Source: Pelobacter propionicus DSM 2379
GTDB taxonomy: Bacteria > Desulfobacterota > Desulfuromonadia > Geobacterales > Pseudopelobacteraceae
Assembly: GCF_000015045.1 (NCBI RefSeq)
Contig: NC_008609.1
Span: forward strand, 2,551,501 to 2,615,500
Length of the DNA stretch: 64,000 bases
Direction: 5' to 3'
Below, piece after piece: positions 1 through 64,000 of the stretch. How positions within the stretch are numbered: position 1 is the first letter of the stretch; each line of letters opens with the position of its first letter. Below the pieces are notes generated by a model that saw only the letters and a program-made list of their open reading frames with translations, did not search any database and was not told the origin of the DNA. The position numbers and the translations under genes were made by a program.

Positions 1-1239
1 TTCCTCACTGCGGGCCAGGCTCCCGCGGGCGTCCCGCAAACGACGGTTCGTGACCAAAAGGGCAATGATCATGACCGTGAACAGGCAGAATGCCGCGATC
101 ACGCTCCATACCAGCTGACGGTAGGCCTGGTAGAAGGAGAAGGGGCGGTGGAGCACGATGCTGCCCGCGGGCAACCGCTGCTCGTCGATGCCGAATCGGG
201 TCAGTTGCCGGCTGTCGAACATGTACCTGTTGTGGCTGGCCGTCTCCACCGGGATGTCCGCCGCCACGGCCTGGCCGGAGAGGATGCGCAGGGCCAATTC
301 CGCGGCATGCTGCCCCTGGATCGCGCCGCTGTTCACTTTGCCGCCCAAGAGCCCCAGACCGAGGTTTGCGCTGGAGGTGGCCATGACCGGCACAGGCGAC
401 GCCTCGGCGATCATCGGGTAGATGGCGGTGTTGTCAAACACCCTGCCGTCGCGGTCCCGATACCAGGCCGGGGCGATAACCACGCTCCCCTGGCGCAATC
501 CCTTCAGGCGCTCCAACAGCTCCCGTGTGGACAACTGCTCACCATCCAGATACACGAACTCCATGCCGGGAAAGTCAGCCTCGCTCTCCCGGGCCATCTG
601 GCGCGTGCCCACCCCGGTAGGTGTCCCGTCGCTGACGATCACGATTTGTCTGGTTTGCGGAAAGAGACGGATGGCCAGGGATATGTTGTCCCTGATATCA
701 AGCGTTTCGACCAGTCCGGTGAAAAATCGCTTCGGCACCGTCAACGCCGACTGCACATCGTTGACGCCGCAAAAGACCACCGGAACGGAGGGAAACAGTT
801 CGGCATGGTGGCGTTTCACGAAGTTGAGGGCATCATCGTCGGAGGTGATGATGATATCCGGACGCATCTCACGGTACTTCAGGCTAAACAGCCGCTCCAG
901 GGCAGCCAGCAGCTGGTCGCTGTGGAATCGTTTTTCATCCATGTACTCGACGTGGAGTTCCACCTTTCGCGGAACCCTGGCCATGGTGGAGATAACCGCC
1001 GCGGTGACGTCATCGGTCCACCTGAACCCCTGGTGGTAGGAATTGAGCAGCAGCAGATGGTATGGGGGCTGCTCCTCCGCCGCCACCGGCAATGGGAGCG
1101 GGAAAACGACGCTCGTAATCAGCAACAGTATCAGCGTGAAAGCAGTGAAGACCCTCGAGCGGCTCTCACCAAGGGTCCTTCCGCGGAGGGAGGGTGCGGG
1201 CCGGTACTGCGATGGTTGCATTCTTGCGGCTAATGACAT
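1..1239 (-). CDS. Sensor protein with periplasmic ABC-substrate-binding-like domain (partial, 3' end outside window)
   Basis: The gene runs off the left edge, so only its first 413 codons are seen. An ATG at 1239 is followed by a basic stretch and a hydrophobic signal or anchor segment (around residues 28-48, ending in LPLPVAAEEQ). A domain of about 270 residues then follows, with the pattern of ABC substrate-binding proteins (HLLLLNSYHQGFRWTDD, PDIIITSDDDAL, PVVFCGVND). A second membrane segment near residues 375-400 leads into a linker (NRRLRDARGSL) heading into the cytoplasm. This layout is typical of sensory kinases or diguanylate cyclases that sense a ligand outside the cell. The output domain is not in the window, so the signalling type is unknown. 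A second ATG lies six codons in (1221). Confidence 0.75.
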   Translation of the reverse strand, partial: MSLAARMQPSQYRPAPSLRGRTLGESRSRVFTAFTLILLLITSVVFPLPLPVAAEEQPPYHLLLLNSYHQGFRWTDDVTAAVISTMARVPRKVELHVEYMDEKRFHSDQLLAALERLFSLKYREMRPDIIITSDDDALNFVKRHHAELFPSVPVVFCGVNDVQSALTVPKRFFTGLVETLDIRDNISLAIRLFPQTRQIVIVSDGTPTGVGTRQMARESEADFPGMEFVYLDGEQLSTRELLERLKGLRQGSVVIAPAWYRDRDGRVFDNTAIYPMIAEASPVPVMATSSANLGLGLLGGKVNSGAIQGQHAAELALRILSGQAVAADIPVETASHNRYMFDSRQLTRFGIDEQRLPAGSIVLHRPFSFYQAYRQLVWSVIAAFCLFTVMIIALLVTNRRLRDARGSLARSEE

Positions 1240-1602
1240 AAACAGGCCACCTTATCGTTCGAGACTCCCCGGAAGGGAGCCCTGTTTCGGCCCATGAAAG
1301 ACGGGAGACATGCGATCTGCGCGTGCGAAAACCATGCTGTTCCTGCCAAAGCATAACAGTTTACGGAGCGATGTAAAACAGCGCCTCCCTCCCCTTGTCA
1401 TGGCACTGCAGAGGGTCAAGGGCCGGCCGCGGCGCCCGTGATGCGTACACTGAAGAGATGAAGAACAGGTAGTAAAAGCTCGGGTTCTGTGATAGCTTTC
1501 AGCAGGCAACAATCCGGAATCACCGGACAATCGCTTTCAAGCGGGACGCGCCCTCCCTCTGCACGGAACAGCCCGCGCTCCCCACCAACCCGGAGGCATA
1601 TC
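1240..1602. other. Intergenic region between the divergent sensor gene and aroE
   Basis: About 360 bases separate the two divergent starts. Small reading frames here overlap each other and lack good ribosome binding sites. The region must hold both promoters, but I could not assign -35/-10 pairs with confidence. No riboswitch-like fold was recognised. Confidence 0.4.
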
Positions 1603-2436
1603 ATGAATCCATGTAGCACCCCCAGCCTGTATGGCGTCATCGGCTACCCCCTGGGGCACAGCTTGAGCCCGCTTCTCCACAACACCGCGTTTCGCGAACT
1701 GGGCATTCCCGGTGTTCTGCTGCCCTGGTCCATCGAGCCGGAGCGGCTTCCCGCCTTCATCCAGTCGGTTCGACTGCTCAATATCCGCGGCGCCTGCGTC
1801 ACGATCCCCCACAAGCAGAGCATCATCCCGCTTCTGGACCGGGTAACCGACCGGGTCAAGGCGCTGGGTGCGGCGAACACGCTCTACTGGGATGGCGATC
1901 TCCTCTGCGGTGACAATACCGACATCCTGGGCTTCATGTCGCCGCTGCAGGCGGATCCACCGTCGGCGGAGCAGACAAGGGTTCTGGTGCTGGGGGCAGG
2001 CGGTGTCGCCAGGGCAGCCGTGGCGGGCCTGAAGAGCCTGGGGCTGAACCAAATCACCATAACCGATATCGTGGATGCATCGTCGGCAACCCTGGCAGAG
2101 ACATTTGACCTGAAGACCATCCCCTGGTCCCAACGCAGCGAAGTCGACGCCCACATCCTGATCAACACCACTCCGCTGGGCATGAAGGGCAAGTTCGAGG
2201 AGGAGAGTCCCTACCCCACCGAAGCCCTGGCGGCTAGGCAGGGCATTGCCTACGATATCGTCTATACCCCCTTCGTGACCCGTTTCCTGCGCGAGGCCCG
2301 GGCAGCCGGGTGGAAAACCATCGGCGGCCTGGAGATGTTCATCTCCCAGGCTGACCACCAGTTCCTCACCTGGACCGGCAGGAACCTGCCGCAGGCCGCC
2401 AAGCAGGCGGTGATTGACGCACTCACCGCCACGTAG
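1603..2436 (+). CDS. aroE: Shikimate dehydrogenase
   Basis: This 277-residue protein reduces 3-dehydroshikimate to shikimate with NADPH in the cytosol (aromatic amino acid pathway). The N-terminal substrate domain shows YGVIGYPLGHSLSP and the catalytic lysine in VTIPHKQS. The partner aspartate is in CGDNTDILGF. The nucleotide-binding loop is VLGAGGVARAA, and INTTPLGM and GLEMFISQA are family signatures. The start was chosen at the ATG preceded by GGAGG, seven bases upstream. An in-frame upstream ATG at 1489 would add 38 low-complexity residues and has no support. It is followed 26 bases later by aroQ, so the two are probably co-transcribed. Confidence 0.95.
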   Translation: MNPCSTPSLYGVIGYPLGHSLSPLLHNTAFRELGIPGVLLPWSIEPERLPAFIQSVRLLNIRGACVTIPHKQSIIPLLDRVTDRVKALGAANTLYWDGDLLCGDNTDILGFMSPLQADPPSAEQTRVLVLGAGGVARAAVAGLKSLGLNQITITDIVDASSATLAETFDLKTIPWSQRSEVDAHILINTTPLGMKGKFEEESPYPTEALAARQGIAYDIVYTPFVTRFLREARAAGWKTIGGLEMFISQADHQFLTWTGRNLPQAAKQAVIDALTAT

Positions 2437-2462
2437 CATCTCCTCAAGACGGAAAGGGAGTT

Positions 2463-2912
2463 ATGAAAAAGATACTCGTCCTCAACGGCATCAACCTGAA
2501 CATGTTCGGCAAACGCGATCCCGCCCACTACGGAACAGCGACCCTGGAGCAGATCGACGCCAGGGTCGCCGCCTGGGGCGCGGAACTGGGCTTGCAGATC
2601 GACTGTTTCCAGACCAATCACGAGGGGGAAATGGTTGAGCGCATCCACCGCGCTCACGAGGAAGGGGTGGATGCGCTCATCATCAACGCCGGCGCCTGGA
2701 CCCATTACAGCTACGGCATCGCCGATGCGCTGGCCATCTTGAAGGCGCCGGTCATCGAAGTGCACATGTCGAATATCCATGCCCGGGAAGAATTCCGGCA
2801 CCACTCGGTCATCGCCGGACTGGCCAGGGGGCAGATATGCGGCTTCGGCGTCGGTAGCTATCACCTGGCGCTGCTGGCGGCCTCCGAACTGCTGAACGCC
2901 GGACAGGAATAG
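2463..2912 (+). CDS. aroQ: Type II 3-dehydroquinate dehydratase
   Basis: The product (149 residues) dehydrates 3-dehydroquinate to 3-dehydroshikimate, the step just before AroE. It has the full length of the dodecameric type II family. Diagnostic parts are LNGINLNMFGKRDPAHYG with the catalytic tyrosine and arginine region, QTNHEGEMVERIH, INAGAWTHYS, and EVHMSNIHAREEFRHHS with the catalytic histidine. A GGGAG ribosome site sits just before the ATG. It lies directly behind aroE and converges with an AroL-type kinase on the other strand, so three consecutive shikimate-pathway enzymes sit together. Confidence 0.95.
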   Translation: MKKILVLNGINLNMFGKRDPAHYGTATLEQIDARVAAWGAELGLQIDCFQTNHEGEMVERIHRAHEEGVDALIINAGAWTHYSYGIADALAILKAPVIEVHMSNIHAREEFRHHSVIAGLARGQICGFGVGSYHLALLAASELLNAGQE

Positions 2913-3008
2913 CTGTACGGCTGCCAGAGGGCGTGAAAACGTCGTAAAAGGGAGCTGTGCCGGGGGGAATGCGGTGGAGGCGTTGCGAGGCGGGAGTTGA
3001 GACTGCCT

Positions 3009-3032
3009 GGAGGGCGGACGAATCCGCCCTCC
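3009..3032. terminator. Hairpin between convergent aroQ and aroL
   Basis: A perfect 10-bp GC-rich stem (GGAGGGCGGA pairing with TCCGCCCTCC) with a four-base loop lies between the convergent stop codons. There is no long T tract on either side. Its placement suits a bidirectional terminator. Confidence 0.6.
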
Positions 3033-3045
3033 GCGATCGTTGCAA

Positions 3046-3573
3046 TCAGGGTGACGACGGCTCGCGCAGTGCCTCCAGCGCCTGCGCCACAACGAGATCG
3101 GGCGCTGCCGTGGCATCCAGCACATGATGGGCCGCGTTCCGGTAGAGCGGCTCCCGGGCTGCCAGGACCTCGCTCACCTCTGCCACGATGGGCCGTCCGG
3201 TGAGCGTCGGGCGCTGGGCTTCCTCGGGATTCGCCTCAAGACGCGCGGCCAGCACCGACGCCGGCGCGGACAGGTAGAGCACCGTTCCGTTGTCACGCAT
3301 GAACTGGCGGTTAGCCTCGGACAGTACCATCCCTCCTCCGGTGGCCACCACCATTCCGGGCCTGGTCACGGCACGCAGCGCCTCGCTCTCCCGGCGCCGG
3401 AAACCTTCCCACCCTTCCTTCTCCACAACCTCGGCCACGGTCAGGGACGTCGTCTCCAGCATGTGCTGATCGGTGTCAACAAACCCGCAACCCAGCGCCT
3501 GCGCCAGGCTCTGTCCGATGGTCGTCTTTCCCGAGGCGCGGGCCCCGACTATGAAAATGGTCTCTGTCGTCAT
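3046..3573 (-). CDS. aroL: Shikimate kinase, AroL type
   Basis: A 175-residue cytosolic kinase that phosphorylates shikimate at the 3-hydroxyl. Visible are the P-loop [11 protein letters not shown], the substrate aspartate in [21 protein letters not shown], the glycine loop ATGGGMV and the lid with RPTLTGRP. The wording [25 protein letters not shown] and AREPLYR is closer to enterobacterial AroL than to AroK as I know them. Start chosen at 3573, preceded by GGGGAGTACC; a longer frame to 3762 adds 63 residues without family similarity. It is convergent with aroE-aroQ. Confidence 0.9.
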
Positions 3574-3800
3574 GGTACTCCCCTCTCCATTGCTGAATAA
3601 AGCCGCCGCCTTGGGTGCGGCGGGCGACCGTTGCACACTATCACCCGTAACGCTGGCCAGCGCAAGACCTTTTGTCGCCAGCCCCTTAAGCACTGATCCG
3701 TTCCAAACCGGGCAGCACATGAACGGCGCGGCTGTCCGTGGAGCGGCACAGGCGTTCAGCACAGTTCTCCACCCGCTAAAAGCCGCATGTGGTGGGCGAG

Positions 3801-4397
3801 CTACCAGAGATCGATTGCCGGCTGGCTCCTATTCTGCCGCTCTATGGCCTGCTGCCAGCACTCGCGGTCTCTCACGACCAGCTTGCTGCTGCCGCCGGCA
3901 TTGATCTTCCTGCAGTGAACGGCGAAATCTCCGTTGGAAAAATGTATTACCCTGCCGAAGGGGCCGCCCAGGTCCTGGGCGTCGACGGGGATCCCCTCGC
4001 CCTCCAGATACTCCAGAATGAACCTGCAGTTTACCTGGCCAACGCACATGAAGTTACTCGGCTCCATGTCGCGGTTGATGATGGTCGCTCCACCGAAGAC
4101 CTTTGCCCGCAACAGCCTGCGATTGGTTCCCCTGGCCATCATGTCGTTGATTAAAAGCTCCATGGCATGAATGCCGTAGCGACCCGCCTCGGAGGCGTGC
4201 ATCGGCATGCTGCGCGAATAGCGTGTATTGCTGAGCATAAAGTGATTCATGCCGATCAATCTTTTCCGGGGATCATACAGGCAGGCGGCAATACAGGAGC
4301 CGAGCAGGGTGGATATCACCCCCGGCTTGTCCGTGGAATAGAACTCTCCCGGATCGATGCTTATCCGGTCACAGCCCTGATAGGTTTCAATTCTCAT
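3801..4397 (-). CDS. cheD: Chemoreceptor glutamine deamidase CheD
   Basis: A 198-residue protein of the CheD family, which deamidates glutamines in methyl-accepting chemotaxis receptors and can bind CheC-type phosphatases. The catalytic cysteine is in [14 protein letters not shown] and the catalytic histidine in IGMNHFML; the [10 protein letters not shown] segment contains the conserved threonine. About 40 residues at the C-terminus (after [11 protein letters not shown]) extend beyond the core domain. The start is the ATG at 4397 preceded by GGGAA; a longer frame to 4532 has no recognisable family sequence. It lies about 400 bases downstream of CheV on the same strand, with no receptor in the window. 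Confidence 0.88.
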
Positions 4398-4794
4398 TAA
4401 GTTCCCTGTACAAGATAATCCGGTTCCAGGCGCACCACTGATCGTGACTGCCCGGTCCCTCGTAAGCAGTGTCTGTTGCACCCCGCGCCTGCATCCGGTC
4501 AGCCCCTGACCTTTTTGCTGGCATAGGGACATGAGGGGCGTCCGCGGTCAGCCGTGCCGGGACACCTGGAATGGGGCGGAATATGAAGCCGCTGTCGCAA
4601 ACAGGCTTATCGCGACAGCGGCTGGTGGTGCTTGTAATGAAAAACGGATGGTGAAGAGCAGCGACGGCAGGAATATCAGGAAAACAACACGTTGACACTC
4701 ATGGTGTTTCCAGCCACGGCGGATGGTAACCATTCTTTTCAATTCATCCGATGTATTCGGGGGTGGCGATGCGGAACCGCGTGCCCCCTCCGGC
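4398..4794. other. cheV-cheD intergenic region with hairpin
   Basis: About 400 bases hold no convincing gene. There is an 11-bp perfect stem (GCCGCTGTCGC at 4588-4598 with its complement at 4612-4622, 13-base loop), which could end the cheV transcript, although no T run follows. A 64-residue frame here (4548-4742, minus) has a hydrophobic stretch but no supporting evidence. Confidence 0.4.
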
Positions 4795-5688
4795 TCAAGC
4801 CTCTATCAGGCTTATAATCTCCTCGGAAAGAGATTCCGGGTCGAATTTGGCCACAAATTTGTTGGCGCCCGCCTGTTCGGCCTTAAGGATATTGGACGGG
4901 TTGCTCATGGAACTGTGCAGGATAACCTTGAGATGTTCGTAACCGGCTTTCTCCCGCAGGGTGCGCGTGAAGGTAAAGCCGTCCATGCCGGGCATTTCAA
5001 TATCGGAGATAATCAGGTCGACCCGCCCATGCTCCTTTTCCAGGTATTCCAAGGCCTTGTCGGCCGATGTCATGGCGATATGGGAGAAACCTATCCGGTC
5101 GAGGAGTGACTGCAACAGCATGATGGCGGCACGCGAGTCGTCAACAATCAGCACATGCCGTCCGGCCCCCTCCCCCTCAACCACGGTTACACTGGAAAAA
5201 TCGCGTTCGATGCCGACGACATTTGACAGAATCGATTCAATGTCCAGCAGCAGAATCGTCTCACCGCTATCCGCATAGGCGATTGCCACCAGCGCCTCGG
5301 CGTTGACCCCTTCCGGCTTGTGAATGTCGGCCCAACTACGCGTCAGGAGGGTATCCGGGGCGTGGACGATAAAAGCCGTCAGGTCGCGATTGTATTCGCA
5401 AATAATGATGTAGGCCTGTTCGTTCCGGAAATCCTTGGTGGGAAGGCCGACGGCTTCGGAGAGGTCGATAACCGCCAGGGCTTTTCCGCGAAAATCAAGC
5501 GCCCCCTTGACCGCCGGATGGGAATTGGGCATGCGGTCGATCCGTTTGGGGCATTCGATGATTTCGATTATCTTGAAAACGTTGATGCCATAGAGCTGAT
5601 CGTCCGTCAGCCGAAAGGTCAGCATCTCCATCTGGTTGGATTGTGACAGTTTCGTGCGTTGGAGCGCTTCATCGAGTGTTGATTTCAT
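4795..5688 (-). CDS. cheV: Chemotaxis coupling protein CheV (CheW domain plus receiver)
   Basis: A 297-residue cytoplasmic protein. Residues about 18-160 form a CheW-like coupling domain (MLTFRLTDDQLYGINVFKI, PNSHPAVKGALDFRGKALAVIDL). Residues about 178-297 are a response-regulator receiver with the acidic pair in LIVDDSRA, the phosphorylation aspartate in DLIISDIEMPGMDG, and a lysine in FVAKFDPE. This architecture couples receptors to CheA and allows phosphorylation-dependent adaptation. An upstream GGAGG lies in CCGGAGGTTTTGATTCC before the ATG. With cheD downstream it forms a small chemotaxis pair away from a main che operon. Confidence 0.9.
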   Translation of the reverse strand: MKSTLDEALQRTKLSQSNQMEMLTFRLTDDQLYGINVFKIIEIIECPKRIDRMPNSHPAVKGALDFRGKALAVIDLSEAVGLPTKDFRNEQAYIIICEYNRDLTAFIVHAPDTLLTRSWADIHKPEGVNAEALVAIAYADSGETILLLDIESILSNVVGIERDFSSVTVVEGEGAGRHVLIVDDSRAAIMLLQSLLDRIGFSHIAMTSADKALEYLEKEHGRVDLIISDIEMPGMDGFTFTRTLREKAGYEHLKVILHSSMSNPSNILKAEQAGANKFVAKFDPESLSEEIISLIEA

Positions 5689-5938
5689 GGAATCAAAACC
5701 TCCGGTTTTGGAAAAGCAGGATCCAGTGAGCCGTCACTCTCAGCTGGTGTGGGTTTTTAACCTGTATAACGTTTATAGCAGAATGTAAAGTCTGCGCCTA
5801 CAACCGCGGCCAGTTTTCAGCAAACCATGCGTTTCGTTGTAGTGCGGTTCTGCGAAAGTTTTGCGAAAGAAGCCTTTTCGAACCGAGAGGCTTGTTCAGG
5901 CAGAGTTCATGCTTCTGTCAACTATCCGCATCACCTGT

Positions 5939-7033
5939 TTATGGAACAAAAGACATCTCGTAGACGAGATCCGGCGGTGCGGCAACCGATTGAGGCTTAT
6001 TCCTCCACAGATGAAAAATGAGCCTGGTGGAACTGTTGATATCTTTCAGCGTTATGCGGCACCTGGCGTCATAGGGGCTGATGTTGTTCTTCCGGTGCTG
6101 ACCCACGTGGAAAAAGCTGGACTGGCTGAAGACGGTAGTGCCGATATTGTCGGCTGCACTGGCTGGCGCAACGTTTTCGCAGAGACGCTCCACAAGATGG
6201 ACATGGTAGAAACCGGCATCCCAGGCATTGACCATGGTCAGGTTGATTATGCCCTGTTTCTCGGTGTCGCTTGCCAGAAACTCCCTCCATATCCTGCCGT
6301 TCATGCCCGTATAGGTCTCGGTGATCTTCCCGTTTGAGTAAACGATATCCACCTGATCCAGAAAAGCGGTAAAAGGCGCAACTTTGCCATCGTGGGTCAA
6401 TGACAGCAGGATATACGGGTTGGCGATGTAGTAGGGAACGACCGTAACCCAGGCCGTCTTCGGAGTGATTTGTCCGTATATCTTGGCATGTGGTGCCTTG
6501 AGCGGGTCATACCCCGGATGAAAGAAACCGAGTTGGGCATATTTCTGAATCTTCTCTTTCCGATACGCCCCGATCTGCTCCGGATCCATGGTGTCGAGAA
6601 CGGTGGGACCGTCGAACCGATCAGCTTCCATGAACGTCCTGTCGTGCGTTATCGCGACCGTTCCCGCAAAGGGGGTGTACGCATATGCCAGGTTCGGATC
6701 GTTCTTTTCCGAGAGGGTTGCGCCGCCATCGGCACCACCCTGTTTCCCGTCACTTTTGTCAAATTGCCAGTAACCAACTGAAAACAGTATCAGCACCAGC
6801 ACGACAAGCATACCGGCGGAACGCTTCGAGCGGGGTGATGCTGGTATGTGAGATACCGGATCCTGTTGAACGACTCCGGCAGCGCGCCTCTCTTGCGCAC
6901 GATAGTATTTCTCAAAAATCAAACCGCACGCGCAGCATTGTTCGCCGTTTTCCTGAATGGTTTGGCATTTAGGGCAAGAAAAGCTGTCCGCTGACAATGG
7001 CACCGTCAATTGGGGCTTATTCTCTGCATTCAT
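5939..7033 (-). CDS. Zinc-ribbon membrane protein of unknown function
   Basis: A 364-residue protein not assigned to a named family. The N-terminus carries a CxxC-x10-CxxC zinc ribbon (CPKCQTIQENGEQCCACG, residues about 20-37). A basic linker and one transmembrane helix follow (GMLVVLVLILFSVGYW, about 74-90). The remaining 270 residues are probably outside the membrane and start with a charged, glycine-rich linker. The ribbon would be cytoplasmic. GAGAGGAGAG precedes the ATG. It lies downstream of the glycosyltransferase on the same strand, and a link to the secretion locus is only positional. Confidence 0.7.
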   Translation of the reverse strand: MNAENKPQLTVPLSADSFSCPKCQTIQENGEQCCACGLIFEKYYRAQERRAAGVVQQDPVSHIPASPRSKRSAGMLVVLVLILFSVGYWQFDKSDGKQGGADGGATLSEKNDPNLAYAYTPFAGTVAITHDRTFMEADRFDGPTVLDTMDPEQIGAYRKEKIQKYAQLGFFHPGYDPLKAPHAKIYGQITPKTAWVTVVPYYIANPYILLSLTHDGKVAPFTAFLDQVDIVYSNGKITETYTGMNGRIWREFLASDTEKQGIINLTMVNAWDAGFYHVHLVERLCENVAPASAADNIGTTVFSQSSFFHVGQHRKNNISPYDARCRITLKDINSSTRLIFHLWRNKPQSVAAPPDLVYEMSFVP

Positions 7034-7157
7034 TGTCTCTCCTCTCGTGCTTGAACGCGGAAAAGCAAAACCTGGAGGCGGTTATTGTTAAACGGCGCAG
7101 CGCATCACGTCCCACCTCCGCATACTTGCCAACAGCCTGATTCTGGCGGAACATCAT

Positions 7158-8393
7158 TCAGCCAGGTTTCGGATGCGTTCCTGCCGGGCATCTACCAATG
7201 CAGCTTGTGTACAATGTCATTTTTTCAAGTGTGTTTGTGAGTTTACCTACAACCTGTTTCTGACCATAACCAGCGTATTTTATCGATATCTCGATCGCTT
7301 TATTCCGGTAACAGCAATTTGCAAGCATCGCATCCAAAACCTCACCGAAGCGGGTTGTTACCTGCCCACGTTTCAAACCGATCCCGGCTCCGATCCGTTC
7401 CATACTGCAACTGTTCATCAACTGTTCAATATGGGTCGGGATGCAGAGGCTGGGCACACCTGAGAGAAGTGTTGCGGACAGTGTTCCAAGATTCGCATTG
7501 TTTATGGCAAGGGTCATCCCGGACAACAAACCGGACAGTTTGATCTTTTCGGAGTAGATACGCACGCCAGTACCGCTGTACTTTTCCCTCAAGTCAGCAG
7601 CAATTCCGGGAACAAATGCAACCACTTCCGCTCCGCATCCATCGAGAACCTCAAGGACCAGAGGCGTTTCAGCACCAGGAATTAGGTACACGAAAATTTT
7701 CTGCTCACGTTGCCCGGACCAGTGGACGGTCTCACCGTCATCATCAACGAACAGCGGCCCGATATAGCGCGCGTTTTTTCGCCCCGGATATTGATCCAAT
7801 TCAGGCAGAACCGCCAGAAGAGAAACATCCGCCCTGATCGCCTGATACAGATATGACAACGGAACTCCACCAAAATCCCCGCGCACGTTGTTGACATTGT
7901 CCAGCAACCTGTTTTCGGTGAGCAGCAGCGCTTCCCTGGTCAGGTTAAGCCAGGGACGAAAGCTGGGGTAAGGAGACGTTTCCGGAGGTGATTCAAAACC
8001 CGAACTCAGGCTCAGGCATGGAATACCGAACAGCCCTGCTGCCTGTGTTGCAATGGGAGCATATTGAGACAGCATCACATCAGGTTTGTGCAGGGCAAAC
8101 AGAGTCTGCCACGCCCGTACCATTCCTCCAAGAAGTGCCGCATCACCAAAGCCTGCCTGCGACAGGATGTCCGCGAAACTGGCCGCCTCGCGACGGAATC
8201 TCGCAAGCCCCGTGGGAAGAGGCGCCTGGATATAGCTGAAACCGTCAGGTTGAAAAAAATCATGGGCCGTGCCCAGTTCTTTGACCGCAAAGAGCACCCC
8301 ATGCCCCCGTTTCCTCAGGAGTCGGGCAATGGGCACTATTTTAGAAAGATGCCCGAGACGCCCCCCCTGCTCCCAGGCAAACAGAAAACGCAT
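7158..8393 (-). CDS. UDP-glycosyltransferase-like protein
   Basis: A 411-residue protein with a two-domain GT-B look. The N-terminus FAWEQGGRLGHLSKIVPIARLLRKRGH resembles the acceptor domain of macrolide or rhamnosyl transferases. The C-terminal part contains the donor-site region (ATLLSGVPSLCIPTHIEQLMNS, then GIGLKRGQ), matching the usual GVP-x-P-EQ pattern. It would move a sugar from a nucleotide sugar to an unknown acceptor. The start at 8393 has GGAGG seven bases upstream and lies 34 bases after the tolC-like stop, so it belongs to the type I secretion operon. It may modify the exported RTX protein or a co-secreted molecule; this is inference. Confidence 0.75.
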   Translation of the reverse strand: MRFLFAWEQGGRLGHLSKIVPIARLLRKRGHGVLFAVKELGTAHDFFQPDGFSYIQAPLPTGLARFRREAASFADILSQAGFGDAALLGGMVRAWQTLFALHKPDVMLSQYAPIATQAAGLFGIPCLSLSSGFESPPETSPYPSFRPWLNLTREALLLTENRLLDNVNNVRGDFGGVPLSYLYQAIRADVSLLAVLPELDQYPGRKNARYIGPLFVDDDGETVHWSGQREQKIFVYLIPGAETPLVLEVLDGCGAEVVAFVPGIAADLREKYSGTGVRIYSEKIKLSGLLSGMTLAINNANLGTLSATLLSGVPSLCIPTHIEQLMNSCSMERIGAGIGLKRGQVTTRFGEVLDAMLANCCYRNKAIEISIKYAGYGQKQVVGKLTNTLEKMTLYTSCIGRCPAGTHPKPG

Positions 8394-8427
8394 CAGCGTT
8401 CCTCCGTTATCAGGGACTCGGCACTGT

Positions 8428-9915
8428 TCACCTCTCCAGTTCCCCGCGTCCCAGAACACCGACACAGGCCAGCAGACGCAGCTTGGCTGAACGCCACTCG
8501 GCAAGGCTGCGAATCCGCTCCTGCCGCGCATCGGCCAACGCCGCCTGAGTGTTGAGGACTTCCAGGATATCGGCGGCCCCTTTCTCGTATTTCCGTTGCG
8601 AGACAGCCAGGGATGCCTCGGCGATATCGAGGAGTTTCTTCGATGCCTGAAGATTCTGGAGCGATGAGCCGGCATCGGCATGGGCCTTGACTACTTCCAT
8701 CAGTGTGTTCTGCTCGGTTTCCTGCACTTCGGCGTGTTGCTGTTCCGCCTGGGCTTCGGCATTCCGAATTTTGTAGGTCCTCGAAAAGCCGTCGAAGAAG
8801 GGGAACGTCAGGGAGAGTCCGATGGTGGTGATCCGTGAGTCGGTACGCGACAGCCCCTGGCCGGGGTAGCCATTCTGGTAATAGTTGGCGGAGAAGTCCA
8901 CCGTCGGCAATCCCTCGGAGCGGGTTGCCGCTATCTTGCGCACCGATGATTCCCACTGCGCCCGCCCGGCTAGGAGCGACGGATGGGTTTTTGCCGCCAG
9001 TTTCAACCAGTCGTCCAACGTCTTGGACTCCTCACTTTCCGCGAAATCACCGTTCAATTCGTCCGGAAGGGCAATAGCCGTCCGGGTAGGAATACCGAGG
9101 ACGTACACCAGAACCGCCACGGCCTTTTGATAGGCTCCCTGGGCCCGATTCCTGTCAAGGGTTGCCCTGGCCAGGGCCGTCGCCGCCTGCAGCCTGTCGC
9201 TGCGCGACACAACACCGCGATCCTCCCGCCGCTGGGCCGTTTCGAGGGTATTCACTGCGATTGACTCGTTCTGCTCTTTCGCATGCAGGCTGGCCTGTGC
9301 CGTGACGGCATCAAAATAGGATTGAATGACATCGGCCAGTTTCTTCTGCAGTGCGGCATCGTGCTGCGCCAGTGCGGCAACCAGCATCTTGTTGGCCGAT
9401 TCCCGGTTGGCCGCCCTCCCCCCGAAGTCGAAGAGCCGCCACCCCAGGGTGGCGTTGATGGTTGTGCCATCCTCGGTTGTCGAGGCAACACCCGATCCCG
9501 GATAGGAGTAGTGCGTTCTCATGAAGTTGATGGTACCGGACAGGGTGGGCAGATACGCGGCACGCGCCTGCCCCACCTCGGCGGACTGGAGCTTGATGGC
9601 CGCCCATGCCGCCTTGATCTGGGGGTTGTTGCACAACGCCAGATCAGCGGCATCGATGAGACTCAAGGGTGCCGCAAGGTCCCGCGTGACCGGACAGGCA
9701 ACCGGTCCGCCGTCGCCGGGCAGGGTTGTTCCGGACGCAATCCTTCCGGGAAGGGTGCGCAGCGGATCGTCAAAGGGCGCCGCAGGGTCAAAGGCCAGGG
9801 CGGGCAATGAAGCAAAGAGAGCAATGGATGCGATTGCGATCAGCGAAAGCATGGCGCGGCCCGGTGCCGCTCCGCCTGCCACTGGCCGATGTCTCCGAAA
9901 CCGCCTACCGTTCAT
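8428..9915 (-). CDS. TolC-family outer membrane efflux protein of the type I secretion system
   Basis: A 495-residue protein of normal TolC length. It has a basic start followed by a signal peptide (MLSLIAIASIALFASLPALA). Two repeated helical halves follow, with SLIDAADLALCNNPQIKAAWAAI and LDDWLKLAAKTHPSLLAGRAQWESS as the paired motifs. A trimer of such subunits forms the outer-membrane channel and periplasmic tunnel. Its ATG overlaps the end of the HlyD gene by 11 bases, showing translational coupling. An inner ATG at 9852 would start right at the signal peptide and is an alternative start. Confidence 0.88.
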   Translation of the reverse strand: MNGRRFRRHRPVAGGAAPGRAMLSLIAIASIALFASLPALAFDPAAPFDDPLRTLPGRIASGTTLPGDGGPVACPVTRDLAAPLSLIDAADLALCNNPQIKAAWAAIKLQSAEVGQARAAYLPTLSGTINFMRTHYSYPGSGVASTTEDGTTINATLGWRLFDFGGRAANRESANKMLVAALAQHDAALQKKLADVIQSYFDAVTAQASLHAKEQNESIAVNTLETAQRREDRGVVSRSDRLQAATALARATLDRNRAQGAYQKAVAVLVYVLGIPTRTAIALPDELNGDFAESEESKTLDDWLKLAAKTHPSLLAGRAQWESSVRKIAATRSEGLPTVDFSANYYQNGYPGQGLSRTDSRITTIGLSLTFPFFDGFSRTYKIRNAEAQAEQQHAEVQETEQNTLMEVVKAHADAGSSLQNLQASKKLLDIAEASLAVSQRKYEKGAADILEVLNTQAALADARQERIRSLAEWRSAKLRLLACVGVLGRGELER

Positions 9916-11248
9916 TGAGGCTTTCCCGTTTGTGGCGCAAAAGCGGGCTCAGGACGTATTCGATGATGCGGCGGTCGCCGGTCTTGATCTCCACGTTGAC
10001 CGTCATCCCGGCCGACAGAGGCATCTCCCTGCCGTCCACAGTGATGGAGGATCTGTCCAGTCGGATCTTCGTGGAATAGATCAGGCCCCGCTTCTCGTCG
10101 GCGATGGCGTCGCGGGAAACGTGCGTGACTCTTCCCTTTATGGTGCCGTATTTGGTGTATTCAAAGGCATCTATCTTGACCTCGGCGCTCTGCCCCTCCT
10201 GGACAAAGCCCACATCCTTGTTCTCCATGAACGCCTCGACCTCCACCCGGCTCTCCCTGGGGACGATCTGCATCAGGGGGCTGGCCGCGGCAACCACACC
10301 GCCGATGGTATGCACGTTCAACTGCTGCACCGTACCACTAACCGGCGCGGTGAGTTTCAGGAGCCTGCTGTGGGCGGCCGCGCGGATGGCGTCCTGCTGA
10401 GAAGACGCCGCGGTTTTACTCCCCTCGGTGGACTGTTCATGGGCCACACGCCTGGTCTCGGCGACCAGGGCATTGCGCTGGTTTCTGGCGTCGGCCAACT
10501 GGCCGGCGAGATCGACGCGGGCCTGCTCCTTCTCCAGCCAGGCGTGGTAGGAGACGTCGCGATCTTTCAAAAGCGCCTTGTAGTCGGTGGCGCGTTGCGT
10601 GGCCAACTGCAACGCCAGGCTGAAGCGCTCGATGTCGCCGTCGATCCGCTTCAGCCTGGCCTGATAATCGCCGTACTGGGCATCAAGCTGCTGTTTCGCG
10701 GCCAGCCATTGATCCGCCGGAACAGTGGCGATGGGAGGAAGCCGCGGTGGACTGCCGCCGTCGATTGCCGCGAGCAGCGACCTGGCGCAGGCAACCTGGA
10801 GGATCGACACGGCGCGATCCCCGGCCGCCTTATCCCGCTCGGCATCGGATGCGATGGCATCCAGCTCTATCAACAGGTCTCCTGCCCTGACCTGCTGTCC
10901 CTCTGCAACGTACAGGGCTCTCACGCTGGCCACGTCCACGCAGGCGATGGTCTTGGTGTAGCCGCTGGGAATGATCTTTCCTGAAGCATTGACGATGATG
11001 TCGATCTTGCCCACGATCGACCAGGTGATCAGAACAACCACCAGTGCCATCAGAACCTTTGCCAGCAGGCGTGCGACCGGCGAAACCGGCTTTTCCTGCA
11101 GGGACAGGGCTGCCGGCAGGAACTCGGCTTCCTGGGCAGCCAGCACTTTACCCTCGAGCTGATGGCGGTTGCGCCAGCAATGGCTGAAAATCGTTTTGAA
11201 GCGGCTGAGCACATCGCCGAAGGCTGCCATTCTCTGCCTGATACTCAT
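9905..11248 (-). CDS. hlyD: HlyD-family periplasmic adaptor of type I secretion
   Basis: A 447-residue membrane fusion protein. One transmembrane helix (KVLMALVVVLITWSIVG, about residues 65-82) anchors it in the inner membrane. It is followed by the lipoyl-like half-motif (VAEGQQVRAGDLLIELD), a long coiled hairpin (about 165-310), and the second lipoyl half (LTAPVSGTVQQLNVHTIGGVV). The C-terminal beta domain ends in MTVNVEIKTGDRRIIEYVLSPL, the usual HlyD tail. It bridges the ABC exporter and TolC. The start overlaps the exporter stop by four bases (ATGA). Confidence 0.92.
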   Translation of the reverse strand: MSIRQRMAAFGDVLSRFKTIFSHCWRNRHQLEGKVLAAQEAEFLPAALSLQEKPVSPVARLLAKVLMALVVVLITWSIVGKIDIIVNASGKIIPSGYTKTIACVDVASVRALYVAEGQQVRAGDLLIELDAIASDAERDKAAGDRAVSILQVACARSLLAAIDGGSPPRLPPIATVPADQWLAAKQQLDAQYGDYQARLKRIDGDIERFSLALQLATQRATDYKALLKDRDVSYHAWLEKEQARVDLAGQLADARNQRNALVAETRRVAHEQSTEGSKTAASSQQDAIRAAAHSRLLKLTAPVSGTVQQLNVHTIGGVVAAASPLMQIVPRESRVEVEAFMENKDVGFVQEGQSAEVKIDAFEYTKYGTIKGRVTHVSRDAIADEKRGLIYSTKIRLDRSSITVDGREMPLSAGMTVNVEIKTGDRRIIEYVLSPLLRHKRESLNER

Positions 11249-13476
11249 GCTATTTCACCTGCTGCGTTGACTACCGGAGCATAGCGTATGGGCGACGGAG
11301 TCGCGGTAGGCATTGGAGTCGGCATCACGTGCGCGGACCGATCCTGGTTGCCCATCTGCAACCGGTACAGATGGGTGTAAATGCCGTTCGGATTCAGCAG
11401 CAACTCCTGGTGGCTCCCCTGCTCGGCGATCTGCCCCCGCTCCATGACGATGATGCGGTGGGCATCCCTGACCGCCGACAGGCGGTGGGCAATGATCAGC
11501 ACCGTTCTGCCCGCGCAAATCTGGCGCATGTTGTCCTGGATGATTTTTTCCGATTCGTAGTCCAGTGCGCTGGTGGCTTCGTCGAAGATCAGGATGCGCG
11601 GGTTGCTGATCAGGGCGCGGGCAATGGCGATGCGCTGCCTCTGTCCGCCCGACAGGCCGGAGCCATGTTCTCCCACCATGGTGTCGTACCCCTCGGGCAA
11701 TTCACAGATGAATTCGTGCGCCCCGGCAAGCTTGGCAGCCTCGATGATGGCCTCGATCGGCAGCGCCGGATTGGAAAGGGCGATGTTGTCGCGGATACTG
11801 CGGTTGAAGAGCATGTTTTCCTGAAGGACCATGCCGACCTGGTGGCGCAGGGAGGTGGTGTCGATGATGGCGATATCCTGTCCATCCACCAGTACCCGGC
11901 CGCGGTCGGGGACAAAGAGACGCTGCACCAGTTTGGTGAGCGTGGATTTCCCCGAGCCGGACCGGCCGACGATGCCGATGACTTCACCCGGCGCGATCTT
12001 CAGGTTGACGGCGCGGATGACATCCGGCGTGTCAGGGCGGTAGCGGAATGACACCTGATCGAATTCCACGGCTCCGGCAATGCGGGGAATACGGCTCTTC
12101 TGACCGGATAGTTCGGTCCGGGCATTGAGGATGTCACCCAGGCGGCTCATGGAAATCCCCACCTGCTGGAAGTCGTTCCACAGTTGCGCCAGGCGCAGGA
12201 TCGGTGACGAGACCTGGCCGGACAGCATGTTGAAGGCGACCAGTTCGCCGACGGTCATCTTGTTGTCGACGACCAGGCCGGCGCCTACCCACATGATTGC
12301 CGCGGTTACCAGCTTGCTGATCAGGGTCACCCCTCCGCCGGCCAGCATGCTTGCGTTGTTGACGGAGAGGGAGGAGGCAACATAGGAGGCCAGTTGCCGC
12401 TCCCAGGTAAAAACCCAGCGCGGCTCGACCGCCATGGCCTTCACGGTGTCTATCCCGCTGATGGTTTCCACCAGGAATGACTGGTTCTCGGCGCCGCGGT
12501 TGAACTTGACGTTGAGACGGGAGCGGATGATCGGCGTAAAGACCAGGGAGAGGACGATATAACAGGGGATGGAGACGACCACGATTAGGGTCAGCAGTCT
12601 ACTGTACCAGAGCATCACCCCCAGAAACACGACCGAGAACATCAGATCCAGGACAACGGTGATGGCATTGCCGGTGAGGAAGCTGCGGATGTTCTCCAGT
12701 TCGCGGATGCGCGCCACGGAATCGCCGACTCTGCGCGCCTGGAAGTAGGCTACGGGCAGGTTGAGCAGGTGCCTGAACAGCCTGGCGCCCAGTTCCACAT
12801 CGATCTTGCTGCTGGTGTTGGCAAAAACGTAGGTGCGGATACCGGTCAGCAGGGATTCGAACAGTGTGGCCATGACCAGGCCGATGGCAATCACGTTGAG
12901 CGTCTTCATGGCGTGATTGACCAGCACCTTGTCCATCACCACCTGAAAAAACAGAGGGGTGGCCAGGCCGATAAGCTGCAGGATGAACGAGATCAGCAGT
13001 ATTTCACCCAGCAGCCTGCGGTATTTGACCACGGCGGGGATGAACCAGCTGAAATCGAAGTTGGCCATCTCACCGGCGTAGGTGGCCTTGGAGGTGAGAA
13101 AGATCAACTGGCCGGACCAGCAGGCCAGAAACGCGTCCAGGTCGAGAATGGCGGGCGGTTTCCCAGGATGCTGGATCAGCAGACGGGGTGCGGCGGCCTT
13201 GGCCACACCCGGCTCTCCACTCTTGCCTTGGTCATATTTGGCCAGAATGAAGAAGCCGCCGGCAGTATCCAGGGCGATTGCCGGCAGCGGAGCGCGGTCC
13301 AGTCGCTCCACCGGCTGGGCCACAAGCCGGGCCTTCATCCCCAGGCTTTTTGCCGCCAGCAGCAGCTTCTCGGTGGAAAACGGCCCGGCGCCCAATTCAT
13401 GTCTCAGTTTCGCCTCGTCGGCGGCAATGCCGTGCAGTCCGGCGATGATCAGCAGGGAAGCTAGGCCGGAGTCCAT
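11245..13476 (-). CDS. hlyB: Type I secretion ABC exporter, HlyB type
   Basis: A 743-residue inner-membrane exporter. Residues about 1-125 resemble the peptidase C39 fold, but the start reads MDSGLASLLIIAGLHG with no catalytic cysteine, so it is a non-cleaving C39-like domain as in HlyB. Next come six membrane helices (about 160-430). The nucleotide-binding domain has Walker A GIVGRSGSGKSTLTK, signature LSGGQRQRIAIARAL, Walker B RILIFDEATSALD and a switch histidine in IIAHRLSAVRDAHR. It powers one-step export of RTX substrates. Start chosen at 13476 (GGAGGTGCC before ATG); a longer frame from 13593 lacks support. The giant RTX gene is immediately upstream. Confidence 0.92.
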   Translation of the reverse strand: MDSGLASLLIIAGLHGIAADEAKLRHELGAGPFSTEKLLLAAKSLGMKARLVAQPVERLDRAPLPAIALDTAGGFFILAKYDQGKSGEPGVAKAAAPRLLIQHPGKPPAILDLDAFLACWSGQLIFLTSKATYAGEMANFDFSWFIPAVVKYRRLLGEILLISFILQLIGLATPLFFQVVMDKVLVNHAMKTLNVIAIGLVMATLFESLLTGIRTYVFANTSSKIDVELGARLFRHLLNLPVAYFQARRVGDSVARIRELENIRSFLTGNAITVVLDLMFSVVFLGVMLWYSRLLTLIVVVSIPCYIVLSLVFTPIIRSRLNVKFNRGAENQSFLVETISGIDTVKAMAVEPRWVFTWERQLASYVASSLSVNNASMLAGGGVTLISKLVTAAIMWVGAGLVVDNKMTVGELVAFNMLSGQVSSPILRLAQLWNDFQQVGISMSRLGDILNARTELSGQKSRIPRIAGAVEFDQVSFRYRPDTPDVIRAVNLKIAPGEVIGIVGRSGSGKSTLTKLVQRLFVPDRGRVLVDGQDIAIIDTTSLRHQVGMVLQENMLFNRSIRDNIALSNPALPIEAIIEAAKLAGAHEFICELPEGYDTMVGEHGSGLSGGQRQRIAIARALISNPRILIFDEATSALDYESEKIIQDNMRQICAGRTVLIIAHRLSAVRDAHRIIVMERGQIAEQGSHQELLLNPNGIYTHLYRLQMGNQDRSAHVMPTPMPTATPSPIRYAPVVNAAGEIA

Positions 13477-13660
13477 GGCACCTCCGGCGAGGCGATTAGA
13501 CGTTGTCCGGCAGGGGGGGCACTGCCGCACATCCGAGTGGCGCGGTGAGAAGTCAAACTCGTATATATCATTGTACGTTCCGTGTTTTTGCAATGAGAGG
13601 CCCGGTCAACGGAGGTGTCGACCGGGCAACGGTAACGCCATCGGCGGAATCAATAGAAGC

Positions 13661-16600
13661 TTACTGCCAGTTGGCCGCGATTATGGGCGCAAGTGCGGTC
13701 TGGTAGTTCTCCGGCAAGGTAACCTGCCCAGCAGCCGGAGCGGTGAAAGAGGCCATGGCGTTCACCAGAGCATCCACCTGACTGTCCAGCAGCACCTTTC
13801 CATCCGAAGTTTTGAACTGTTCCACATGGCATGCGGAACCGGAATACCAGTTCTGGATACTGAACTTGTCACTGGTTCCGATGATGCTGACTTCCAGGTT
13901 AGTGCCCACATGCTGGAACCAGAGCTGGTCAGTGGCAATACCGGCATTGAACTGCGCTACGTCGGTGTTGCCGGAGGTAGCGTCGTTTTCAACGATTATA
14001 TCGTTCCCATAACCACGCCCCAGCAGGTAGGTGTCGTTGCCGGCTCCGCCGGTGAGAGTATCTGCGCCTGCCCCCCCATCCAGCGTATCATTGCCGGTTC
14101 CACCACTGAGGCTGTTTACAACACTGTTACCGATGAGAACATTGTTCAGGGTATTGCCGGTGCCGTTTATGGCCGAAGTACCGACAAGGGTCAGGTTCTC
14201 CAGGTTTGCGCCTAGCGTGTACGTGATTGATGAGTTGACCGCGTCAGTGCCTTCGCTGGCATTCTCGGTAATAGTGTCGCTGCTGTTATCGATAAAATAG
14301 GTATCATTGCCTGCCCCTCCTATAAGCTTGTCCGCACCTGCGCCACCGTCCAGCCTATCGTTACCAGCCCCGCCGGTCAGGGTGTTTGTGCCGCTGTTGC
14401 CGACAAGCATGTTGTCAAGCGTGTTGCCCGTGCCGTTTATCGCTGATGTACCGGTAAGTGTCAGGTTTTCCACATTATTGCCCAGGGTCAGGGTCACGCC
14501 GGATTTCACCGTATCCGTGCCTTCATTGGCGTTCTCGGTTATTACGTCCGCTGTGTTGTCGACGATATAGATATCATCACCAGCTCCGCCTATAAGCTTG
14601 TCGGCGCCCGCACCACCATCCAGAATATCGTTGCCTGCACCGCCGGTCAGGGTGTTGATTGCGCTGTTACCGGTGAGCATGTTGTCAAGCGTAGTGCCCG
14701 TGCCATTTATCGCTGATGTACCGGTAAGTGTGAGGTTTTCGACGTTGGCCCCCAGGGTCAGAGTGACACTTGACTGCACCGTATCGATGCCATCATTGGC
14801 GTTCTCGGTCACTATGTCGCTGGTACTGTTCACTACGTAGATATCGTTGCCCGGACCACCCAGCATGGTGTCGTTGCCTGCGCCTCCATCCAGCTTGTCA
14901 TTCCCGGCATTGCCCACCAGCATGTCATTTCCGGCCAGACCACTAAGGGTGTCATCGCCAGCTCCCCCGGTCAGGGTATCCGCGCCGCTTGTGCCGGTGA
15001 GAGTAAGTTTCGGAACGCTTACCACCAGGTCGAAGACGTCTGAAGCCGTCATATTCCACGGGTCTACCGCCGTTACCATGACACTGATCGTACCGATTGA
15101 GCCGGCAGGAGGGGTGCCACTGAAGGTGCGGGTACTGGGGTTGAAGGAAAGCCATGACGGCAACGCGCTTCCGTCCGCCTTGGCAGCGCTATAGGTAAGC
15201 ATATCTCCGCTGTCCGGATCGGTAAAAGCCGTGCTTGGCACGGTATAACTGAAGGCTGCGCCTTCCGATCCGCTCTGGTCTGCCAGTGGTGTAGCCAGCG
15301 TGGGAGAGTGATTAGGCTGGCCAACGGTGATGGTTACATACTCACCTGCCGCATAACCGTAGTTGTCCGTACCCCAGAGAATAAACTGCAGAGAACCTAT
15401 ATCGCCTGTGCCCGGAGTCCCGGAAAACGTGCGGGTCACAGAGTCAAAACCAAGCCAGTCCGGCAAAGCGGAACCATCAGCCATTTCAGCCCTGTACGTA
15501 ATCGAGTCCCAGCTATCGGGATCAGTGATGGTATCAACCGGAACCACGCTGGTAAACAGGCTGCCAGCCCGGGCCTGCAACGTAGGAAGGTAACTGTTGA
15601 CCGTGGGGGCATGGTTATTGTTTGCCCGGTCTACCACCGCCTGGATCATGGCGGCGTCCCATACCACGTTGTTGGCAAACTCAACCCGGTCGATCGCGTT
15701 ATCCTCTCCGTTCGCACCGGCAGCATAATGGTTCATGACTACCGCATAATCAGAGCTGTTCTTGATGGTAAAAACCAGATGATCGCCGTTGCGACTGGCA
15801 ATAACGTCGGTATCCAGTATTCCCGCGCCAAAACGCAGCGTATCCGTGGCGTCAACCATATCGGTGGCGTTGAGCGTGTCCTGGCCATCCCCCCTGTTAA
15901 AGACATAGTTGTCGTCGCCTGCACCGCCTTCAACGTAATCGTTACCCTGGCCGCCGGTCAGCAGGTTGTTACCCTGATTACCCCACAGACCGTTGTCCTG
16001 CCCGTTGCCGGTCAGGGTCAGGTCGTCCATGCCGTCTACCGCAGCCCGCTCAATGTTGTCCGAGAGGGTATAGCTGACGGTTGAACGGACAAAATCATCT
16101 CCTTCATCTGCTGCCTCTAGTATCAGATCACCAGCGTCGCCTACCTCATAGTAATCGTCGCCAGCCCCGCCGATCAGCACATCCTGCCCCCCGGCTCCGA
16201 ACAGGGCATCATTGCCGGCGCCGCCGATCAGGGTATCGTTGCCTTCAGCGCCCCACAGGTTGTTGTCAGCTTCATTACCGGTGATAACGTTGTCCAGTTC
16301 GTTGCCGTTACCGTAAATCGCCGATCCGGTGAGCGTCAGATTTTCGACGTTAGCGGTCAACAGATAGTTTGTATCAAAACCGCGGATCTCCGTGTCTATG
16401 CCCGCGCCATTTTGCTCGACAATCCTGTCGCCCAGAGTGTCGGTGTAATAGGTGTCATTGCCGGCACCGCCTTCCATGGTGTCGGTTCCCAATCCGCCAT
16501 CAAGAATATTGTTGCCGCTGTTGCCGGTCAGGACATTATCCTGGTCATTGCCAAAACCGTTAACATCAGCGGCACCGGTCAAAATGAGGTTTTCCAGATT

Positions 16601-19600
16601 GGAGGCCAGAGTATGGGTTATACCGGTCTCGACCGAGTCATTGCCGCCATCCACGGCTTCAATAACCTGGTCAGCCGCTGAATCCACACTATAGGTGTCG
16701 TCGCCAAGCCCACCATCCATGACATCCGCGCCGGTTCCTCCGTCGAGGATATCGTTACCCAGACCACCGGTTAGGGTATCGTTGCCGCCCCGGCCAGCGA
16801 TAAAGTCATTACCCCCCAGCCCGGAGATGACGTCATCGCCGGCATACCCGATCAGAGAGTCGTCTCCATCAGTCGCTTGAAGAACCAGTTGCCTGATATC
16901 CGCAATGCTGTAGACCAGATTGTCGGCAGGAATCCGGATCTCCTCCACCGCATGGCCATCGTGGCCATCACCGGAGAAATAGTTGGCGATGGTCACCTGA
17001 TCATTACTGTTCAGGATGGCAATCGTCAGGTCGTCATTCGTCCGCGAAATGTCGATATCCGCGGCACGCAGACCTTCGCCCAGCACCAGGGCATCCGTCT
17101 TGCCGCTACTTGCGTCAAAGTTGTAAATGGTGTCACGGCCGGACCCCGGGCTGAACAGATAGGTGTCGCTGCCGGCATCCCCGGACAAAATGTCATCACC
17201 TGCGCCGCCGGTCAGGATATCGTCTCCATCACCGCTGCTCAGTATATCATTGCCGCCAAGCCCGTAGATGGCGTCATTGCCGCCAAAACCGGAGATGGTA
17301 TCCGCCGTGGCGTAGCCGATCAGGGTATCATCCGCGTTGCTCCCATTCAGGAGCAAACTCTTGATATCCTCAATAGTGTACGTCAGGTTGTCGGCCGGAA
17401 TCCGGATCACGTCCAGCGCATACTGGTTACCGGCCAAGCAGTTGACAATGGTTACCTGGTCGCCGCTGTCCCTGATGGTCAACACCAGGTCGTCACTATT
17501 GGAATCGCTTCGCCTGATGTCGATATCCGTCGCATGCAGGTCATCGGCCAGGACCAGCGCATCCGTCTTTCCGGCGCCGGTGTCATAATTGTTGATGACA
17601 TCGTGGCCCGCCCCTCTGCCGAACAGATAGGTATCGCTGCCTGCGCCGCCATTCAGAGCGTCATCGCCGGCTCCGCCGACCAGGGTGTCATTACCGCTGT
17701 TTCCAAAAAGAGCATCATTTCCCGCCAGGCCCTGGATGATTGTGTTTTCGCCCACCCAAGCCTGCAGAGTATCGTTATCGTCCGTTCCGGCAATGGCGAC
17801 TTCCGCCAGCCGGGCTTCGATATACGAAACATCCCAGACCGTGGCATCGGAGAATTCCACCTGCTCAATGCGATTGGAGATCCCGGCGCCCCAATTCTGT
17901 ATCCGTATCTGATCGCTGCTTCCGTTGATGCTCATTATCAGATCGTATCCGTCGCGGCTGAAGGTGAGGTCACTCGGGGCAATCCCGGCGCCGAAACGGA
18001 TGGTGTCAAGAGTACCCCCACTTTCGGAGATCGTATCTTGCCCATCGCCCAGGTTGAACAGATAGCTCTCGTTGCCGTTGCCTCCATAAAGCGTGTCGTT
18101 GCCAACGCCACCGTTCAGAGTATCGTTGCCGTTGTTTCCATACAGGACATCATCTCCCGCAAGCCCCTGGATGGCGCCATTCTCATCCGGCCAGGCTTGC
18201 AGAATATCGTTGCCGTTTGTCCCGACAAGAGGAACCGTTGCTACCATGGACTGGATATACGCCGCATCCCAGACCGTGCCGCCGGAAAACTCCACCCGCT
18301 CAATGCGGTTACCTTCCCCGCCGCTCCAGGATTTAATTCTCACCTGATCGCTGCTTCCGTTGATACTCAGCATCAGATCGTATCCGCTACGGCTGAAGGA
18401 GATGTCCTCGGGAGCGATGCCGGCGCCGAAACGGATGGTGTCAAGAGTACCCCCACCTTCGGAGATCGTATCCTGCCCATCGCCCAGGTTGAAGAGATAG
18501 GTGTCGTTTCCGGTTCCACCATTTGTGGTGTCGTTGCCGGCGCCACCGTCTAATGTATCGTCGCCGGTCCCGCCATAAAGCGCATCATTTCCTGCCAGCC
18601 CCTGGAGGATACTGTTTTCGCCTGCCCATGCGGACAATGAATCGCTGCCGACCGTACCAACAACGGGGAGGTTTGCCCGTGAGAGAACATACGCCGTATC
18701 CCAGACTGTTCCGTCGAAAAACTCGATCTGTTCGATCCGGGCATTTACATTATTTCCCCAATTTTGAACCGTCACCTGGTCACTACCGTTGATGCTCAAG
18801 ACGAGATCATATCCGCTACGATTGAAGGTGAGGTCGTCGGGAGCAATTCCTTCGCCGAAGCGAATGGTATCCAGACTGCCCCCGCCTTCGGTTATCACAT
18901 CGCGCCCGTCGCCCAGGTTAAAAACATAGGTGTCGTTGCCTACGCCGCCTTGCATGGTATCCGCGCCCAGACCGCCAATCAGAATGTCGTTACCCTTATT
19001 CCCTTCCAGCATGTCGTCACCGGCCAGCCCCTGAAGAGTAGCGTTTTCAAGGCTCCAGGCGTACAGGTGATCGTAGCCGTTTGTCCCGACAACGGTCCCC
19101 CCCGCCAATCGAGACCAGATATATGCAGCGTTCCATACCGTACCGTCGGCAAAGGTCACCTGATCGATGCGACTATCGACAACGCTCTCGTCAAAGCCCT
19201 GATTGTTCCCCCAGCCCAGAAGCGTTACCTGATCGCCGGTCCCGTTTATGTGCAATATCAGACTGTGATAAGAACGGGTCAGGCTGATGTCACTCGCGGC
19301 TATCCCTTCACCAAACTGTAGGGTGTCAAACCCGCCGCCAAAATAAATTCTTCCGGAATGGCTAAAGTCCAGGTAGTAGGCGCCCTCGTCGATCATGTCC
19401 TGCCCGTCACCCAGGTTGAAAATATAGGTGTCGTCTCCCGCGTGCCCCCTCAGGGTGTCATTGCCGGTCCCCCCATCCATGGTTATGTGCGTGGAGGAAT
19501 TGTTGAAAGCGAATTCCTGGCTTGGAGACCATGAATCCCACCGGTTGATTTCACGAAGCGCTGAAAGCGTGTCATCCCCGCCCAGTCCATAGAGTGCATA

Positions 19601-22525
19601 GTCATGACCTTGGTTCCAGGAACGCAACAAATCGTTGCCCTCTGTCCCAATAATAGGGAGATCATCCAGAAGAGACTGGATATATGCGCCATCCCAGACG
19701 GTGGCATCAGCGAACACAACTTGTTTAATTGAATATCCCCAGGAATCACACCCCTCGTAATATCGCCAGCCTTGAATCTTTATCTGGTCACTGCTGTTGT
19801 TGATACCAAGATACAGATCATATCCCAAACGCCTCAAGGTAATGTCGCTTGCGGCAATTCCTGTCCCAAAACGAAGGGTATCCACACTATTCCAGCCCGG
19901 CTCAACAATAGTTTCTTGCCCATCGGCAAGGTTAAACAGATAGGTATCGTTACCGGCGCCACCGTTCAAGGTGTCGTTACCTATACCGCCGGCCAGCAGA
20001 TCATCACCGTCCCCGCCAGTGAGGATATCATTGCCGGCGCCGCCACTGAGCACATCGTTGCCGACGCCGCCATCAAGCGTATCGTGCCCGGTACCACCAT
20101 CCAGAGTGTCATTGCCATCGCCGCCATTCAAGGTGTCGCATCCGGCGGCGCCGACCATTGTATCATCGCCAGAAGTACCGGTTTGCGTTATCCCTGCATA
20201 CAAAAAGTTAATCAATAAATTCTGGGACCCGTCAGCGAACTCAAGTGAGTATACCGGTAAAGCACCTGTCGGATCGTTCTGCGTGCAGTTGCTGAGTATG
20301 ATCGCGTCGCCGCCTGTGCCGACGTTGATTCTCAAGCTATCCGTTTGCCAGACAAACGCCAGGTCATCCTTTGTTATGCCTGCGCCGAAATACAGGGTGT
20401 TTTCGATGCCGCTCTCGCCGGCGGTATCTTGAATGGTGTCTACACCATCACCAAGATTGAAGACATAGGTGTCGTCGCCTGCCCCGCCAACCAATGTATC
20501 ATTGCCGCCATAGCCGACCAGAAGATCATCGCCGTCGCCGCCATACAGCTCGTCGTTGCCCGAAGCGGTGTCACCCGCATCGCCGTGCAACTGGTCGTCG
20601 CCGCCGTTCCCGTAAATTGTGTCGGCGCCGTCACTCCCGAGGATTATGTCCACACCACTGCCGCCTTCGATAGTATCGTTCCCGCCGCCGCCCTCCAGAC
20701 GGTTCTCTCCATCGCCGCCCACTATGGTGTCATCGCCGTCACCGCCGAGAATCAGATCATTACCCGATCCTCCTTCCAGATAGTCATTTCCGGCATCACC
20801 CTGAAGATTGTTATTTCCTTCACCACCAAAAATCTGGTCAGCACCGGCACCACCCAACAACGTGTCGTTGCCGGATTCTCCATCCAGATAGTCATCGCCG
20901 CTGCCAGCCTGCAGCCAATCGTCGCCGTCGCCGCCGAAGAGCTGATCGTTGTCGTCGCCGCCGTCAATTACATCATTCCCTTCGCCGCCATCCAGATAGT
21001 CGATCCCGAGATTCCCCTGAAGCTGGTCATCACCGCTGCCGCCATAAATTTCGTCGTCTCCGTCACCACCAATCAGGGTGTTCGTACCGGAACCACCATC
21101 TATGTAGTCATTGCCGGCATCGCCCTGAATCTGATCATTGCCGTCTCCCCCCAGCAATGTGTCGTTGCCGTCACCGCCAAAAAGAGTGTTATTGCCTGCT
21201 TCACCATCGAGATAATCGTCACCGGCATTGCCATGCAGTTCGTCATCACCATCGCCACCCATAAGCTGGTCGATGCCGCTGCCGCCCCAAATTTCGTCGT
21301 TTCCGGCTTCGCCGTCGAGGTAGTTGTCACCTTCCGTGTCGTCAAGGTAATCATTGCCGTCGCCGCCGAACAATTGGTCGTTACCGCCTTCTCCGAACAG
21401 TTGATCATCCCCTGCTTCACCATCCAGGTAATCGTCGCCGGCACCGCCTTGAAGTTCATCGTTGCCTGAGCCACCGAACAGTACATCGTTGCCGCCCAAG
21501 CCGGCAATTTTGTCGTTGCCATCGCCGCCGTCGATGTAATCGTTGCCATGCAGATTTGCCGCAAGCCAGTCAGAATCACCGACAAGCACGTCGTCATCCG
21601 CACCGCCGGTTATGAAGTCGTTCCCATCCTCTCCGTATACGATGTCGTTGCCGGTTCCGGCATCAATGTTGTCATCTCCACCACCAGCATAGACAAAGTC
21701 GTCGCCGGTTCCGGCGTAGATATTGTCTGCACCGCCTGCGGTTGCCTCCTGAAAAACCACGTTGGTAAAATTAATCCCGTAGGGATTCTGCGATACGGTG
21801 GCATTCCAGGTCTTTTGGGCAGAGGTAAGGTTGTAATCTGCCAGGATTGCGTCGTCTCCACCACCGCCTACGATCAGGTCTTCCCCACCGCCACCGAACA
21901 GTGCGTCGTTACGGTTTGAACCATAGAGTTCATCATTGCCGCTGCCCGCAGATAGCAGATCTCCCTTTTCAGCAACGCTTGCGGCTGTTTCTCCGGAGTT
22001 AATAAGAACATCCATCTCACCGTAGCTGTCCGCAAAGAGTTTGTTGTCACCATCACCGAAGTCCGAGACGATATCAGCGCCAGCACCACCTTCGAGGATG
22101 TCGTTGCCCCCCTTGTTGGCGCAGATGACATCGTCTCCGCCGCCAGCCTGAATGCGGTCGCTGCCTGTGCTGTCGTAGATGTAGTCGTTTCTGTCGGGGG
22201 AAGGGGTATTGAGGTCGCAGACTGCATTTCCAAGAGCATCGGTTCTGATATTTCCGGGAAGTGCCTGACCAAGGGCATCGTACTGGTATTCATTGCTGTT
22301 AGCGGCTACGGGGGTAAGGTCGCCGGTTATCGTGTTGGTAGTGGATATGGAAAGGGATTCCTTAAGATGGATGCCGAAGTCTCCGTCCTGGAAATCCTTG
22401 TTCAGGATGGCAATTATTTTACCGGTGGCTGCGTCTCGTACTATCAGATCGGTGTTTTCGATTGTTGCAGTTATTTTACCATCAGGGTTTTTGTAAGAAC
22501 CATCGGACTGCTGTATGAGAAGCAT
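13661..22525 (-). CDS. Giant RTX repeat protein (2954 residues), type I secretion substrate
   Basis: Many nonapeptide blocks of the GGxGxDxxx type (for example [15 protein letters not shown]) bind calcium and fold as parallel beta rolls outside the cell. They appear in arrays from about residue 130. Residues about 900-1700 are dominated by modules combining a beta roll with a conserved segment ([47 protein letters not shown]) typical of haemolysin-type calcium-binding proteins. Two Ig-like putative domains lie at about 2306-2506 ([12 protein letters not shown]..., [15 protein letters not shown]...). No N-terminal signal peptide is seen. The C-terminus ([26 protein letters not shown]) should contain the uncleaved export signal. 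Likely an adhesin or matrix protein. The beginning ([16 protein letters not shown]) continues the lipase-like protein, which it overlaps by one base. Confidence 0.9.
17640..19480 (-). repeat. Tandem DNA modules of about 430 bp within the RTX gene
   Basis: Anchor segments recur at about 17724, 18159, 18594 and 19023, i.e. every 429-435 bases (about 145 codons). Each module encodes a beta-roll block, the [10 protein letters not shown] segment, an IRFG-IAP segment, an [12 protein letters not shown] segment and an EQVEF-TVWD segment. Recent duplication by recombination is the simplest explanation. Confidence 0.7.
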
Positions 22526-24057
22526 CAGATGTTTCCGTTGACGAAGAATGTGTTGTCGCCCTGTTTGTCTTCAATGGTGTCTGTGCCATCTCCGGTATTA
22601 ATAAAGTAGGAGTCGTTACCAGCACCACCTTCCAGATAGTCATCACCTTTTCCACCGACAATTATGTCATCGCCACCTCCACCGTACAATCGATCCGAGA
22701 AGTTATCGCCCATAATGAGATCACGTTGGTCGCTATCGCGGCCAAATATGACTTTATGTTGGGATTGAATAGGATCGTTCCGCAAAATGACTTCCTTGCC
22801 GCTAGTCCAGTCGGAGTATATGGTGGCGAGGCCATCACCGGTAATTGCAGGAAGTGTAGATATATCCTGTGTGTTGGCCTGTATCATCCAGGAAAGCATC
22901 TGTGCGCGGTCAGATATCCAGGATTCAGATAGTCCTTTGCCAGTGGCCTGATCGTAAAGATCAAGTTCTCCATTGAGATTGAACTGGCTGTAGTCTGCGC
23001 CTGCTACTATAAAAGGATTCAGCATTTTCAGTGCGTAGCGGTAAGCTTGAGGAATGCCATTGGCTACATTGTTGGCAGAGGCGGCGTTTATTATGGTATC
23101 TACTGTTTTGTTTTCTAAAGAGATTATTGTGACGTTGCCTTGGAGGGCTGTGAAAGTTGAATTATTTTGCAGGGTATAGATATTGGTGTAGAACTGAATA
23201 CGGTTATTATTGGGCGTAGTATCGGTTTGACCAAGCAGTTTGCGTATAGAGTCAAGCGCTGCCTCAAGAGTGGAGCCACTAGTATTGCTCACACTTTGCA
23301 AAATGGTGTTGACTGTAGCCAAATCTATACTGGGGTCCAACTTGCTGAATAAATTGGCAATCGCAAGGGAATCAGTCAATCCTACTATACTATGGTTAGC
23401 AACCGGGTTAAGGCTTGATTCTGTTTCTACACAGAGAGGTGGCGAGAGTTGAGTACCTATCCCGGAAATGAGCGAAATACCTGCCGTACCGCGGACATTG
23501 GTAATGCCGTTTACAAGAGTGAGATTCGACAAACCAAATGCTGCACGGAAGGCATCGAGTGCATTACCAACTAAACTGCCTAACCCGGGGGCATTGTAGG
23601 TGTAAACGCCGTTTGCTTGCCCACTAAACCAGGTACCTATTGCAACTGCCAGATATCCACCCAATGAATGCCCTGTGACGCTAAAACCTGATGATAACGT
23701 GCCATTAGCAAGCCACTGACTGACTTGGCCGCATAGTCTTGTGAACTGCGGATTGCAATAGGAAGGAAAACCCAGCGCCAGGATTCCGTCAACAATCAAG
23801 TCCCCAACACTTTCTGTGCCACGGACTGCAAGATAACGTTTGCCTGTCGAGATCTCCTCAAAGACTGTGGCTGAAGAACCTGTTATGTCTTCGGGACATT
23901 GGGCAATTATCTTGTATTTACTGAGAAAAATTGTGGCTTGGGTTTCCGTCATGCCAGCTTTTTTGAGGGCATCTCTATTGGTATTAGTCCCATCAAATAC
24001 AGCATATGTAGCAAAAGCGAGATCGGATTGTTTTGACAGTTCACTTAGTTGGCTCAT
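22525..24057 (-). CDS. Lipase-like (class 3) protein with a C-terminal RTX block
   Basis: A 510-residue protein. The N-terminal half resembles class 3 lipases: [18 protein letters not shown] near the oxyanion region, and the nucleophile elbow [17 protein letters not shown] with serine in GHSLGG (about residue 152). A middle helical part follows, then a short RTX block ([29 protein letters not shown]) and [18 protein letters not shown]. The frame then stops at a TGA that overlaps the ATG of the giant RTX gene. In related proteins known to me the text runs on from this point into what the next frame encodes, so this may be the N-terminal part of a split protein. The gene is AT-richer than its neighbours. 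Confidence 0.82.
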
Positions 24058-24550
24058 TTTTTACCCTATCATGTTTAATAAATGGTTGTTTATAATATTG
24101 AGATTTATCTTTACAGCTATAGGAAGATGGATGTACAGGTATCAATATTGGGTCGCCACCTCTCCGGGCATATGACACATGTTCAGAAATAAGTTTGCCA
24201 TCAGCAATTCTATATATTTTTGTATGTGATCTAAATAAATCTAGGCTACCAAACTTATTACTTTCTGGAATAATCCAAGTTATCTTGTTTGTTTCATAAT
24301 ATTCGTCGGTGGGCTTAACATCGCTTTGTGGCGGCACATAAACAAGCCCTAATCCATCAAATTTTTCAACTGGCAAAATCACAGTTTCATAAACTTTACT
24401 GCCTCCATCTTTGGTGCAGAGTTCATCAACTAGTCTATCTACCTTCCATTTCCTGTATGTCGGGAGACCTAACCATAACGAAAATAAAAGTAATATAAAA
24501 ATGCTTATCCAGAAACTACGGATCGACCACCATATTTTGAGTACCATCAT
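24041..24550 (-). CDS. Small membrane-anchored protein upstream of the lipase-like gene
   Basis: A 169-residue protein of unknown function. An N-terminal hydrophobic helix (SIRSFWISIFILLLFSLWLGLP) anchors it, and the rest is polar and probably periplasmic. The stop overlaps the lipase start by 17 bases, so it is the first gene of the operon and may be an accessory or immunity-like factor for it (inference). The start at 24550 is preceded by GAGGTG. The region is AT-rich, like the lipase gene. Confidence 0.6.
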   Translation of the reverse strand: MMVLKIWWSIRSFWISIFILLLFSLWLGLPTYRKWKVDRLVDELCTKDGGSKVYETVILPVEKFDGLGLVYVPPQSDVKPTDEYYETNKITWIIPESNKFGSLDLFRSHTKIYRIADGKLISEHVSYARRGGDPILIPVHPSSYSCKDKSQYYKQPFIKHDRVKNEPTK

Positions 24551-24728
24551 GCCGCCCACCTCATTTGGAGGGGTATTCCGGGTACAGTATATGAAACCAT
24601 TTGACCTTCCAATTTGCACTAGAAGCAGTACCTTCCAACAACAACGACTTTTTCTCGCTCCCACCGTTCATGTCATCTCCTTCGCGTACAAACGCATCAA
24701 ATCTCAACCGCCCAAACCACCCAAACAC

Positions 24729-24758
24729 AAAACCCACCAGCAGGAGTCGGTGGGTTTT
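24729..24758. terminator. Hairpin with A/T flanks in the region upstream of the secretion operon
   Basis: A 10-bp stem (AAAACCCACC with GGTGGGTTTT) and a 10-base loop. The terminal T and A runs allow termination in either direction. It sits between the start of the secretion operon and the ATPase relic. Confidence 0.5.
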
Positions 24759-24994
24759 GGCATATCGGACAGGTCATCATCCGTCACTTCGACAGCCCCG
24801 CTATCCAGACCATTCTGGATGGTGGCTTTGTGCCACACGGTTACCCGTGCTTTACCCTTTCGGCGACATGAAACTGTATTCGGTTGTCTTGGCGAGCCAT
24901 CTTATAAATCACTTAATTCAATACAGTCAATGTTTTTAATAATTTAATACCAAAAACACAATCTGCACAGATTTTACCCAACAATTCCCATTGA

Positions 24995-25281
24995 TTTCCG
25001 GTTAGTTTTTTGCACGTCGCCGTTTTTTTAACGACCTGGGATTTTCCACCGGCAGCTGCCACCAGTACTCCCCGTGCCAGATGATTGGCCTTGCGGAACA
25101 GCCCTCCGGAGCCCTGGTAGATCGCGGTGATGGCTTGGCTGTCGAAGGGCGACTGTTTGAGTCCGGCGATTTATAGGTGGTGATCCAGATAGCGTTTCAT
25201 CCCTTCACGGTTGACCTCCTGCAGATGACTGCGGGCGACGATTCGGGAGGCCAGGGGCACGGCGGTGCGGTACTCCCTTTT
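24995..25281 (-). pseudogene. Relic of an ExeA/TniB-like AAA ATPase of a transposon
   Basis: The minus strand encodes REYRTAVPLASRIVARSHL and EVNREGMKRYLDHHL, then an in-frame TAA, then IAGLKQSPFDSQAITAIYQG and SGGLFRKANHLARGVLVAA. This order and wording match the C-terminal part of ExeA-like ATPases encoded beside DDE transposases in Geobacter and relatives (from memory). Both the upstream part with the P-loop and the transposase are missing, and the stop breaks what remains. It is therefore a decayed fragment. Confidence 0.65.
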
Positions 25282-26124
25282 TGTTTTCAATACGCATCCA
25301 GCTGCGTTAACCTGCCATTGTTGTTGGAATCAGATACTGAGACTCCCCATCGCATTCAGTCAGATGTGAGGTTGTTACCAACTTTTTCCAAAAATATTTT
25401 CCGCCCAGAATCCCTACCTACCTGACTCTCTGTTGACATTATTCACAAAACACCTGATATCGTTGATAAAAATATGTTGATTTTAGCGTTTGATCTGCTA
25501 CCATACACCTATCTTTCCTCTCATTGAGTCAGCCATGCTGTCAATGAGTTATCTCCTCACGGAGAGTCGTTCTCAGCAGCACATGCGCTAGGGATCTTAT
25601 CAGTCAGTGAATCATCTTCGGGAGATGTGCGCCTTGCGCGCCTCTCTCCCCCCTTCACCAGGCTTTTCTGCAATCACGGCCTGATCAATTCGAATTTTCA
25701 ATCATCAATAATCACAACACGGGGAATGTCTTTCCCGATCAAACTGACAAACAGTGAGTTCTGCAACAAGGCAAGTCGCCTGCGTACACGCTCCGGCATA
25801 GTGCCGGACACCCTGGTATCTGATCACCTCTCTTGATGCCGGACAGGTTACGCAGGCAATGAAACCATGACCAGATCCGACATGCGGATATTCATACATT
25901 CGCCCTCGGGTGCGTTCGCTCGTACGGGGTCGCCTCGTCGACTGGCAGGTTTCCACCAGCGGCAGGTTCACGATTATAACCATTCACAGATAATATTCGA
26001 GAATGCCGAGTGATTCATGGTTCCGTTCCGAGCTCGTCATTTCCCCCTGTACTCCGGTTTTGCGCCGACAGGCGCTGGCCGGAGGCCATTCCAACGTCAA
26101 GCTCACAGTGAAATATTTGATCAA

Positions 26125-26151
26125 GGCGTCACTTTTCTTAAAAGTGACGCC
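26125..26151. terminator. Perfect 12-bp hairpin
   Basis: GGCGTCACTTTT, loop CTT, then the exact complement AAAAGTGACGCC. No gene ends close by on either strand. Confidence 0.5.
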
Positions 26152-26585
26152 GAACGTAAGCGTACGGCGTTGTTGACTTTTATATACTCATAAAAAAATG
26201 ACCTTCCGATGATCAAAAATTTCCCACCCCATTCGAGCGATTGCCCTCGAGCAATCTGAATAATCGCCCCTCCTCTGCCCGCAGGGCAGATACGCACGCA
26301 GCCACCGGCATAGTGCGTATAGTTGGAGAGGAGCCAGAGCTGACCGAATACTTCGGTACCGGATCAGTCCTGGGGGCAGCGCCTGCTGCCTGATTGCCTG
26401 CACTCAACTAAGTTCCGCCGCCTCGATCGGCCCAAAGGGAAAGGAGATGTGAAAATATTATTCAAATGTGTGCCGAGTCGGGTGGTGGTGTGTTTTTGGA
26501 AATAACGATTCGGAATACGCAATGAAACGGTGAATATCCAGGTTTTGCCCCGTGCCGCAGCCTAAATAAATGCATAGTGATAGAT

Positions 26586-26632
26586 CGCCCCCCACGGCCT
26601 GATTTTTTGGCCGCTGGGGGGTTTTTGTTTTT
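26586..26632. repeat. GC-rich hairpin, copy A of a duplicated module
   Basis: CCCCCCACGGCC pairs with GGCCGCTGGGGGG and is followed by TTTTTGTTTTTGGAG. A near-copy lies at 27628-27681, so the two copies flank the recombinase gene. Alone it would pass for a plus-strand intrinsic terminator. Confidence 0.6.
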
Positions 26633-26668
26633 GGAGCACAAAATGTCCCAAGACTGAATAAGCAAAGA

Positions 26669-26717
26669 AAAAAAAACGGCCCGGCGAAGTGAGTTTTTTC
26701 GCCGGGCCGTTTTTTTT
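26669..26717. terminator. Perfect 20-bp stem upstream of the recombinase
   Basis: Left arm 26669-26688 (eight A, then CGGCCCGGCGAA), nine-base loop, right arm 26698-26717 ending in a T run. It works as an intrinsic terminator on either strand. A C run follows at about 26720. Confidence 0.65.
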
Positions 26718-26787
26718 GCCCCCCCCCCCGGACAGCCCAGGAATCTTATACATAGCGGCAACATAAAAATATTAAGGAGAAATACGT

Positions 26788-27615
26788 ATAAAACCATTAT
26801 CGTGTCAAGCATTGGAGAAAGTGGGGAAGGATTGGAGTGTGGGTAAGGGAACGCGCGAGGCCAAGCTGCAGACCATCCAGCGGTTTGCTGAATTCGTGCA
26901 GCAGAAGTTCGGTCTTGAGCGCATCGAGAACCTGAAGCCGGGCCACGTCCAGGCATACGCCGACAACCTCCGCGAGCAGAACATCTCTGCCCGCACCGGG
27001 GCGAACTACATGGCGTATGTCCGCGACCTGTGCCAGGCCATCGGAAAGGGGGGCATTGTCGCTAAAGACAATGCCACGTATGGTTTCGGCGGTGTTCCCC
27101 GCCAGAATCCCCTGAATGTGAACCACGACAAAATCGCTGATATCCAGCTGCAGTTGGACGAAAAAGCGGCCAACGGCGACCGGATCAGCATGATGATGAG
27201 CGCCAGCGCCGTCATGCGCGATGCCTTCGGACTGCGGCAGGAAGAGGCGCTCTTGACACCAGCGAAGGTCACGGTCAGGGACGGTAAACAGTATCTCCAG
27301 GTGCTGGGTGCAAAAGGCGGCCGTCCCCGCGAACTGGAGATCCGTACCCAGGCGCAGAGGAGCGCCCTGGCTCGGGTTGCGGAAACGGCAAAAGTGCTGA
27401 GCAATGCCAACGGTCGCCCCATTCCGCCAGAATACAACTTGAAAGACGCCATGAAGGCCGAGAGCAAGGAATGGCATCGACTGGGTGGAACCCGCGCGGT
27501 AAAAGCCAACATGCACGCCCAGCGGCGCTTGGCGGAAGGAGCGACCAAAACCCAAATCAACCGTGAACTCGGCCATGGCAACCACAGGTCGTTGGGCAGT
27601 TATGCGAAAAGCTAA
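26788..27615 (+). CDS. Tyrosine recombinase, Integrase_1-like, with an apparent ATA start
   Basis: About 275 residues. The N-terminal part (KLQTIQRFAEFVQQKFGL, HVQAYADNLREQNISARTGANY) is the SAM-like core-binding domain. The catalytic half shows arginine in FGLRQEEALL, lysine in GAKGGRPREL, HAQRR, GHGNH and the nucleophile in LGSYAKS. A good GGAG (26776-26779) is placed eight bases before ATA (26788), and the residues from there (KPLSCQALEKVGKDW) look like a natural N-terminus. The first standard alternative start is TTG at 26812, with no ribosome site. Either ATA is used or a G-to-A change has damaged the start. Hairpin modules flank the gene. Confidence 0.75.
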   Translation: MKPLSCQALEKVGKDWSVGKGTREAKLQTIQRFAEFVQQKFGLERIENLKPGHVQAYADNLREQNISARTGANYMAYVRDLCQAIGKGGIVAKDNATYGFGGVPRQNPLNVNHDKIADIQLQLDEKAANGDRISMMMSASAVMRDAFGLRQEEALLTPAKVTVRDGKQYLQVLGAKGGRPRELEIRTQAQRSALARVAETAKVLSNANGRPIPPEYNLKDAMKAESKEWHRLGGTRAVKANMHAQRRLAEGATKTQINRELGHGNHRSLGSYAKS

Positions 27616-27627
27616 ATAGCTAGACAG

Positions 27628-27681
27628 GTCGCCCCCCCACGGCAGTTATCTTCGTCGCTGGGGGGCTTTTTGCGTTTTGGA
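27628..27681. repeat. GC-rich hairpin, copy B of the duplicated module
   Basis: Shares TCGCCCCCC, ACGGC, GCTGGGGGG, a T run with one or two interruptions, and TTTTGGAG with the copy at 26586. It lies 12 bases after the recombinase stop and could terminate that gene. Confidence 0.6.
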
Positions 27682-27699
27682 GACATGGAATCTGTGGCG

Positions 27700-27742
27700 G
27701 TATCGTACTGTATCGTATCGGCGATACGATACAGTACGATAC
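27700..27742. repeat. Perfect 43-bp palindrome (21-bp arms, one-base centre)
   Basis: Left arm 27700-27720, centre G at 27721, right arm 27722-27742 is the exact reverse complement. The arms are built from ATCGTA/TACGAT units (GTATCGTACTGTATCGTATC at the left). There is no T run, so it is not a usual terminator. It lies between the recombinase and the AlpA-like gene and could be a binding site for either. Confidence 0.85.
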
Positions 27743-27776
27743 GAAAAAACACTCCAGCAAATATATTTTTCTAAGT

Positions 27777-27823
27777 CAAAACGGCCGGACAGATCGCAGC
27801 AGGCGATCTGTCCGGCCGTTTTG
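27777..27823. terminator. Perfect 21-bp stem, terminator-like
   Basis: Left arm 27777-27797, loop AGCAG, right arm 27803-27823; GC-rich centre with A and T edges, then CATTTTTTT. Strong plus-strand terminator by form. It is the second perfect 21-bp inverted repeat within 130 bases. Confidence 0.65.
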
Positions 27824-27931
27824 CATTTTTTTGGGGGGAGAAAGCAGATTTTTCCGGGAAATCGGGAGATACCCGGACGGGGTCCTGATCTTTATAGGTA
27901 GAAGGCACATTTCCATGTTCTGGGGCCGGTC

Positions 27932-28210
27932 GTGTCTACATTGCCGCACATGATTACAATTGACGAGTTTGCGCAGCTGATGCGTATCAGCCGCAGCACG
28001 GCCTACACCTGGATCGCGGCGGGACGGCTGGAGCCGGGTCGACATTTCTTGCGCATTGACCGGGTGGTCAGGATCCTCTGGTCAGAGGAACTCCTGATCC
28101 ATCTGCTTGCCCAGACGAAAACCGAAAACAAGCAAGTACCAAAGCTTGTACGCAAGGGCAAGGGCGGCCGGAACCGCTGCGCCCTGAATTCTGATTACCT
28201 GGAGCATTGA
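27932..28210 (+). CDS. AlpA/excisionase-like helix-turn-helix protein
   Basis: A 92-residue DNA-binding protein. TIDEFAQLMRISRSTAYTWIAAGRLEPGRHFLRIDR is the MerR-type winged helix found in excisionases and AlpA-like activators of integrase genes; the tail is basic. It is followed by the tyrosine integrase 70 bases later, so it probably controls excision direction or integrase expression. The start is GTG at 27932 or the in-frame ATG at 27950; neither has a strong ribosome site. Confidence 0.7.
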   Translation: MSTLPHMITIDEFAQLMRISRSTAYTWIAAGRLEPGRHFLRIDRVVRILWSEELLIHLLAQTKTENKQVPKLVRKGKGGRNRCALNSDYLEH

Positions 28211-28280
28211 AAGAATACCATCTGAGAGCTATACTCCTCCCCGGACGGAAACCCCTGGGGAGAGAATACGGGGGTTTCAC

Positions 28281-29474
28281 ATGGCAGGATTATCGGCAGC
28301 AGTTGATTTGCAGCTCTTTGACAAACCGAAAAACGAGGGACGCATCGCCAAGAAGAGCGGTTCGAAAAAGCTCTACCTTGATTTCCATTATCATGGCGTT
28401 CGCATCGAGAAGAGCACCGGCCTCGATGACACCTTGGCAAACCGCCACAAGGCAGAGGCCATGCTGGAAAAAATTCTTGAGATGAAACGGGAAGGAACAC
28501 TTGAGTTTGCCAGGCTCTTTCCCGGCGCCAGCGAGTCGGAGAAGGAATTTCACACCCGGCTGGAAAAGGGGGAGTACTCCCCTACCCCGAAGGCGGTCAC
28601 GTTCAAGGCGTACGTTGCGAAATGGTACGCAACGCTCTGGGTAAACTATCCATCTGCGACGAAAAAGAAGGACTTCCAATCAGTGATCGATTACTGGCTG
28701 TTACCGTTCTTCGGTGACATGACCTTCCACCACATCACCGGTGTGACGTTGCAGGAGTTCATAGCCACCTTGAATCACCGGGAGGGGAAAAAAGTCGGGC
28801 AGCCCTTGGCCCGGTCAACCATGGTGAACATCCTCCAGATTTTCAGGACGATCTGGACCGATGCGGTGGTTGCGCATCGCTGGATGATCTTCGATCCCAT
28901 GATGGCCATCAAAAAGCATCTCCCCAAGAAGGGGAAAAAGAAGGTGGAGGTCTTCCGCTTCCATGAGTGGCAGGAGCTTCTCGCCGGCATGGATGCCAAT
29001 TACCGGCCGGTGGCGAAACTGATGGTCCTGACCGGGCTCATGGCGAGCGAGATAGCCGCTCTCAAGCCACGGCACATCCGGGATGGCCATCTGTACATCG
29101 AAGAGTCGATTGTCAGGAAGGTCGAAAAGGATGACTTGAAAACCAGTTACCGGGAAAGGAGGATTCCCATAACCGGGGCAATCGGTGAGATCCTCGACCA
29201 TGCCCTAAAAACGGCCCGGAGAGGATATCTTTTTACCATGGAGAACGGCAGTAACTTCTCGGCAGAGCTGTTTCAAAGACGGGTATGGGTCCCGGCCATG
29301 AAAGTGTCAGGAGTTTCTTACCGCAAGCCCTACTCCACCCGGCACACCTTTGCTGCTTGGGCCTTGGCTATCGACTGCGATCGGAACCGTCTTGTTGCTT
29401 TGATGGGACACGCAAGCAAGCAGATGTCAGGAGGCGCTGGCTTTGGCACTGTGGGCAAAGGATGCGGGATATAG
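28281..29474 (+). pseudogene. Tyrosine integrase truncated by the Mu-like element
   Basis: 397 codons remain. An N-terminal Arm-like DNA-binding part (KKLYLDFHYHGVRIEKSTGL) is followed by a core-binding domain (TFKAYVAKWYATLWVNYP) and a catalytic domain. The box I arginine is replaced (TGLMASEIAALK), as I recall in some relatives. SYRERRIPIT and YSTRHTFAAWAL with histidine and arginine are intact, and MGHASKQ is the last shared block. At 29425 the frame enters the Mu-like left end and finishes with unrelated SGGAGFGTVGKGCGI, so the active tyrosine is lost. It points toward tRNA-Gly, whose 3' end is the likely integration site of the island. Confidence 0.8.
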
Positions 29475-29626
29475 GCTATCGAGAGGGGATATATCGGGAA
29501 GGCCTTTGTTTGCGGGCGTTCGCGGAGACTCGTAGTCGAAGAACGAAACATTGACGATTTTTTGACGAGGCGGTCTGTTTGGCACAGAATCGGGGGATTC
29601 AAGGAGACGCGGCGGTCTGTTTGACT
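29425..29626 (+). promoter_or_regulatory. Left end with three transposase-binding sites (L1-L3)
   Basis: L1 29433-29448 GGCGCTGGCTTTGGCA, L2 29569-29584 GGCGGTCTGTTTGGCA, L3 29611-29626 GGCGGTCTGTTTGACT. All have the same direction. A gap of about 120 bases lies between L1 and L2, as in Mu, where HU bends the spacer. Confidence 0.75.
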
Positions 29627-29631
29627 CTAAA

Positions 29632-29871
29632 TTATTTCTTAGGCAACCGGATGACGACACCCGCGATCTTGTCCAGGTCACGCCCCCCGAGCTGCTTGGT
29701 GGAGGTGATCCGCTTGCCAAGTTTTTCATGCACAAAATTATACACAAAATTATAGAATTGGTCTTTATTCCACCCAAACGTATTCAGCGAGGTGTGATTT
29801 TTAGTGTGCCGGGGGTTGTGCCAGGCGGTATTTATGTCGCGGGTAAGTGTTTTTAGTTTTAGAAGTTTAGG
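29632..29871 (-). pseudogene. C-terminal fragment of an unrecognised protein
   Basis: An open frame without any ATG, GTG or TTG start encodes SLNTFGWNKDQFYNFVYNF, VHEKLGKRITSTKQLGGRD and LDKIAGVVIRLPKK before TAA. The composition is protein-like, but the family was not recognised. It lies inside the element between L3 and the repressor, in the repressor's direction, and appears to be a remnant. Confidence 0.45.
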
Positions 29872-29885
29872 TTACATACAGTTTA

Positions 29886-30491
29886 TTACATCTCAATTTT
29901 GTTGTGAAAAGCGTTTTCAGTAACCAAGCCCATAATGTGAGATAGTATATTGTACATATTGTCTAGGTTTAAGTCACTCAAAGTCCCTATAACGGTTTTT
30001 TCCATTACACATAGCAATCTAATAAACTTTTTTATTTCCTCGGTATCAACTTTAAACTTACCAGTTTCAGGTATTATTTCTTTAGAAAAAGCAAGGTACG
30101 TTATTAATACTATAATTATTTTTTCTTCCTTGGCTGGTCTAAGCTCTAAATCCTTGATGTACTCGTGTGTCGTTTTAACAATAGCCCTGTATAATTCCAC
30201 GCTATTTATTTTTTCTAAAATATTACAAGTATCTTTATTGAGATTATTATTCCTCTGAGTATCAGACAATACTCCTCCCCTCCTCATTTCCCCTTCACCA
30301 GTAGCAAGCCATTTAATTTCAACATCAGCGGCATCTGCAATGGCTATCAATTTATCAAGCCCCGGAAGCGATGACCCAGACAAATATTTGCGCAAAAGGC
30401 TTTCCGTTAATTCGCACTTTTTGGAAAAAGAATTGGTGGACTGATTACCAATTGCCAACTTCAATCTATCTGAAAAACCGTCTAATTTCAT
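29886..30491 (-). CDS. Phage repressor-like helix-turn-helix protein
   Basis: A 201-residue protein. Residues about 5-60 (FSDRLKLAIGNQSTNSFSKKC, TESLLRKYLSGSSLPGLDKL, WLATGEGEMRRGG) match the N-terminal DNA-binding domain of CI/Cro-type repressors, with the typical linker after the WLATGEG motif. The C-terminal part is helical and lacks a visible S24 protease site. It is divergent from the Ner-like gene across a 140-base control region, as expected for the lysogeny repressor. The gene is clearly AT-richer than the rest of the element. Start at 30491 (GAGG upstream); a longer frame to 30515 is possible. Confidence 0.75.
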   Translation of the reverse strand: MKLDGFSDRLKLAIGNQSTNSFSKKCELTESLLRKYLSGSSLPGLDKLIAIADAADVEIKWLATGEGEMRRGGVLSDTQRNNNLNKDTCNILEKINSVELYRAIVKTTHEYIKDLELRPAKEEKIIIVLITYLAFSKEIIPETGKFKVDTEEIKKFIRLLCVMEKTVIGTLSDLNLDNMYNILSHIMGLVTENAFHNKIEM

Positions 30492-30631
30492 TAACCTCAC
30501 CCCGTAGACCAGCATATAACAAAACCAAAAACCACCCCTAAAAGCAGTTTATTCGCACTTTTTTATTGACTGCTTCGCACTCTGGTGCTAAAAGCGTATT
30601 TATAAGACTGAGCGCGGAAGGAGATTAACAA
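30492..30631. promoter_or_regulatory. Divergent control region between repressor and Ner-like gene
   Basis: AT-rich region with the 13-base direct repeat ATTCGCACTTTTT (about 30549, and again inside the repressor gene at about 30409) and a related TTCGCACT at about 30574. TTGACT (about 30566) and TATTTATAAG (about 30598) are promoter-like for the rightward transcript, but the spacing is not ideal. The repeats are candidate repressor operators. Confidence 0.45.
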
Positions 30632-30835
30632 ATGGCATCTTCCAGGGCAATCAAAATCAAGGTTGCGCTCCTGCAAATGGGCAAAAAGCAGGCGGATATT
30701 GCCAGAGAATTGAATGTGACATCTGGGACTGTCTGCGATGTGATCAATGGCAGAAAAAAAAGTCGCCGTGTCATGGGCTACATCGAAGAACTCATCAAAT
30801 CGGAGAAGAGCCATGTTGAAGCCGCACACCGTTAA
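30632..30835 (+). CDS. Ner-like small helix-turn-helix regulator
   Basis: A 67-residue protein with a central helix-turn-helix (KKQADIARELNVTSGTVCDVINGRKKSRRV). The basic, short form and first position of the rightward operon suit a Ner/Cro-type regulator of early transcription in Mu-like phages. GGAAGGAG lies nine bases before the ATG. Confidence 0.75.
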   Translation: MASSRAIKIKVALLQMGKKQADIARELNVTSGTVCDVINGRKKSRRVMGYIEELIKSEKSHVEAAHR

Positions 30836-30953
30836 GAAGCTGGTAACGATGACGGAAGAATGCTGCCGCTTCCGCTGCGAAAAACCACAAATCGTTGCCA
30901 AACAGAACGCCGAAAAATGTCCTTTAGAAACGTTTTCCAAGGGACATTTCTAA
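30813..30953 (+). CDS. Small cysteine-containing protein (46 residues)
   Basis: It begins inside the end of the Ner-like gene with GGAGAAGAGCC before the ATG. The sequence MTEECCRFRCEKPQIVA contains a CC-x2-C cluster, with another cysteine near the end. No family recognised. The overlap with the upstream gene and a good ribosome site make it plausible, but its 3' end lies in a candidate operator region. Confidence 0.4.
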   Translation: MLKPHTVKKLVTMTEECCRFRCEKPQIVAKQNAEKCPLETFSKGHF

Positions 30954-30982
30954 AGGACAAAAAAAGTCTAAGGGACAAATTT
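30918..30982. promoter_or_regulatory. Operator-like cluster of GGACA motifs upstream of the transposase
   Basis: A 13-bp inverted repeat (TGTCCTTTAGAAA at 30918-30930 and TTTCTAAAGGACA at 30947-30959) is interleaved with AAGGGACA at 30939 and 30970. Four copies of an A-rGGACA unit within 65 bases look like a regulator-binding array. Whether Ner-like or repressor protein binds is unknown. Confidence 0.5.
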
Positions 30983-31012
30983 CAAAACGCTGAAATTACG
31001 AATGGTTACCCA

Positions 31013-33361
31013 ATGAACTACGATGAAGAGCATTATATCGATGTCAAAACTTTGGCAACAGCATGGCTCCCAGCCGATGCAACGACAGATGATCTTGTCA
31101 AAAAAATGGCATTAATAAAAAAAGCTATTCAAAGGGGCAAATTCGAATCCGCACGCCAGGTCACGGCTACCCAGGAGGATGGCCGCCCTTTAGGCCGTGG
31201 CGGCAAAATCTGGCAGATCAACATTGCCGACCCCGCCGTGCCTGTGGCCATCCGAATCAAGTGGTTCGACATCATGCTTGCAGTGCCGGAACAGCCGTCC
31301 CTGCCCGCCGTAGCCGCCGCGAACCTTCCTGTCGTTGCGCCCAAGTCCTTGACCGTTCCGGACACGCTGGAGCTGAACGGCAAACAGGAAAGGATCATCA
31401 CCGCCCGCTTCCAGCTCCTGCTGATGCTCGAAAACAGAGGGCCGGGCAAGAAGGTCATGCAGGCCGCCCGCGAGATAATCGACGCCATCAACGACTGCGC
31501 TGACAAACGACTGGTCAACATCGCCAAGGTGGCCAATGACCGCAAGGGGACAGAGCGCGGCCTGTCGCTGCGCACTCTGATGCGCTGGTGGAATACCTAC
31601 CAGAAAACCGGCAGGAAACAGAACGCCCTTGCGCCGGTCAAGGGGGATCGGATGCCGCGCAACGATCTTGTTGAATGGCTGCGGGATTACGCGCCCGGTA
31701 CCGCCGAACATACGGCCTTGCCGGTCTGCGTTCCAAGCTGGGTGCCGTACTTCCTGGACGAATACCGCCGCCCGCAAAAACCTTCCATGCAGGAGGCGTG
31801 GCGACAGATCAGTCGCACCATGCCGCCGGACATCGCGCGCCCGTCATACGATCAAGTCCGCCGCGTCATGAAGAAAGTGCCGGTCGTCCATAGCGAGAAG
31901 GGCCGCCGGACCGGGGCCGAATACAACAGCCTTCTGGGATACGTGGAGCGTGACGCCTCCGGTTTCGCCCCCATGTCCATCTGCCAGATTGACGGCCACA
32001 GCTTCAAGGCCTACGTGGCGCACCCCGTCACCGGGGCGCACTTCCACCCGGAAATCTGCGGCGTGATCTGCATGACGACAAAGGTTCTCGCCGGTTGGTC
32101 CGCCGGATTGGCCGAGAGCAACCAAACCGTTGGCGATGCCTACCGCCACGCCTGCACCGTCAACGAGAACAAACCCTGGGGCGGCGTTCCCGCCATCCTG
32201 GAAGCAGACCGGGGGGCCGGGAACATGGCCAAGGTGAACAGTGATGACTATATCGGGCTGTTCGCGCGGATCGGCACCACCTTCATCCCGCCGAAGCGAG
32301 GCGGCAATCCCCAGGGCCACGGGGCAATCGAACGGAGCAATCAAACCATCTGGATACGGGCGGCCAAGAGCCTTGTAACCTGCACCACAAAGGACATGGA
32401 TCGGGGCGCCCGGCGCAAGGTGTACGACCGCTTGGAGGCGGACCTGAAAGAGGTCAAAAAAGCCGGAAAACTGGGGATGGTTCCCAAAACCTCGGATTTG
32501 CTCATGTCCTGGCCCGAATTCCTGGAATTCCTGGACCGGGTTGCCCTGGAGTACAACAGCACCCCGCACAAGGCCTTGCAGAAGATCGTTGCCTCGCTGC
32601 CGGACAACCCGGACGGCCCGGCGGTCAGCCGTCACATGTCCCCTTTCGAATGCTGGGCTGATTACGTGGCGCAAGGGTTTGAGCCGGTCCATCCTGATGA
32701 CGTGATGCTGCACAAGCTCTTTGCTCCTCATGCCACCGTTACCGTCAAGCGGCAAAAGTTCACCCTGAACGGCAACAGCTATCACTCCCACGAACTGGAC
32801 GAATACCACGGCCAGCAGGTTGTTGTGTCTTACGACATCAACAATGCGCACACCGTCACCGTGTTCGATGCTGACGAAAACTTCATCTGCGAGGCGCGGT
32901 GGAACGGCAACCGGGTTCATGCCCGTCCGGTGCCGGAAGTGGAACAGGCAACCATGCAGCGACACAGCCGCCGCGTGAAGAACAAGGAAAAGCAGCTCGA
33001 CATGATGAATGCCGAACTCGACCGAAAAACCCTGGAAATCAGGCCGCTGGTCATGGAACTAGACCAGGCAACCATCGATTACGAGGCACGGGAAGAGCAG
33101 AAACGACAGGCGCAGTTGGCCGCCCCCAAGTACTTCAAAGACGAGCATGAGTTTTATAACGATGTCAGGGAACGGCAGCGGGAGGGGCTGGCCTCGGCAT
33201 ACGAAACACAGTGGGCCGATGACAAAGACGCCTCATACACAGGCCGGGGGCATGTAGGGCTGTTCAAGTCAGATCGGTATTGCGAAGGGAGGTTTAAACC
33301 TGAAAACAAGCTGCAACCAATGGAAAAAGCCGCCGGTGCTACCAACACCAGCGGCCTTTGA
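31013..33361 (+). CDS. MuA-like DDE transposase
   Basis: About 782 residues from the ATG at 31013. The N-terminal domain (YIDVKTLATAWLPADATTDD, IKKAIQRGKFESARQV) matches the Mu-type winged-helix DNA-binding domain. Catalytic residues appear at about D327 (CQIDGHSF), D399 (LEADRGAGN) and E440 (GHGAIERSNQTIW). A beta-barrel-like domain and a helical tail (to 33361) follow, as in MuA and its B-protein contact region. It cuts the ends and joins them to target DNA, moving the element by replicative transposition. The frame is open back to 30860, so starts at 30860 or 30917 are possible; they lie before the recognisable domain and cross the operator cluster. Confidence 0.9.
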   Translation: MNYDEEHYIDVKTLATAWLPADATTDDLVKKMALIKKAIQRGKFESARQVTATQEDGRPLGRGGKIWQINIADPAVPVAIRIKWFDIMLAVPEQPSLPAVAAANLPVVAPKSLTVPDTLELNGKQERIITARFQLLLMLENRGPGKKVMQAAREIIDAINDCADKRLVNIAKVANDRKGTERGLSLRTLMRWWNTYQKTGRKQNALAPVKGDRMPRNDLVEWLRDYAPGTAEHTALPVCVPSWVPYFLDEYRRPQKPSMQEAWRQISRTMPPDIARPSYDQVRRVMKKVPVVHSEKGRRTGAEYNSLLGYVERDASGFAPMSICQIDGHSFKAYVAHPVTGAHFHPEICGVICMTTKVLAGWSAGLAESNQTVGDAYRHACTVNENKPWGGVPAILEADRGAGNMAKVNSDDYIGLFARIGTTFIPPKRGGNPQGHGAIERSNQTIWIRAAKSLVTCTTKDMDRGARRKVYDRLEADLKEVKKAGKLGMVPKTSDLLMSWPEFLEFLDRVALEYNSTPHKALQKIVASLPDNPDGPAVSRHMSPFECWADYVAQGFEPVHPDDVMLHKLFAPHATVTVKRQKFTLNGNSYHSHELDEYHGQQVVVSYDINNAHTVTVFDADENFICEARWNGNRVHARPVPEVEQATMQRHSRRVKNKEKQLDMMNAELDRKTLEIRPLVMELDQATIDYEAREEQKRQAQLAAPKYFKDEHEFYNDVRERQREGLASAYETQWADDKDASYTGRGHVGLFKSDRYCEGRFKPENKLQPMEKAAGATNTSGL

Positions 33362-33403
33362 GACACCCCGTGCGATGGGGACATTACCAGGAGGAAAAAT
33401 ACC

Positions 33404-34159
33404 ATGAGACACGTAATGGCAACAACCAAAAACATGCGCAAGTTCATGCAAGCCGTTGACGATCTCCTTTCCCGACCCATGGGAACGGAAGGGATGGGCT
33501 TGCTCTGGGGCGCACCCGGCGAAGGCAAGAGCACGGCGGTTGCCCGTGTGTGCGATCAGTTCAACGGCATCTATGTCCGGGCCGTGGGCTGCTGGACCGT
33601 TACCAGCATGCTGGGCGACCTCTGCCGGGAGCTGGGCGGAGACCGCAAATTGAGGCGGAAGGACATGATTGAGTTCATCGTGTACGAGCTGAAAAAGGAC
33701 AACTGCACCCCGCGTCCCATTTTTATCGACGAGGCTGATTACTGCTTTCGGCAATTTGACATGGTGGACGCCCTGCGGGACATCTACGACCTCTCCGGCT
33801 GCCCGGTGATCATGATCGGCATGGAGGATATCGCCAAAAAAATCAAAACGAATGCCCGAATTGCACGCAGAATCACGCAATGGGTTGAGTTCAAGGGGCT
33901 TGACCTGGAGGACGTGAAAACAGTTGCCCGCGAATGCTGCGAAGTGGAGATAAGCAGTGATTTGGCCATCCACCTGCACAAGGAATGCAACGCCAACATC
34001 GGGCGGGTAATCATCGGCCTGACGAAGATCGAAAAGCAGGCAAAGACAAGCGGTCTGACAGTGATGGATTGCGCCGCCTGGGGGAATAAGCCGCTGTACT
34101 ACGATCAGCCGTCATTCTCGCGACGGAGTAAAAACGGTAGCGGGGAGGAAAACAGGTAA
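33404..34159 (+). CDS. MuB-like AAA ATPase (target capture)
   Basis: A 251-residue ATPase with Walker A GAPGEGKSTAV and Walker B RPIFIDEADY, followed by IGMEDIAKKI and RRITQWVEF typical of the TniB/MuB group. In Mu, the B protein binds target DNA in an ATP-dependent manner and activates the transposase. It lies 42 bases downstream of the transposase with GGAGG before ATG, as in Mu-like phages. The C-terminus ends in a basic, serine-rich stretch. Confidence 0.88.
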   Translation: MRHVMATTKNMRKFMQAVDDLLSRPMGTEGMGLLWGAPGEGKSTAVARVCDQFNGIYVRAVGCWTVTSMLGDLCRELGGDRKLRRKDMIEFIVYELKKDNCTPRPIFIDEADYCFRQFDMVDALRDIYDLSGCPVIMIGMEDIAKKIKTNARIARRITQWVEFKGLDLEDVKTVARECCEVEISSDLAIHLHKECNANIGRVIIGLTKIEKQAKTSGLTVMDCAAWGNKPLYYDQPSFSRRSKNGSGEENR

Positions 34160-34542
34160 TGAGGAATTTCATCGCCCGCCCCTGCATGAGGCAGCGAATA
34201 TGGAGTGCAATGAGGATCATGACCCGCTTCACCATCCCCGACCTGTGCCGGGTGGTGGAAGGCGCTACTACCGCCAACGTGCAAAGCTACGTCAGCAGAC
34301 TGCACAAGGAAGGGTACGTCGGCAAGATTGGCAAGGTGCGCCGGGGCTATGCCGGGGAATACCAGGGCTATCAACTTGTTAAAAACACCGGCCCGACCAT
34401 GCCGGTTCTTTTGAAGGGCCGCCACAAAAAAGAATCTGAAACAGAAAGACAAACCGGGAAAGAAACAGAAGAACAGATTGAAATTCAGACTGTGAGACAA
34501 AACCGGGGGCTATTGCCACGGGAAACGGGAGCCTTGCCATGA
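34159..34542 (+). CDS. Winged-helix-like protein of the early operon
   Basis: A 127-residue protein. Residues 20-75 (MTRFTIPDLCRVVEGATTAN, VQSYVSRLHKEGYVGKIGKV) have the pattern of a winged helix that binds DNA. The C-terminus is rich in Glu, Lys and Gln. The ATG overlaps the previous stop by one base (TAATG). Role unknown; many Mu-like phages carry such small regulators here. Confidence 0.6.
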   Translation: MRNFIARPCMRQRIWSAMRIMTRFTIPDLCRVVEGATTANVQSYVSRLHKEGYVGKIGKVRRGYAGEYQGYQLVKNTGPTMPVLLKGRHKKESETERQTGKETEEQIEIQTVRQNRGLLPRETGALP

Positions 34543-34859
34543 TGACCAGAAAAAAACGGTTGCAGCTCCTTGCGGAAATGTGCCTCAAGCATGGTCAGGC
34601 CGAAGTTGCCCGGCGGATCGGCAAGAGCGACAGTGCCGTGAGTCAGATTCTTTCCGGTGCGTACCAGGCCAACCCGGACGGTATTTTACAAAGGGTTGAA
34701 GAGGTCTTTGGAACAACCCTCGTTGCCTGTCCGGTGCTGGGTAGCATCCTCCTGGGAGTGTGCGCCGAAAAGCGAAAGCTGCCCTTCGCGGCGACGAATC
34801 CGCGCCGGGTTCAACTCTATGCGGCTTGCAAAGACTGCAAGGAAAGGGGGGTACTGTGA
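34539..34859 (+). CDS. Helix-turn-helix protein with C-terminal CxxC
   Basis: A 106-residue protein. RLQLLAEMCLKHGQAEVARRIGKSDSAVSQILSGAY is a Cro-like helix-turn-helix. A C-terminal YAACKDCKERG may bind metal together with upstream cysteines. It starts four bases inside the previous gene (ATGA). Second potential DNA-binding protein in a row. Confidence 0.65.
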   Translation: MMTRKKRLQLLAEMCLKHGQAEVARRIGKSDSAVSQILSGAYQANPDGILQRVEEVFGTTLVACPVLGSILLGVCAEKRKLPFAATNPRRVQLYAACKDCKERGVL

Positions 34860-35251
34860 TGACACCGGAAGAAACAACCAGACAGGCCGGTCTTATCGTG
34901 GCCTCGTTGCAGGGGTTGAGCCAGCGTGAAGCCTTGGCGATACTTGCCCGTGCCATGACAAGCGTTCTTGAACATCATGCGCCGGGACGGGAAGAGTTCG
35001 ACCAGCCATGCCCCACCGTCAACCCCTACCTTCGCCGGAAGCCCTCCGGACAGGTCGGCATCATTGACAGCGACCTGGAGATGAAAGCCTTTCTTCACCG
35101 TCTGGGGGACGAATACCGGACCATCGGCCAAATCCGACAGATGCTTATTACAACGTTCGGCGCGAAGCGCGCGCCGTCTGAAAGTTCAATTCATCGCTAC
35201 CTGCAAAAGATAGCCAGACAGCAGGATGTGAACCAGGAGGGGAGAAAATGA
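34859..35251 (+). CDS. Conserved early-region protein, unknown function
   Basis: A 130-residue protein starting at the ATG of a TGATG junction with the previous gene. The first half is helical (GLIVASLQGLSQREALAILAR). The second half (EMKAFLHRLGDEYRTIGQIRQ, RAPSESSIHRYLQKIARQ) looks like a helix-turn-helix. No family assigned with confidence. Confidence 0.55.
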   Translation: MTPEETTRQAGLIVASLQGLSQREALAILARAMTSVLEHHAPGREEFDQPCPTVNPYLRRKPSGQVGIIDSDLEMKAFLHRLGDEYRTIGQIRQMLITTFGAKRAPSESSIHRYLQKIARQQDVNQEGRK

Positions 35252-35640
35252 ATCTACCGGGAATTGCAAAACATACAGGTTTTACTCACACTCCGCCCGA
35301 AGGTCGCTTCTTGCGCCGTATCTGTGAAAGCGACTGCATGGAGCCGCACATCTATAGCGGTGACGTAGTGGTGATAGACACCGAAGTCCGCAACATAAAC
35401 GAGGGAGTCTTCATGCTCCACTTCGGTGGCTCCGACCAATTCAAACGGTTGCAACCGGTCGGCGACAATGCCGTGAACGTCATCTGCGACAACCCGCACT
35501 ATGGAAACGAGGCCTGCGCATCCGAAGTGTTGAAGCCCTTGATTGTCGGGCGTGTCGTGGCAATAACCCGCATGGAGCGGACCAGCCTTTTCGAAAAGCT
35601 CGTTCACCAGATGCTCAACCATGGGGAGGTGATGGCATGA
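35248..35640 (+). CDS. Stand-alone S24 (LexA/CI-like) peptidase domain
   Basis: A 130-residue protein that corresponds only to the C-terminal protease domain of LexA/CI repressors. The nucleophile serine is in CESDCMEPHI (about residue 28), and GDVVVIDT follows. The base lysine is in FKRLQPVG (about residue 67), and IVGRVVAITR is the usual last strand. There is no DNA-binding domain, and the separate repressor at 29886 lacks an S24 site. It may be a partner-type regulator sensing RecA filaments or a UmuD-like protein (inference). It overlaps the previous gene by four bases. Confidence 0.7.
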   Translation: MNLPGIAKHTGFTHTPPEGRFLRRICESDCMEPHIYSGDVVVIDTEVRNINEGVFMLHFGGSDQFKRLQPVGDNAVNVICDNPHYGNEACASEVLKPLIVGRVVAITRMERTSLFEKLVHQMLNHGEVMA

Positions 35641-35762
35641 AGATCATTCGCGAGTTGATTGACGCTTTGACCAGGCTGGAGACAACTTTGATCCGGCGCA
35701 GGGCGGCGCGACGGGCGACCTGTGCCGCCTGCCGCATGGTGCTGAATGGCTGTCGGGGGTAA
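35637..35762 (+). CDS. Tiny arginine- and cysteine-containing protein (41 residues)
   Basis: Starts at an ATGA overlap with the S24 gene, with GGAGG eight bases upstream. The sequence ends RRAARRATCAACRMVLNGCRG, giving a CxxC pair plus another cysteine. Function unknown. The translational coupling supports it despite its length. Confidence 0.5.
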   Translation: MKIIRELIDALTRLETTLIRRRAARRATCAACRMVLNGCRG

Positions 35763-35883
35763 TTGTAAATGTCCATTAAACCAATGAGCAAAAGCTACTT
35801 AAGGAGCGCCATATTACGGGAGCTTCCGGGGGGTAAGTGTTGGCAAGATAGATCAGCAACCAAGCAGAGAGGAGAGCGAAAAA

Positions 35884-36420
35884 ATGGCACACGCGAAAAG
35901 AACGGCAAGGCCGATAACGGCGGCCCAGATCAAACGGATACACACCCAACTTCACATTCTGGGGGTGTCTGACGAAAACTACCGGGCGGCGCTGGAAAGC
36001 CGTTTCGGTGTCACCACCTGCAAAGACTTGACCCTGGCACAAGCCAAGTCTTTCATTGATGAACTTCAGGAACTGGCGCACAAAACGGACCAGGAGCGAT
36101 ACAGCCGGGAGCGGGCCGCCGCCCGTGCCAGGGCCGAAGCCGGCACGCCGAAGCGCTTTGACGAACTGGACAACCGCCCCGGCATGGCATCGGCGGCGCA
36201 GCTCCGCAAGATCGAGGCAATGTGGACAGACATCAGCGATGTTCCCGACCCGGCGGCCCGTGCCCGCGCCCTGCGGCGCTTCCTTCTGAGGATTGCCAAG
36301 GTCTCCGACCTCCGTTTCTTGGACGATCAGATGGCGGGGTGGGTCATCAATGCCTTGAACGTCATGAAACACCACAAGGAGGGTGGCGGGGAAGAAGCGA
36401 AGCCGAAAAAAGCCCGCTGA
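35884..36420 (+). CDS. gemA: GemA/Gp16-family regulator of Mu-like phages
   Basis: A 178-residue protein. The first 60 residues (TAAQIKRIHTQLHILGVSDE, NYRAALESRFGVTTCKDLTL, AQAKSFIDEL) and the later part (MASAAQLRKIEAMWTDIS, ALRRFLLRIAKVSDLRFLDD) are the diagnostic blocks of the Mu Gp16 (GemA) family. GemA affects host gene expression and DNA topology in Mu. AGGAGAGCG precedes the ATG. It confirms Mu-like ancestry independent of the transposase. Confidence 0.88.
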   Translation: MAHAKRTARPITAAQIKRIHTQLHILGVSDENYRAALESRFGVTTCKDLTLAQAKSFIDELQELAHKTDQERYSRERAAARARAEAGTPKRFDELDNRPGMASAAQLRKIEAMWTDISDVPDPAARARALRRFLLRIAKVSDLRFLDDQMAGWVINALNVMKHHKEGGGEEAKPKKAR

Positions 36421-36589
36421 GGGGTTTGGGGGTATCAAGACGGAGGCGTGTATGGGGTAGCAGCCACGAGGCCTGTGAGCGAAGAGTTAAACGCCAGTTA
36501 AATGCTATTTCGGGGTAAGCAGCTACTGCGCGGGTCAATGATAGGGCTGTGGAAGCAGTTGGATTTAGCATCATCCTTTGGGGGGAAAC

Positions 36590-36853
36590 ATGAGTGAAAA
36601 GGTGAAAGTACGGATACAGACTTCATGTGTCGTGAAATACGACCAAATTGTAGAAATGACTCGTGACGCCTGGGAAAAATTGAAACTTACTCCAGAAAAA
36701 AAGATGGAATGCCAAAGCTTTAGTCCAATATCTGAGCTATTGGACTTGGCAGATGTGCTTGATTGGAGCGATTACGATGAACCTGAATTGACGGTTGTTG
36801 ATGACTACGGTAAGCCACTGCTGCCAATAGACTTCTATTGCCCTGAGAATTGA
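36590..36853 (+). CDS. Hypothetical protein (87 residues)
   Basis: An acidic small protein (SPISELLDLADVLDWSDYDE) without a recognised family. GGGGGGAAAC precedes the ATG at 36590. The region between gemA and this gene (170 bases) contains nothing recognisable. Base use is AT-richer than gemA. Confidence 0.5.
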   Translation: MSEKVKVRIQTSCVVKYDQIVEMTRDAWEKLKLTPEKKMECQSFSPISELLDLADVLDWSDYDEPELTVVDDYGKPLLPIDFYCPEN

Positions 36854-36948
36854 TTGTTAGGTGGAGCAACAAGGGCGGGGTAGATGCCTCGCCCTTTTCT
36901 ATATCCGGGGGGACTCCGGAGAAGATCGAAAGTGGAGGAATGAACAGC

Positions 36949-37161
36949 ATGGCACGGAAAACCCCGCTCACTTTGTATGACCGCTATTGCCAGGCATGGC
37001 GGTTCCTGTTCTGTTGCCTTGAAGTAGCCGCCGGGTTGCCGTTTCTGATGGCTGGTCTCCTGCTTCAGTTTGTACGGGAATGGTTTTTTATCGGCTACGA
37101 CCTTTATGACTTTCTGAAAGAAATCGGCCAAGGGCCGAAACGAAAAGGAGCGAATCATTGA
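36949..37161 (+). CDS. Small membrane protein
   Basis: A 70-residue protein with one hydrophobic helix (FLFCCLEVAAGLPFLMAGLLL) between charged ends. The start at 36949 has GGAGG at the right distance; an ATG at 36940 is too close to it. It overlaps the next, lipoprotein-like gene. The position and pairing recall lysis or spanin-like gene pairs, but a holin function is not shown. Confidence 0.55.
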   Translation: MARKTPLTLYDRYCQAWRFLFCCLEVAAGLPFLMAGLLLQFVREWFFIGYDLYDFLKEIGQGPKRKGANH

Positions 37162-37349
37162 AGATTCTTGCATGTGTTCTCATGGCCCTGCTGTTCGGCC
37201 TATCCTCCTGCGGTCGCCTCGAATCACCCACAGTGGGCATGCGCCCAAGCTTCCACAATGCCAGTTCAAATTATTGGGGCTATCTGGAGACAATCAGAAC
37301 AAGCCCCGCTGAGATCATCCCCGGTGAAACCATGCTGGATGTACCATGA
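37158..37349 (+). CDS. Small lipoprotein
   Basis: A 63-residue protein starting with TTG at 37158 (AGGAG upstream). A short signal peptide ends in the lipobox LFGLSSCG, so the mature protein would be about 45 residues on the cysteine lipid anchor. It overlaps the membrane-protein gene by four bases. It could be an outer-membrane spanin subunit remnant or a cell-surface factor. Confidence 0.6.
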   Translation: MKILACVLMALLFGLSSCGRLESPTVGMRPSFHNASSNYWGYLETIRTSPAEIIPGETMLDVP

Positions 37350-37654
37350 GCGGAGAAACGATGAATCCTGAAACCAGACGACGCACCCCCCTGGAACTGT
37401 ATCGCTCCATCTGGATCAGCCTTGAAATCTTCCGCCAGGCAACCGCCGAGGAGATTACCACCGTTACCCCCGGCGCGTCATACCGGGCAATCCGGGCGGC
37501 TCTCCGTCGGTTGGAAACCCACGGCTACGTCACGAAACAGGGCAACCGAAAGGCGGTCTACCTCAAGGCCGTCAAAAGCCTGTACCTGCACGGCGACTGC
37601 GAGCGCTGCGGCGCTTCGCTTTCCGCAACAACCTGCGATTTTACCAATCAATAA
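37346..37654 (+). CDS. Winged-helix protein with CxxC
   Basis: A 102-residue protein. RQATAEEITTVTPGASYRAI and RAALRRLETHGYVTKQGNRK form a winged helix. HGDCERCGASLSATTC near the end may bind zinc. It resembles the protein at 34159 in plan. Translation may start at 37346 (ATGA overlap) or at the ATG at 37361, which has GGAGA upstream. Confidence 0.55.
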   Translation: MSGETMNPETRRRTPLELYRSIWISLEIFRQATAEEITTVTPGASYRAIRAALRRLETHGYVTKQGNRKAVYLKAVKSLYLHGDCERCGASLSATTCDFTNQ

Positions 37655-37861
37655 GCCATCTATAAGCCCACCTAAAATAGCCTTCACTCCCGGCGCGCAC
37701 CGCCCAATATGGCGGTGCGCATCTCCCCTCCCGTAGTCCCTCCCCTGCATTTAGTAAACTCGTTTATCAGCTTTTTAACGGTGAAATTGGTAGGACTGGG
37801 GCAGGAAGTAAAACACTTTGTTTCTTGCCGCCACCAGGGGCCGCCCGTGCAACAGCTCGCC

Positions 37862-38491
37862 ATGATACAACCCGCTCCTGACCCTTACGCCGCATGGCTG
37901 GCGGCAAACGCTGTCGCCTACTGCCAGCGGATGAGGGCCACCATCACACATACCGCTTGTGCTGAAAACAAGCAACGCTCCGACCAGGCATGCGGGGATA
38001 ATCGTTGTCGCTTCTGCGACGGTCTGGACGACCAGGCCGGGCCGGTCCCGGAGCACCAGCCAGAAATAATCCCGGATACATGTTTTCCCGAGGTTGTTGA
38101 CGGGCCGCCCGTCGCGGACCTTGCTGACGATGCGCTCGTCAAGGGGATTGACGTCGAACCGCCCGCGCGGATCGGCGCGACGGTGATGGATGACGTGGAA
38201 ATGGAAGAACTGCTTTCCGAGCTGTTCGGCGATGAAGGCAGCGAGGATGAGGATGAAGAACGGGGGGAACAGCGGCGCGTGGTCTACCTCGACGATCCGC
38301 CAGAAAGACGGCAATCCGTTCCGGTCTATATCGGGCGCTGTCGCCGCTGTGGGGGGTACATGCTCAACGCCCTGGAACGGCACGACGGTATTATTGATGA
38401 CGATGTGTATCGCTGTTTCTCGTGTGGCTGGAGAACGTCGAAGACATACGAAACCAACCGGATATTGGCGGCAAAGGGGGTGATGCCTTGA
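37862..38491 (+). CDS. Zinc-ribbon protein upstream of the Mor-like gene
   Basis: About 209 residues. Residues 1-30 (DPYAAWLAANAVAYCQRM) are helical, a cysteine cluster CRFCDG follows, and the middle is strongly acidic (EELLSELFGDEGSEDEDEER). The C-terminus is a clear zinc ribbon (CRRCGGYML...YRCFSCGWRT). No catalytic domain seen. The exact start is uncertain because the frame is open to 37709 and no strong ribosome site precedes 37862. The next gene starts within its last codons. About 210 bases before it (37655-37861) appear empty. Confidence 0.5.
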   Translation: MIQPAPDPYAAWLAANAVAYCQRMRATITHTACAENKQRSDQACGDNRCRFCDGLDDQAGPVPEHQPEIIPDTCFPEVVDGPPVADLADDALVKGIDVEPPARIGATVMDDVEMEELLSELFGDEGSEDEDEERGEQRRVVYLDDPPERRQSVPVYIGRCRRCGGYMLNALERHDGIIDDDVYRCFSCGWRTSKTYETNRILAAKGVMP

Positions 38492-39276
38492 CTCATGGAA
38501 AAAATGGCAAATTGGTTGAATTTCTCATCCTCGAAGCGGTCGCCCTGCTTGAGCGTCACGGAGAGGATGCAAAAACGGCACGTCGTGGAGCTGATGCTTT
38601 TGTGGAGCGGTTGCGGTGCATTATCGGTGGCATTCAGATTTACATACCCTCTGGGCCGTGTGAAAGAAAAGTCAATATCCGAGAAGAGGTTAATAACGGC
38701 GAATCCATTGAAGACCTTGCTAAACGGCACGGCCTTTCAATGATGCGGATTTATCAGATCATCAAGACCACTGCCGGGAAAACCGCGCCCACAAAGCAGA
38801 AAGGCGACATTCAAGCAATCGTCATTGAGGTTGCCCGGATGCTGATAATTCACGGCGTGAGACCGAAAGACGCAGCCCAAGCGGCAGGCGGTTTCATCTC
38901 CATTCTTACCGCGCGTTTTGGACAACAGTACGTATACGTTTCAAAAGGTATGCGTGACAAAGTTTCTGAAAAAAAACGACAAATTATCAGCCAATACCGG
39001 GCGGGAACGCCAGTCAGCACAATCGCGGAAAACTTCGGAACGACTTCCGCATGGGTAGGAAATATCATTAAGGAACAAGGTGAAATCAGTCCACGTCAAA
39101 AACGTTCCGCAATGACGCTCTCTCGCTTGAAAAAGAGCATCCTGGACGCGGCTCCCCCGTATCGCAGGGGTCAGCCAAACGAGGAAGTCTACGGCCTGCT
39201 CATGACCGCCGCCGATGCGGTGGAGCAGGCACGGACAATAGCAACAGGGAAGTCAACGTCAGATCGAAAGGAATGA
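38488..39276 (+). CDS. mor: Tandem Mor-domain transcription activator
   Basis: A 262-residue protein with two consecutive Mor-like domains. Copy 1 spans about 38505-38770 (GADAFVERLRCIIGGIQIYI then ESIEDLAKRHGLSMMRIYQI). Copy 2 spans about 38815-39080 (AAGGFISILTARFGQQYVYV then TPVSTIAENFGTTSAWVGNI). Each has the dimer strand followed by a helix-turn-helix. Mu Mor has one such domain and acts as a dimer to activate the middle promoter. The chosen start is TTG at 38488, preceded by GGGGGTG and overlapping the previous stop by four bases. A tail of about 60 residues follows. Confidence 0.75.
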   Translation: MTHGKNGKLVEFLILEAVALLERHGEDAKTARRGADAFVERLRCIIGGIQIYIPSGPCERKVNIREEVNNGESIEDLAKRHGLSMMRIYQIIKTTAGKTAPTKQKGDIQAIVIEVARMLIIHGVRPKDAAQAAGGFISILTARFGQQYVYVSKGMRDKVSEKKRQIISQYRAGTPVSTIAENFGTTSAWVGNIIKEQGEISPRQKRSAMTLSRLKKSILDAAPPYRRGQPNEEVYGLLMTAADAVEQARTIATGKSTSDRKE

Positions 39277-40403
39277 CCACCATGGATTTACTGAATCAGG
39301 ACTACACCCTGGAGCTAAACAGGGATGCAACAGGCAAGGCCCCCACCGAAATTGAACTGATACCGCGTGAAGGGCAGATAATAGGGCGGGACGGGCGAAG
39401 CTGGCTGAACGATCAGCCGCGTACAATCATCAGTTATTTTGACCAGAACGGCGTGAAATTGCCGATTGACTTGGAGCATTCGACACATCAAAAGGCCCCC
39501 AATGGCGACCCCGCCCCGGCTGTGGGCTGGATACTCAAACTCTACCAGAACCCCTACGGGGCAGTTTGGGGAACCGTCGAATGGAACAACCAAGGCCGGG
39601 AGCTGATCGAGTCCAAGATATACCGGTATATTTCCCCGGTATTCACCTATGACCGCTCCACAATGAGCATTGTCAAACTTGTCTCCGCCGGACTTACCAA
39701 CCGGCCAAACCTTTTTCTTCAAGCGCTGAACAGGGTGGATACATCCTTGCCGCATTACCCCTTTGCCGCAAACAGCGTCTATTCTCCGCCGGTTCCTGCG
39801 CCCCATACTTTGTCCGCCCAAGACACGAAGATATGCAACATGATGGGAATCGACCCTCACGCCTATATTCAGGCGAACGCTGACAACCTGTCCCGGCCCC
39901 CTTTGGTGGCAGCGAACAGCTACGAGCCGCCATCGGCCCATGGATTGGGGAGAGAAGAGCTGAAAATCATCGAAAAAATGGGGCTCGATGTACATGAATA
40001 CATCGCGGCAAACGCCAGCCGTGCAACAAGCTACGCGCCCATTTCGGTGAACAGCCAGCGGCCGGGCGCGTCCATGGGGTTGAGCAACGATGAACTGCGG
40101 GTGTGTAAATTAACCGGGGTGTCTCCCCTTGACTACTTGGTAACGGCGGCCCGTGAACAATCCACGGGACTGAATCGGCAAAACAAAAACCTTGAAGCAC
40201 TTGAGGCCCAAATTGCCGAACTTATGGGCATTCCTTTGCATGATATTCAGAAAAGAAAAGACCAAGTGACCAAACGAGGGGCGGCTATGGACGCTGTAAG
40301 CGAAAAATTGTCTGATGAGGAAATAGAAATTTGTTGGGCGATGGGAATCTCTCCCTCCGATTACAAAAAAAAGAAAAGTGAAGCTATTTTAAACCAGTTG
40401 TGA
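39273..40403 (+). CDS. Mu I-like phage protease with repeated C-terminal motif
   Basis: A 376-residue protein. The first 160 residues (IELIPREGQIIGRDGRSWLN, LPIDLEHSTHQKAP, PAVGWI, RYISPVFTYD, VSAGLTNRPNL) match the Mu I prohead protease. The C-terminal half holds a motif of the form E-x2-I-x3-MGI-x3-Y five times (near 39815, 39955, 40085, 40210, 40310; the fourth is degenerate). In Mu the I gene encodes protease and scaffold together with capsid genes, but no capsid gene is here. The ATG overlaps the Mor stop; an ATG three codons later has better ribosome-site spacing. Confidence 0.8.
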   Translation: MTTMDLLNQDYTLELNRDATGKAPTEIELIPREGQIIGRDGRSWLNDQPRTIISYFDQNGVKLPIDLEHSTHQKAPNGDPAPAVGWILKLYQNPYGAVWGTVEWNNQGRELIESKIYRYISPVFTYDRSTMSIVKLVSAGLTNRPNLFLQALNRVDTSLPHYPFAANSVYSPPVPAPHTLSAQDTKICNMMGIDPHAYIQANADNLSRPPLVAANSYEPPSAHGLGREELKIIEKMGLDVHEYIAANASRATSYAPISVNSQRPGASMGLSNDELRVCKLTGVSPLDYLVTAAREQSTGLNRQNKNLEALEAQIAELMGIPLHDIQKRKDQVTKRGAAMDAVSEKLSDEEIEICWAMGISPSDYKKKKSEAILNQL

Positions 40404-40425
40404 CAACACACGAAGGAGTAACAGC

Positions 40426-41379
40426 ATGCAGGAAACCCTAAACGCCATGGAACGAATTACCCAAAAACGCCAACTTGTAGCCCGAATTGCGGCAATCGAG
40501 ACCCGCTTGTCGGACCACCAGCTTTCCAATCTGACGACCTTGAGCAGGGGAATTGCTGATGCCAAAAACCATCTTGATTCTCTGGTCACCGAAAAGTCCG
40601 GCGCACAGCGTGATGTCGCGCAAGTCCGATATGATGAGCTGGTCAAACAAATGCGTGACGGGCAGCAGGAGCGGGATAATCTTCTGAAGGAACGGGATCA
40701 GCGACAGCAGGAACTTGAACGGTTCGACCACAGCATTACGTTGGCCGAGATCAAGGAGCAGACCGCAAAGCTTCTTGCTGCCGAGGGCACCGTTTCTTCC
40801 CTGGACAGCACCATCGAATATCAGCGCTCATTCATCATGGCAGCCGACAATGTTTCAGGCCCCACTGATCTTCTTAGGCAGAAAGAAGACCTCTTGGCGG
40901 ATGCAGCTACCGGCAAGAACGTAGCCAAAAGACTGGAGACCATTGAAGCCAAGATCAAGGAGTATGAGCAGAGCTGTTCGGAATTGACCAATCAAGCCAG
41001 GAACGCGGAGCAGGCAATAGCCGGACTGGAACGACGCCGAGCTGAAGCCGAGAAGGTGGTAAGAGCGGAAAGAACAGACCTTGATGAAATGCTCATATTC
41101 CGTTTCAAATCGGAATTACAGACGGCTTACAGTGACTTTATAACGGCTGGAAAATTGCTGGCTGAAAGGTTCCGGCGGGTTGCTGCCCTCGACACTCTTG
41201 TTGCGGAAACATCCCACGGGCGGGAAAAAAGCATACTCAATGCCACTGCAAACGCTTACCGTATCCTCGATATTACCAAAAATGCGGACGGGTTCATCTT
41301 TGATGCGAGGGATGAAAACCCCACGCAATGGGCAGCCCTGGAACGAGAACGGCAAACCGTCGCCGGAGTTCCCCTGTAG
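40426..41379 (+). CDS. Long coiled-coil protein, unknown function
   Basis: A 317-residue protein that is nearly all heptad-rich helix (residues about 1-220, for example MRDGQQERDNLLKERDQRQQ and RRRAEAEKVVRAERTDLDEM). A final 90-residue part (LAERFRRVAALDTLVAETSH) looks folded. GAAGGAG lies six bases before the ATG. It sits where scaffold and capsid genes are expected after the protease. It could be an unrelated cargo gene or a scaffold-like protein; no family is recognised. Confidence 0.65.
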   Translation: MQETLNAMERITQKRQLVARIAAIETRLSDHQLSNLTTLSRGIADAKNHLDSLVTEKSGAQRDVAQVRYDELVKQMRDGQQERDNLLKERDQRQQELERFDHSITLAEIKEQTAKLLAAEGTVSSLDSTIEYQRSFIMAADNVSGPTDLLRQKEDLLADAATGKNVAKRLETIEAKIKEYEQSCSELTNQARNAEQAIAGLERRRAEAEKVVRAERTDLDEMLIFRFKSELQTAYSDFITAGKLLAERFRRVAALDTLVAETSHGREKSILNATANAYRILDITKNADGFIFDARDENPTQWAALERERQTVAGVPL

Positions 41380-41390
41380 AACGGTTCATG

Positions 41391-41433
41391 CCTGGAACTC
41401 CCCGAGATAGGCAGACCATAGGGGAGTTCCAGG
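41391..41433. terminator. 13-bp hairpin after the last gene of the element
   Basis: CCTGGAACTCCCC at 41391-41403 and the exact complement at 41421-41433, with a 17-base loop. GGAGTTCCCC also occurs shortly upstream (about 41366). It begins 12 bases past the coiled-coil stop; there is no T run. Confidence 0.5.
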
Positions 41434-41534
41434 AGCGCCGCTTTAATGGAAGGTGAGGCGGCGCTGGTCTTTCGCCATGGTTTGCCAGGGGCACAGCCCG
41501 AGAGACTCCGGCTATGTGCCGCCAATCGGGCAAA

Positions 41535-41572
41535 CAGAAAGGCCACTTACCGGACGGTGAGTGGCCTTTCTG
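41535..41572 (+). terminator. Intrinsic terminator at the end of the element
   Basis: CAGAAAGGCCACT (41535-41547) pairs with AGTGGCCTTTCTG (41560-41572). The inner ACC/GGT pairs extend the stem. It is the last strong hairpin before the right-end binding sites. Confidence 0.6.
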
Positions 41573-41602
41573 TCAAACAACTGACACGTTTTTTTAAATC
41601 GA

Positions 41603-41669
41603 TGCCAAACAGAGCGCCTACAAATGCCAAACAGAGCGCCGCGTTACACAAACCACACGCCGGTTTACA
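41603..41669 (-). promoter_or_regulatory. Right end with three transposase-binding sites (R3-R2-R1)
   Basis: R3 41603-41618 and R2 41625-41640 are identical (GGCGCTCTGTTTGGCA on the minus strand). R1 41646-41661 is a weaker match (GGCGTGTGGTTTGTGT). They are spaced 21-22 bases apart. Reading inward the end is TGTAAACC then GGCG, the same offset as the left end (TGTCAGGA then GGCG). Confidence 0.75.
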
Positions 41670-41721
41670 GATTTCATATTTTTATTACAACACCAACTAC
41701 AACACGGGCCATTTTTGACAC

Positions 41722-41762
41722 AAAAAAAGAGGTTAGCCGATCTAGCTAACCTCTTGTTTTTG
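41722..41762 (-). terminator. Terminator of tRNA-Gly
   Basis: AAGAGGTTAGC (41727-41737) pairs with GCTAACCTCTT (41745-41755), followed on the minus strand by a run of T. It also blocks transcription from the element toward the tRNA. Confidence 0.75.
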
Positions 41763-41765
41763 TTA

Positions 41766-41840
<75 letters not shown>

Positions 41841-41850
41841 GTTTGGACTT

Positions 41851-41883
41851 GTATACATGCCAAGAGATCGTGCTTTTGTCAAC
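41851..41883 (-). promoter_or_regulatory. Possible promoter of tRNA-Gly
   Basis: On the minus strand TTGACA (41878-41883) is followed by TGTATA or TATAC at about 41851-41857. The spacer is 19-21 bases, longer than ideal, so the assignment is tentative. Confidence 0.4.
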
Positions 41884-41949
41884 AGTAATTTACAGTACCG
41901 ATGCATACGACTGCGACTACCGCACAACTGACACCACCCTTATACCCGT

Positions 41950-43335
41950 TTACGCCACATGCTCAACAACGAACTGGCGCACTTTCTCCAGATCGGCATC
42001 CATTACGGTACAGCGTGTCTCCATGCCGGCCAGGGCCGCAATGGAACCAGGAACCGGAGCGGGCGTCCCCACCGCCTTTTCCACGGCTTCTCCAAACTTG
42101 GCCGGATGGGCAGTTGCCAGACAGACGCGGGCCGCATCAGAGGGGAGCAGGTCCAGAGCAGCCCGCACCCCCACGGCGGTGTGCGGGTCCAACAGATAGC
42201 CGGTTTCCCGGTTGAAGCTGCCGATGGTCTCCAAGGTAGCGGCCTGGTCCACCGTGGCGGAACAAAAATCCGCCCGAACCTGCTCCATCTCGGCCGGGGT
42301 AAAACTGATGCGCCCACACTCCCTCAACTCGGCAAAGGCAGCCCGCACTCGGCCCGGATCCTGGTCATACAGATGAAACAGGTAACGTTCAAAGTTGGAA
42401 GCCAACTGGATGTCCATTGAGGGGGAGACGGTGGCGACAACGTTGGCCAGGGAGTAGTCGCCATCCCTGACGAAACGGGTCAGGATGTTGTTCTCGTTGG
42501 TCGCCAAAAGCAGACGTCCCATGGGGAGCCCCATGCGCTTGGCCACGTAGCCGGCAAAGATGTCACCGAAGTTACCGGTGGGAACAGAGAAGCAGACCGG
42601 CCGGTCACCCTCGTCGGTCACCCGTAGCCAGGCATAGAAGTAGTACACCACCTGGGCCAGGACGCGGGCCCAGTTGATGGAGTTGACCGCGCCCAGGGAG
42701 TACTTCTCCTTGAACTGGAGGTCGTTGAACAGAGCCTTTACCATGTTCTGGCAGTCGTCGAAGGTGCCGCGGATGGCAATATTGTGCACGTTTGCGTCAC
42801 CGACAGTGATCATCTGCAGCGCCTGCACTGGTGAGGTCTTGCCGTGGGGGTGCAGGATGAAGATGGTTATCCCCTTCTTGCCGCGCACCCCATGGATAGC
42901 GGCGCTCCCTGTGTCACCCGAGGTGGCGCCCAGGATGTTGAGCCGTTCTCCCCGCTCCGCCAGGATATACTCGAACAGATTACCCAAAAGTTGCAGGGCC
43001 ACATCCTTGAAAGCCAGGGTCACGCCGTGGAACAGCTCCAGGATATGGACGCCATCCCTGTGTACAACCGGCGTCACCTGGGGATGGTTGAAGGTAGCGT
43101 AGGAGCGCTGGATCAACCCCTTAAGGTCGTCGACCGGTATGTCGTCCACGAAGGGGGAGATGATCCGCAAGGCCAAGTCAGGATAAGAAAGGGAACGCCA
43201 CTGATCCAGCTCCTGACGGCTGATCTGGGGGTATGATTCAGGTAGGAGCAGGCCGCCGTCGGTTGCCAATCCCATCATGACGGCGTCCTTGAAGTTGATC
43301 GGCTGAATACCGCCGCGGGTGCTTATATAACGCAT
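41950..43335 (-). CDS. thrC: Threonine synthase
   Basis: A 461-residue PLP enzyme that converts O-phosphohomoserine to threonine. The N-terminus MRYISTRGGIQPINFKDAVMMGLATDGGL is the family start. The PLP lysine lies in GVTLAFKDVALQ, and TSGDTGSAAIHG and VPTGNFGDIFAGY form the phosphate and cofactor sites. The ATG at 43335 has AAGGA six bases upstream; a GTG one codon before is also possible. It is the first host gene beyond the tRNA. Confidence 0.95.
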   Translation of the reverse strand: MRYISTRGGIQPINFKDAVMMGLATDGGLLLPESYPQISRQELDQWRSLSYPDLALRIISPFVDDIPVDDLKGLIQRSYATFNHPQVTPVVHRDGVHILELFHGVTLAFKDVALQLLGNLFEYILAERGERLNILGATSGDTGSAAIHGVRGKKGITIFILHPHGKTSPVQALQMITVGDANVHNIAIRGTFDDCQNMVKALFNDLQFKEKYSLGAVNSINWARVLAQVVYYFYAWLRVTDEGDRPVCFSVPTGNFGDIFAGYVAKRMGLPMGRLLLATNENNILTRFVRDGDYSLANVVATVSPSMDIQLASNFERYLFHLYDQDPGRVRAAFAELRECGRISFTPAEMEQVRADFCSATVDQAATLETIGSFNRETGYLLDPHTAVGVRAALDLLPSDAARVCLATAHPAKFGEAVEKAVGTPAPVPGSIAALAGMETRCTVMDADLEKVRQFVVEHVA

Positions 43336-43403
43336 CACGTATTCCTTTCAGGATAGATTAAGAAGCGGCAGTTTAGCACGGTTTGGAAAAATATGAAAGC
43401 ACC

Positions 43404-44000
43404 TCAACCCAGGTCACGGCGCAGCTCGCCCGGCGCCAACAGGAAAAAGGCGCGGAACATGCAATATTTATAGAATTCTCCGAAGAGCAGATGAAAACTG
43501 GATCGGTGGCTCCACCAGGCCTCCTTCAGGTTGGCCGTGTCCACCGGGTAGGGGTAGATGGCCACATCCTTGGGCAGCGCGTTGCGTAGCAGGATAGAGG
43601 CCCGCTTCATGTGATAGCGGGAGGTGATCAACAGTATGGAGCGCACGTTCCGCTCCATGATCACGTCTCGGCCATACACTGCGTTTTCCAGGGTATTGCG
43701 CGACGCCTTTTCGAGAATCACCCCCGAGGCGGGCGGGTCTCCCGGCCGGGGGCGGTACAGGTCGGAGCGACGCACCGTGGGGTCAACGCCGATGAAAAAG
43801 AGCCAGTGCCCCTTCCCCTGGCGGAAGAGCCGCACCCCTTCGTCCACCCTCCCCTTGCCGCCGGCCAGCACCACAATGGCATCAGCCCTCACCTCGCGCT
43901 GGTGATAGGAGAACGTCTTGTACGTAAAATCGATGAACAGCACTGCGACCACGACCAGCACCAGGAAGAGCAGGGTGATCACACCCTTGATGATATTCAT
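43404..44000 (-). CDS. DUF218/ElyC-SanA-like membrane protein
   Basis: A 198-residue protein with one N-terminal transmembrane helix (ITLLFLVLVVVAVLFIDF). The DUF218 core follows: ADAIVVLAGGKGRVDEGVRL, SRNTLENAVYGRDVIME, ILLITSRYHMKRASILL. Family members act in envelope biogenesis and stress; the exact reaction is unsettled. It lies upstream of thrC and divergent from rpmB. Confidence 0.85.
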   Translation of the reverse strand: MNIIKGVITLLFLVLVVVAVLFIDFTYKTFSYHQREVRADAIVVLAGGKGRVDEGVRLFRQGKGHWLFFIGVDPTVRRSDLYRPRPGDPPASGVILEKASRNTLENAVYGRDVIMERNVRSILLITSRYHMKRASILLRNALPKDVAIYPYPVDTANLKEAWWSHRSSFHLLFGEFYKYCMFRAFFLLAPGELRRDLG

Positions 44001-44020
44001 GCACGCTCCGAAAGTTTTTC

Positions 44021-44049
44021 TTGCAAGCGACCCCCCGATTTGGTATAGA
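44021..44049 (+). promoter_or_regulatory. Sigma70-type promoter of rpmB
   Basis: TTGCAA at 44021-44026 and TATAGA at 44044-44049 with an exact 17-base spacer, 34 bases before the rpmB start. Confidence 0.65.
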
Positions 44050-44083
44050 AACTTTTTGAGAAATTAACGGAGGGAATAACTCT

Positions 44084-44275
44084 ATGTCAAGAATATGCGC
44101 AATATGTGGTAAAGGTCCCAGCTTCGGCAACAACGTAAGCCATGCCAACAACAAAACCCGTACCGTATGGTATCCCAACCTGCAGAAGATAAAGGCGGTC
44201 AGAAACGGCAGCGTCAAGACAATCAAGGTCTGCACCCGCTGCATCCGCTCCGGTCACGTCACCAAGGCGCTGTAA
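44084..44275 (+). CDS. rpmB: Ribosomal protein bL28
   Basis: 63 residues; [27 protein letters not shown] and later [10 protein letters not shown] are typical of bL28 with a complete four-cysteine zinc site (CxxC...CxxC). It is a structural protein of the large subunit. GGAGGG precedes the ATG, and it stands alone with its own promoter and terminator. Confidence 0.95.
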
Positions 44276-44310
44276 AAAGCGGTTCGGGGTTCAAAGTTCG
44301 CAGTTGTCTG

Positions 44311-44347
44311 AGCCGCGGCACCTTCGGTGCCCGCGGCTCTTTTTTTT
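44311..44347 (+). terminator. rpmB terminator
   Basis: Stem AGCCGCGGCACC with GGTGCCCGCGGCT around a TTC loop, followed by nine T. Confidence 0.9.
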
Positions 44348-44372
44348 CAACCTTGAACCAGAATACCGCCTC

Positions 44373-44753
44373 TCACCCCCTGGCAACCACCTCGATCTCC
44401 AGCAGCACCCCCCGGGGCAGCCCATTGACCGCCACCGTGGAGCGGGCCGGTTTGTGACCGCTGAAGTAGCGGCCGTAGACCTCGTTCACCACCGCAAAGT
44501 CGGCCATGTCAGTCAGAAAGATGGTGGTCTTGATCACGTCGTCGAACCCGCGATCGGCAACGGCCAGCACGGCGGAGATGTTCTCCATCACCCGGACTGC
44601 CTGCGCGGACACGTCACCACCCACCACCTGGCCCGTGGCCGGGTCCAGCGGTATCTGGCCGGAACAGAAGAGAATATCCCCCAGTCGCACCGCCTGGGAA
44701 TAGGGTCCTATGGCTGCGGGCGCCTTATCCGTCGATATCACGTCCAGTTTCAA
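44373..44753 (-). CDS. ridA: RidA-family imine/enamine deaminase
   Basis: A 126-residue protein of the RidA (YjgF/UK114) family, which hydrolyses reactive 2-aminoacrylate and similar imines made by PLP enzymes. It has the family's usual length. Key parts: APAAIGPYSQAVRLGDILFCSGQIPLDP, the arginine in KPARSTVAVNGLP, and the C-terminal glutamate in LLEIEVVA. It overlaps the rel gene end by four bases, so they are co-transcribed. Confidence 0.93.
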   Translation of the reverse strand: MKLDVISTDKAPAAIGPYSQAVRLGDILFCSGQIPLDPATGQVVGGDVSAQAVRVMENISAVLAVADRGFDDVIKTTIFLTDMADFAVVNEVYGRYFSGHKPARSTVAVNGLPRGVLLEIEVVARG

Positions 44754-46903
44754 TTTTTCATCCTTTCCACCGTAATTACACCCTTGACCTTCATCAGGGC
44801 GTTCATAACCCGTTGCAGGTGAGCCAGGTCGACCACGCTCACCTCGAAGATGTTCTCGCCCCGCTTGTCCACCGTGCTTTGGATCATTGCACTGACGATA
44901 TTTGCCTCGCTGTTGGCGATGGCCAGGGAAATGTTGGCAAGAATCCCCTTAACGTCATGGCAGACCACGCGAATCCTGACCGGCAGGCCACTGGTTTTGC
45001 TCTGGTTCCAGGTCACGTCTATGCGCCGCTCCGGATCGCTCTCAAGGGCGAACTTACAGTCGGCCGTATGCACCGTCACCCCCTTGCCGCGGGTGATGAA
45101 GCCGATGATCTCGTCCCCCGGCACCGGGTTGCAGCACTTGCCGAAGCGGACCAGCACGTCATCCACGCCGCTGATCTCCACCGCCTCGGAGGTGGTCTTG
45201 CCCCTGAGCTTATTGATGGCCGCACTCAGGCGCGACTCCTTGCGCTCCGTCCTTTCCTGGAGTTTCCCCTCCGGCAGCAGCCTGCCGATGATCTGGTTGG
45301 GGGTTATCCTGCCATACCCCACCGCGGCCAGCAGGTCATCATCACCGGCGAAACCGAATTCGCCGGCGATGCGTTTGAAATCACCGCTCTTCTGGATCTT
45401 CTGCAGGTTCACCGAATATTTGCGGAAATCCTTCTCGCAGATTTCCCTGCCCAGCACGATGCTGTGTTTGCGCTCCTCGGTCTTGATCCAGGCCCGGATT
45501 CGGTTGCGGGCACGGGAGCTCTTGACGATCTTGAGCCAGTCCTTGCTGGGGGTGTGGTGGGGGGAAGTAATCACCTCCACGATGTCGCCGTTCTTCAGCT
45601 CGTACTTCAGCGGCACCAGCTTGCCGTTGACCTTGGCCCCCACGCAGCGGTGCCCCACATCGGAGTGCACCGCATAGGCGAAATCGATGGGTGTCGACCC
45701 CCGCGGGAACGGTTTCACATCCCCCTGGGGGGTAAAGACGTAGACCTCCTCAGGGAACAGCTCCACCTTGACCGAATCCATGAACTCACGGGAGTCCTGC
45801 AGCTCCTGCTGCCACTCCAGGAGCTGGCGCAGCCAGGAGAAGCGCTTCACGTCCCTCTCGTCGTACCCCTTGCCTTCCTTGTACTTCCAGTGGGCCGCGA
45901 TGCCGGCATCGGCTACGTTGTGCATCTCGTGGGTGCGGATCTGCACCTCCATGCGGTCGCCGTGGGGCCCGATCACCGTCGTGTGCAGCGACTGGTACAT
46001 GTTCCCCTTGGGCATGGCGATGTAATCCTTGAAGCGCCCCGGGATCGGCTTCCAGGCCGAGTGGATCACCCCCAGCACCTCGTAGCAGTCGCGCACGTCG
46101 TCCACCAGGATGCGCAGGGCGATCAGGTCGTAGATTTCGTCCAACTCAACGTTGCGCGCCAGCATTTTGCGGTAAATGGAGTAGAGATGCTTGCTGCGCC
46201 CCGAGACCTCTCCCTTGATGCCGTGCTGCCCCAGCTTGTCGGCGATGACGGTCTTGGCCTCGGACACATAGGCCTCTCGCTCCCGCTTCTTCAGGGAGAT
46301 CTTGCGCGCCAGATCGAAATAGATCTCCGGATTGAGGTAGCGGAAGGAGAGATCCTCCAGCTCCACCTTGATCCAGGAGATACCCAGCCGATTGGCGATG
46401 GGGGCATAGATGTCCATGGTCTCCTGGGCGATGGAACGCTGCTTCAGCTCGGGCTGAAACTCCAGGGTACGCATGTTGTGGAGACGGTCGGCCAGTTTGA
46501 CCAGGATCACGCGGATGTCGATGGACATGGCCAGCAGCATCTTGCGGAAATTTTCGGCCTGGCTCTCGGCCTTGGTCTTGAAATGGATCTTGCTAATTTT
46601 GGTGACGCCATCCACCAGGGTGGCGACCTCATCGCCGAACAGGGAGGTCAGCTCCTCGGCGGTGGTCAGGGTATCCTCGATGGTATCGTGCAGAAAGCCG
46701 GTGATGACGCTGGCCACGTCCAGACGCAGCTCGGCCAGCAGACCGGCCACTTCCATGGGGTGAATGATGTACGGTTCGCCCGACAGGCGGGTCTGGCCCT
46801 GATGGACCTTGGCGCAGTAGACGTAGGCCTTGCGGATGAGGTTCAGGTCGGCGGTGGGGTTATAGGACGCCACCTTGTCGAGGATGTCGTTGAGCCTGAT
46901 CAT
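44750..46903 (-). CDS. relA: Bifunctional (p)ppGpp synthetase/hydrolase
   Basis: 717 residues, the normal Rel/SpoT length. The HD hydrolase domain has intact HDTIEDT and RLHNMRTLEF. The synthetase domain includes GRFKDYIAMPKGNMYQSLHT with the RxKD form expected for bifunctional enzymes. A TGS domain (VYVFTPQGDVKPFPRGSTPID), a zinc-finger-like part (CCNPVPGDEI) and a C-terminal ACT domain follow. It makes and degrades the starvation signal. It lies downstream of rpoZ but is separated from it by a terminator. Confidence 0.95.
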   Translation of the reverse strand: MIRLNDILDKVASYNPTADLNLIRKAYVYCAKVHQGQTRLSGEPYIIHPMEVAGLLAELRLDVASVITGFLHDTIEDTLTTAEELTSLFGDEVATLVDGVTKISKIHFKTKAESQAENFRKMLLAMSIDIRVILVKLADRLHNMRTLEFQPELKQRSIAQETMDIYAPIANRLGISWIKVELEDLSFRYLNPEIYFDLARKISLKKREREAYVSEAKTVIADKLGQHGIKGEVSGRSKHLYSIYRKMLARNVELDEIYDLIALRILVDDVRDCYEVLGVIHSAWKPIPGRFKDYIAMPKGNMYQSLHTTVIGPHGDRMEVQIRTHEMHNVADAGIAAHWKYKEGKGYDERDVKRFSWLRQLLEWQQELQDSREFMDSVKVELFPEEVYVFTPQGDVKPFPRGSTPIDFAYAVHSDVGHRCVGAKVNGKLVPLKYELKNGDIVEVITSPHHTPSKDWLKIVKSSRARNRIRAWIKTEERKHSIVLGREICEKDFRKYSVNLQKIQKSGDFKRIAGEFGFAGDDDLLAAVGYGRITPNQIIGRLLPEGKLQERTERKESRLSAAINKLRGKTTSEAVEISGVDDVLVRFGKCCNPVPGDEIIGFITRGKGVTVHTADCKFALESDPERRIDVTWNQSKTSGLPVRIRVVCHDVKGILANISLAIANSEANIVSAMIQSTVDKRGENIFEVSVVDLAHLQRVMNALMKVKGVITVERMKN

Positions 46904-46951
46904 GTGCCGTTAGTCGCCTGACAAGAATGTGGTGGATACAGCAGGGGAAGG

Positions 46952-46990
46952 AAAAAAAAGGAGAAGCCTGTCGCGATGACGGGCTTCTCC
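46952..46990 (-). terminator. Terminator between rpoZ and relA
   Basis: On the minus strand GGAGAAGCCC (46981-46990) pairs with GGCTTCTCC (46960-46968) followed by eight T. It ends 11 bases beyond the rpoZ stop. Confidence 0.8.
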
Positions 46991-47001
46991 CGGTTGAGCG
47001 G

Positions 47002-47214
47002 TTACTGCTGGGTGCGTTGTCTCTTGATCATCTCGTAGCCGACCTTGCCGGCAGCGATCTCCCGCAGGGAGGTCACCACCAGACGGTTGTTCTTGGGGTC
47101 CACCAGCGGCCTGGCCCCCTTGTAGAGCTGCTTGACCCGCTTGGAGGCCAGCATGACCAGGAGGAAACGGTTCTCAACTTTATCAAGGCAGTCTTCAACT
47201 GTTACCCGTGCCAT
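47002..47214 (-). CDS. rpoZ: RNA polymerase omega subunit
   Basis: 70 residues; [28 protein letters not shown] and [20 protein letters not shown] are the omega signatures. It helps assemble the polymerase and is a ppGpp contact site. GGAAGGAG precedes the start. It lies between gmk and relA, as often in proteobacteria. Confidence 0.95.
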
Positions 47215-47271
47215 ACGATTACTCCTTCCTGCTGCGTGTTGATTGGAACAGCATTGTTACCCCATTCGCCG

Positions 47272-47880
47272 TCAAATATCAAACAATTTCGCCACCCGCC
47301 CCAGCATGCGCGGGGTCGTCCGGCTCTGGGCCAGCACCACCGCCGACAGTTCCTCGAAGGCCTCCTCGATGCGGTCGTTGATGATGATGTAGTCATACCA
47401 GCGCGCCTCCCTGATCTCGTCGGAAGCGCGCCTGATGCGGCGCTCGATAACCTCCGGCACATCGGACGAGCGCCCCTCAAGGCGGCGGCGCAGTTCATCC
47501 ATGCTGGGGGGGATGATAAAGACGTACACCCCGCCGGGGAAATTTTTCTTCAGGGACAGGGCTCCCTGACAATCGATATCCAGCAGCAGATCGGTCCCCG
47601 TTTCGCGCGCCTCCTCCAGAGTCCTGAGCGCCGTGCCGTACAGGTTGCCATGCACCTCGGCCCATTCGGCGAAGGCTCCCTGCGTCACCATGGCCTGGAA
47701 CTCGTCCCGGGAGACGAAGCAATAATCCTCTCCGTCCTTCTCCCCCGGCCGCGGTTGGCGGGTGGAAAAGCTGATGGACTCGCGCATGGCGGGGAAACGC
47801 TGGCGCAGCCGGCGGCAGAGGGTTGTCTTGCCCGCCCCGGAGGGGGCGGAGATGATCATGATCAGACCTTCGCGGTTCAT
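47272..47880 (-). CDS. gmk: Guanylate kinase
   Basis: 202 residues; phosphorylates GMP to GDP. P-loop SAPSGAGKTTLCRRL; GMP-binding region SISFSTRQPRPGEKDGEDY and FAEWAEVHGNLYGT; LLDIDCQGAL and a C-terminal DYIIINDR are all present. Start at 47880 (GGAAGG upstream); a longer frame to 47949 adds 23 unrelated residues. Confidence 0.95.
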   Translation of the reverse strand: MNREGLIMIISAPSGAGKTTLCRRLRQRFPAMRESISFSTRQPRPGEKDGEDYCFVSRDEFQAMVTQGAFAEWAEVHGNLYGTALRTLEEARETGTDLLLDIDCQGALSLKKNFPGGVYVFIIPPSMDELRRRLEGRSSDVPEVIERRIRRASDEIREARWYDYIIINDRIEEAFEELSAVVLAQSRTTPRMLGRVAKLFDI

Positions 47881-47968
47881 GGAATGCCTTCCTGTTATGG
47901 GGCCAACAACTGGTAACTGGGGACGAGGACACCGTTCCTCACTCCTCACTCACTCCCGATCCCTGCAT

Positions 47969-48850
47969 CTACTCCACATTCTGCACCTGCTCGCGCATCT
48001 TCTCCATCTCGGCCTTGATGCGGATCACCAGGGATGTCACCTCGGCGTCGCTGGACTTGGAGCCGATGGTATTGATCTCGCGGTTCATCTCCTGCATCAG
48101 GAAATCCAGCTTGCGCCCCACCGGCTCATCCGCAGCCAGCGCATCGTCGAACTGGGTGAAGTGGCTGGAAAGCCGCACCAACTCCTCGGTCACGTCGCAG
48201 CGATCAGCCATCAGCGCCACCTCCTGGGCCAGGCGGGCAGCATCCATCTCAGTCCCCTCCAGCAGTTGGTCCAGACGGATTTTGAGCTTCTGGCGGTACT
48301 CGTCAACCACCTGGGGAGCACGCTCGCTGATCCGCTGCACCCACTGGGCCACCTGGCCCCGGCGGGAGGCCAGATCGCACAGCAGCGCATCCCCCTCGCG
48401 CCGGCGCATGGCATCCATGGCAGCCACGGCCCCCTGCACGGCGGACATGAGCTGGGCCAGGCACTGATCCGGGTCCGGCTGACCTGCCACGGCCTCCCCC
48501 AGCACTCCCTTCTGGGCCAGGATCAGCCCCAGGGAGGGCTCTTCCTTCAGACCCAACTCCTGCGAAAGGGAACGCAGCAGCTCGGCATACCCTCTGGCAA
48601 GAACCAGATCGGCGGCAGGCAGGGCGGCACAACCTCCAGCCTCCTCCCACTGGACATAGGCATCGATCTTGCCCCGCTTGAGGGTACAGGCCAGCGCCTT
48701 CTTGACCTCATTCTCCAGGGCCATGAAGGCGCGCGGCATGCGCACCGAAATTTCGCCGTAGCGGTGGTTGACTGACCTGATCTCCACTGTGCAGCGCCCC
48801 TGCTCGGAAAGCGCCTCCCCCTTGCCGTAGCCGGTCATGCTCCTGATCAT
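47969..48850 (-). CDS. yicC: YicC/YloC-family endoribonuclease
   Basis: 293 residues. MIRSMTGYGKGEA at the start, the middle EVRSVNHRYGE-like segment and the end DFLMQEMNREINTIGSKSSD are the fixed blocks of the YicC family. YicC proteins are endoribonucleases involved in RNA turnover. GGAGGAGAGG precedes the ATG. It lies 88 bases upstream of gmk on the same strand, a common pairing. Confidence 0.92.
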   Translation of the reverse strand: MIRSMTGYGKGEALSEQGRCTVEIRSVNHRYGEISVRMPRAFMALENEVKKALACTLKRGKIDAYVQWEEAGGCAALPAADLVLARGYAELLRSLSQELGLKEEPSLGLILAQKGVLGEAVAGQPDPDQCLAQLMSAVQGAVAAMDAMRRREGDALLCDLASRRGQVAQWVQRISERAPQVVDEYRQKLKIRLDQLLEGTEMDAARLAQEVALMADRCDVTEELVRLSSHFTQFDDALAADEPVGRKLDFLMQEMNREINTIGSKSSDAEVTSLVIRIKAEMEKMREQVQNVE

Positions 48851-48963
48851 CGTGTCCTCTCCTCCTGCTCCAGCATGCGCCCCTATGCGGCATGGTTCCG
48901 TTGTGGGCGCAGGGAGCAAACATTCCGCTTACCGTTTCCGGCACATAGAAATCACATCGGTTT

Positions 48964-50844
48964 TCAATCCCGGCGCAGAAACGCCTCCATGGAGGAAGCC
49001 AGTCCGGCGGGGTCCAGGCCCAGCATGGCGCGCAAAACTCCCTGGTCCCCCTGGGGGATCTGGGCGTCGGGATACCCCAGCCGCAGGACCCGCGTGCCGC
49101 GAATCCCCTTTTCCTCCAGAAGTTCCAGGACAGCGCTGCCGAAACCGCCCTGCAGCGCGTTCTCTTCCAGGGTGATCAGTCGGCCGTAGGTGCGGGCCAA
49201 AAACTGGATCAGTTCTTCATCCAGCGGCTTGACGAAGCGGGCGTTGACCACCGCCAGACTGGGGCCACCGTCGCGCTCCAGCTGCAGAGCAGCCTCCAGA
49301 GCCGGATGGACCATGCTTCCCAGAGCCAGCACCGCCCCGTCCTTCCCTTCGCGCAGCACTTCGGCCCGGCCGACCGGCAATGGCGTAATGATCTGGTCCA
49401 ACGCCACTCCCACGCCGTTGCCGCGGGGGTAGCGCAGGGCCACCGGTCCCTGCATCCCCAGCGCGGTTGCCAGCATGTGTTGCAGTTCGTTCTCGTCCCT
49501 GGGTGCCATGACGGTCATATTGGGCAGGTGTCGCAGCAGGGAGATATCCAGGCTGCCGTGGTGGGTCGGGCCGTCATTGCCCACCACGCCGGCTCGATCC
49601 AGGGCGAAGATAACCGGCAGGTTCTGCAGGCAGACATCGTGAAACACCAGGTCATAGGCCCGCTGCAGGAACGACGAGTAGACAGTGAAAACCGGTCGAA
49701 ACCCCTGGGTGGCCAGGCCGGCCGCGAAGGTGACGGCATGCTGTTCGGCGATGCCCACATCGAAGAAACGCTTCGGAAACTGCCGGGAAAAAGGGATCAG
49801 ACCGGTGCCATCGGGCATGGCGGCGGTGATGGCCACCACCCGTTCGTCATCGGCAGCCAGCTTGCAGAGTGCTGAGCCGAAGATGGCGGTGTAGGAGGCC
49901 GCCCCCCCCTTCCCCTTGAGCACCCTGCCGCTCTCCAGATCAAAGGGGCCGACCCCGTGAAACAGTGACGGATCGTCCTCGGCCGGCTTGTACCCCTTGC
50001 CCTTCTTGGTCAACACATGGATCAGCACGGCATCGTGGTACTTCTTGACCTTCTCCAGGGTCTCCAGCAGCATGGGCAGGTCATGGCCGTCGATGGGGCC
50101 GATGTACTCGAACCCGAAGGCCTCGAAGAGCATGCCCGGGGTAAAGAATCCCTTGAAGGAGTCCTCCAGCTTCTTGGCCAGGTGCAGCAGATTCTTGCCC
50201 ACGGTGTCCTTGCGGCCCAGGAAGGACTCCACGTTCTTCTTGAAGCGGTAGACGAACTCGCTGGAACCGGTGCGGGTCAGGAAATTGGAGAGCGCGCCCA
50301 CGTTCTCGGCGATGGACATCTCGTTGTCGTTCAGGATCACGATCATGTCCCGGTTCATGTGGCCGGCATGGTTCATTGCCTCGTAGGCCATGCCGCCGGT
50401 CATGGAGCCGTCGCCGATCACCGCCAGCACCTTGTTCCTGCGCCCGGCCAGGTCGCGGGCCGCAGCCAGGCCGGTGGCGGCCGAAATGGAGGTGGAGGCA
50501 TGCCCCACCTCGAAGGCATCGTGGGGCGATTCGTCACGCTTGGGAAAGCCGCTGATGCCGTCCAGCTTGCGCAGGGTGGAGAAGCGGTCGCGACGGCCGG
50601 TGAGCAGCTTGTGGGCGTATGCCTGGTGCCCCACGTCCCAGACGATCTTGTCCTCCGGGGTGGAGAAGACCCGGTGCAGGGCGATGGTCAGTTCCACCAC
50701 CCCCAGGCTGGGGGCCAGGTGGCCGCCGTTGGTCGAGCAGGTCTGGATGATCACCCGTCGCAGCTCTTCGGCCACCTGGGGAAGCCGGGAAACCGGAAGC
50801 CTTTTCAGGTCGGCAGGGGAGTCGATTGTGTCCAGTAGTGCCAT
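48964..50844 (-). CDS. dxs: 1-deoxy-D-xylulose-5-phosphate synthase
   Basis: 626 residues; condenses pyruvate and glyceraldehyde 3-phosphate, the first step of the MEP isoprenoid pathway, using thiamine diphosphate. Visible: [13 protein letters not shown], cofactor motif [19 protein letters not shown]...[41 protein letters not shown] and [15 protein letters not shown]. It is downstream of ispA, so two isoprenoid enzymes are clustered. ATG 50844 was chosen; GTG at 50850 is the alternative. Confidence 0.95.
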
Positions 50845-50921
50845 AAACACCCGTTGAATAGAAATAATCCTGGCTCATTCTTGCATGGGGACAAAAACGA
50901 CAGGAGAAAAAACGATCTCGG

Positions 50922-50952
50922 TTCTCACACAAAGGCACAAAGAACGCGAAGG
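50922..50952. repeat. Possible dispersed repeat between ispA and dxs
   Basis: The 280-base gap holds TTCTCACACAAAGGCACAAA then GAACGCGAAGG. This word (reverse: CTTCGCGTTC...TTTGTGTGAGAA) resembles a short sequence I recall as scattered between genes in many bacterial genomes. No second copy was noticed in this window. Confidence 0.35.
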
Positions 50953-51132
50953 AACCTTACAGAAAAACCATCTGCCTCCACACGGCCTCTGAACCGCGAT
51001 GGAGCTGGGAGCGCCAGGAAAGAGCGCAATCTTGAGAACCGCGCCCTTCAGGCAAGATCCGGAGTTTTTCCAAAGGCTTTCTCCGCCTGCCGTATAGCTT
51101 TGCATGCGTTAGAAAAAGGCTCTCGCGGAAGA

Positions 51133-52026
51133 CTACTTCTTGCGCGTGACGATATAGCGTGCGATTTCCCGCAGGGGATCGGCCTCGCTGCCGAAGATCT
51201 CCAGCGCCTTGAAGGCTTCGTCCATCATGGTTGTGGCTTCCTGCTTGGCTGCCGCAAGCCCCATCACCGCCGGATAGGTGGCCTTGCCGCGGGCCTGGTC
51301 GCTTCCCGCGTCCTTGCCGATCTCTTCGGTGGTCCCCTCGATGTCCAGGATATCGTCGGCGATCTGGAAGGCCAGACCTGCTGCCGAGCCGTAACGGGTT
51401 ATGGCGGCCAGTTTCTCCCGGTCCGCGCCGCCCAAAAGGGCGCCAGCCACCACGGCCGCCTTGATCAGGGCGCCGGTCTTGTGGGTGTGGATGTACTGCA
51501 CCGTGGGGAGGTCGATGTCGCTCTTCCCCTCGCTCTCCATGTCAACCACCTGCCCCCCCACCATGCCGTGGGAACCGGCGCAGGAGGCGATCTGGTGGAT
51601 CACCGCCAGACGAGCCTCGGACGGCACGCCGGCCGCGCAGGCCGGATTGGAGAGCAACTTGAACGCCTCGGTCAGGAGCGCGTCGCCGGCCAGAATGGCC
51701 ACGGCCTCACCGAACACCTTGTGATTGGTGGGGTTGCCGCGCCGGAAATCGTCGTCGTCCATGGCAGGCAGGTCGTCATGGATCAGGGAGTAGGTGTGGA
51801 TCATCTCCATGGCGCAGGCAGCCGGGATGGCCACCTCCGTATCACCTCCCACGGCCTGGCAGGCGGCCAGCATCAGAATCGGGCGCACCCGCTTGCCGCC
51901 GGCGAAGACCGAGTAGCGCATGGCCTTGTGCAGGCTGTGGGGGAGTTCCGTCTCCCGGGGGAGGTAGCTGTCCAGCGCCGCATCTACGCGGGCGCACTGC
52001 TCTTTCAGGTATGCTTTCAGGTCCAT
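51133..52026 (-). CDS. ispA: Polyprenyl (farnesyl/geranylgeranyl) diphosphate synthase
   Basis: 297 residues; joins isopentenyl diphosphate to allylic diphosphates. The first aspartate-rich motif is LIHDDLPAMDDDDFRRG, with the CxxMEMIHTYSLIHD context. The second is FQIADDILDIEG. The KTGALIKAAV segment is also conserved. It sits between xseB and dxs, a well-known cluster. Confidence 0.92.
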   Translation of the reverse strand: MDLKAYLKEQCARVDAALDSYLPRETELPHSLHKAMRYSVFAGGKRVRPILMLAACQAVGGDTEVAIPAACAMEMIHTYSLIHDDLPAMDDDDFRRGNPTNHKVFGEAVAILAGDALLTEAFKLLSNPACAAGVPSEARLAVIHQIASCAGSHGMVGGQVVDMESEGKSDIDLPTVQYIHTHKTGALIKAAVVAGALLGGADREKLAAITRYGSAAGLAFQIADDILDIEGTTEEIGKDAGSDQARGKATYPAVMGLAAAKQEATTMMDEAFKALEIFGSEADPLREIARYIVTRKK

Positions 52027-52053
52027 GTCGTTTCCTTTATCAGGTTCATGTTG

Positions 52054-52281
52054 TTACTCATCCGGCTGAAACGGCTCGCGGCTGAAGCTGCCGTCCTTGC
52101 GCTTCAGCAGCACCTCCACGCGGCGCTCGGCCTCGTCCAGTTTCTTGGAGCAGAAAGAGGCGTGCCTGACCCCCTCTTCGAAGGCTTTGAGGGATTCGTC
52201 CAGGGAGAGCGAGCCTCCTTCCAGGCGGCGCACGATTTCCTCCAGTTTTTTCAGGGCTGTTTCAAATTTTTCCGTTGCCAT
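52054..52281 (-). CDS. xseB: Exodeoxyribonuclease VII small subunit
   Basis: 75 residues; FETALKKLEEIVRRLEGGSL, SLDESLKAFEEGVRH and EAERRVEVL are the XseB blocks. It forms a complex with XseA, whose stop lies inside this gene (20-base overlap). Start at 52281 after AAGGA; a longer frame to 52326 lacks support. Confidence 0.92.
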   Translation of the reverse strand: MATEKFETALKKLEEIVRRLEGGSLSLDESLKAFEEGVRHASFCSKKLDEAERRVEVLLKRKDGSFSREPFQPDE

Positions 52282-53689
52282 GGTCGTTCCTTGATTGATC
52301 GGACAGTATTTCAGAATCGTCGGCATGCGTCAAGGGTTTGGGCTCGGTCGGCAGTTGCACCCCCTCCACCCGGCAGTGGGCCGCGCCATGGCGCAGCCTG
52401 ACGTCCAAAAGTTCCCCCATCTTGAGCTGGGAGGCGTCGCTGATCACCCTGCCGTCCTGCTGGCGGCTGGTGATGGAGTAGCCGCGCGACAGGGTAGCCA
52501 GGGGGGAAAGCACCTCCAGGCGGGCGGCAGCGGCACCGAACGCCTGTTTATCCCCCTCCAGGCGCAACAGCATGGAGCGTTCGCCGTGCGACACCAGGAG
52601 CAGCAGACGCTGGCGTAGCTGTTCCACCCTGGCGAGCGGGGAGTGCTGCATCAGCAGGCGATCGAGACGGTCGAAGCGTTCCTTCAGCCGCATGACGCCG
52701 TTGTGCAGGCCCAACTCCAGCCGCTCGGTCAGGTCGTCCACCCGCTGGGCCAGATGCCCCAGGGTGGCGCTGGGGTCGGCCAGCAGGCGCCGCAGGGAGG
52801 CCACCCGCGACTCCAGGGTTGAGAGACGGGACTCCATGGCCAACCCCAGGCGGTGCTCCAGCCCTTCCACTCTGCCGCGCAGCTCGTCGGCGCTGGCCAC
52901 CACCAGCTCAGCCGCTGCCGAGGGGGTGGGGGCGCGCAGGTCGGCCACGAAGTCAGCGATAGTCCAGTCGGTCTCGTGCCCAACGGCTGAGATGACCGGA
53001 ATAGCGGAGCGGTACAGGGCCCGGGCCAGCACCTCCTCGTTGAAGGCCCACAGGTCTTCCAGTGAGCCGCCCCCCCGGCCGACGATCAGTACGTCGGCCA
53101 TCTGCAGGCGATTCATCTCCTCAACGGCCCGGGCGATCTCCAGTCCAGCCCCCTCCCCCTGCACCCGCACCGGGTAGAGCAGGATCTCCAGGGAGGCGAA
53201 GCGTCGCCTGAGTACGTTGAGGATGTCGTGGATGGCCGCGCCGGTGGCCGAGGTGATCACCCCCAGGCGGCGGGGGAAGAACGGCAGATGCCGCTTGTGG
53301 GCCTGATCGAAGAGCCCTTCCCGGGCCAGGCGTTCTTTCAGCTGCTGGAAGGCAGCCTGCAGGGCGCCCACGCCGGCTGGCTCCAGGTACTCGCAGATCA
53401 ACTGGTAGTCGCCGCGCTGGTCATAGACCGAGATGCGTCCCCGGGCGATCAGCGCCATGCCGTCGCCGGGTCGGAATTTCAGGTTGCGGGCCGCACCCTT
53501 GAACATCACGCAGCGCAGCTGAGCGCCACTGTCCTTGAGGGAGAAGTAGAAGTGCCCCGAGGAGGGGCTGGAGAAGTTGGAGACTTCCCCCTGCACCCAG
53601 ACCTGCTGGAAATTCTCCTCCAGCACGTCCCGCAGCAGGGAGGTCAGCCGACTGACCGTGAGAATAATCTTTTCGGAAAAGAGATCCAT
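52262..53689 (-). CDS. xseA: Exodeoxyribonuclease VII large subunit
   Basis: 475 residues; degrades single-stranded DNA from both ends. OB-fold start (VWVQGEVSNFSSPSSGHFYFSLKD), the catalytic-domain pieces RLGVITSATGAAIHDILNVL, DVLIVGRGGGSLEDLWAFNE and PVISAVGHETDWTIADFVAD, then a long coiled region and the C-terminal GYSITS part are all present. ATG 53689 was chosen; 53701 is an alternative. Confidence 0.94.
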   Translation of the reverse strand: MDLFSEKIILTVSRLTSLLRDVLEENFQQVWVQGEVSNFSSPSSGHFYFSLKDSGAQLRCVMFKGAARNLKFRPGDGMALIARGRISVYDQRGDYQLICEYLEPAGVGALQAAFQQLKERLAREGLFDQAHKRHLPFFPRRLGVITSATGAAIHDILNVLRRRFASLEILLYPVRVQGEGAGLEIARAVEEMNRLQMADVLIVGRGGGSLEDLWAFNEEVLARALYRSAIPVISAVGHETDWTIADFVADLRAPTPSAAAELVVASADELRGRVEGLEHRLGLAMESRLSTLESRVASLRRLLADPSATLGHLAQRVDDLTERLELGLHNGVMRLKERFDRLDRLLMQHSPLARVEQLRQRLLLLVSHGERSMLLRLEGDKQAFGAAAARLEVLSPLATLSRGYSITSRQQDGRVISDASQLKMGELLDVRLRHGAAHCRVEGVQLPTEPKPLTHADDSEILSDQSRNDHGNGKI

Positions 53690-53820
53690 GGTTGGCCGCA
53701 CCCTAGCACAGTGGCTGAAAAAGTGTCAAACCGGTTGACCGTCGGCGTCGAATTGAACTACTATCGGTTGATTTCCAGCGGCAACGGGCCGCACTTCTAT
53801 GTTCACACGACGGATACGGC

Positions 53821-55215
53821 ATGCAGAGTTTTCCCTACATCATCACCATCGCCTCGGAAAAAGGGGGAGTGGGCAAAACCACCCTGGCCACCAACCTGGC
53901 CATCTATCTGGCGGCCATGCGCACGGACCTGCCGGTCACCATATTCTCCTTCGACAACCACTTCACCATCGATCACATGTTCGAAATCAAGGGGCAGAAG
54001 CAGAAAGGGAGCGTACAGGATTTCCTCATGGGAGCGCAGGCTGCCACCCTGGCCCACACCGGACAGTACGGCGTCGACTACATCCCCTCCTCCGCCGATC
54101 TGGGTCAGGTCCTGGGCCGCTTCACGGGACCCATGACCCTGGCGCGCATGCTGGCCGAATCCGGCCTGTCCGGCATCGTGATCATCGACACCCGCCCCGA
54201 CCTCAACCCCCTGACCCAGAACGCGCTCTACGCCGCCGACCGGGTGATAATACCGGTCAAGGACATGCCCAGCCTGGAGAACTGCAAGAACATCTTCGCC
54301 CTGTTCGACCGGCACGGCATGGACAAGAAGACCCTGGCGCTGCTCCCCTGCCTGATCGACTCACGCATCAAGTTCGACGGGGTCTTCAGGGACCAGAAGA
54401 CCCTGCTGAGGGCATTTGCGGCCAACCGCGGCTACCGTTCCCTGGATTGCTTCATCTCCAAGAGCCCCAAGGTGGAGAGCCTGAACACCAATCCGGACGG
54501 AAAAATCTACCCGATCCTGACCCATGCCCGCGGAACCGAGGTGCATGGCCAGTTCGCCCGGATCACCCGCGATGTGCTGCGCTCCTTCGATGCCACCCCC
54601 GAACCGCGCTCCTGCCTCTACGCCCGCTGGCTGGCGGAGAAGGAGGGGCAGAAGAAGGAATCGTACCTGGCCCGCCTGGAGGGGCTGGCGGAACGCTGCC
54701 TGATCTGCGGTGCTGTGCTTACGGAAAAACCCCAGGGACGCGGCTACTACTACGAGTCATCGGACCGGGCCGTGCGCGGTTTCCTGCACAGGGACTGTTT
54801 CGCCGACATGCTGTGCGGAACGCTGTACGGCCTCTACAACGGCTCCCAGGCCCACAGCGCGGCCCGGGCAGTGATCGCGGAAAAGGCCAGCAGATCGGTC
54901 TCGCTGTTCCTGCCCCGCGAACAGGAGGGATCGTACACCCTTGACTTCATGCAGTTCACCCAGGCGGGAGAACTGGCCTTCCAGAAGGAGTTCCCCCTGG
55001 CCGGCTTTGCCGAGGGACAGTTCGATGGGCTGCATGACCGCCTGTACCTCTTCCTGAACGAGGGACTTTCCGGGTTTGAAGGCAAACTGCGCCAGGGGGA
55101 ATGGCTGACCGTTCATGCAGTGGACCCCCGCAACCCGGAGCAGGTGCTGCACGAGCAGAACTACCGCCAGCTGCTGAAACTCCAGGCCCGCATAGGCGAC
55201 CAGCTGAGAGCCTAA
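53821..55215 (+). CDS. ParA/MinD-like ATPase with C-terminal zinc-type extension
   Basis: 464 residues. The N-terminal 250 residues are a ParA-type P-loop ATPase with the deviant Walker A EKGGVGKTTLATN and IVIIDTRPDLNPLTQNAL. The C-terminal 190 residues contain CLICGAVL...HRDCF (a possible metal site) and no recognised family, making it longer than simple ParA. It may position or regulate a cellular machine rather than segregate DNA, since no parB is next to it. It is divergent from xseA and has its own terminator. Confidence 0.8.
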   Translation: MQSFPYIITIASEKGGVGKTTLATNLAIYLAAMRTDLPVTIFSFDNHFTIDHMFEIKGQKQKGSVQDFLMGAQAATLAHTGQYGVDYIPSSADLGQVLGRFTGPMTLARMLAESGLSGIVIIDTRPDLNPLTQNALYAADRVIIPVKDMPSLENCKNIFALFDRHGMDKKTLALLPCLIDSRIKFDGVFRDQKTLLRAFAANRGYRSLDCFISKSPKVESLNTNPDGKIYPILTHARGTEVHGQFARITRDVLRSFDATPEPRSCLYARWLAEKEGQKKESYLARLEGLAERCLICGAVLTEKPQGRGYYYESSDRAVRGFLHRDCFADMLCGTLYGLYNGSQAHSAARAVIAEKASRSVSLFLPREQEGSYTLDFMQFTQAGELAFQKEFPLAGFAEGQFDGLHDRLYLFLNEGLSGFEGKLRQGEWLTVHAVDPRNPEQVLHEQNYRQLLKLQARIGDQLRA

Positions 55216-55231
55216 CCCTCCTGCCCTTACG

Positions 55232-55262
55232 AAAAAAGCCCGCACAAGTGCGGGCTTTTTTG
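55232..55262 (+). terminator. Terminator of the ParA-like gene
   Basis: AAAAAAGCCCGCAC, loop AA, then GTGCGGGCTTTTTT. It works in both directions. Confidence 0.9.
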
Positions 55263-55315
55263 TTCACAAGTTCAGCTTTTGTCCACGAGCCATTCATCGT
55301 GAACAGGCGTTACGG

Positions 55316-56344
55316 TCATCTCACGAGCCGTGAGGCGGGCACCAGGGTGACCCCCTGCTGCTGTAATGTCGGGAGCGCAGCTGCCAGGGTTGCAATTGTA
55401 GCCGGATGGGGATGGCAGATGGCTATGGCGCCGCCGTTTTTCCTGGCCTGACGCACCGCTTGGTTCAGCTGCCCCCTTATGTAGGCACCGTTCTGCTCGT
55501 TATCCAGGAACACGCTGCGCCGCCCCGATCGCACTCCCATCTCCCGCGCCAGACGCTGCCCCACGCTCCGGGGGGTGGTGACACTGTCGATGAAGAAGAG
55601 CCCCCTCCCCTTCAACACCCCCAGCACCGTGGACATCTGCGGTTCATGCTCGGTGAACTCCGAGCCCATATGGTTGTTGGCTCCCACGGCATGGGGAACA
55701 TCCCTGGCAAAACCTTCCATCCGTTCCCTGATGTCGGCTTCCTCCATGGCAACCAAGAGGCCGTTGGATTCCAGCCGCTGCTGCGGCCACCCCTTGGACT
55801 GCATCGGCAGATGGATCATGGTTTCAATGCCGTTTCCCGCGGCAAAGGCGGCCACCTCACGACAACTGCGCAAACCGGGGATGATCGCAAACGTCAGCGG
55901 CACGCCGATGGCGGCAAGGGAGCGGGCTTCCCGCATGCCGGCCCCCATATCGTCGATAATGATGGCCAGCCTCCCCTTGCCCCCCGGCACCACGGCGGGC
56001 AGGGGCGCCTTCTCCACCTCTGACGGCGGTTCCGCCGGATACTCCGGTTTCAGGGGCGGTTTTACAGGCGTTTCGGGAGGCACGGACGGCGGTGTCGCGG
56101 GGAGCGTTTCCGGTGTAACCCGGGGAGGCGCCGGCAGGTCCGCCCGCTGACCGGGACGGTGCACCTTGGGCCGGGACTCTTTCCCGGCCACCGGCGGGGA
56201 CAGCGGCTGGAACGGGCGCTTGCGCGGGGTGAGCAGCAGGTAACCGATGACGGCGAGAATGACAACGGCCAGGATGGCCAGGGCGGCATAGGTTGGGCCG
56301 CCGCCCCGGCTCTGGTTCTTACGGTTTGGTCTGATTTTAGACAC
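55316..56344 (-). CDS. Divergent polysaccharide deacetylase family protein
   Basis: 342 residues. An N-terminal helix (YAALAILAVVILAVIGYLLL) and a proline-rich linker (to about 115) are followed by the divergent polysaccharide deacetylase domain: GRLAIIIDDMGAGMREARSL, LTFAIIPGLRSCREVAAFAA, ETMIHLPMQSKGWPQQ, GANNHMGSEFTEHEPQM, AIAICHPHPATI. It is the last gene of the ftsEX-envC-ctpA cluster and is thought to act on the cell wall. Confidence 0.88.
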   Translation of the reverse strand: MSKIRPNRKNQSRGGGPTYAALAILAVVILAVIGYLLLTPRKRPFQPLSPPVAGKESRPKVHRPGQRADLPAPPRVTPETLPATPPSVPPETPVKPPLKPEYPAEPPSEVEKAPLPAVVPGGKGRLAIIIDDMGAGMREARSLAAIGVPLTFAIIPGLRSCREVAAFAAGNGIETMIHLPMQSKGWPQQRLESNGLLVAMEEADIRERMEGFARDVPHAVGANNHMGSEFTEHEPQMSTVLGVLKGRGLFFIDSVTTPRSVGQRLAREMGVRSGRRSVFLDNEQNGAYIRGQLNQAVRQARKNGGAIAICHPHPATIATLAAALPTLQQQGVTLVPASRLVR

Positions 56345-56365
56345 GCTGGGCGACGCTCCTCGACA

Positions 56366-57715
56366 CTACTTGGAAGAGCCGATCTTCTTGAAGATCTCCC
56401 ACCCTTTGAGCAGATCCAGTGCTCGCATGACCTGGTAATCGTTCTTCAGGTTGTCCTCGGGTTTGGTGGAAAGCTGTTTATCCTTCCGGTCATCCTTCTT
56501 GTCGGTTACCGTGGATCCCTCAGACTCATCGCCGTTCTGGAAGTGGTTCTCCAGATCCCTCTCACGGATATTGAAACCTTCCTTCTTGTCGCTCTGACGG
56601 GGCAATTCCAGGCGCTCCACCACGATATCCGGGGTGATCCCCTTGGCCTGGATCGAGCGGCCATTGGGGGTGAAGTAGCGGGCGGTCGTCAGGCGCAGGC
56701 CGGATTCATCGGCAAGCGGGATGATGGTCTGCACCGATCCCTTGCCGAAACTCTGGGTTCCCATGATGATGGCGCGCTTGTGGTCCTGCAGTGCGCCGGC
56801 CACGATCTCGGAGGCGCTGGCGCTGCCGCCGTTGATCAGGATAACGATGGGGTAGTTGGGCTCCTTGGCCCCCTTTCTGGCCGAAAACTGCATCTTGGCG
56901 TCTTTCTCACGCCCCTCGGTGTAGACGATCAAGCCCTCGCTGACGAAGTGGTCGGCCACCCTGACCGCCTGGTCCAGCAGTCCGCCCGGGTCGTTGCGCA
57001 GGTCGAGCACCAACCCGGAGAGCGGTTTCTTTGCCTCGTCCTCCAGCGCCTTGAGCGCCTTGACCAGGTCATCGTCGGTCTTCTCCTGGAACTGGGCGAT
57101 GCGCACATACCCGAAACCGTCTTCCAGCATGCGGTAGCGGACACTCTTGACCTGGATGATGTCGCGGGTCAGGGTGAAGTCCTTGGGCTTGTCGAATCCC
57201 TCGCGCATGATGCTCAGCACCACCTTGGTTCCCTTGGGGCCGCGCATGCGCTTGACCGCATCGTTGATATTCATGTCCTTGGTGAACTTGCCATCGATCT
57301 TGAAGATGTGGTCACCGGCCTTGATGCCGGCCTTGAAGGCGGGCGTGTCCTCGATGGGCGCGATGACAATCAGGACACCATCCTTGACGGTAATCTCGAT
57401 CCCCAGACCGCCGAAGGCACCCTTGGTATCGATCTTCATCTCCTTGTAGGTTTCGGGAGACATGAAGGAGCTGTGGGGATCAAGGGATGCCAGCATGCCG
57501 TTGATGGCGCCGTAGATAAGCTTCTTGGTGTCCACCTCCTCCACATAACTCTTCTTGATGATGGCCATGACATCGGTGAACAACTCGATGGATTCGTAAT
57601 CGCTCCCCTGTGCCTCTGCCCTGGAACGGGGCTGGGAGCTGATACCGATAAAAATCACCAATGTGGCCATGGCAATGACCAACCCCGCAAAAACCCGTCT
57701 TTTTTTACTGCCCAT
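56366..57715 (-). CDS. ctpA: C-terminal processing protease (S41 family)
   Basis: 449 residues; periplasmic serine protease with a membrane or signal segment (VFAGLVIAMATLVIFIGIS). A PDZ domain follows (GAFGGLGIEITVKDGVLIVI, PAFKAGIKAGDHIFKID), then the S41 domain with catalytic serine in NGGSASASEIVAGALQD and lysine in GTQSFGKGSVQTI. ATG 57715 was chosen because GGAGG is at the right distance; ATG 57724 abuts it. It lies 70 bases downstream of the envC-type gene. Confidence 0.93.
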   Translation of the reverse strand: MGSKKRRVFAGLVIAMATLVIFIGISSQPRSRAEAQGSDYESIELFTDVMAIIKKSYVEEVDTKKLIYGAINGMLASLDPHSSFMSPETYKEMKIDTKGAFGGLGIEITVKDGVLIVIAPIEDTPAFKAGIKAGDHIFKIDGKFTKDMNINDAVKRMRGPKGTKVVLSIMREGFDKPKDFTLTRDIIQVKSVRYRMLEDGFGYVRIAQFQEKTDDDLVKALKALEDEAKKPLSGLVLDLRNDPGGLLDQAVRVADHFVSEGLIVYTEGREKDAKMQFSARKGAKEPNYPIVILINGGSASASEIVAGALQDHKRAIIMGTQSFGKGSVQTIIPLADESGLRLTTARYFTPNGRSIQAKGITPDIVVERLELPRQSDKKEGFNIRERDLENHFQNGDESEGSTVTDKKDDRKDKQLSTKPEDNLKNDYQVMRALDLLKGWEIFKKIGSSK

Positions 57716-57784
57716 GCTGACCATCCTCCGCCTCCGCTTGTATGAACTATGCTGTTTATCTGATCTGATCGCGAACTATCGAGA

Positions 57785-58999
57785 TTATCTTACCCAGCCG
57801 GCCGGGTCAAGTGGTCTTCCTTGATGCCTGATCTCGAAGTACAGGAGCGGGCCCCTGCTCGAGTCCACATCGCCCACCGTGGCTACGGCATCGTTTCTGG
57901 CAATCTGGGCTCCCACCCGCTTGAGAATCCGCGAGGCATGGGCATAGAGGCTGAAGTAGCCGCCGCCGTGGTCCACGATAACCATGTTGCCGTATCCCTT
58001 GAAATAATCGGCAAAAACCACGGTGCCATCATAGATGCACCTGATCTCCGAACCGGCTCCGGCAGCGATGGAAAGCCCCTTGCTGAATGTATAGGAGTTG
58101 AACTCGGGATGTTTGTGTTTGCCATAGGACTCGATGATGCTGCCCCGCACCGGCAGGGACATGCGCCCGCGCTGGGATGCGAAACCATGGTCGGAAACGG
58201 GAGGGAGAGAATCGCCCGGCAGGCTGGTTGCCGGCTTGCCGGGTGTTCTGGTGGACGGCTTTCTGGCTGTTCTTGCGTGGCGCGAAGCGAGTCGCTTGCG
58301 GCTCAGCGCCTCCAGACGGGCCAGCATGCTCTGCAACCGGCCGGCATTGGCGTTGAGTTCCTTGAGTGAGGCCTCGTAGCTGGCCCGGTCGTTGCGCACC
58401 TTGGTCAGATAGGCGGCCTTCCTGCTCTTCTCCTGCTCGACCTCGCGTTTCTTGAAGGCGATATCGTTCTTGATCCGTTCCTTGCGGGCCGCATCCCGCT
58501 CCAGATCACCCTTCAGGCTGCGCAGGTGCCGTATTTTTTCATTGTACTCCGCGAATATTTTTTTGTCGTTCTCCACAACCGATTTCATGTAGCGGGAGTT
58601 TTCGGCCATGCGAGGTATGGAGTCAGAGGAGAAGAACATGCGTAACGTGCCCAGTTCACCCGCCTTGTACAGTGAGGAGAGCCGGCGCACAATCTCCTGC
58701 TTCTTGCGGTTGGCATCTTCCGTGGCCAGGCCTATGTCACGGCCGGTCCTGTCCAGGCTGGATTCCACCCCTTGCAGGTCGCGGTCCAGCCTTCCCAGTT
58801 CCGATGTCTTCTGCTCCAGGTTGCGGTTGATATCGCGCAGCTCACTGGAGACGACCGCCTCAACCTTGCGGGTCTTGGTGATCAGCTGCTTCTTGACCTT
58901 GATCTCGCGCTTGACCCCCTTGAGCTCGTCCTTGGGATTCGCACCCCGGACAGGCAGGGCAACCAGCAGCGCCAGCAGTATCAGTAACGAAACTCTCAT
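57785..58999 (-). CDS. envC: Murein hydrolase activator EnvC-type, M23 domain
   Basis: 404 residues. A signal peptide (LLILLALLVALPVRGAN) leads to a long coiled-coil (about 25-245) and a C-terminal LytM/M23 domain (GRMSLPVRGSIIESYGKHKH, GLSIAAGAGSEIRCIYDGTV, DHGGGYFSLYAHASRIL, LYFEIRHQGRPLDPAGWV). The domain keeps YFEIRHQG and some metal ligands. As in EnvC, it would be driven by FtsEX to activate amidases at division. The start overlaps the ftsX stop by one base. Confidence 0.9.
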   Translation of the reverse strand: MRVSLLILLALLVALPVRGANPKDELKGVKREIKVKKQLITKTRKVEAVVSSELRDINRNLEQKTSELGRLDRDLQGVESSLDRTGRDIGLATEDANRKKQEIVRRLSSLYKAGELGTLRMFFSSDSIPRMAENSRYMKSVVENDKKIFAEYNEKIRHLRSLKGDLERDAARKERIKNDIAFKKREVEQEKSRKAAYLTKVRNDRASYEASLKELNANAGRLQSMLARLEALSRKRLASRHARTARKPSTRTPGKPATSLPGDSLPPVSDHGFASQRGRMSLPVRGSIIESYGKHKHPEFNSYTFSKGLSIAAGAGSEIRCIYDGTVVFADYFKGYGNMVIVDHGGGYFSLYAHASRILKRVGAQIARNDAVATVGDVDSSRGPLLYFEIRHQGRPLDPAGWVR

Positions 59000-59917
59000 C
59001 AGATGAAACGCCTGAGCGATGTCAGGCTGCCCATGAAGCCGAGCAGGACCCCGGACAGGAGCAGTGCACCGATATATTCGGGGGGAAGGAACGACAGGCC
59101 GGATGTGGCAGGATTAAAGGTCAGGAAACTATCGGCGTTGTACAGGAACAGCTCGTACAGCCCGAACAGAAGTGTCACCGCGATCAGTGCCCCCGCCCCC
59201 CCCTGAACGATCCCCTCCACCAGGAAGGGGGCCTTGATGAAAAAGCGGGTGGCGCCCACCAGGGACATGACCTCCAGTTCGTCACGACGGGCATAGATGG
59301 TCAGCTTGATGGTATTGGAGACGATGAACAGCACCGCCACCACCAGGAATGCTCCCAAGAGCGCCCCCACCAGACGCATGAAATTGAGGAAAATGTTGAA
59401 GCGCCTGACCCACTCCTCGCCGTACTGCACCTCCGTGATACCCGGAATCCGTTTCAGAGCGCCGACAAAGGTTTCAACGGAAAGGGTGTCGCGACTGGAG
59501 CGTTTGAGGGAGATCTCCAGGGAGGTGGGCAGGATCTCCGGCAGGACCCCCTCCAGGAGCGCCTCCTGGCCGCGCAGCCTGCCCTTGAAGCGCTTCAGCG
59601 CCTCATCGCGGGAGACGTAGGTCACGCGGGACACCCCCCCAATGGCCTGGATCCTGGTGCGGAAGCCGGTCTGCTCCTGGGGCGTCAGTTCATGATCGAA
59701 ATAGACCGTCACCTGGACCCGCTCGCTCCAGTTGTCCGCGGCGCTCTCCATGTTGACGAACACAAGCAGAAACAGCGAGACGATCAGCAGCGCCAGGGCG
59801 ATGGTGCCGATGGTAACCACGTTGACGAACACATTCTGGCGGATGTTGACCAAGGCGCGCCTGACATAATACCCCAGCCGCCCGCCAAAACCCTCCCCCG
59901 CCAGGGGAGGGCGTTTG

Positions 59918-60610
<693 letters not shown>

Positions 60611-60616
60611 ATCATA

Positions 60617-61114
60617 TCACCATTCATTGTAAGGTACTCCGTTACTCCCCACCAGGTTGGAACCGCTGTGCACATCGTACACATTTCCCGACCCGGCGGA
60701 GGCTCCCGATGCGCCAGGTACGTCCACCAAGGGGGAACTGCTCCCCTCCTCCGCCGGAGCGGCCCCCTCCGGAGGGGGCGCAACCGTCACCCAGCTGTCG
60801 TTCTTGCCGGTAAAGGGATCCTTGGGAATGTCGCGCAGGTAACGCTTGTCGGACAAATCAGTCAGCGCATCAGGGTACTTGCCCTGGTCCGCGTAGAACT
60901 GGTCGATCACGCTGCGCAGGTTGTACAGGTCCTCCCGCAGCACCGCCTCGCGGGCCTTGATCACGCTCCACTGGTAGTGGGGTACGGCAATGGCCGCCAG
61001 GATACCGATGATGGACACCACGATCATCAGCTCGATCAGGGTAAAACCGCCCCTAGCCGCACGCAATCGTCGCGCCGCCCGTCCGTTACCAGTCCTTGTA
61101 CTTTGTGCCGTCAA
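60617..61114 (-). CDS. Type II secretion/pilin-like pseudopilin (GspG-like)
   Basis: About 165 residues. The prepilin cleavage site and hydrophobic helix are RAARG-GFTLIELMIVVSIIGILAAIAVP. The globular part with VLREDLYNLRSVIDQFYADQGKYP and DPFTGKNDSW is typical of GspG-like major pseudopilins. The C-terminal part is Gly, Ala and Ser rich. The chosen start is TTG at 61114 (AAGGA upstream), inside the previous gene; ATG 61144 is possible. Confidence 0.8.
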   Translation of the reverse strand: MTAQSTRTGNGRAARRLRAARGGFTLIELMIVVSIIGILAAIAVPHYQWSVIKAREAVLREDLYNLRSVIDQFYADQGKYPDALTDLSDKRYLRDIPKDPFTGKNDSWVTVAPPPEGAAPAEEGSSSPLVDVPGASGASAGSGNVYDVHSGSNLVGSNGVPYNEW

Positions 61115-61580
61115 TGGCGGTTCCTTCGCTGAGTGAATAGACATCGTACACATCTTCTCCACCCCAGGTGGTCGAATCAGGCTTGTCGTTGTAGGAGCGC
61201 AGCCCCCATTGGGGTTCTTCCGCGCCCCGCGGCGGGTTGAAGGGATCGGCCGGAATCCGTCGCAAGAATTTGCGCCGGGGAGGCGTAACCTCCCCGAAAT
61301 CATATCCTTCCACCAGTTCCTGCAGTGTTGCCGGATACCCCGACTTGTTGGTCACATCCTGTAGTTTCTTCTCGGTCAGCGACTTTTCGTAGCGTTTGTT
61401 GAAATCGTCAATTGCGGTGCGAATGATGCGCAGGTTGCGACGCAACTCCAGTTCGCGGGTACGCCGGGCGCTCATCTCGGCCAGGGGCAGGATCGCCGAA
61501 GCCAGGATCGCCAGGATGGTAACCGTTACCACCAGCTCAATCAGGGTAACGCCCCTGGTCATGGTCAGATTCTTCAGCAT
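61086..61580 (-). CDS. Type II secretion/pilin-like pseudopilin
   Basis: 164 residues. Short leader and MTRG-VTLIELVVTVTILAILASAILP, with the glutamate at position 5 of the mature protein. The globular part has RNLRIIRTAIDDFNKRYEKS and RRIPADPFNPP, as in GspG-like proteins. It follows the secretin gene directly and overlaps the next pseudopilin, so the three form one unit. Confidence 0.85.
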   Translation of the reverse strand: MLKNLTMTRGVTLIELVVTVTILAILASAILPLAEMSARRTRELELRRNLRIIRTAIDDFNKRYEKSLTEKKLQDVTNKSGYPATLQELVEGYDFGEVTPPRRKFLRRIPADPFNPPRGAEEPQWGLRSYNDKPDSTTWGGEDVYDVYSLSEGTAIDGTKYKDW

Positions 61581-61594
61581 GGCCGCGATCCGCC

Positions 61595-62743
61595 CTATTG
61601 TATCTCCACGGTTGCGCCCGAGGTGCTGAGTTCGAGCTGTCCGCCGCCGGAACGGCTGAATCCGGCATCGCGCAGCGAGAATGCGGCAGCCCCTTTCTGC
61701 TTGGCACGGAAGAGCAGCGAGGCAAGGGTTCCCTCGCCGGAGATACCCGCACGCCCCTCCTCGCGGCCCAGGTTGACGGTCACGCTCCCCGCCGCCGGGC
61801 TGACGGAGTTGCCGAAGACCGTGGGAACACCGTCTCTCTTAAGGAACTCACCCTCGTTCACCGCGACGAATTCCACCAGAAGCGGATCAAAGCCGAGCAC
61901 AAAGGGTGCCTTGACCAGGTCGTTGACCGGACCGAGCTTAACCTCCAGGGTGAACTGCTCGCCACTGGCGACGGAAGGGGGGGCGCCGACCTGCAACATG
62001 ACCTCCTGGCCCGCGGCTGGCGCCTCGGACTGCAGCTCGGGCTGTGCTTCCGGCTGGGGTATCTGCGGGGGTGCCGCTTGGGGCGTTGCTGCCGGGGAAG
62101 TCACCCCTTGGGGCGCGGGGGCCGGGGGTGGCGGCTTCGGACCATCGAAGAGAGGCTCCTGGTCAAAGGATGCCAGGGACCTGCCCAGGGCCGGATCGTC
62201 CTCCTTGCCCGAGGCAAACGACGCCAGGCCGTTCTCGGGCACGGTCACGCCGCGCACCAGGCGGGGGGTGATGGCCAGGACCAGCTCGCTCTTTCTGTTG
62301 GATGATTCGGTATTGGTCAGGAGTTCACCCAACAGCGGTATGTCACTGAGCAGGAAGATCTTACTCTTGTTATTGGAGTCAACTTTCTCGATCAGGCCGC
62401 CGATCACGCTGGTCTCGCCATCCTTCAGGCTTAAGACCGTCTCCAGGTTGCGGGTGGCGATGGTGACCACGGTGGTGGCGTTTTCAGCACTTCCCACTGT
62501 CTGCCTATCGGTATCCTGGCTCACCTCCAGCCCCAGCTTGATCACGATTTCATTGTTGCGCAGAATGGTCGGTTCGGCGTTCAGCTTGACCCCCACATCG
62601 ATGTACTGGACATTGACGCTGACCGTTTCGTTGGTGGTGTTGGAGGTGGTGATGGGGATGCGTTTGCCCACCGTGAACTTCGCTTTTTCCCTGTTCTTGA
62701 CCCTGATCTTGGGATTGGAGAGCACCTCCGACTTGACCAGGGT
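61595..62743 (-). pseudogene. gspD: Secretin, C-terminal part with a cohesin-like domain (after in-frame TAG)
   Basis: In the same frame as the upstream part, directly past a TAG, the sequence reads TLVKSEVLSNPKIRVKNREK and continues through the secretin core (KRIPITTSNTTNETVSVNVQ, GVKLNAEPTI, GGLIEKVDSNNKSKIFLLSD, PLLGELLTNTESSNRKSELV). A Pro-rich linker (EPLFDGPKPPPPAPAPQ) and a cohesin-like beta domain (QVGAPPSVASGEQFTLEVKL... to the end) follow. Without readthrough it could start only at weak codons such as GTG at 62725, which would cut the secretin core. Confidence 0.75.
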
Positions 62744-63988
62744 CTAGCCGAAATTGAACGTGGCCGTGGGCACGGTGGCGTAAGCGCCATAGCCGCTGCT
62801 GGAGAAGACCTTGATCAGCTGATCCGTCAGGCTGGGCGTTGTGGTGCTGTCACCGGAAGTGGTCGTCGAAAGGGTTGACGACATCGGATCTCCCGCCGAG
62901 TTGAAGGCGCCCATCTGCACGTTGTAGGGGGAGAGCAGCAGCCCCACGTTTTTGGTATCAGTATCACCGATCTCCAGCACCTCCACATCCAGGATCAGTT
63001 CGGCGTCCGGCACGTCACTGGCATCCAGGATCTTCTCCACCACATCCACCACGTCGCGGCTGTCGCGCACCACGATGGAGTTGGACTCCTCGTTGACATA
63101 GATCTTGCGCACTTGGAGCAGGGTGCGGATCAGGTTGATGGCCTTCTTCGCCTCCAGGTAGTTGAGGTGGAAGGTACGCAGGGTCATATCCTCGTACTGT
63201 TTTGATTTTTCCGGCGTCCGGGGATAGATGATCACCGTGCTCTCGTTGGCTACCTTGCGCCCCAGCTTGTACATGTTGGTCAGAAGATCCAGGGCCTGCT
63301 GAAAGGTGGCGTTCTCCAGGTAGATGGTCACCGGCTGGTCCTTGACCCCCTCGTCGAAGATGAAGTTGATCCCGGACAGCTGGGTGATGATGCCAAAGAC
63401 ATCCTTGATCCGGGCATCCCTGAACTTGAGGGTTATGGGACGGGCTGACTTGAGACTCAGCTCGAAACGGTCCAGCCTGTTCCTGCGCAGCCCGAGAACG
63501 CGGGCCAGGGCCGTGCGATATTCGTCGTTGCCCGGCTCCAGTTCCACCGCGCGGTTGTACATCCGGTTGGCATCCTTGAACTTGTTTCCCTTCTCGAACT
63601 CCAGCCCCTCCTGGTAGGCCTGCCGGGCATCCTTGAGGCGCCTGGTCCGCTCCACCAACTGCTCAAAGCGCCCCTGGGTCGGATCGATTCCCAAGCCGGC
63701 CTGGAACTCCGCCAGCGCCGCGGCATAGTTACCCTCCCCGTACAGCCTGGTTCCCTGCTTGTAGCGCAAATCCGCCGCCCTTTCACGGGCCTTGAAAAAA
63801 CGGATCCGGTACTCCCCGGCATCCGGGTCGTTACGAAATGCGTCGGCATAGCTGTACATGGCTTCTTCATACTTACCCTCGGCCTCCAGCTGTTCACCCT
63901 TGTTGAAAGCGGAACTGGCGGTGGAGCAACCGGACAGCCCTATCCCGGCCAGCAGACCGACTATGAGTAGATATGTCAGATTGCGCAT
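62744..63988 (-). pseudogene. gspD: Secretin, N-terminal part (ends at in-frame TAG)
   Basis: 414 residues. A lipoprotein-type signal (GLLAGIGLSGCS) is followed by TPR-like repeats (EQLEAEGKYEEAMYSYADAF, GEGNYAAALAEFQAGLGIDP). N0/N1-type domains come next (ITLKFRDARIKDVFGIITQL, VTIYLENATFQQALDLLTNM, MTLRTFHLNYLEAKKAINLI). The secretin domain start (ELILDVEVLEIGDTDTKNVG) runs to FNFG, where TAG (62744-62746) interrupts a frame that goes on with the conserved SNPKIRVKN block. It would form the outer-membrane ring of a type II secretion or pilus system. The ATG at 63988 is the natural start. Confidence 0.8.
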
Positions 63989-64000
63989 CCGTTGTCTCTC

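Follow-up and report, generated by a model that had tools for sequence, protein, structure and literature searches.

The element at positions 29425..41648 (+) of the window, by which we mean the whole 64,000-nucleotide stretch of the Pelobacter propionicus DSM 2379 contig NC_008609.1 that was analysed, is 12,224 bp long and probably (we put the chance at roughly 0.6) belongs to a widespread family of small transposable elements of Mu type, which act as phage satellites and remodel a Mu-like helper with genes for head or tail size. The family has a conserved core, is under selection for function, retains intact transposase residues and ends, and has transposed in the past in relatives of the window copy. 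We infer that larger Mu-like phages carry its members in their particles.

The termini (TGTCAGGAGGCGCTGGCTTTGGCA and, inverted, TGTAACGCGGCGCTCTGTTTGGCA) were defined by comparison with the closest relative, L049, using a left 12-mer and the point at which the alignment stops on the right. The left end proposed in an earlier note, 29425, was borne out: TGTCAGGAGGCG is identical in L049, whose flanks reveal the junction. The right end had been placed at 41669 and was moved to 41648, because the L049 alignment breaks off exactly there, at both right ends, and the terminus ...GCGTTACA mirrors the left TGTCAGG. The end-repeat pattern GGCGNTCTGTTTGGCA has seven matches against 2.5 expected, and none of 100 shuffles reached seven. 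Three sites had been claimed for each end. The left end indeed has three, at 29433..29448 (L1, +, three mismatches to the end repeat), 29569..29584 (L2, +, exact) and 29611..29626 (L3, +, two mismatches), but the right end has only two, at 41603..41618 (R2, -, exact) and 41625..41640 (R1, -, exact). Inverted multi-site ends, as found in a complete Mu-like phage, are thus present. A further exact copy of the repeat at 30896..30911 (-), upstream of the likely muA start, is a possible enhancer or operator, and close to the right end a strong inverted repeat (41534..41573) resembles a terminator.

All reading frames of the element are open, and each of the gene identities first proposed from the letters was recovered: a CI-type repressor (29886..30515, -, 209 aa; PF07022, 1.9e-5; phrog_3037), a Ner-like regulator (30632..30835, +, 67 aa; phrog_1468, 7e-11), a MuA-type transposase (31013..33361, +; phrog_310, 7e-112; PF09299, 6e-19), a MuB-type AAA ATPase (33404..34159, +, 251 aa; phrog_296, 6e-47), GemA (35884..36420, +; PF06252, 2e-27), a Mor-type late activator matched in two stretches (38422..39276, +, 284 aa; PF08765, 3e-20; phrog_532) and the Mu I protein with its protease and C-terminal repeats (39273..40403, +, 376 aa; PF10123, 3e-41; phrog_328). 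The element therefore contains the MuA/MuB transposition module of a complete Mu-like phage. The muA frame is open from 30860, and the more likely start is at 31013, giving a protein of 782 aa that matches its relatives. As a single sequence MuA had no match in the PDB; alignment of nine family transposases placed its DDE triad in QIDGHSF, ADRGAG and GAIERSN, with D, D and E kept in all nine. MuB is followed by the regulator-like p127 (34159..34542, +; phrog_2030), an HTH protein of 106 aa (34539..34859, +; PF01381, phrog_2119), a p163-family protein (34859..35251, +; about 130 aa if translation starts at the ATG at 34859), which is common to many members though not L049, and an S24 peptidase-like protein that is also missing from L049 (35248..35640, +; PF00717). 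Downstream of GemA lie small open reading frames of 91, 103, 63 and 102 aa without an assigned function (36578..37654, +) and p260 (37862..38491, +), which carries an N-terminal Cys motif and a C-terminal zinc-ribbon motif and has a poor predicted structure (mean pLDDT 62). Neither a site-specific integrase of its own nor a satellite primase, as expected of P4 or PICI, was recognised inside the element, nor was an AlpA-type module in domain and profile searches.

None of the lysis, terminase, portal, capsid or tail families scored above threshold, in line with what the earlier note had reported, and the element lacks this part of the gene set of a complete Mu-like phage. The claim that it has no particle genes was nevertheless too strong, because I functions in head morphogenesis and the neighbouring coiled-coil protein (CC; 40426..41379, +, 317 aa) is fused to the I protease domain in one relative, L062. 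The window I protein matches that of a full Mu-like prophage at 34% over 354 aa. CC is modelled as long helical hairpins (mean pLDDT 85), has homologs in 14 elements, the window one included, and otherwise gave weak coiled-coil-like tail matches (E 0.002 or worse). Structure searches with CC returned generic coiled-coil matches only, none with an E-value under 0.001. Its position and the fusion, rather than its fold, point to a possible scaffold. The CC family was not found in 50,697 phage records, and p260 was not found in the phage collection. I and CC are the only head-assembly-type genes of the window element.

The window copy interrupts an island tyrosine integrase (28281..29424, +; PF00589), truncated after LMGHASKQM; an intact homolog of 433 aa in genome G026 adjoins a tRNA-Gly. 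On the right, a tRNA-Gly(CCC) gene lies 118 bp from the end (41766..41840, -), and the sequence in between (41649-41765) matched neither the missing integrase end nor any other sequence retrieved in these searches. There is no target duplication around the copy (flanks GCAGA / CAAAC). Since the duplication and one flank have been lost, the window copy may have become immobile. At the same tRNA-Gly, a sister species has the broken remains of a related element.

Using p260 alignments as query, we found about 23 different elements, 11-17 kb long, in genomes of Geobacterales, in two other MAGs and in IMG/VR, all marked by p260 next to Mor. Single-protein queries (MuA against genome contigs, CC against viral contigs) gave no matches, and neither did a search of phage records for near-identical copies of the element. 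p260, GemA and Mor form the common core, and the transposases are of several types. Each member carries few particle genes: the protease (window element, L049, L057 and L062), the C-terminal part of I, the coiled coil, the major capsid protein (L051, L054, L056, L084, L088, L103 and L105), the tape measure (L054-L057, L059, L083, L085, L103 and L105), the baseplate hub (L052, L057 and L087) or gpG (L087); L104 and L106 have almost none. Genes for terminase, portal or lysis were not seen in any member. The family thus lacks a full particle gene set yet is conserved as a unit, as a satellite would be, and its protease, capsid, tape measure and hub genes are candidates that may redirect helper assembly.

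Movement is documented in relatives rather than in the window copy itself. Both ends could be defined in five of them, four with exact target duplications of 5-6 bp (L104, GGAGA; L105, GAACG; L059, TCTGTT; L085, CATCGG) and one, L049, with a weaker 4-bp match (GTAT). The empty site of L104, which lies in a serine-recombinase-like gene, is found in a sister species, G022, which is 92% identical across the junction and has that gene intact. No convincing pair of ends came out of automatic scans of L058, L060 and L106. L061, from a Nitrosomonadales MAG, was dropped as evidence of movement, because it lacks a target duplication and its flanks are odd and overlap. Selection was gauged by dN/dS between the window element and L049, which was 0.15 for MuA, 0.08 for MuB, 0.24 for p127, 0.29 for p260, 0.35 for Mor, 0.25 for I and 0.34 for CC.

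Some members lie in or near Mu-like prophages or have genes resembling theirs. L049 interrupts a gene of a full Mu-like prophage, and its contig also bears a Mu portal. L085/L086 adjoins another such prophage; the tape measures of the element (1181 aa) and of that prophage (1246 aa) share 54% identity over 713 aa. Compared with the hub of the prophage in which L049 lies, the L052 hub is 46% and the L057 hub 55% identical. As IMG/VR contigs were picked as virus-like, such adjoining prophages may reflect selection bias. Neither another MuA nor a Mu portal was found in the window genome, which has no Mu-type helper, and among seven other element-bearing cellular genomes a Mu portal was present in G043 only, as a partial match. 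No packaging site common to L049 and its host prophage was found on a contig where the prophage ends are undefined.

In the satellite reading, the repressor would keep the element silent in the chromosome until it fails or a Mu-like phage enters, upon which MuA and MuB would copy the element by replicative transposition and the Mor-type activator would switch on its few particle genes. Most of these could determine how large the head is (protease/scaffold or capsid protein) or how long the tail is (tape measure), and the element's versions would replace or compete with those of the helper. The helper's terminase, portal, tail and lysis proteins would then package the satellite of 11-17 kb together with a little host DNA, probably in small heads.

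We consider it very improbable that the element is simply a decayed Mu prophage in which a single deletion took the lysis-to-head and tail genes. The order Mor-I is that of Mu, with the genes between and after them gone, and both the missing duplication and the remnant in the sister species would fit decay. However, about 23 elements, with separate ends and at separate sites, show this reduced plan, which already contradicts this account for the family, and broken genes and relaxed selection were not seen: every window gene is open, dN/dS is well below 1, and the coiled-coil family was not found among the 50,697 phage records. The earlier note's preference for a mobile mini-Mu or satellite is supported, because relatives that share the core genes and have ends of their own occupy different sites elsewhere, one of them with an empty site, and no relative with a full late region was found at the window site.

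Two other accounts accept that the family is mobile. Packaging may have been lost long ago, members riding as passengers with the islands or phages into which they jump. This could explain why L049 lies in a prophage, the window copy and L104 in island recombinase genes, and several members beside tRNA genes, but purifying selection on I and CC would then demand another use for these genes, and we regard it as quite improbable. Alternatively, the element is an unpackaged Mu-derived transposon whose particle genes have turned into weapons: expressed upon entry of a Mu-like phage, they would poison the assembly of its head or tail, and the element would benefit because its host is protected. Assembly interference has been described as a defence (PMC10884400, PMC11364771), the elements carry odd single structural genes, and the window genome has no helper. 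Against this, the full lytic-type regulation is kept (Ner, GemA and Mor before the particle genes), which a resident transposon does not obviously need, and the wide distribution of the family with its several transposase types points to efficient horizontal transfer. These two arguments do not settle the matter, and we hold this account to be unlikely rather than far-fetched.

The satellite reading combines features of known systems. With phage Mu and Mu-like transposable phages (saltoviruses) the elements share repressor, Ner, MuA/MuB, GemA, Mor, the I gene and inverted multi-site ends, and two MuA-type relatives have the 5-bp duplications of Mu. Unlike Mu, the family measures 11-17 kb, lacks terminase, portal and lysis genes as well as a full set of head and tail genes, and includes p260 and CC, which were not found in the phage collection. 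In size, missing particle set and restricted carriage of assembly genes it resembles P4 and PICI/SaPI satellites. To our knowledge, known satellites use site-specific integrases, and those in the literature that we found depend on site-specific integration; in contrast, this family uses DDE transposases. The SaPI redirectors CpmB and Rcm are helical scaffold mimics (PMC12409344). The 16.8-kb Pseudomonas satellite AH14b, which is packaged with a larger prophage, is likewise small and without structural, terminase or lysis genes, but it has a P4-like integrase, AlpA and primase and no transposase (PMC4936722). A PICI embedded in a gene of its helper prophage parallels L049, although it is integrase-based and lies in a late gene, whereas L049 transposed into an early-region gene (PMC10111431).

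On balance we lean towards a widespread class of satellites that move by replicative transposition of the Mu type rather than by integrating at specific sites, and that parasitise Mu-like phages through their own head-size and tail-length genes, arranged around a p260-Mor control core with exchangeable transposition modules. Our literature search, partial in coverage, found no description of Mu-type or transposable satellites. If this reading is true, satellite life evolved from transposable phages too, Mu-like phages would join the helpers that satellites exploit, and members with different single head- or tail-size genes would be natural test cases for particle-size change by satellites. What genome annotation labels as short 'defective Mu prophages' may, in turn, be intact elements.

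The window spans 2551501-2615500 of G000:C3. All the genes that the earlier note had listed for the Mu-like element were present, every frame being open, and the element occurs as a single copy in its genome. Its left end (TGTCAGGAGGCG...) lies at 29425. The right end (...GCGTTACA), formerly set at 41669, is better placed at 41648, and of the three end sites proposed for each terminus all three were recovered on the left but only two on the right, a total that exceeds that of shuffled sequence. The end repeat recurs as an exact copy at 30896-30911, upstream of where muA probably starts, and may serve there as an internal enhancer or operator.

Used as sole query, MuA or the coiled-coil protein (CC) retrieved few relatives, several of which shared the gene order p163, GemA, p260, Mor, I, CC. 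Alignments of p260, the zinc-ribbon protein beside Mor, led to 9 and later 12 IMG/VR loci and to 5 contigs in named genomes, and a p260 search of 141 genomes of the order gave 9 strong matches; the named relatives of the window genome belong to Geobacterales (Geobacter, Geomonas). A first, narrower p260 profile matched the window alone among 395 genomes across the phylum. After duplicate removal we counted 23 distinct elements, namely the window and the fetched loci L049, L051-L062, L083, L084, L085 with L086 (counted as one), L087, L088 and L103-L106, L059 standing also for L050. The element is therefore not the isolated occurrence that would have spoken against mobility. Neither p260 nor CC had a match in 50,697 phage records, nor p260 in 72,556 plasmid records. 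Ordinary prophages gave weak p260 matches, mainly over its N-terminal part, and 170-214-aa proteins of such prophages (L107-L110) also contain the N-terminal Cys motif. Only the small elements seem to have the C-terminal zinc-ribbon part.

Past transposition is recorded in relatives. Clean ends with exact duplications bound L104 (11,171 bp, GGAGA), L105 (14,408 bp, GAACG), L059 (14,538 bp, TCTGTT) and L085 (16,867 bp, CATCGG), and the flanks of the closest relative, L049 (12,064 bp), agree over 4 bp (GTAT), which is weaker evidence by itself. In a sister species (G022) the site of L104 is uninterrupted, 92% identical across the junction, and falls within a 564-codon gene whose product reads like a serine recombinase. 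L049 is inserted in a Mu-like prophage, in its p127-like gene, the prophage carrying MuB, HTH, DUF3164-like, GemA, Mor, amidase, portal, I and tail genes on its two sides (several named by reading the sequence without family search). From MuA through CC, dN/dS between the window and L049 was 0.08 to 0.35, indicating that both copies have been under selection since they diverged. Of the six elements whose two ends are defined, four have a tRNA gene no more than about 220 bp from the right end (window 41766-41840; L085 17308-17383; L104 5863-5938; L105 14615-14690), and both the window copy and L104 are inserted in island recombinase genes, which suggests a target preference. The flanks of L061 (1-160 and 12613-12794) resemble the same part of glycosyltransferase-like genes with differing sequences, reflecting an assembly mixture or two related genes.

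At its left end the window element truncates a tyrosine integrase (28281-29424) within the C-terminal part; an intact homolog in another genome (G026, 76% identical) ends beside tRNA-Gly. A tRNA-Gly lies right of the element, from 41766; the lost integrase end was absent on that side, and the ~70 bp next to the right end (41649-41717) matched no sequence fetched. As the 5-bp flanks are also unlike each other (GCAGA left, CAAAC right), we infer an insertion into the integrase gene, followed by loss or rearrangement of something to the right of the element. Adjacent deletions are a known outcome of Mu-type transposition, and here a plain deletion is just as possible. The only other genome of the genus searched holds a broken remnant at the same tRNA-Gly (L042 13405-14777, G001:C166), comprising the end of MuA, MuB (79% identical), p127 and a right end without the GemA-to-CC genes; it may go back to an old insertion common to both genomes that has since decayed in this one, or to a separate insertion at a preferred place. 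In this sister species, pieces of MuA are spread over contigs C94, C62 and C166. A simple decayed prophage, which the earlier note had disfavoured, is contradicted for the family, although the window copy itself may be immobile.

The core is joined to window-like MuA/MuB in L049 (87% and 94% identical, respectively) and L061, to a DDE_2 Mu transposase and a different AAA protein in L058 and L106, to rve-like transposase types in L055 and L057 and in L084 and L105, and to a ~570-aa TniA-like transposase with an AAA partner in L051, L052, L054, L056, L059, L060, L062, L085, L087, L088 and L103. All nine aligned transposases retain the catalytic triad. In nine members (L052, L055, L059, L060, L062, L083, L087, L104, L106) the last gene before the right end encodes an IS630-like DDE_3 protein of 530-634 aa; in L059 and L104 the target-site duplications enclose this gene, so it belongs to the element.

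The I-like protease reported earlier is indeed encoded in the window, as in L049 and L057; it is fused to CC in L062, and its C-terminal part alone occurs in six other elements. CC is present in 14. The lack of particle genes claimed for the element does not extend to its relatives, which encode a major capsid protein (L051, L054, L056, L084, L088, L103, L105; PF25209, best 4e-50; phrog_3922, 9e-65 for L105), a tape measure (L054-L057, L059, L083, L085, L103, L105), a Mu gpP-like hub (L052; related hubs in L057 and L087) and gpG (L087). Terminase, portal, sheath and lysis were absent from the 25 commonest families listed for 75 frames of five two-ended relatives (PHROGs and Pfam), and the unassigned frames in the relatives all seemed too short to encode a portal or large terminase. 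Since none of the recognised genes would provide for DNA packaging or cell lysis, a helper would be needed for both.

Most of the kept genes are candidates for control of head size (scaffold/protease, capsid) or of tail length (tape measure). SaPIs make small heads with helical scaffold mimics (PMC12409344). CC, modelled with good confidence (mean pLDDT 85) as long hairpins of helices and encoded next to the protease or fused to it, could act likewise; structure searches with its fold gave no match proving a scaffold role. At 11-17 kb the family has about one third the size of a Mu-like genome, and the P4-to-P2 ratio is likewise about one third. Mu-like prophages near some members are possible helpers: the tape measure of one beside L085/L086 shares 54% identity with that element's own over 713 aa, and the L052 and L057 hubs are 46-55% identical to that of the prophage holding L049. 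As the collection favours virus-like contigs, such neighbours count as support, not proof. The window genome now has no helper, which would fit singly carried assembly genes serving as anti-phage weapons, an explanation that we consider less likely than a satellite but to which we give appreciable weight.

The element would be a transposing form of phage satellite. Phage satellites are already known, and those in the papers found are integrase-based; the part of the literature covered described no transposing satellite. On that literature, the transposing variant would be new.
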